Shown here in pieces: positions 1 through 21,675 of a stretch of DNA of 21,675 nt (positions are counted from its first letter, which is position 1; every line of letters begins with the position of its first letter). Source of the DNA: a virus; IMG/VR virus record IMGVR_UViG_3300020473_000142, positions 1-21,675 of that record; one strand, 5' to 3'. The notes under the pieces were generated by a model that worked only from the letters and a program-made list of their open reading frames with translations, was not told the DNA's origin and made no database searches. Made by a program: the position numbers and the translations under genes.

Positions 1-1
1 G

Positions 2-670
2 CCACCCTCGATGGAAAACTCTAAAATGCTTCAAGGTCAACCTGCGCAGGCATTTGAGAACCAGGACCATGACGCACACATTGCTGTGCATTTATCGTTA
101 TATCAAAGTTCTATTGCCCAGAATGTCCCTCAAGGCCAACAACAATTACTTGGTTTGATTCAGGGTCATATCTATCAGCATGTTGATTTCAAGGCAAGAG
201 AGATGGCGATGCAAGATCCTCAGATAACTCAAATGCAACAGCAAATGCAGATGATGCAGCAGCAAGCCATGCAGAACCCTGCTATGCAGCAACAGTTACA
301 GCAGATGCAACAACAGATGGCTCCGATACTTGAAGACAAGGTCGCTCAGATTAGTTCTGAAATACTTAATGATCTGGCTCCTCAGTTCAAGGGAGATAAC
401 GAAGACCCACTGGTCGAGCTAAGAAAAGAAGAGCTTGAGATAAAGGCGGCTGATGTAGAGCGTAAGGCTGATGAGGCGCAACAGCGTATTGATATTGAGC
501 AGGAACGCCTAGATCGAAACATGGACATGGCAGATGATCGTTTGAAAACTCAGGTTGATATTGCTGACATGAAGAACGATACTGCGCAAGATAGGATTAA
601 TTTACAGCGTGAGGCCCAAATGGCCAAGACCGCAGAAAATATAGCCAAAGACTTTTTTGGGAGAAATTAA
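2..670 (+). CDS. Portal protein, C-terminal part (5' truncated)
   Basis: The reading frame is open from base 2, upstream of the first ATG at base 11, so the gene very probably enters from the left edge. About 220 residues are visible. They begin with a conserved-looking stretch (FENQDHDAHIAVH) that I associate with the ends of marine-phage portal proteins. A Gln/Met-rich segment follows (roughly residues 74-103 from the ATG), then a long charged helical tail rich in E, K, D and R. A portal is the dodecameric ring through which DNA enters and leaves the head; a long helical C-terminus could form a barrel, as in P22, but that is inference. The position just upstream of accessory, scaffold and capsid genes fits. 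The alternative is an unrelated coiled-coil virion protein. Confidence 0.62.
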   Translation, partial: PPSMENSKMLQGQPAQAFENQDHDAHIAVHLSLYQSSIAQNVPQGQQQLLGLIQGHIYQHVDFKAREMAMQDPQITQMQQQMQMMQQQAMQNPAMQQQLQQMQQQMAPILEDKVAQISSEILNDLAPQFKGDNEDPLVELRKEELEIKAADVERKADEAQQRIDIEQERLDRNMDMADDRLKTQVDIADMKNDTAQDRINLQREAQMAKTAENIAKDFFGRN

Positions 671-898
671 ATGAGCAGCGTAAGACAGAAGCGCGCAGAA
701 GTTCACAAAGCCGAAGCACGAGAAGCTGAGAGGTTAAGAGTCCAAGGTGGCGACATTAGTGAAAAAATTGAGAAACTGGTTGAGGAGGTTGAAGCAACCC
801 CGATTCCAGAAGAAAAGGTAGAAGCCAAAGCTCCAGTTAAAAAGAAAGCCAAGAAAAAGGCTGCTCCAAAAGCTAAGGCTGCAAAGAAATCCACATAG
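671..898 (+). CDS. Small protein with histone-H1-like Lys/Ala/Pro tail
   Basis: 75 residues starting at the ATG directly after the portal stop codon, with a GGGAG ribosome binding site at 659-663. The first half is charged and helical (R/E/A-rich). The middle is acidic (EKLVEEVEATPIPEEKVE). The last 25 residues are almost only K, A and P, like the tails of histone H1 or bacterial histone-like proteins. Such a tail can bind nucleic acid non-specifically, so a role in DNA contact near the portal vertex or in packaging is conceivable, but nothing shows it. I do not recognise a named family. Strong RBS and tight spacing between portal and the next gene make it a convincing real gene. Confidence 0.72.
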   Translation: MSSVRQKRAEVHKAEAREAERLRVQGGDISEKIEKLVEEVEATPIPEEKVEAKAPVKKKAKKKAAPKAKAAKKST

Positions 899-907
899 GA
901 GGATCGA

Positions 908-1108
908 ATGAATCCAATCAAACGTCAGACCTCGTTTCCACAGCCTACAGTTTCTGATAGCAAGGTCAGTATAAAAGACCAAGGCACAGTTGATTTTGCC
1001 AAGACAGAAGACGTTGCCAACCCTGGCCCACCTAAGCCTTTTGGCGCGGGTGAGATGCGTGGTGGCGGTGCAGCAATACGAGGCAAGAAGTTCTCAGGTA
1101 TATTTTAA
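908..1108 (+). CDS. Conserved small phage protein with RGGGAA-RGKKF C-terminus
   Basis: 66 residues with a perfect AGGAGG Shine-Dalgarno at 897-902, six bases before the ATG. The N-terminal two thirds is polar and probably unstructured. The C-terminus is distinctive: FGAGEMRGGGAAIRGKKFSG. Short proteins or tails with an RG-x-GA core followed by basic residues recur in marine phages; function is unknown to me. A related-looking tail closes the 19251-19589 protein in this same window. It sits in the portal-to-scaffold interval, so a head-accessory role is a guess from position only. Confidence 0.68.
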   Translation: MNPIKRQTSFPQPTVSDSKVSIKDQGTVDFAKTEDVANPGPPKPFGAGEMRGGGAAIRGKKFSGIF

Positions 1109-1114
1109 TTTATC

Positions 1115-1915
1115 ATGAGAATTAACATACCAGGGCTAGGAATGATAAATGTTTCCGAGTTTGGCGATGCTGAAACCGGAATGATGAACGTGCCTGGTGT
1201 AGGCCAAATTCAAAATCAAATAGATCCATTCGCAGGTTATAGGGACAGAGAAGACGATGATGATGAGGACACTCCTCCAGTAGATTTTAAACAACCTTCT
1301 GAGTATTTGTCTGAACAGGAGATGCAAAACATCACAACTCCAAATCCATCATTATCTGAAGATCAGTTAAGGGTTTTGTACACCACTGGCTTGATGGATT
1401 TTGATGATGATTTTTTCACAGATGTAAAAGGAATATTTGGAGAGCCAGGACAAAGATATGGTCTTGGTGTTCCTCAAGATAGAATTGATGAGATTGCAGG
1501 AGAAATTAATTTTAGTAGCAATCAGCCTAAGCCTACTAATACAGAAGAAGAGTCTCCTGCGCCGACTCCTCCCCCTAAGCCTCCTCCGTCCTTTGAAGGT
1601 TATGTTCCTAGAAACATATTAGGCACATCGTTTGATCCAAAGGATTTGAGCGCGCATCAAAAAATGGTTCAAGATGCCAGGGATAGGTTAATTGTTCCTC
1701 CTGGGGAAAAAGTTCCAGACGGTGGGTATCTCACTTACAACAACCCCATACTTGGCAACAAACAAACCCAGTTTGGCGGTTATGGCCAGCCGATGCCAAC
1801 TAAGCCATTGATGGATTATGCGGGGCTTTCATCCCCAATAACTTATTCAGTTCCTGATCCTGATCCAGACAAAGAACCTGGAGGACCGCCTCCACCACCC
1901 CCAGTAATTACATAA
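1115..1915 (+). CDS. Hypothetical acidic, proline-rich phage protein
   Basis: 266 residues, no family recognised. The N-terminus reads MRINIPGLGMINVSEF and contains a second similar segment (MMNVPGVGQIQNQ), so there may be a short internal duplication. A run of D/E follows at about residues 45-53 (REDDDDEDT), then two proline-rich stretches, one near residue 148 and one at the very C-terminus ending in PPPPPPVIT. The layout is acidic domain, linker, domain, polyproline tail, as in many disordered virion proteins. There is no clear Shine-Dalgarno before 1115, so translation may depend on coupling to the gene ending at 1108. The 560-residue protein at 19969 has similar polyproline linkers. Confidence 0.62.
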   Translation: MRINIPGLGMINVSEFGDAETGMMNVPGVGQIQNQIDPFAGYRDREDDDDEDTPPVDFKQPSEYLSEQEMQNITTPNPSLSEDQLRVLYTTGLMDFDDDFFTDVKGIFGEPGQRYGLGVPQDRIDEIAGEINFSSNQPKPTNTEEESPAPTPPPKPPPSFEGYVPRNILGTSFDPKDLSAHQKMVQDARDRLIVPPGEKVPDGGYLTYNNPILGNKQTQFGGYGQPMPTKPLMDYAGLSSPITYSVPDPDPDKEPGGPPPPPPVIT

Positions 1916-2116
1916 ATGGATTCAGTCGCATTAGCTTCTTATATCAATAAGAAGCTTAAACAGTACGAACAAGGCCACATGGAGTATCTTGCTTCTGGTG
2001 GCGTAAAAGACATGGAGGAATACAAATTCGTCATGGGTGAGTTATCGATGCTTCGCACCCTGCGAGAAGACCTGCGAGAAGCATTGCACATACAAGGAGA
2101 TGAAATCGATGAGTGA
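1916..2116 (+). CDS. Small helical hypothetical protein
   Basis: 66 residues, starting at the ATG immediately after the upstream TAA with no spacer and no good Shine-Dalgarno, which suggests re-initiation. The sequence is almost wholly helical (YINKKLKQYEQGHMEYL, then ELSMLRTLREDLREALHIQ) and acidic at the end. Small helical proteins of this kind with a 'DMEEYKFVMGEL'-type core occur between portal and scaffold genes in marine phages; I know no function. The 3' end overlaps the start of the GroES-like gene by eight bases, so the two are translationally linked. Confidence 0.6.
   Translation: MDSVALASYINKKLKQYEQGHMEYLASGGVKDMEEYKFVMGELSMLRTLREDLREALHIQGDEIDE
2094..2100 (+). promoter_or_regulatory. 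Ribosome binding site fixing the GroES-like start
   Basis: AAGGAGA lies eight bases before the ATG at 2109. The same frame is open further upstream to 2037, but that start has no comparable site and would give a 72-base overlap with the preceding gene. The site therefore argues for initiation at 2109. Confidence 0.7.
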
Positions 2117-2549
2117 ACCACAAGTGGACGCTCTCGCACAACCGTCTATAACAGACGCATACGTTAGCGAGGAAAGTCGGGTCTTAGACCCAGCCGTGTT
2201 AGATAAATCATTGATAGAAAGAATGCCAGAGCCTGCTGGATGGAGGATCTTAGTTCTTCCATACAAAGGTAAAGGCGTGACAGAAGGCGGTATACAGCTT
2301 CTGGAATCTACAGTGGATAAAGAAAATCTAGCTACTTCAGTTTGTTATGTCATTAAGGTAGGCCCACTGGCTTATCAGGATGACTCTAAGTTTGGTGGTA
2401 TTCCATGGTGTAAAAAAGGTGACTGGGTTCTTATTGGAAGATACGCAGGAGCTCGTTTTGCCTTGGAAGATGATCACGAAGTTAGGATTATTAACGACGA
2501 TGAAGTAATTGGAACAATCTTTGATCCAAATGATATTAAATCTGCATAG
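2109..2549 (+). CDS. GroES-like cochaperonin (Cpn10 fold)
   Basis: 146 residues. Residues 1-38 are an acidic, probably flexible extension. From about residue 40 the sequence follows the Cpn10 pattern: GWRILVLPYK as first beta strand, a mobile-loop-like segment containing G60-G61-I62-Q63-L64 (compare the GGIVL contact of GroES), then a VIKVGPLAY strand, then GDWVLIGRYAG and a final DDEVIGTI strand. Cpn10 rings cap the host GroEL during folding; phage versions such as T4 gp31 adapt it to fold the capsid protein. Position just upstream of scaffold and capsid genes fits that role. No GroEL-like gene is in the window, so it would work with the host chaperonin. Start chosen by the AAGGAGA at 2094. 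Confidence 0.82.
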   Translation: MSEPQVDALAQPSITDAYVSEESRVLDPAVLDKSLIERMPEPAGWRILVLPYKGKGVTEGGIQLLESTVDKENLATSVCYVIKVGPLAYQDDSKFGGIPWCKKGDWVLIGRYAGARFALEDDHEVRIINDDEVIGTIFDPNDIKSA

Positions 2550-2557
2550 GTGAAAAC

Positions 2558-3619
2558 ATGGCTGAAGAAACATTAACTGAAGCTTTAGAAAAGCTGGATG
2601 ACGAAAATATCAAAAGTGCTGCTCTTCCTGAATCAAGGAGGGTAGAAGAAGAAACATCTGAAGAAGTTGCAATCATTGACCTTGACGAAGATGACGTTAA
2701 GGACATTGAGCCAATTACGGAAGATGTTGTTAAAGAAGAGTTTGAACCCAAGCCAACTATTGATGAAGAAGAGATTTCTGAAACTGAAAAGAGAGCCAGA
2801 AAAGCTCAAGACAGAATTAATAAGGCAGTAGGTCAAGCTAAGGAATATCAGCGTAGAGAGTTGCAGGCTTTGCAATATGCAAAGGAATTGCAGGAAAAGA
2901 ACCAACAACTTTCTAATCAACTACTTCAATCTCAAACCCAATCAACTGAACAGAACATGAAGCTTCAGGAAGGTTATAAGGATGAGTTTGAGAACAGAGT
3001 TGAGACTCAGGCCGCAGCAGCAAAGAAAGCGTTAAAGACTGCTTACGAGGCTGGTGATGCCGAGACCATGGCTGAAGCACAACAGATGTTAGCTCAAGCA
3101 GAAGCTGATAGAACTGCTTTGAATAGGTACAACCAGGAGCTTGAGGAGTATAAAACTCAATATCAAAACTGGTCTGAAGAACAAAAAGCGCAACAAGAAC
3201 AACAAGCGCAGATGATTCAACAACCTATTCAACAACAACCCATTTACGAAGAACCATCTAACAAAGCTCAAAAATGGGCTGAAGACAACGAATGGTTTGG
3301 TGTAGATGAAGTCATGACAGACCAGGTAATGGCTATTCATAAAAGATTAGCCGCAAATCCTTCAATTGACTTGGAATCAGATGAATATTATTCTGAGTTA
3401 GATCAACGTATGAGGGAAGCATTTCCTCATAAGTTTAATAACGCGGGAGACAATGCAAACGTCCAAACAGTAGTCTCCGGTACGCGCACGACAGGAAGTG
3501 GACGCAATCAAAATAATCGTAGGATTGAATTGAGTCCTAGCGAACAGCAACTTGCTAAGAAGCTAGGAGTACCGTTCAAAGAATACGCAAAACAAAAGAT
3601 GAGGTTAGAAAGATCATGA
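2558..3619 (+). CDS. Scaffolding-type head assembly protein
   Basis: 353 residues, very acidic N-terminus (residues 1-75), long Gln/Glu/Ala/Lys-rich coiled coil from roughly 80 to 230 (AKEYQRRELQALQYAKELQE and similar), and a C-terminal part with WAEDNEWFGVDEVMTDQV (about residues 240-257) followed by a basic tail. This architecture, with the location between portal and major capsid genes, matches phage scaffolds, which hold capsid subunits during procapsid assembly and then leave. The W-x-x-x-N-x-W-F motif is one I associate with scaffold-like proteins of marine podoviruses. There is no protease motif. A weak AGGTGA site precedes the ATG. Its last four bases overlap the next gene (ATGA). Confidence 0.75.
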   Translation: MAEETLTEALEKLDDENIKSAALPESRRVEEETSEEVAIIDLDEDDVKDIEPITEDVVKEEFEPKPTIDEEEISETEKRARKAQDRINKAVGQAKEYQRRELQALQYAKELQEKNQQLSNQLLQSQTQSTEQNMKLQEGYKDEFENRVETQAAAAKKALKTAYEAGDAETMAEAQQMLAQAEADRTALNRYNQELEEYKTQYQNWSEEQKAQQEQQAQMIQQPIQQQPIYEEPSNKAQKWAEDNEWFGVDEVMTDQVMAIHKRLAANPSIDLESDEYYSELDQRMREAFPHKFNNAGDNANVQTVVSGTRTTGSGRNQNNRRIELSPSEQQLAKKLGVPFKEYAKQKMRLERS

Positions 3620-4086
3620 GCGAAGAAACAGGAAAAGGATCTAATAGAACACCAAGGAATGCTTCTTCTCGGTCCACAGAGACTGCAAGAAAACCATGGA
3701 CACCACCTCAAGTCTTAGAGACTCCTGAACCCCCGCCTGGTATGAAGTATAGATGGGTAAGAACGTCTATAAGAGGCGAAGATGATAAAACCAATGTTCA
3801 CATGAGATTCCGTGAGGGATACGAACCCGTGAAACCAGAAGAAGTTGTTGGGTATGAATTGCCTACAATTGAAGATGGTAAGCATGCAGGCACTGTTGGC
3901 GTTGGTGGTTTGATTCTTTGCAAGATTCCAGAAGAAACGGTGGCAGAAAGGAATGCTCACTTCGAGCGTCAAACAGAAAACCAAATGAAAGCGGTTGATA
4001 ATGACTTGATGCGAGAAGAGAATCCTGCAATGCCTATCTCTAGGGATAGAAAAACGCAGGTTTCATTTGGGAGTCCTAAAGCGTAG
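3616..4086 (+). CDS. Conserved hypothetical head-region protein
   Basis: 156 residues, translated through an ATGA overlap with the scaffold gene. The first 35 residues are Ser/Thr/Arg/Pro-rich and probably disordered. A compact core follows: PPPGMKYRWVRTSIRGEDD, then a GYEPVKPEEV strand-turn and GVGGLILCKIPEE. The C-terminus is a helix with ERNAHFERQTENQMKAVDN. The 'RWVR...NV..R..EGYEPV' core is familiar from marine phage genomes beside the capsid gene, always unnamed. The coupling suggests a stoichiometric link with the scaffold, for instance an accessory or completion protein; that is inference. Confidence 0.66.
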   Translation: MSEETGKGSNRTPRNASSRSTETARKPWTPPQVLETPEPPPGMKYRWVRTSIRGEDDKTNVHMRFREGYEPVKPEEVVGYELPTIEDGKHAGTVGVGGLILCKIPEETVAERNAHFERQTENQMKAVDNDLMREENPAMPISRDRKTQVSFGSPKA

Positions 4087-4127
4087 CTTTGGACATTATT
4101 TTGATTATGTTTTACGGAGAATAAAAG

Positions 4128-4712
4128 ATGGCTAATAATGATGCCGCTTTTGGGATGCGTCCAACCAGGATGATAGGCGGTGCGCCTTACACTGGTGGAC
4201 AAAGCCGTTACAGAATCGCCGCAAACTATGACACAAATATCTTTCAGGGTGACATGGTTGCCCAGGTTACCGGAGGTGGTGTAGAAGTACACGCCGATGG
4301 TGGTACTGTGCCGATAGTTGGTGTATTCAACGGGTGTTCCTACACAGATCCCACAACTAGTGAGCAGGTTTTTAGTAATTACTATCCTGCTAGTACAAAC
4401 GCTTCTGACATCATTGCATTTGTGATTGATGATCCGAATGTCGTTTATGAAATTCAAGCAGACGCAGCGTTCCCAGTTGCCGATTTGTTCGGTAATTTTG
4501 ACATCGTCTATACTTCTTCTGGAAGCACCGTAACAGGTATTTCTGGAGCAGAGCTTGAAGTATCAACTGGTGCAACTACAGCAACTTTGCCTATAAAAGC
4601 GATTGATATCTCAACTGATCCTGAGAATTCAGACGTTGCTTCGGCAAATACAAATGTTTTAGTTGTGATTCAAAACTCAATATTCGGCCAGAAAAGCGCC
4701 GGGTTGGCTTAG
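4128..4712 (+). CDS. Head-region beta-rich structural protein (decoration-like)
   Basis: 194 residues preceded by a GGAG site at about 4116-4119. Composition is Gly/Ala/Thr/Val-rich with regular beta strands and few charges, as in virion surface proteins. The start, ANNDAAFGMRPTRMIGGAPY, is a recurring beginning in phages of this type, followed by NIFQGDMVAQVTGGGVEV and GTVPIVGVFNGCSYTDP. That GD-x-V ... GVF-x-G layout resembles small beta-barrel decoration domains, so a capsid-decorating role is plausible, not proven. It directly precedes the major capsid gene and is followed after 12 bases by its strong RBS. A 41-base AT-rich gap lies before the gene (4087-4127) with no convincing promoter. 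Confidence 0.65.
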   Translation: MANNDAAFGMRPTRMIGGAPYTGGQSRYRIAANYDTNIFQGDMVAQVTGGGVEVHADGGTVPIVGVFNGCSYTDPTTSEQVFSNYYPASTNASDIIAFVIDDPNVVYEIQADAAFPVADLFGNFDIVYTSSGSTVTGISGAELEVSTGATTATLPIKAIDISTDPENSDVASANTNVLVVIQNSIFGQKSAGLA

Positions 4713-4724
4713 GAGGTTAATTAG

Positions 4725-5633
4725 ATGGCTATTTCAAGAGCACAATTAGCCAAAGAGCTAGAGCCTGGCCTCAATGCTTTATTTGGCATGGAGTATGCGC
4801 GTTATGAAAACGAGCATGCAGAGATTTTTGAAACTGAATCTTCAGACAGAGCGTTTGAAGAGGAAGTACTAATCGTTGGTTTCGGTAATGCTGAAGTCAA
4901 AACTGAAGGGCAGGGCGTGAACTACGACCAAGCTTCTGAAGGTTTTACTGCCAGATACACCCATGAAACCGTATCACTTGCATTTGCGCTTACAGAAGAG
5001 GCTGTAGAGGACAACCTTTATGACCGACTTGGCGCACGTTATACCAAGGCTTTGGCTAGAAGTATGGCGCACAGCAAGCAGGTTAAAGCTGCTAACGTAT
5101 TGAACAATGCGTTTAGCTCAAGCTTTACTGGCGGTGACGGTGTTTCCCTGATCAACACAAGCCACCCACTAGCTGGTGGAGGCACGCTTGCTAATCGAGC
5201 ATCTACAATGAGTGACCTTAATGAGACCTCATTAGAAAATGCTTTGATCAGCATTAGTACTTTTGTTGATGACAGAAACATGATCTTGGCTCTTCAGGGA
5301 ACCAAGTTGATTGTTCCTCCTCAACTTCAGTTTGTTGCTGATCGATTGCTTGAAACACCTGGAAGGGTTGCTACAGCAGATAACGATATCAACGCTATCA
5401 GGAACATGGGTCTGCTACCGCAAGGTTATGCAGTCAACCATTTCTTGACAGACACTGATGCGTTTTTCATTCTGACTGACTGTCCTGATGGGTTTAAGCA
5501 CTTTGAGCGTTCTCCAATATCAACCTCAATGGAAGGTGACTTTGATACTGGTAACGTGCGCTACAAAGCTAGAGAGCGATACAGTTTTGGATTCTCGAAT
5601 CCACGCTGCGTATTCGGTTCTCAAGGAGCTTAA
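4725..5633 (+). CDS. Major capsid protein (HK97 fold, Mu gpT-like)
   Basis: 302 residues, led by the strongest ribosome binding site of the head module, AGGAGGT at 4711-4717. The sequence fits HK97-fold capsid proteins of the group often annotated as Mu-like gpT in marine phages: an N-terminal helix (AQLAKELEPGLNALFGMEYA), an E-loop-like region near residues 55-80, a spine helix with EEAVEDNLYDRLGARYTKAL (about 92-111), an LINTSHPLAGGG turn, and an A-domain strand LQGTKLIVPPQLQFVADRLL. There is no obvious prohead protease site. It forms the icosahedral shell, probably with the GroES-like and scaffold products upstream. A terminator follows eight bases after the stop, so the capsid message may end there. 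Confidence 0.87.
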   Translation: MAISRAQLAKELEPGLNALFGMEYARYENEHAEIFETESSDRAFEEEVLIVGFGNAEVKTEGQGVNYDQASEGFTARYTHETVSLAFALTEEAVEDNLYDRLGARYTKALARSMAHSKQVKAANVLNNAFSSSFTGGDGVSLINTSHPLAGGGTLANRASTMSDLNETSLENALISISTFVDDRNMILALQGTKLIVPPQLQFVADRLLETPGRVATADNDINAIRNMGLLPQGYAVNHFLTDTDAFFILTDCPDGFKHFERSPISTSMEGDFDTGNVRYKARERYSFGFSNPRCVFGSQGA

Positions 5634-5640
5634 AGCAGAT

Positions 5641-5664
5641 AGGGGGCTTTATGCCCCCTTTATT
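5641..5664 (+). terminator. Intrinsic terminator after the capsid gene
   Basis: AGGGGGC (5641-5647) and GCCCCCT (5653-5659) form a perfect seven-pair stem with a five-base loop, TTTAT, followed by a short T-rich run (TTATT). It starts eight bases after the capsid stop codon. The T-run is broken by one A, so termination may be partial and let some transcripts read through into the next genes. Confidence 0.8.
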
Positions 5665-5678
5665 ACTGGGATACACTA

Positions 5679-5737
5679 GCCCTAGCGACTGGCCCAGCAG
5701 ACGCTTACGAAGACTCTAGGGCGAAACCTTTCGTAAG
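5679..5737 (+). promoter_or_regulatory. Candidate H-type RNA pseudoknot leader
   Basis: Two inverted repeats interlock. GCCCTAG (5679-5685) pairs with CTAGGGC (5716-5722). CTTACGAA (5704-5711) pairs with TTCGTAAG (5730-5737), extended by a G-U pair between 5712 and 5729. The order stem1-stem2-stem1'-stem2' defines an H-type pseudoknot with loops of 18, 3 and 6 bases. The last loop is GAAACC, suited to lying in the groove of a seven-pair stem. The first loop can form a tiny CTG/CAG hairpin. The last stem ends inside AAGGAGG (5735-5741), the Shine-Dalgarno of the gene at 5749, so folding could control its translation, as the gene 32 leader of T4 does. Found by eye; not matched to a known RNA family. 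Confidence 0.5.
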
Positions 5738-5748
5738 GAGGAAACCTG

Positions 5749-6255
5749 ATGGCTCAGACAACTTTTACTGGCCCAATTCGATCCTTGTCTGGCGTTATTA
5801 GCGCAGGATACAACGGAGTTGTTAGCTTGACTGCTGATACCACTCTTACTGTCGCTGCCCACGCTGGAAGACCGTTACTTTGTAATGATGCAGATGGTAA
5901 GTTCACTCTTCCAAGCATTGTTGTAACGGAACCCACTGACAAGGGAGATCCCAACCAAACAGCCAATCTAGGAGCTCAGTTCACTTTTATAGTTGTAACT
6001 GCTGCTACTGACATGGATATTTTAACTGATGGCACTGACAAGTTTGTTGGTGGCATTTATACTGGTGTCGATGACGCAACAGGCAAGACCTTTATATCTG
6101 GCGCATCTAACGATGTTATTACCCAGAACGGCTCTACAAAAGGCGGTTTGGCAGGAAGCATCATACGAGTGACTGCAATAGCAAGTGCTAAATACGCAGT
6201 AGAAGGTTTGATACTAGGTTCTGGTACTTTAGTTACTCCTTTTGCTGACGCTTAA
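5749..6255 (+). CDS. Small structural protein, capsid-accessory type
   Basis: 168 residues beginning AQTTFTGPIRSLSGVISAG. A start of this form ('TTF-x-GP-x-+-S-x-x-G') is frequent in marine phage proteins encoded next to the capsid gene. The rest is Gly/Thr/Val/Ala-rich with beta strands: TADTTLTVAAHAGRPLLCND, a FTFIVVTAATDMDIL core and GSIIRVTAIASAKYAVEGLI at the end. It is probably a virion protein, perhaps decorating or stabilising the head. The AAGGAGG site (5735-5741), seven bases from the ATG, overlaps the candidate pseudoknot, so its expression may be regulated differently from that of the capsid gene. Confidence 0.66.
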   Translation: MAQTTFTGPIRSLSGVISAGYNGVVSLTADTTLTVAAHAGRPLLCNDADGKFTLPSIVVTEPTDKGDPNQTANLGAQFTFIVVTAATDMDILTDGTDKFVGGIYTGVDDATGKTFISGASNDVITQNGSTKGGLAGSIIRVTAIASAKYAVEGLILGSGTLVTPFADA

Positions 6256-6272
6256 TATAGGAGCAAATTGAT

Positions 6273-6566
6273 ATGGCTACTCGTATCACGGGCAACGATG
6301 TAAAAACTGCAACAGTTACGGCTGATGGAGCATTAGTGGATCACCCTTGCAGATTGCGAGGGTTGATCGTTGCTGGCGGTAGTTCTGATGGCTCTGTTAT
6401 CTTTTATGATAACGCTAGTGCAGCCAGTGGAACTGCGTTATTAACTCTTGGAGTTAACGCCAACACCAACGAAACATTGAACATACCAGACCAGGGTGTC
6501 TTTGCTTCTAATGGTGTATTCGCAGATGTCACTAATGTGGATCGTGTAACTATCTTTTTTTCATAG
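6273..6566 (+). CDS. Small beta-rich virion protein
   Basis: 97 residues with a TAGGAG site about 10 bases before the ATG. Mostly beta strand by composition: RITGNDVKTATVTADGALVD, a hydrophobic LRGLIVAGGSSDGSVIFYDN hairpin, then GTALLTLGVNANTNETLNIP and a final FADVTNVDRVTIFFS strand. The pattern of a strand pair, a D-N-A turn and an IPDQGVF-x-x-NG-x-F turn is common in small phage surface proteins found near capsid genes. I know no named family. Placed between two other virion genes with 17- and 9-base gaps. Confidence 0.62.
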   Translation: MATRITGNDVKTATVTADGALVDHPCRLRGLIVAGGSSDGSVIFYDNASAASGTALLTLGVNANTNETLNIPDQGVFASNGVFADVTNVDRVTIFFS

Positions 6567-6575
6567 GAAAAAATT

Positions 6576-7253
6576 ATGGCGACATCAGGGTCTAGAGACT
6601 TTGAACCAGACGTTGCGGAGTACATAGAAGAAGCGTTTGAGCGGTGCGGTCTTGAGTATCGAACAGGATACGATGGCATCACCGCTCGGCGTTCTTTGAA
6701 TCTGTTGTTTGCTGACTGGGCTAATAGAGGCTTGAATCAGTGGACGATTACCAATACGGCTACTACGTTATCCAAGTCTGATCAATTCATTGATCTAACA
6801 GCAACAACAATTGATGTGTTAGATGTCATTGTAAGAAGAACTGAAAACAACGAAACAACTGACATTCAAATGAATCAGATTGGAAGATCTGAGTATTGGA
6901 ATATACCCAGCAAAGATACAGAAGCCAGGCCAACCCAGTGGTTCTTGGACAAACAAATAACTCCCAGGCTTTACATATGGCCTGCTTCCGAAAATAGTAC
7001 TGATCAATTAATTATAAACCGATTGGTTAGGATTGAGGATGCAGATGCTGGTGCTAACACAGTGGACATGCCTTTTAGGTTTTACCCTTGTTTAGCTGCT
7101 GGATTGTCATATTACATAGCATTAAAGAAAGCTCCTGATCGAGTAACCATGCTCAAAGGATTCTATGAAGAAGAATTTGCTAGAGCAGCAGATCAAGATC
7201 AAAGCAGGGCATCACTTACGATATCTCCTGGTCTTAGATCCAGGATAGCCTAA
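6576..7253 (+). CDS. Head-tail connector/adaptor candidate (T7 gp11 or P22 gp4 type)
   Basis: 225 residues. The N-terminal part is helical with YIEEAFERCGLEYRTGYDGI and RRSLNLLFADWANRGLNQWT. That R-x-x-L-N-L-L-x-x-x-W-x-N-x-G-x-x-x-W pattern recurs in podovirus adaptor proteins that dock below the portal. The middle is beta (IDVLDVIVRR, PRLYIWPASENS) and the C-terminus helical (AAGLSYYIALKKAP, then FYEEEFARAADQDQSR). These adaptors form the ring between portal and tail nozzle. The location after the capsid genes and upstream of a second adaptor candidate is consistent. The assignment rests on motif recall and context. The stop overlaps the next start by one base. Confidence 0.62.
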   Translation: MATSGSRDFEPDVAEYIEEAFERCGLEYRTGYDGITARRSLNLLFADWANRGLNQWTITNTATTLSKSDQFIDLTATTIDVLDVIVRRTENNETTDIQMNQIGRSEYWNIPSKDTEARPTQWFLDKQITPRLYIWPASENSTDQLIINRLVRIEDADAGANTVDMPFRFYPCLAAGLSYYIALKKAPDRVTMLKGFYEEEFARAADQDQSRASLTISPGLRSRIA

Positions 7254-7594
7254 TGGCTTATGCTACAGGCAAACACTCACTTGCCATATGCGACAGATGT
7301 GGGTTCAGGTATAAGTACACTCAGTTAAGAAAAGAATGGACTGGATTCTTTGTTTGTTCTGAATGTTATGAGCCTAAAGAGCCTCAGCTTGATCCAGTTC
7401 CTCATGTTGCTGACCCAGAGGCATTACGCAATCCAAGAACACAAGTTCCTTCATCTCTTGTAGCTGGAGAAGGCGTTGTTAGAACCATCGATGCTAATTC
7501 GATGATGACTACAACTGGTGATAGTATTGGTTTTGCGTTTAGCATGGATGCATCTACAGGGGAAATAGGCACAGTAACGGTGGTAACAACATGA
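7253..7594 (+). CDS. Small Cys4 (zinc-ribbon-like) phage protein
   Basis: 113 residues. Two knuckles are visible: C13-x2-C16 in ICDRCGFRYKYTQLRKEW and C35-x2-C38 in FFVCSECYEPKEPQ. Four cysteines with this spacing form a small zinc site in known proteins, so a Zn ribbon is the natural reading. The segment after it contains PVPHVADPEALRNPRTQVP, and the C-terminal third is Gly/Thr/Val-rich beta. This protein type lies between tail-adaptor genes in many marine phages; its role is unknown to me. It starts through a TAATG overlap and ends overlapping the next gene by four bases, so it is probably made with the connector proteins. Confidence 0.68.
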   Translation: MAYATGKHSLAICDRCGFRYKYTQLRKEWTGFFVCSECYEPKEPQLDPVPHVADPEALRNPRTQVPSSLVAGEGVVRTIDANSMMTTTGDSIGFAFSMDASTGEIGTVTVVTT

Positions 7595-8223
7595 GTTTTA
7601 CATTAGCTACTTTAAAAACGGCTGTAAAAGATTACTGCGAAACATCAGAAAGCACTTTCGATACACAGCTGACTACATTCATACAGGAAGCAGAAGAACG
7701 AATACTAAAGAATGTTGAGCTTCCAGACTTCAGAAAGAATGTAACTGGCACATCAACCGCGAGTAGCACTTACCTGTCTACTCCAAGCGATTTTCTTTCT
7801 CCTTACAGTTTGGCTGTAATATCAAGCAGTGTTTACAATTATCTGCTTTTCAAACATGTGTCGTTTGTCAGGGACTACACTCCTAATCCTGCAACAACAG
7901 GACTCCCAAAATATTATGCAGTGTTTGATGAAAACACTTTTATCCTGGCCCCAACTCCAGACAGTAACTACACCTTTGAATTACATTACAAGCACAGACC
8001 TGCATCACTAACCGCAGGGGCTGACAGCGGAACAACCTGGTTATCTACCAACGCACCTGATGCATTGTTGTATGGAACCCTGGTTGAGGCAGCTACCTTC
8101 TTAAAAGTTCCAGAAGAAGTTGCTCAGTACGAACAAAGGTTTGTTTCTGCAACAGCTGCATTGAAGAGGCTTGGAGAAGGTTACGGTGCTAGAGATGAAT
8201 TCAGATATGACATTGCGAGATAA
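7591..8223 (+). CDS. Phage adaptor protein (SU10-adaptor-like)
   Basis: 210 residues starting in an ATGA overlap. The N-terminus, LATLKTAVKDYCETSESTF followed by FIQEAEERILKNVELPDFRK, is a hallmark of a widespread phage adaptor family (the SU10-type adaptor group). Next come a beta region with STPSDFLSPYSLAV and GLPKYYAVFDENTFILAPTP, then YTFELHYKHRP, and a C-terminal helix pair with DALLYGTLVEAATFLKVPEE. This family joins portal and tail in short-tailed phages. With the 6576-7253 product this gives two adaptor-type proteins in tandem. Confidence 0.72.
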   Translation: MSFTLATLKTAVKDYCETSESTFDTQLTTFIQEAEERILKNVELPDFRKNVTGTSTASSTYLSTPSDFLSPYSLAVISSSVYNYLLFKHVSFVRDYTPNPATTGLPKYYAVFDENTFILAPTPDSNYTFELHYKHRPASLTAGADSGTTWLSTNAPDALLYGTLVEAATFLKVPEEVAQYEQRFVSATAALKRLGEGYGARDEFRYDIAR

Positions 8224-8231
8224 AATTAATT

Positions 8232-8522
8232 ATGTTTGAAATAGCAGTTGAATCAAGAGCAGGAGATGTTGTGGTCAAGACAACAGAGAATCGAGGACTA
8301 TCTCCTGAAGAGCTCGCAGAAAGAGCGGTAGAACAAATAGTTGGTATATCTGATTCTGTTGATCCTATTGTTAGGCAACAAGCAGAAGCTTTTAAGAGTC
8401 GCATTTATCATGTAATTTTAGGTATCATTAAACAAGCGATTAAAAGCGATAGAACAACGCTTATTAACGAATTTATTCAGCAAGGTCATTCAGACATTGC
8501 GGATATATTAAGGAGACTGTAA
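8232..8522 (+). CDS. Small conserved phage protein, unknown role
   Basis: 96 residues. A short beta start (MFEIAVESRAGDVVVKTTEN) leads into helices: SPEELAERAVEQIVGISDSV and AEAFKSRIYHVILGIIKQAI, ending LINEFIQQGHSDIADILRRL. The C-terminal end with G-H-x-D-x-A-x-x-L-R-x-L is one I associate with marine podoviruses, between adaptor and tail-fibre genes. The helical core near residues 55-68 is hydrophobic but too interrupted by charge for a clear membrane span. There is no clear Shine-Dalgarno in the eight-base gap. Its stop TAA contains the next ATG. Confidence 0.6.
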   Translation: MFEIAVESRAGDVVVKTTENRGLSPEELAERAVEQIVGISDSVDPIVRQQAEAFKSRIYHVILGIIKQAIKSDRTTLINEFIQQGHSDIADILRRL

Positions 8523-8992
8523 TGGCTATTACGACAGCGATGTGTACTTCTTTTAAGTCTGAGTTGCTTCAAGGAATACACAATTTTCATAATGGTTCTG
8601 GTGGAGGAACGACTACCACAACAGGGACAGGCAATACGTTTAAAATTGCTTTGTATACTAGCAGTGCAACTTTGTCTGCATCTACTACTGCTTATGCAAC
8701 GACTAACGAAGTATCTGGTACGGGATATACTGCTGGTGGTAATACGTTAACCAACGTAGACCCAACCACATCAGGAACTACAGCACTTACAGACTTTGCT
8801 GATACTACCTGGTCTAGTGCTTCAATTACTGCGAGAGGGGCATTGATTTACAATTCTTCTACCACGGCAGGAAGTGCAAACAGAGCAGTGTGTGCGCTAG
8901 ATTTTGGCGCAGACAAGACATCCACTAGTGGAGACTTTGTAATTCAGTTTCCAGCAGCAGATGCTAGTAACGCGATCATAAGAATCGCATAG
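8522..8992 (+). CDS. Beta-rich virion protein (tail-region)
   Basis: 156 residues with an AAGGAG site just before a TAATG overlap. Typical start for this phage protein type: an N-terminal helix SFKSELLQGIHNF, a Gly/Thr linker, then NTFKIALYTSSATLSASTTA and a Y-x-T-x-NE-V-x-G-x-GY-x-x-GG pattern. The second half is beta strands ending DFVIQFPAADASNAIIRIA. The 'FKIALYT...NEVSGTGYTAGG' signature is widespread in tailed phages near tail or fibre genes and is generally unnamed. It probably forms a small beta domain in the tail tip or baseplate region; the exact position is unknown. Confidence 0.68.
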   Translation: MAITTAMCTSFKSELLQGIHNFHNGSGGGTTTTTGTGNTFKIALYTSSATLSASTTAYATTNEVSGTGYTAGGNTLTNVDPTTSGTTALTDFADTTWSSASITARGALIYNSSTTAGSANRAVCALDFGADKTSTSGDFVIQFPAADASNAIIRIA

Positions 8993-9002
8993 GATATAGT
9001 GT

Positions 9003-9707
9003 GTGGCTGATGTCAAGGTTGCCTTTGATGGATGGAATTCTTCCTCTCATGGATGGGGCGAAGGAACGTGGGGTAATGGCGAAGCAGTACCTGGAGCAAC
9101 AGGGACTCTTGGCACAGTCTCGATTACGGCAGATGCGAATGTCAGCGTCACAGGCGTTGCAGGAACAGGGACTCTTGGATCGATTTCTGTATCCGCTGAT
9201 GCGAATGTCAGTGTATCTGGCGTATCAGGCACTGGTACTCTTGGTTCAGTTACGGTCACAGGCACAGCAAATGTTAGCCCTACGGGCGTTGCAGGTACGG
9301 GAACGCTTGGGTCAGTTACAGTCTCAGCTGACGCAAGCACTTCGGTCACTGGTGTGGCGGGTACAGGGACTCTGGGATCAGTTACGGTTACGGGTGCGGC
9401 GACAGTCTCTGTCACAGGCGTGGCAGGAACATCAGGGATTGGAAGTGTCACAACAATCACAAGTAACACGATTGAGGTCCAAGCTCCGTCAGAAATGGTC
9501 GGAGGTATTGGGTCGGTTACGTTTGATGGCGATGCGAATGTTTCAGTCACAGGCGTGGAAGCAGCCTGCACAACGAGCGGCGTTAATGTTTGGGGGCTTA
9601 TTGATGATAGCCAGACAGCGAATTGGGCAAGTATTGATGACAGCCAGACACCAGGCTGGTCAACTATTGATGACAGTCAAACACCAGATTGGAAAGAGGT
9701 AGCATAA
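9003..9707 (+). CDS. Repeat-rich beta virion protein
   Basis: 234 residues with a GTG start at 9003 and AGGAT at 8991-8995. Residues 1-28 include HGWGEGTWGNG, similar to a motif of the 16830-18719 protein. Residues 29-139 are five copies of a 22-23-residue unit (V-A-G-T-G-T-L-G-S-V-T-V-...-V-S-V-T-G), with degenerate units to about 185. The end carries three 11-residue repeats around IDDSQTPGW. Such repeats suggest an elongated beta fibre or a knob-bearing tail protein. DSQTP-W repeats near fibre genes are common in marine phages. A second same-strand frame is open over the same span, which I judge a by-product of the repeats. Confidence 0.68.
   Translation: MADVKVAFDGWNSSSHGWGEGTWGNGEAVPGATGTLGTVSITADANVSVTGVAGTGTLGSISVSADANVSVSGVSGTGTLGSVTVTGTANVSPTGVAGTGTLGSVTVSADASTSVTGVAGTGTLGSVTVTGAATVSVTGVAGTSGIGSVTTITSNTIEVQAPSEMVGGIGSVTFDGDANVSVTGVEAACTTSGVNVWGLIDDSQTANWASIDDSQTPGWSTIDDSQTPDWKEVA
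9087..9419 (+). repeat. Five 66-69-base tandem coding repeats
   Basis: Codons 29-139 of the gene at 9003 repeat with a 66-base period (first unit 69). Each unit encodes a G-T-G-T-L-G-S core and ends V-S-V-T-G. The bases are less conserved than the protein, which suggests an old duplication under protein-level selection. Confidence 0.75.
9600..9692 (+). repeat. Three 33-base tandem coding repeats (IDDSQT-x-x-W)
   Basis: Units begin at 9600, 9633 and 9666. Each encodes I-D-D-S-Q-T, then two variable residues and W. They form the C-terminal end of the protein at 9003. Confidence 0.8.
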
Positions 9708-12632
9708 ATGGCAACTTACGTTAATGACCTACGTTTAAAAGAGATCGCCACTGGCGATGAATCGGGAACTTGGGGTACGAGTACAAATACAAATTTAGAG
9801 CTGATCGCAGAAAAATTTGGGACAGGATCGGAAGCTTTGTCTGATGCCTCTACCGCGACCCTTACTATGGCCGATGGAGCTTCCGATGCCTTCCGTTCTA
9901 TGGCCCTAACCCTTACAGGTTCTCTTTCTCAGGCTTGTACAGTCACGTTAGCTCCAAATACTCTTTCTAACGTATGGGTGGTTCAAAACTCTGCTGGTAA
10001 CACAGTTACACTAAGCCAAGGTACAGGCGCAAATGTGGTCATACCAAACGGCGGTATCCGCATGGTGGCTACGGATGGTGCTGGATCTGGCGCGGCGGTC
10101 ACTGATGTACTCGATGTATTAGGCGGTACGGGCAACGTAGGGCTTGGTAGCGGTGCGTTTGGTACAGGGCTTACCACAGGTACAGATAACGTAGCAATAG
10201 GTGAAGCTGCTGGTGATGCGCTAACTACTGGTTCTGACAACACGTTTGTCGGTGATAATGCGGGTGGAGCAACAACTACGGCAGATAACAACACGGCAAT
10301 AGGTTCCGGTGCGCTACTTGTAAACAGCACTGGTGGAGCTAATACGGCAGTTGGAAGTAGAGCATTAACTGCTAACACCACAGGCGCGTCGAATGTCGCT
10401 GTAGGAGACCAGTCGTTAGAAGCTTCATCGACGGGTGATTCAAACACTGCCGTGGGAAGACAAGCATTAGAAGCTAACACCACAGCTAGTAATAACACGG
10501 GCATAGGAAGAAGCGCGTTACTTGTAAACACCACAGGTGCAAACAATGTTGCGGTGGGAGCTTTTGCCTTAGACGCAAACAGCACTGGCGCATCGAATAC
10601 GGCACTTGGATACAGAGCATTGGGTGCTAACACGACTGCTGCAAGTAACACGGCGGTTGGTAAAGACGCTCTTTTGTCTAATACGACAGGCACAGCAAAT
10701 ACTGCGGTTGGTCTTGGAGCTTTGGATGCGAATACCACAGCCGATAACAACACTGCCCTTGGCTATGCTGCACTGCTTTCAAACACCACAGGTTCAAACA
10801 ATGTTGCCGTTGGTTATGCCGCACTTGATGCAAACACCACAGGCACAGATAATAACGCTTTGGGATCATCTGCATTATCTGCTAACACCACTGGTGGAGA
10901 CAACAACGCTTTTGGCAAGCAAGTTTTAACAGCCAACACGACAGGTTCAGGCAATACAGCTATGGGCCATGCCGCTCTCGATGCTAACACCACCGCAGAT
11001 AACAACACTGCGTTTGGAAAGATTGCGCTAACAGATAACACTACAGGCCATTCAAATGTCGCAATTGGTGTTGCTTCATTAGATGATAATACTACGGGCA
11101 CAGGTAATGTAGGCGTTGGCATGAACTCATTAGGGCAAAATACAACAGCTTCAGGTAATACTGCTGTTGGTGACGAGGCATTAGCCTCTAACACTACAGG
11201 CACTGGTCTTGTTGCGGTTGGCAAGGATGCTTTGAAGACTAACGCCACCACAAATAACAACACGGCAGTAGGTTTTGATGCTTTAACGGCCAATACAGCT
11301 AATCAAAACACTGCGGTGGGTTCTCAGGCACTAATAACTAACAGTACGGGTGCAAACAACACGGCTGTGGGCATGAATTCATTGTTTTCCAACTCTACAG
11401 CAGCGAATAATACCGCTGTGGGTTATGGCTCGATGGAAAATAACACTACTGGTGCAGATAACGTAGCTTTTGGATCAGAGGCACTAAAGCAAAACACCAC
11501 GGGATCAAATAACACAGCTATTGGAAGAGCAGCATTAGACGGAAACACAACAGCGTCAGACAACATTGCTATCGGGCTTGATGCTTTAGGCGGGTCAAAC
11601 ACTTCAGCTAATAACGTAGCAGTTGGCAGCGGGGCTATGGCATCTAATACTAGCGGTAGTGGAGTTGCTGTTGGTAAAGATGTCCTAAGCCAACAATCAA
11701 CAGGTAGCTCTAACACCGGAGTCGGTTTTAAAGCTCTTGAGCAACTGACAACGGGAACAGGTAGCGTTGCAGTGGGAGGTGCTGCTGCGGATGCCGTAAC
11801 AACAGGAAATTATACAACAGCTATTGGTTATGCTGCTGGCACAGCTTTGACAACGGCAGACAATAACACGTTAGTCGGCGCAGGAGCTGGCGAAAATATG
11901 GTGGGAGCAAACAATGTTGCCATAGGTTTCAGAGCGCATACCGCCGATGGAGGTGCAAGTGCAGCAAACAATGTTGCCATAGGTGTAGATGCCATGAGAT
12001 TTATAGTAGGAGGCGGTAACAATGTTGTAATTGGACTAGAAGCTGGCGAACAAATGACTGGAGCCGAAGAAAATGTTGCGATTGGCTATCAGGCAATGGA
12101 TAGTGCCACTACAGCAAATGAATGTATTGTCATAGGAGATCGTTCTGACGTTTCTGCTGTAGATCGCAGCAGAGAAATTGTAATTGGCCCGTCATTAACA
12201 GGTGCAGGGCAAAATACTTTTGCGTTTGGAAAAAGCAGTATTGGAAGAGTTTATAATAGCTTTGCGACAGACAATAGTTGGACAAGAGACTCTGACGAAA
12301 GATTAAAGACAAATATAAAAGATGATTCATTAGGGTTATCTTTTATTGACGCTTTGCGAACAGTGACTTTTCAATGGAAACCTAATAACGAATTGCCTGA
12401 AACATTTGACGCTTATCAAGAAACAAACGAAAAGGATACAACAACTGTAATTCACGGAATGGTTGCTCAAGAAGTTAAAGCTGCTTTAGATAGTGCTGGT
12501 GTAAGCACTTTCAATGGGTGGAAAGAGTCACTAGACGGTGTACAGGGGTTGAGTTCAGAAGCGTTTATTTTCCCATTAATTAAGGCTGTTCAAGAGCTTT
12601 CCGCGGAAATTAAAAAACTTAAAGGAGAATAG
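9708..12632 (+). CDS. Tail fibre: YadA-head-like repeats plus S74 chaperone domain
   Basis: 974 residues. Residues 1-40 (YVNDLRLKEIATGDESGTWG) are a recurring N-terminus of marine phage fibres, probably for virion attachment. Residues 143-827 carry about 38 near-17-residue repeats of form N-T-A-V-G-x-x-A-L-x-x-N-T-T-G-x-x, matching the left-handed beta-roll repeats of trimeric YadA-type adhesin heads. A linker leads to residues 862-974, an S74-type intramolecular chaperone starting S862-D-E-R-L-K867, with an HGMVAQEV segment and a C-terminal helix. In that family the chaperone folds the trimer, then cuts itself off just before the Ser. The product should be a long trimeric receptor-binding shaft of about 861 residues. 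An AGAGGT site precedes the ATG. Confidence 0.88.
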   Translation: MATYVNDLRLKEIATGDESGTWGTSTNTNLELIAEKFGTGSEALSDASTATLTMADGASDAFRSMALTLTGSLSQACTVTLAPNTLSNVWVVQNSAGNTVTLSQGTGANVVIPNGGIRMVATDGAGSGAAVTDVLDVLGGTGNVGLGSGAFGTGLTTGTDNVAIGEAAGDALTTGSDNTFVGDNAGGATTTADNNTAIGSGALLVNSTGGANTAVGSRALTANTTGASNVAVGDQSLEASSTGDSNTAVGRQALEANTTASNNTGIGRSALLVNTTGANNVAVGAFALDANSTGASNTALGYRALGANTTAASNTAVGKDALLSNTTGTANTAVGLGALDANTTADNNTALGYAALLSNTTGSNNVAVGYAALDANTTGTDNNALGSSALSANTTGGDNNAFGKQVLTANTTGSGNTAMGHAALDANTTADNNTAFGKIALTDNTTGHSNVAIGVASLDDNTTGTGNVGVGMNSLGQNTTASGNTAVGDEALASNTTGTGLVAVGKDALKTNATTNNNTAVGFDALTANTANQNTAVGSQALITNSTGANNTAVGMNSLFSNSTAANNTAVGYGSMENNTTGADNVAFGSEALKQNTTGSNNTAIGRAALDGNTTASDNIAIGLDALGGSNTSANNVAVGSGAMASNTSGSGVAVGKDVLSQQSTGSSNTGVGFKALEQLTTGTGSVAVGGAAADAVTTGNYTTAIGYAAGTALTTADNNTLVGAGAGENMVGANNVAIGFRAHTADGGASAANNVAIGVDAMRFIVGGGNNVVIGLEAGEQMTGAEENVAIGYQAMDSATTANECIVIGDRSDVSAVDRSREIVIGPSLTGAGQNTFAFGKSSIGRVYNSFATDNSWTRDSDERLKTNIKDDSLGLSFIDALRTVTFQWKPNNELPETFDAYQETNEKDTTTVIHGMVAQEVKAALDSAGVSTFNGWKESLDGVQGLSSEAFIFPLIKAVQELSAEIKKLKGE
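10134..12188 (+). repeat. About 38 tandem 51-base coding repeats (YadA-like)
   Basis: The fibre gene repeats with a 51-base, 17-codon period. Units are regular up to about 11600, then drift in length (16-19 codons) toward the S74 domain. Recurrent codon strings such as AACACCACAGG and AACACGGC keep neighbouring units similar in DNA, which favours copy-number change by recombination. Confidence 0.8.
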
Positions 12633-12634
12633 TT

Positions 12635-12976
12635 GTGGCTATCAAAAAAACTTTAATTGAAGCAATTCCTGCCAGTGAAGATGGCAAAGTTGTTCGTTGG
12701 AGTCTTACAATGAAGTACGAGCAGGGTACTGAGGGTAAAAAGGATTATTACACGAATGATAAACGCAAAACTATTCATGCTTCTGAAACAAACCCAGATG
12801 GTTCAACTACAAATAACTTTACCGCAAAAGCTGAAGGCGAATGGACTAGGAAAGAACTAGAAGATCTTTGCCCAATTGCTCAATGGGATGAAGTATTTGC
12901 TAGTCAATACGACTCAGTAATTACGAACCCAGCTAAAGACCTTGTTCCTAATAATGAGTTTACGATTCCTAGCTAA
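12635..12976 (+). CDS. Small hypothetical protein following the fibre
   Basis: 113 residues from a GTG start at 12635, supported by AAAGGAGA at 12621-12628. It is a mixed, charged, probably single-domain protein with no signal peptide or membrane segment: KVVRWSLTMKYEQGTEGKKD, a KTIHASETNPDG turn and EWTRKELEDLCPIAQWDEVF at the C-terminal side. Proteins of this size directly after a fibre gene are often fibre assembly chaperones or tip proteins, but the S74 domain already supplies a chaperone, so I do not assign that role. The stop TAA contains the ATG of the oxygenase gene. Confidence 0.62.
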   Translation: MAIKKTLIEAIPASEDGKVVRWSLTMKYEQGTEGKKDYYTNDKRKTIHASETNPDGSTTNNFTAKAEGEWTRKELEDLCPIAQWDEVFASQYDSVITNPAKDLVPNNEFTIPS

Positions 12977-13680
12977 TGCAGCCGCAACAATACAATTTTC
13001 ATACGCTGCCAGCGGTATTTATGCTGGAAGCACAGCTATCTGAAAACATGGTAGGTACGCTTAACGATTACCTTGATAAGCTAATGGTAGATCAGGAACG
13101 TAAAAGCCATGCGGGTACGCTAGTGGGTCAGATAGCTCACGGACAACAGCTTACAATGGATCACCATTGTGAAGAGCTGAAAGACTTTAACTGGACAATT
13201 CAGGGCTTGGCAATGGACTATGTAAAACAGTTTTGTGCTGCGTCTGGTAATCCACTAAAAGGTAAAAGAGAGGTGCTCACTGATGAGCTTTGGTCTGTTC
13301 ATTCTTATGCTGGGGATTATAATCCCATACACGATCATGGTACTAAAACTATTATGGGAGTCTCCTGCACAACCTGGACAAAAGTACCACAACAAATCCT
13401 AGATCAGCCTACAGCGGGAAGTCCTGAATACAGCTTGTATAACTCTAGTGGTAATGCGGATGGTTGCCTGGCATTTAGTTATGGGCGCAATAGTTTATTG
13501 GATGTAGAGCGTTTAGCTCCTCCACAAAGTTTTGTAATTAAGCCAGAAGTCGGAAAGTTCTTGATGTTTCCTAGCTGGCTAACACACATGGTTTACCCCT
13601 TTGAGGGCGATGGAGAACGGCGCACTGTCGCTGCAAATTTAAACGTATGGAAGGTAGCAGAAGATGGAACAAGACACTAA
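12976..13680 (+). CDS. 2OG-Fe(II) oxygenase (phage type)
   Basis: 234 residues. The double-stranded beta-helix oxygenase pattern is visible: SVHSYAGDYNPIHDHG (about 107-122) with H119, D120 and H121, and FLMFPSWLTHMVYPFEGDGERRTVAANLNVW with H204 as distal iron ligand and R215 or R216 positioned to bind 2-oxoglutarate. This matches the putative 2OG-Fe(II) oxygenase family common in marine phages. The enzymes couple 2-oxoglutarate decarboxylation to oxidation of a substrate, often hydroxylation; the substrate here is unknown. Its position after the fibre and before lysis genes suggests modification of a virion protein or a late host function. No Shine-Dalgarno; translated through a TAATG overlap. 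Confidence 0.8.
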   Translation: MQPQQYNFHTLPAVFMLEAQLSENMVGTLNDYLDKLMVDQERKSHAGTLVGQIAHGQQLTMDHHCEELKDFNWTIQGLAMDYVKQFCAASGNPLKGKREVLTDELWSVHSYAGDYNPIHDHGTKTIMGVSCTTWTKVPQQILDQPTAGSPEYSLYNSSGNADGCLAFSYGRNSLLDVERLAPPQSFVIKPEVGKFLMFPSWLTHMVYPFEGDGERRTVAANLNVWKVAEDGTRH

Positions 13681-13894
13681 AGAAGTTGTAGATGCAGAGG
13701 TTGGAGAAGAAGCTGAAGTTGCTCAATTACCTGTTAATCCTGAAATGTTGACTGCTCGTATGGATGAGCTTCGAGAAGAGATTGGGCAGATTACCAACGT
13801 AATTAATGCGAACCAAAAGCAACTAGATACTTATGTAGCGGCGTTTAACTGGTACTCACAGCAGCTAGAAGCAGCTAATGCGGAGCAACAGTAA
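13664..13894 (+). CDS. Small acidic coiled-coil protein
   Basis: 76 residues, starting 17 bases inside the oxygenase gene. The first 22 residues are strongly acidic (DAEVGEEAEVAQLP). From about residue 28 there is one long amphipathic helix (MLTARMDELREEIGQITNVI, then NQKQLDTYVAAFNWYSQQLE), a likely coiled-coil dimer or trimer. There is no membrane segment. It begins the run of small genes leading to the lysis genes and its stop overlaps the next start (TAATG). Function not recognised. Confidence 0.65.
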   Translation: MEQDTKEVVDAEVGEEAEVAQLPVNPEMLTARMDELREEIGQITNVINANQKQLDTYVAAFNWYSQQLEAANAEQQ

Positions 13895-14097
13895 TGGATT
13901 TTGTTCTTAATATAATATCTGTAGTAACGGGTATTGTATGTGCGGCATCGATTATATGCAGCCTTACTCCTACGCCTAAAGATGATGCGTTGATTGGACG
14001 GCTATATAAGATCGTTGAGATTGCAGCTTTGAATATAGGTAAGGCAAAAGAAGGATCTACAACCAACCCGATTAAATTTGTAAAGAGGTCAGATTGA
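13894..14097 (+). CDS. One-TM small membrane protein (holin candidate)
   Basis: 67 residues. A hydrophobic N-terminal segment, about residues 4-24 (VLNIISVVTGIVCAASIICS), is followed by the conserved-looking TPTPKDDALIGRLYKIVEIAALNIGKAKE. The combination TM + TPTPKDD + amphipathic helix + GKAKE is familiar from many tailed phages, where the gene sits in lysis clusters and is often called holin-like. It could be inner-membrane with the C-terminus in the cytoplasm. One of at least three membrane-protein candidates in this cassette. Confidence 0.7.
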   Translation: MDFVLNIISVVTGIVCAASIICSLTPTPKDDALIGRLYKIVEIAALNIGKAKEGSTTNPIKFVKRSD

Positions 14098-14216
14098 TGG
14101 CTGAACTAACCAACGCACAAAAGCGCAAGCTTATTAAAGAGTTGAAAGGAGCAAGCAAATTACACCTAGCTCAAGCAAAAAAAATAGAAAAAACTCTGCA
14201 AAAAAAGAAAAAGTGA
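14097..14216 (+). CDS. 39-residue Lys-rich micro-protein
   Basis: A short complete gene of 40 codons with AGAGG at 14084-14088, eight bases before the ATG, which overlaps the upstream TGA by one base. The protein begins MAELTNAQKRKLIKELKGAS and ends in a run of lysines (KTLQKKKK): a single basic amphipathic helix. It shares the GTGA junction with the following gene. A good RBS, tight overlap at both ends and position in the lysis run make it likely real. The role is unknown; a membrane- or nucleic-acid-associated peptide is a guess from charge. Confidence 0.66.
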   Translation: MAELTNAQKRKLIKELKGASKLHLAQAKKIEKTLQKKKK

Positions 14217-14398
14217 GTTCGGACTCTCAAGAGGCTTTAAGCGAAATTAAAGCGCATCAAAGAGAATGTGCTGTACGATATGAAAATATCGAAAAACGCT
14301 TGGATGAAGGATCTGAAAAGTTCAAGAAGCTTGAGATGATGATATGGGGTGTTTACCCCTTCATGGTGGCAACAATAGTGGCCGCAAAGTTTTTATGA
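14213..14398 (+). CDS. XhlA-like small membrane protein (holin candidate)
   Basis: 61 residues from a GTG start inside the GTGA overlap. Residues 1-40 are a charged coiled-coil helix (EALSEIKAHQRECAVRYENI, EKRLDEGSEKFKKLEMM). Residues 41-61 are hydrophobic (WGVYPFMVATIVAAKFL) and end the protein. A cytoplasmic coil followed by one C-terminal membrane helix is the layout of XhlA-type hemolysin/holin proteins. It has no RBS of its own and probably relies on coupling. Confidence 0.65.
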   Translation: MSSDSQEALSEIKAHQRECAVRYENIEKRLDEGSEKFKKLEMMIWGVYPFMVATIVAAKFL

Positions 14399-14626
14399 AT
14401 GAAAGGCACAATACTAGCTTTTATGTTGGTCACAGTTATAGAGGGCAACGTAGCGCAAGGTTCAGATCAAATGTTGTTTCGAGACATTCATCGTTGTCAA
14501 CAGTTTGCATACTGGATAGAACATAATTGCAGAGATGTCCGTTGTAGAGGTGGCATCAAACAACACAACATAACCGCTTATTGCAAGCCAGTAATGGCGG
14601 CATCTAATCAAAAGTTTTGGGATTAG
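14399..14626 (+). CDS. Secreted Cys-containing small protein
   Basis: 75 residues. Residues 1-20 look like a signal peptide: MKGTILAFMLVTVIEGNVAQ. The rest, exported if it is cleaved, contains C33, C44, C49 and C62 (HRCQQFAYWIEHN, DVRCRGGIKQ, TAYCKPV), enough for two disulfides in the periplasm. Similar small exported Cys proteins lie in lysis cassettes of marine phages without a known role. The ATG follows directly after the upstream TGA. It might act in envelope disruption, in inhibition of superinfection, or as an accessory to the spanins; nothing in the sequence decides. Confidence 0.62.
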   Translation: MKGTILAFMLVTVIEGNVAQGSDQMLFRDIHRCQQFAYWIEHNCRDVRCRGGIKQHNITAYCKPVMAASNQKFWD

Positions 14627-14628
14627 TT

Positions 14629-14949
14629 ATGGCTAAGAAGTTACAAGAAAATTCAGTTTGGGCTAAATACGATATTGACCAGGATGGTACGGTTAGTGAT
14701 GAAGAACTTGAACGTGCCACACAAATGATTGAACTAGATCTCCGAGAAGAAAAACAAGATTCCCAGCGCCGAATTGCTTGGGTTGCTATGTCTTCAATGG
14801 TTTTGTATTCGTTGTTACCTCTTTTGCCCTTTGTTCCAGAAGCTCGCCTTTCAACCTTGTCCTCGCTTAGTGATATGTTGTTCCTTAGCCAGGCCAGCAT
14901 CATAGGTCTATACTTCGGCGCTACGGCCTATATGTCTCGTAAACCGTAG
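14629..14949 (+). CDS. EF-hand membrane protein (holin candidate)
   Basis: 106 residues from the ATG at 14629. Residues 15-26 form a canonical 12-residue EF-hand loop, D15-x-D17-x-D19-G20-x-V22-S23-D24-E25-E26, with all main calcium ligands in place and flanking helices (VWAKY before, LERATQMIEL after). A charged helix leads to two hydrophobic segments, about residues 49-66 (AWVAMSSMVLYSLLPLLPF) and 85-101 (SQASIIGLYFGATAYM). Two membrane helices with a soluble Ca-binding head in a lysis cassette suggest a holin or pinholin with an ion-sensing end, which is inference. The same frame is open from 14617 via TTG, but ATG at 14629 is more likely. Confidence 0.72.
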   Translation: MAKKLQENSVWAKYDIDQDGTVSDEELERATQMIELDLREEKQDSQRRIAWVAMSSMVLYSLLPLLPFVPEARLSTLSSLSDMLFLSQASIIGLYFGATAYMSRKP

Positions 14950-14958
14950 AGGTTTACC

Positions 14959-15423
14959 ATGATTATAGAATCAGTCGCCGCCGCCGGTGCAATACTTAGC
15001 ACCATCAGCACCGCTATCAACAAACTGAACGAGGTTGGCGATGGGGCCGCGAAAGCAGTTGAGTTGATGCAAGGGTTTTCTGACGCTCTTGATGCTTTTG
15101 AGCGTGAGAAGAAAGACTCGGTTATTAACAACCTTAGTTCACAGGAGCTTCTAAAATTGGAGTCAATCAAACATAGACGTGATCAATGGGAAAAATCACT
15201 GCATGATATGTTAGTTATTCATGACCCAGCGTTGCTCCAGAGATGGGACGATGCTAAAGCTAGACAAAAAGCTAACCATAAACGACAAATGGAAGCGATT
15301 AAAGCCAGGGCTGCTGCCAGAAAGAAGATGATTAGGCAGATATGGTTAATCATGGGGGTAACCGCCATAGGGTTACTTTGTGCATTTATACTAATCGGAG
15401 GGATCATACTGATTTTTAAGTGA
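14959..15423 (+). CDS. Helical protein with C-terminal membrane anchor
   Basis: 154 residues. The N-terminus has an alanine-rich helix (SVAAAGAILSTISTAINKLN), then charged helices (LMQGFSDALDAFEREKKDSV, LESIKHRRDQWEKSLHDML). Residues about 95-122 are strongly basic (KARQKANHKRQMEAIKARAA). Residues about 126-153 are one hydrophobic span (IWLIMGVTAIGLLCAFILIG). A basic stretch before a C-terminal anchor predicts a cytoplasmic body. The 'MIIES...LMQGFSDALDAFER' pattern and the W-E-K-x-L-H-D-M-L segment are familiar from marine phage proteins with no assigned role. AGAGGT at 14948-14953 serves as RBS. Confidence 0.66.
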   Translation: MIIESVAAAGAILSTISTAINKLNEVGDGAAKAVELMQGFSDALDAFEREKKDSVINNLSSQELLKLESIKHRRDQWEKSLHDMLVIHDPALLQRWDDAKARQKANHKRQMEAIKARAAARKKMIRQIWLIMGVTAIGLLCAFILIGGIILIFK

Positions 15424-15629
15424 TGGATATAGGAGCAACAAGTCCGGTAAATGACATTTCTTGGCGACAAGCAGCCGAAATACGTTATCAAAAACTTATG
15501 GAGTCTACGAATCGTGAAGAACGGAGACAAAGAATAGAGCAGCTTAATACTACGTTATACATAGCAAAGAATGGTAAAGTAGAGATGCAACGCACTAGAG
15601 CGTCAAACAACATTAACTTCTTGGTGTAG
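15423..15629 (+). CDS. Small basic/helical hypothetical protein
   Basis: 68 residues from the ATG in a TGATG overlap; a GTG three bases earlier is an equally possible start. No membrane segment. The middle is a helix with NREERRQRIEQLNTTLYIAK, and the C-terminus has GKVEMQRTRASNN. Not recognised. It lies between the anchored protein and the spanin genes with overlaps on both sides, so it belongs to the lysis-region operon. Confidence 0.55.
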   Translation: MDIGATSPVNDISWRQAAEIRYQKLMESTNREERRQRIEQLNTTLYIAKNGKVEMQRTRASNNINFLV

Positions 15630-15631
15630 TG

Positions 15632-16072
15632 ATGGGCTTTAAACTAAGTGCAGGATTAGGACTAGCTTTACTGCTTTTAGCAGGTTCATTCAAGATGTAT
15701 TACGATAAAACTCAAGCTGAAATAGAATCATTTCATTTGCAACTTGAACGGTCGATTCAAAACCAAAAGATGCTTGAAGGAACCATTGAGCAACAAAACG
15801 ATAACCTAAAAGAAACTATTCAAAACCATGACCTTTTGCTTTCCCAAGTAGAAAGACTTCAAAAAGAAAACATGATGGCTCAAAACGAGGTCACAGATAT
15901 CAGAAAAAAGTTCTCACGGCATTCCATGGATGTGTTGTCCATCAGGAAGCCAAAGTTGATAGAGAATATTATCAATCGTGGTACGAAGTCAGTACTCAAT
16001 GATCTTAAAGTTATTACCGATGAAGCGCAGTTCGATGAAGATATTATTATTTCTAACTCTACTTCTAGTTAG
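15632..16072 (+). CDS. Rz-like inner-membrane spanin
   Basis: 146 residues from the ATG at 15632 (a GTG three bases upstream is an alternative). One N-terminal membrane helix, about residues 3-20 (FKLSAGLGLALLLLAGSF), is followed by a periplasmic coiled coil, about 27-90 (IESFHLQLERSIQNQ, NDNLKETIQNHDLLLSQVER), rich in Q, E, K and N. The end is basic then acidic (IRKPKLIENII, EAQFDEDIII). This is the i-spanin layout: in gram-negative hosts the Rz/Rz1 pair spans the periplasm and fuses inner and outer membranes after lysozyme action. The downstream lipoprotein gene overlaps its 3' end in another frame, the classical spanin arrangement. Confidence 0.77.
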   Translation: MGFKLSAGLGLALLLLAGSFKMYYDKTQAEIESFHLQLERSIQNQKMLEGTIEQQNDNLKETIQNHDLLLSQVERLQKENMMAQNEVTDIRKKFSRHSMDVLSIRKPKLIENIINRGTKSVLNDLKVITDEAQFDEDIIISNSTSS

Positions 16073-16415
16073 CGGCTGCTCTATACTAGGTTCAAGTCGG
16101 GACATTCCTGAAGTAAATCCTGTAGAAGTGGTAACGGTAGTAAAGAAAGCGCCTACCTATCATCCCCCATTGCCTAATCAAATAGATCCTGTTCCAGTAG
16201 AGTGGACCGTGTTAAACCCAGAACTTATGCAAGAATATCTTGATGACCTAAACGAAGGAAACGCGCCAACCAATGCGTGGTATGCGTTGACAACAAAGGG
16301 ATACGAAAACCTTTCTACCAATATGGCTGAAGTAAAAAGGTATTTGCGTCAAGTGTTGAGTATTTTAAAATATTACCGCGAATTAGATGACCAGGAGACT
16401 GAGACTAATGAGTGA
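16020..16415 (+). CDS. Rz1-like outer-membrane lipoprotein spanin
   Basis: 131 residues if started at the ATG at 16020, giving a signal peptide with n-region MKRSSMK, hydrophobic LLFLTLLLV and lipobox V-S-G-C20. A start at 16035 would begin MKILLFL and also keep the lipobox. Cys20 should be lipidated and, with Ser next, sorted to the outer membrane. The mature part is longer than lambda Rz1, with a proline-rich stretch (YHPPLPNQIDPVPVEW) and a C-terminal helical domain carrying WYALTTKGYENLSTNMAEVK and VKRYLRQVLSILKYYREL. It overlaps the spanin gene upstream by 53 bases in a different frame. The WYALTTKGYENL domain is familiar from marine phages. The o-spanin role is inferred from lipobox and context. 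Confidence 0.78.
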   Translation: MKRSSMKILLFLTLLLVSGCSILGSSRDIPEVNPVEVVTVVKKAPTYHPPLPNQIDPVPVEWTVLNPELMQEYLDDLNEGNAPTNAWYALTTKGYENLSTNMAEVKRYLRQVLSILKYYRELDDQETETNE

Positions 16416-16830
16416 CAAATTAAAAGAAATGCTTAGAAGGCATGAGGGTGTTAAAAACTTTGTGTATCTATGCAGTGAGGGATACGAAACGATAGGCGTA
16501 GGCCGCAATATCGCAGATTCTGGTTTGGGCCTTTCTGATGATGAGGTTGATTACCTGCTAGATAACGATATCAAGCGTGTCAAAGAAGAACTCTCTGATG
16601 AATACTATTGGTTTGGTGGGCTTAATGAGGCAAGACAGCACGCCATGATAGACATGTCGTTTAATCTTGGTCAGACCAGGTTGCGAGGATTCAAGAAAGC
16701 TTTAGACGCTATGGCTACCGAAGATTATGAGCGTGCAGCTGATGAGTTCATGGACAGTAGGTGGGCAGAACAAGTAAAAAGTCGAGCGCCTGAAGTTACT
16801 GAAATGATAAGAACAGGAGAATATCAGTAA
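16408..16830 (+). CDS. T4-type lysozyme endolysin (GH24)
   Basis: 140 residues from the ATG at 16408, inside the o-spanin stop region. Residues 8-33 match the catalytic part of T4-like lysozymes: MLRRHEGV with E13, then C22 in YLCSEGYETIGVGR, and T28. The spacing E-8-C-5-T fits the E-8-(D/C)-5-T triad of this family, with Cys in place of the usual Asp of T4. Later motifs include NEARQHAMIDMSFNLGQTRL and a C-terminal SRWAEQVKSRAPEVTEMIR. It hydrolyses the glycan of peptidoglycan. No signal or SAR helix is present, so it needs a holin to reach the wall. The same frame is open to 16387, but the ATG at 16408 is preferred. The stop overlaps the next start. Confidence 0.87.
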   Translation: MSDKLKEMLRRHEGVKNFVYLCSEGYETIGVGRNIADSGLGLSDDEVDYLLDNDIKRVKEELSDEYYWFGGLNEARQHAMIDMSFNLGQTRLRGFKKALDAMATEDYERAADEFMDSRWAEQVKSRAPEVTEMIRTGEYQ

Positions 16831-18719
16831 TGGCTCTTCAAAAGTTTTTGTTTAATCCTGGCATAAATAAAGAAGGAACCGATTACACCGCAGAGGGTGG
16901 TTGGTTTGACGGTAACCTAGTCAGGTTTCGCAAAGGCTTTGCTGAAAAAATAGGCGGTTGGACAAAGGTCATTCAGACTTCTTACAACGGCACAGGCAGA
17001 AAGCTATTAGGCTGGGTTGATCTGGCTGGTACAAAGCTTCTTGGTCTTGGCACGCGAACCAAGCTTTATATACAGGAAGGCACAAACTTCAATGACATTA
17101 CACCGATTCGCAGTACCACTAGTGCGGGAGATGTAACATTTGCAGCGACTAATGGATCAAGCACATTAACTGTCACTGATACTGCTCATGGTGCTGCACA
17201 AGGAGATTTCGTTACTTTCAGCGGGGCAGCATCACTGGGAGGTAATGTCGTAGCAGCGGTTATAAACCAAGAGTACGAGATAGCAACTGTACCTTCTACC
17301 AGCACTTACACCATTACCGCAAAAGATACGAGTGGCGCAACAGTAACTGCAAATGCTAGTGATAGCGGCAATGGTGGAGGGTCTACTGTTGGCGCTTATC
17401 AGATCAGTGTTGGTCTTGATGTATTTGTTGATGGCACAGGTTGGGGCACTGGAACTTGGGGTGGTGGAACTTGGGGTTCTACCAGCTCGCTTAGTAACCT
17501 AAATCAGTTAAGGCTTTGGTCTATGGATAGCTTTGGGGAAGACTTGATTGCCAACGTCCGTGCGGGTGGTGTTTATTACTGGGACACTAGCGCAAAAACT
17601 CTTGGTACAGACAGAGCCGTTGCATTGAGTGCATTGACAGGTGCTAACCTTACCCCAACAAAAGGATTGCAAGTGCTGGTGTCTGATGTAGATCGACACG
17701 TTATTGTCTTGGGCGCTGACCCAATCAGTGGTGGTTCTCGATCTGGTTCAATTGATCCATTGTTAATCGCTTTTTCTGATCAAGAAAATGCCGCAGAGTG
17801 GGAGCCTAGATCAGACAACACAGCTGGTTCTTTGCGTTGTTCCGCAGGATCAGAAATCATTGGAGGACTTAGAGCCAGACAAGAAACATTGGTTTGGACT
17901 GATGTTGCTCTTTATAGTTTGCAGTTTGTTGGAACGCCGTTGACTTTTGGATTAAATTTAATTAACGAAGGCGTTAGTTTGATTGGTCCTAATGCCGCAA
18001 TCAACACGCCATCTGGGGTGTTCTGGATGGATAAGAAAGGATTCTATAACTATACAGGAGCCGTATCTCCGGTCCCATGTAGTGTTCATTCGTATGTGTT
18101 TGATGACTTGGAAGAGGGTCAGGCATATCAGTTCTTTGCTTTCTTAAACAAACAGTTTAATGAAGTCGGTTGGTTTTATTGTTCTTCTGGAACAACCTCA
18201 ATTGATCGATATGTCACTTATAACTACGTTGAACAATCATGGGCCATTGGACAACTAGAAAGAACAGCCTGGTTAGATGAAGGTATTGTTGCCTTCCCAA
18301 GAGCCGCTGGCAAATCAAACTCTACTCCTTATCTTTATCAGCATGAGACAGGTAATGATGATGATGGATCTCCAATGGACAACGTGTTCATCGAGTCTGC
18401 TGACTTCGATATAGGTGATGGAGAAGAGTTTCAGTTTATTAAGCGCATGATTCCTGATGTTAAATTCACAGGTAGCGGAGGCACTGGGCAACAGATCAAT
18501 GTTGTTTTAAAAGAACGAAACTATCCTGGTGATTCTTTATCAACAGATCAAACCACAAGCTTTACTGCATCTACTACCAAAATAGACATGAGAGCTAGAG
18601 CTCGACAAGCTGTGGTTAGATTTGAATCAGATGATGATGCTACCGTTGGTGTAAGACAAGGAGTTGGATTTAGAGTTGGTGGCACTCGACTTGATATCAG
18701 GCCGAATGGTAGAAGATGA
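16830..18719 (+). CDS. Tail nozzle/hub protein (T7 gp12 or P22 gp10-like)
   Basis: 629 residues. The start, FLFNPGINKEGTDYTAEGGW followed by GNLVRFRKGFAEKIGGWTKV, is a signature of podovirus tail proteins of the gp12/gp10 group. From about residue 98 to 190 there is a Thr/Ser/Ala-rich insert of Ig-like strands (GDVTFAATNGSSTLTVTDTA, SLGGNVV, STSTYTITAKD). Near 205-217 is WGTGTWGGGTWG. The long C-terminal part has beta-propeller-like strands (LLIAFSDQENAAEWEPR, ALYSLQFVGTPLTFGLNLI, GVFWMDKKGFYNYTG) and ends in VGFRVGGTRLDIRPNGRR. Such proteins close the tail below the adaptor. It is separated from the adaptors by fibre and lysis genes. No other structural role fits its length as well. Confidence 0.75.
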   Translation: MALQKFLFNPGINKEGTDYTAEGGWFDGNLVRFRKGFAEKIGGWTKVIQTSYNGTGRKLLGWVDLAGTKLLGLGTRTKLYIQEGTNFNDITPIRSTTSAGDVTFAATNGSSTLTVTDTAHGAAQGDFVTFSGAASLGGNVVAAVINQEYEIATVPSTSTYTITAKDTSGATVTANASDSGNGGGSTVGAYQISVGLDVFVDGTGWGTGTWGGGTWGSTSSLSNLNQLRLWSMDSFGEDLIANVRAGGVYYWDTSAKTLGTDRAVALSALTGANLTPTKGLQVLVSDVDRHVIVLGADPISGGSRSGSIDPLLIAFSDQENAAEWEPRSDNTAGSLRCSAGSEIIGGLRARQETLVWTDVALYSLQFVGTPLTFGLNLINEGVSLIGPNAAINTPSGVFWMDKKGFYNYTGAVSPVPCSVHSYVFDDLEEGQAYQFFAFLNKQFNEVGWFYCSSGTTSIDRYVTYNYVEQSWAIGQLERTAWLDEGIVAFPRAAGKSNSTPYLYQHETGNDDDGSPMDNVFIESADFDIGDGEEFQFIKRMIPDVKFTGSGGTGQQINVVLKERNYPGDSLSTDQTTSFTASTTKIDMRARARQAVVRFESDDDATVGVRQGVGFRVGGTRLDIRPNGRR

Positions 18720-19042
18720 GCAAGCTTTTACAGGGCAGATTACCATTTGAAACAGATCAGGTTGTTGCTGCTGGCACATACAATAAGACAGTAAGGCTTC
18801 TTGAATTAAGCCTTGATGCGTTTGATCCAGACAAAACGCCTCAGTTTACTGCATCAGAATTAGATGAACTTAAATTCCAAGCTGGTGATATCATATGGAA
18901 TAGTTCAATTGGCAACCTACAGGTTTGGAGTGGGACTGCATGGATTTATATTACTGACCCAGAGACATCTGGGTTAAGTGGGACTGGGCAGGTAGGCACG
19001 GTTCAGGTAATTACAAATGGTTCAATAGTGGTGAGTTTATGA
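18716..19042 (+). CDS. Small tail-region protein
   Basis: 108 residues, translated from an ATGA overlap with the nozzle gene. The first half is helix and turn with LQGRLPFETDQVVAAGTYNK and LSLDAFDPDKTPQFTASELD. The second half is beta: DIIWNSSIGNLQVWSGTAWI, then a TD-PETSGLSGTGQVGTV linker. The 'GDIIWNSSIGNLQVWSG-x-AW' hairpin is a small binding motif seen at the ends of phage fibre and tail proteins. The coupling suggests a one-to-one partner of the nozzle protein. Confidence 0.65.
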   Translation: MSKLLQGRLPFETDQVVAAGTYNKTVRLLELSLDAFDPDKTPQFTASELDELKFQAGDIIWNSSIGNLQVWSGTAWIYITDPETSGLSGTGQVGTVQVITNGSIVVSL

Positions 19043-19254
19043 CGAAGTTATGTGCAAGAGGTAAAGCAGCAGCTAAACGTAAATTTGATGTATACCCAAG
19101 TGCTTATGCAAATGCTTACGCAAGTAAGATTTGTGCAGGAAAGATCAAAGATCCTTCTGGCGTAAAGCGTAAAGACTTTAAAGGGCCAAAACCAAAATCC
19201 CTCAAGGGCGGTGGTTTTGTTGCTAAACGGGCCAGGATTATAGGTCTGACATGA
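19039..19254 (+). CDS. Small basic YPSAYAN protein
   Basis: 71 residues, ATGA overlap. The sequence is very basic: KLCARGKAAAKRKFDVYPSA, YANAYASKICAGKIKDPSG and RKDFKGPKPKSLKGGG. Two Cys (5 and 32) bracket the YPSAYAN core. The motif KRKF-x-VYPSAYANA-x-AS is widely conserved in marine phages and large viruses (one of the DUF families). I know no function. It is the first of three consecutive small basic genes. The high charge suggests DNA contact or packaging inside the head; that is inference. Confidence 0.72.
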   Translation: MTKLCARGKAAAKRKFDVYPSAYANAYASKICAGKIKDPSGVKRKDFKGPKPKSLKGGGFVAKRARIIGLT

Positions 19255-19589
19255 GTCTAAAAGAATGGTTTGGTAAAGGATCAAAAGGCGATTGGGTTGA
19301 TATAGGAGCGCCTAAGAAAGATGGCAAGTTTCAAGCGTGTGGCAGATCTTCAACCAAAGGTTCTAAAAGGAAATACCCTAAGTGTGTGCCTCGATCAAAA
19401 GCTAAATCCATGACAGCATCTGAACGCACAAGTGCAGTAAAAAGAAAAAGGTCAAAAGCTCAAGGAGTAGGTGGCAAGCCTACTAATGTAAAGACTTTTG
19501 CCAAAAATGGCGGCTTAATTAGTAAAAGAAATCATCGAGGGTGTGGCGCTGTAATGCCAGATCGGAGAAAAAAGACAAGGTATAGCTGA
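19251..19589 (+). CDS. Basic protein with YPKCVP and RGCGAVM motifs (DUF5872-like)
   Basis: 112 residues, ATGA overlap. The N-terminus is WFGKGSKGDWVDIGAPKKDG followed by FQACGRSS and RKYPKCVPRSKAKSM, the signature I associate with DUF5872. The C-terminus is Gly then basic (KNGGLISKRNHRGCGAVMPD, RRKKTRYS), with a tail like that of the 908-1108 gene. Cys at about residues 30, 44 and 97. The protein is strongly basic throughout, consistent with binding nucleic acid or an acidic partner in the virion. The TGATG junction couples it to the next gene. Confidence 0.72.
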   Translation: MSLKEWFGKGSKGDWVDIGAPKKDGKFQACGRSSTKGSKRKYPKCVPRSKAKSMTASERTSAVKRKRSKAQGVGGKPTNVKTFAKNGGLISKRNHRGCGAVMPDRRKKTRYS

Positions 19590-19912
19590 TGTTTAGACGT
19601 TATGCACAAGAATTTAATGGCGGTGGAGCAGTTCGTAAGCGCGATAAGATGCCAAAGCGCAATAAAAAGAACTTTCGACCTACCGAGCAAGGCGCTGGCA
19701 TGACAGAAGCTGGAGTCGCAGCATACCGAAGAAAAAACCCTGGTAGCAAGCTACAGACAGCTGTGACTGGTAAAGTTAAGAAAGGCAGTAAAGATGCTAA
19801 GAGAAGAAAATCTTTTTGCGCAAGATCAGCAGGCCAGATGAAGAAGTTTCCTAAAGCTGCTAAAGATCCTAATTCTAGGTTACGACAGGCTAGAAGACGT
19901 TGGAAGTGTTAG
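19589..19912 (+). CDS. Basic protein with RRKSFCARSAGQMKKFP motif (DUF6321-like)
   Basis: 107 residues starting in a TGATG overlap. It contains AGVAAYRRKNPGSKLQTAVT followed by GKVKKGSKDAKRRKSFCARS and AGQMKKFPKAAKDPNSRLRQ, ending ARRRWKC. These are the hallmarks of a conserved domain (DUF6321 as I recall) found in phages and some giant viruses. Roughly a third of residues are K or R. It closes the series of three basic genes. A candidate promoter for the next gene overlaps its last codons. No function is known; DNA condensation or packaging is a guess from charge. Confidence 0.72.
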   Translation: MFRRYAQEFNGGGAVRKRDKMPKRNKKNFRPTEQGAGMTEAGVAAYRRKNPGSKLQTAVTGKVKKGSKDAKRRKSFCARSAGQMKKFPKAAKDPNSRLRQARRRWKC

Positions 19913-19928
19913 GTTATTTCAATATACT
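19900..19928 (+). promoter_or_regulatory. Sigma70-like promoter candidate
   Basis: TTGGAA (19900-19905, 4 of 6 to TTGACA) and TATACT (19923-19928, 5 of 6 to TATAAT) are separated by exactly 17 bases. It overlaps the last codons of the preceding gene and the AT-rich 56-base gap before 19969, so transcription would start near 19935. Host-type promoter boxes occur by chance in AT-rich DNA; the position in a true gap is the main support. Confidence 0.4.
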
Positions 19929-19968
19929 AAAAGTTATTTTTCCTAATTTATAGGGTGGAATATTTGTA

Positions 19969-21651
19969 ATGGGTAAGTACCAAGACGAATTGAGACTTGA
20001 CATACAGGAAAGTCAAAAAGCGCAAAGAGATGTAACCAGAAGAGCTTTAGAAGAGTTTGAGCGAACTGGTGGCTTTACTCGACCTCCCGCATTACGAGAT
20101 GTTCTCCCAGGTATTAAAGAAAACCCAACAGGCTTTCTTCCTCAAGGGCAAAGATCAAGCATTCAGATGATGAATTACCAAGGGATGCCTGGGCAAATGT
20201 ATGCAAATGCTCCTGATGTAGCGCCTGGTACAAAATTCGGAACTGATTTATATCCACCCCCACCTCCTTATCAACCTCCAGTAGTTGTTACACCTCCACC
20301 AGATGACCCAGGAGAAACTATACCTCCTGATGATGTTGGCGGGATGGACCCAGATTTTGATGAACTAGAAATAATTAACGCATCAAGAAAAGAACAAGGG
20401 CTTCCTCCATTTAAAACAATGGATGATTTTTATGATTACATTGCAGACATAAACGAAGGTGGTCCTGCTGGAAATTTGCCTTTTATGAGTGAAGGTGGCG
20501 TTATGTCATTGCCTCAAGGATTTGCTGGTGGAGGAGGCGCTGGAGGTGTAGGCAAATCAGAAGAAAAAAGACAACAGGAGGAAGTTGAAGAACAAATTGG
20601 CAGAAATCTTTTTGGAGGCATAGGAAATTTATTTAGAAATATTGGTATAGGCAGAGCAGGAAGAATGCAGCGCAGAGCTGATAGAAGAGCGATGCGACAA
20701 CAGCGCAGGGCTGATAGAAGAGCGATGCGATCTAATCAACCTATGGTTATGCCTTCCTCTGGCCAACCTCAACCGCCAAGTTCTGCCCCTGCACAACAAG
20801 AGCCAATTGGAAGAAAGCAGCGCAGGGCTAATCGAAGACAAAAAATTAAAAATATATTTAATGTTTTTCCTGATGCAAAGCAGGAAATCCTTGATCAAAT
20901 AATTCCAAACGAATCTAACAGCGAATTAATTAGGCAGGCTAAAAGATACGCGCCATATATTGGAGCTCCATATCAATCTGCGGTTAGAGATATAAGATCC
21001 CTCATTAGAAGACAAAGATTTGGAGCTGGACCAAGTGGACAACCAGGAACAATAAAAAGTGCAGGTCCGACCATAGATTTTGGTCGTTATGCTGATGGCG
21101 GGATTGCGCAGTTACCTGTAGAAATGAGTTTCGGTGGCGTAATGCAAGGCATAGGTAAAGGTCTTGGCGCTCTTTCAGAAGGCATGAATTCAGGAAGTTC
21201 TTCTGGTTTTGATGATGTTAATGAAGAAGACATTGAAAACATGACAAGAGAAGAACTGATTGAATACATAAAGTCCGGTAAAGCAAAGAAAAAAGGAAGC
21301 GGTCTTGGGGCTGATTTAAGAACCATTGGCTCTGGTATAAAAGATATTTTTGCAGGGGGCGCTGGAGCGCCAACTGCCGCAGCTGACGGTGGACTGATGT
21401 ACCTTGCTCAAGGAGATATGGTTGAAGATTTTCCTAGAGTAAACGGGCCTATCTCTGGGCCAGGAACAGAAACATCTGATGATATACCAGCCATGCTAAG
21501 TGATGGTGAGTTTGTCGTTAACGCAAAAGCAGTTAGAGGTATTGGTAAATTAAAAGGCGCTAATAAAAGCAAAGCTGACCAAAGGCGGGAAGGCGCAAGA
21601 ATGATGTACGCATTGCAACGTGCTGGTGAACAGGCAATTAGGAGAGCGTAA
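19969..21651 (+). CDS. Large low-complexity virion protein with DDIPAMLSDGEFVVNA C-terminus
   Basis: 560 residues, GGTGGA site before the ATG. The N-terminal region is helical and polar, then proline-rich (about 98-125, PPPPPYQPPVVVTPPP). Residues about 225-280 are Arg-rich with a near-perfect repeat RRADRRAMR. Three short Gly/hydrophobic modules recur: GGVMSLPQGFAGG, DGGIAQLPVEMSFGG and DGGLMYLAQGDMV. The end is a conserved block, NGPISGPGTETSDDIPAMLS then DGEFVVNAKAVRG and RRE-GARMMYALQR, which I recall from large virion proteins of marine podoviruses. Probably an internal or ejected virion protein; no enzymatic motif seen. The stop overlaps the next ATG. Confidence 0.72.
   Translation: MGKYQDELRLDIQESQKAQRDVTRRALEEFERTGGFTRPPALRDVLPGIKENPTGFLPQGQRSSIQMMNYQGMPGQMYANAPDVAPGTKFGTDLYPPPPPYQPPVVVTPPPDDPGETIPPDDVGGMDPDFDELEIINASRKEQGLPPFKTMDDFYDYIADINEGGPAGNLPFMSEGGVMSLPQGFAGGGGAGGVGKSEEKRQQEEVEEQIGRNLFGGIGNLFRNIGIGRAGRMQRRADRRAMRQQRRADRRAMRSNQPMVMPSSGQPQPPSSAPAQQEPIGRKQRRANRRQKIKNIFNVFPDAKQEILDQIIPNESNSELIRQAKRYAPYIGAPYQSAVRDIRSLIRRQRFGAGPSGQPGTIKSAGPTIDFGRYADGGIAQLPVEMSFGGVMQGIGKGLGALSEGMNSGSSSGFDDVNEEDIENMTREELIEYIKSGKAKKKGSGLGADLRTIGSGIKDIFAGGAGAPTAAADGGLMYLAQGDMVEDFPRVNGPISGPGTETSDDIPAMLSDGEFVVNAKAVRGIGKLKGANKSKADQRREGARMMYALQRAGEQAIRRA
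20668..20730 (+). repeat. Two 30-base near-identical Arg-rich repeats, 33-base period
   Basis: 20668-20697 and 20701-20730 differ by one base and encode Q-R-R-A-D-R-R-A-M-R twice. A third, degraded copy begins at 20818 (QRRANRR). All lie within the 560-residue protein gene. Confidence 0.85.
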
Positions 21652-21675
21652 TGGGTATTTTTGATAGTGGAACTG
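21651..21675 (+). CDS. Start of next virion-region gene (3' truncated)
   Basis: The ATG at 21651 overlaps the upstream TAA by one base. Eight codons, MGIFDSGT, are visible before the window ends. The overlap and same-strand order suggest a continuing structural operon; the product cannot be named from eight residues. Confidence 0.55.

Follow-up and report, generated by a model that had tools for sequence, protein, structure and literature searches.

The gap between the major capsid gene and the following gene of the viral DNA analyzed here (positions 1–21,675 of IMG/VR record IMGVR_UViG_3300020473_000142, referred to as the window) appears to encode a pseudoknotted leader RNA, which very probably acts in cis as a translational control element of a capsid cement/spike gene. 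Sequence comparison gives good evidence that the element is real, and it adds a new structural variant to a little-studied type of phage leader RNA. A preliminary description, made from the window sequence alone, had proposed an H-type pseudoknot leader. A conserved pseudoknotted leader RNA is indeed indicated, but its architecture is not that of a simple H-type: two helices (P0 and P3) and a conserved junction had been missed. Many relatives share the fold, among them one of the commonest groups of ocean phages, and it constitutes a largely uncharted control element. If this reading is correct, a control point of capsid assembly has been overlooked in these phages.

Genomic setting and anatomy of the element

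The upstream neighbor of the element, a Mu gpT-like major capsid gene, is followed by a terminator-like hairpin (Table 1), in agreement with the terminator proposed earlier at this place, and a similar hairpin is found at the equivalent spot in relatives. No terminator was found in the window between the element and the downstream gene. The product of the latter has no match of its own in Pfam or PHROG. Its DSL-LC04 counterpart carries the annotation "cement protein", and its predicted fold (mean pLDDT of 80.6, from an alignment of the window and IMG/VR sequences only) has the capsid spike of Pseudomonas phage Pa223 as its best PDB match (E 1.4e-4, TM-score 0.44). PDB sequence searches gave no match for the capsid protein and no convincing one for the cement protein; a weak profile match of the latter (9ny6_C) is consistent with the fold match. 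We name the product a capsid cement/spike protein and infer its precise role. A search for the nearest annotated phage DNA returned nothing meaningful.

Among relatives, cement proteins range from 107 to 391 residues and keep the N-terminus M-A/G-x-T-T-F-x-G-P-V but little else, many of their bodies being unrelated. This arrangement, in which the motif TTFxGPVrS precedes unrelated bodies in the window product and its relatives, points to a capsid anchor that carries exchangeable outer domains. Farther downstream, positions 9708–12632 of the window encode a 974-aa protein that, by eye, contains long NTTGxNNTAxG-type repeats and ends in DERLKTNI..., resembling a tail-fibre intramolecular chaperone. 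Two long open frames overlap at 9001–9707 (9001–9702 and 9003–9707); they probably derive from a repetitive gene, and the 9003 frame looks like the genuine one.

Table 1. Coordinates of the leader element and its flanking features in the window; helix assignments are predicted.
Feature	Position	Strand	Basis or remark
Major capsid protein gene, Mu gpT-like / Phage_capsid_4	4725–5633	+	Pfam PF25209 3.5e-10, PF10124 4e-6; phrog_371 major head protein 5e-21
Terminator-like hairpin (stem 5641–5659) and T-rich tail, 3' of the capsid gene	5641–5664	+	
Whole RNA element, helices P0, P1, P3, and P2	5666–5741	+	
P0 5' strand, CTGGG	5666–5670	+	pairs with 5693–5697 in the P3 loop
P1 5' strand, GCCCTAGCG	5679–5687	+	pairs with 5714–5722
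P1/P3 joint, conserved A	5688	+	
P3 hairpin, CTG-GCCCAG-CAG	5689–5700	+	stem 5689–5691/5698–5700; loop letters 5693–5697 are the P0 3' strand
Joint ACG after P3	5701–5703	+	
P2 5' strand, CTTACGAA	5704–5711	+	pairs with 5730–5737
Joint AGA before the P1 3' strand	5711–5713	+	A5711 is also the end of P2
P1 3' strand, CTCTAGGGC	5714–5722	+	model R1 match 5679–5722, 51 bits
P2 3' strand, TTCGTAAG	5730–5737	+	overlaps the start of the Shine-Dalgarno sequence
Shine-Dalgarno sequence, AAGGAGG	5735–5741	+	sequence; start codon at 5749
Putatively controlled gene, capsid cement/spike protein, 168 aa	5749–6255	+	DSL-LC04 relative, fold match, conserved N-terminal motif TTFxGPxxS

The two inverted repeats described earlier are present: GCCCTAG (5679–5685) is complementary to CTAGGGC (5716–5722), and the two strands of P2 are complementary to each other. 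The two repeats are interlocked over a span of 59 bases, the latter one finishing within the Shine-Dalgarno (SD) sequence. The first loop has the 18 nt originally given (5686–5703), but the other two measure 4 (5712–5715) and 7 nt (5723–5729) instead of 3 and 6; the latter 7 bases separate the 3' strands of P1 and P2. In the window, P1 comprises 7 pairs followed by one C-U mismatch and one G-C pair, i.e., 9 positions. Sequence comparison shows that P1 encloses a small hairpin, P3, whose loop pairs with a strand 5' of P1 to form P0, and that the linker past P3 pairs with a stretch just before or inside the SD sequence to form P2. Since P0 involves the P3 loop and P2 is interlocked with P1, two interlocking pseudoknots result, and the junction that they surround has the conserved letters A, AC, and AGA.

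Perfect interlocked stems of this length occurred in 16 of 3000 Markov-resampled gaps (about 0.5%) and in 2 of 379 same-size segments, one of which is the gap itself. The stretch shows no unusual stability in a nested fold (z = −0.99), and an alternative nested structure of −25.8 kcal/mol, which includes a local hairpin at the SD sequence, is possible. Given this chance frequency and the unremarkable nested folding energy, the window sequence is not decisive by itself; the support for the predicted element is comparative.

Conservation and covariation among relatives

Six protein-led IMG/VR scans with capsid proteins yielded several hundred loci, in the gaps of which both repeat stems recur with different letters and two further helices are apparent. 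A descriptor search for P1 enclosing P3 with joints A, AC, and GA retrieved 192 elements; the set contains 164 distinct elements with the window form (types A and A2) and 20 with the form of Mu-gpT-DE (RF03012), an Rfam family compared below. About 160 distinct relatives hold the same fold despite unrelated letters.

In 43 chosen sequences, 97.3% of the P1 and P3 cells are paired, although this pairing, like the conservation of the junction letters, is partly built in because the descriptor demanded P1, P3, and some of these letters. Two-sided changes were observed at 11 of the 12 pairs, with 191 double changes versus 48 in shuffles, and the covariation score of 0.975 (0.226 in shuffles) collapses when the partners are slid by 1–3 columns. 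Taken separately in the same 43 sequences, P1 has 96.4% of its cells paired and varies on both sides at all 9 pairs, whereas P3 is paired in 100% and covaries at two of its three pairs. The P3 loop measures 6 nt in 132 of 164 elements.

P0 and P2 played no part in the search and are, like an unconstrained parse that made no demand on the joints, free of descriptor bias. In this parse, the joint letters were A in 48, AC in 42, and AGA in 38 of 51 cases. The best P2 helix has a mean of 6.17 pairs in native elements and 3.73 after linkers and leaders have been exchanged among members, and at least 5 pairs are formed in 92% and 18%, respectively. The 28 distinct complementary P2 helices include CTTACGAA/TTCGTAAG, GTATAG/CTATAC, ACATGC/GCATGT, TTGCATA/TATGCAA, CCTAG/CTAGG, and CTAACGAA/TTCGTTAG. 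For P0, the mean falls from 5.03 to 3.34 pairs after partner swap, and the share with at least 5 pairs from about 90% to 17%; about 30 sequence versions were listed, most of them 7–9 nt from P1. Spacing is also regular, with 3 nt between P3 and P2 in 115/132, 2–3 nt between P2 and the P1 3' strand in 128/132, and 5–8 nt between the 3' strands of P1 and P2 in 120/132. Compensatory changes in both original stems, a check that had been named beforehand, are thus borne out by the covariation of P1 and P2.

The contact of the last helix with the SD sequence of the next gene, likewise part of the preliminary description, is conserved among relatives. In these, P2 ends beside or inside the SD sequence, usually 9–13 nt ahead of the start codon. 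The SD core in many relatives begins just past P2 rather than within it, so masking may be partial. At the other end, a −10-like hexamer often lies 13–15 nt 5' of P0, and 121 of 164 elements have one nearby versus 56 expected; judging from its position in relatives, the transcript would begin at P0. No promoter-like hexamer was seen before P0 in the window.

A covariance model detected at most one copy per genome, before the cement gene, in HTVC023P, HTVC027P, DSL-LC04, and the IMG/VR genomes, the sole other match being at position 9319 of the window (E 0.91). Recurrence of the element before several genes of one genome was accordingly rejected. Other genes lie between the capsid and cement genes in 47 of 299 loci, where the RNA remains with the cement gene; it tracks this gene, and an assignment of the RNA to the capsid gene was rejected on these grounds. 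A protein-independent IMG/VR scan, which used the core letters of the RNA only, returned 80 contigs. By script, P1 was found in 78, a cement-type start in 76, and both an intact P1 and a cement-type start in 75. The remaining five comprise L543, which has a cement start while its P1 is shifted, L518 and L545, with cement-start variants added by eye, L519, with another ORF, and L498, which is truncated at the contig end.

Proposed function and alternative explanations

In the proposed mechanism, formation of P2 would leave the ribosome-binding site occupied or crowded and translation of the cement protein low. This would uncouple the amount or timing of the cement protein from that of the capsid protein, the transcript of which apparently terminates a short way upstream. 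With less certainty, the conserved junction would bind a factor common to all these phages, and the bound factor would shift the balance between closed and open forms. The capsid protein is the best candidate for this factor, since it changes little among phages that differ in RNA form and cement body; a host protein or a small molecule is possible. The free variation of the cement bodies, set against the constancy of the capsid proteins, makes the cement body less likely in this role than either the capsid protein or a host factor. Indeed, the downstream bodies are unrelated between phages; the encoded protein is therefore unlikely to exert control through its body, and autoregulation of this type is disfavored.

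In several relatives (L054, L058, L063, L121, and L163), the SD sequence forms part of an additional local hairpin (for example, TTTCC-GGAAA or AACC-GGTT). At positions 5727–5738 of the window, CCUU-UCGU-AAGG can form and would compete with P2. The local SD hairpin is a possible switch partner.

A broader reading, which we hold tentatively and place slightly below even, is that these RNAs form an undescribed class of ligand- or capsid-protein-sensing leaders, built of two interlocked pseudoknots around a shared junction. Mu-gpT-DE would be its reduced form, and the class would meter swappable cement/spike proteins in a very abundant ocean phage group. If the control element itself is as proposed, what tunes the supply of cement protein becomes directly testable in a cultured phage. 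The family also offers structural studies a large natural collection of double pseudoknots that covary.

Among the alternatives, the one that survives best, although we consider it rather unlikely, dispenses with sensing: 5'-terminal pseudoknots would set a constant translation rate and/or shield the 5' end of the transcript from decay. The hexamer 13–15 nt before P0 in many relatives would yield a transcript knotted at its very end, as this explanation expects, and the interchangeability of the two forms between near-identical genomes, described below, also agrees with it. It does not, however, explain the constancy of the joints A, AC, and AGA amid otherwise unrelated letters.

Another alternative is a metabolite riboswitch, in which a small molecule of the infected cell would bind the junction and lock or free the ribosome-binding site. 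A few invariant letters clustered at a junction amid varying helices, together with a pseudoknot reaching into the SD sequence, correspond to the anatomy of small translational riboswitches, and the junction letters recur in the Mu-gpT-DE form. Riboswitches usually precede genes of related metabolism, whereas a genome has no more than one copy of the present element, always in front of a structural gene, and no Rfam riboswitch reached threshold; we regard this possibility as distinctly improbable.

A trans-acting small RNA released between the capsid and cement genes would fit both the position between the terminator-like hairpin and the gene and the Rfam type of the related family Mu-gpT-DE ("Gene; sRNA"). 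It is nevertheless very improbable: the 3' helix uses the SD sequence or start codon of the gene itself and covaries with it, the element goes with the cement gene where other genes are inserted, and the window has no detected terminator between element and gene. Chance inverted repeats in a short gap, which would account for stems of such length in about 0.5% of resampled gaps, can practically be dismissed, since compensatory changes maintain all four helices across about 160 distinct relatives.

Comparison with known RNA elements

Rfam searches of the window and of 23 loci with the window form gave no family that reached threshold. Matches to freshwater-2, PhrS, STnc400, SNORA50, and IS1222_FSE are at chance level. 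Among them, the freshwater-2 model (RF02980) similarly ends in an SD sequence and ATG and aligned to the window including the terminator hairpin, but the score of 13.8 bits is far from the gathering score of 49.9 (E 7.1).

In phage T4, translation of gene 32 is controlled by a pseudoknot in its leader. The window element resembles it as a phage leader pseudoknot and differs from it in the gene concerned and in having a second pseudoknot; moreover, the diversity of the encoded bodies in the window family speaks against simple autoregulation by the body, as in an operator of the gene 32 type. SAM-II and preQ1 riboswitches are H-type and translational, and the 3' strand of their pseudoknot runs into the SD sequence. 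The 3' strand of the window pseudoknot also enters the SD sequence, but in the window another pseudoknot is present and the downstream gene is a structural gene of the phage, and the Rfam search gave no riboswitch match, SAM-II and preQ1 included, even at E up to 10.

The closest known system is Mu-gpT-DE. The element had originally been assigned to no known family; this holds in that no Rfam family matches, but a described relative exists that shares its core and genomic place. Loci with a nearly identical capsid protein carry RF03012 in the same gap, with scores of 66–72 bits. Both elements are located between a gpT-like capsid gene and a cement gene and share the core order P1 - A - P3 - AC - linker - GA - P1', with P1 enclosing one hairpin, the same first P3 pairs, and a linker predicted to pair with the translation start region. 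The differences are equally clear. The P1 of Mu-gpT-DE is short (4–5 pairs, CCTG/CAGG) with its 3' strand in the SD sequence, whereas that of the window (GCCCTAGCG/CTCTAGGGC) has 9 positions and ends before it. The conserved Mu-gpT-DE linker and SD sequence UAGCCAcGACAGGAGA is absent from the window, where the linker is GCTTACGAAGA. The window also has P0, and its P2 uses the stretch before or inside the SD sequence, while Mu-gpT-DE pairs with the start codon. RF03012 gave no match in the window at its gathering score (49 bits), nor in 5600–5800 at E up to 10. Because this score and two defining features are lacking, the window element is not filed as Mu-gpT-DE.

The Rfam structure of RF03012 consists of a 4-pair P1 and one hairpin. 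Among 79 distinct Mu-gpT-DE elements (for example, L005 3282–3334 and L087 3994–4046), the linker is GCC with GCN (Ala) as codon 2 in 52 and CCC with GGN (Gly) in 26, one being ambiguous. This covariation indicates a helix between the linker and the first two codons of the cement gene (UAGCCA with UGGCUA, ACCCA with UGGGU), which the Rfam structure does not contain. Mu-gpT-DE thus seems better read as a cis-acting cement-gene leader than as its Rfam type; if true, a family filed as "sRNA" acts in cis and has a start-codon helix that its model omits. Our literature search found one paper naming Mu-gpT-DE and not the original family description; that paper, by the CaCoFold authors, reports the database structure to be without covarying pairs (PMC7657543).

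Two other groups of loci carry different leaders. In the gap after the capsid gene of L007, L010, L011, L015, and L017, a small leader composed of AATGACGC-loop-GCGTTGG and then a hairpin around the SD sequence precedes a different-looking protein; this is perhaps a third leader type. L128, L157, L164, and L165 have a short leader before their cement genes that keeps "A - hairpin - AC" without a clear P1 (in three of the four, ATGACCC-TTCG-GGGACTATTAACAAAAGGAG); it may be a form that is reduced still further.

In a reverse search with model R1, Mu-gpT-DE loci reach only 12–16 bits, scores that alone do not prove homology. The proposed link between the two elements rests on their common anatomy and place and on intermediates, L054 and L058, in which a P0 of the window type is combined with the Mu-gpT-DE linker AGCC. 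Either form occurs with capsid proteins that are 99% identical (L174/L171) and with cement proteins that are 86% identical (L338/L035). The two forms therefore look interchangeable, and they probably do the same job.
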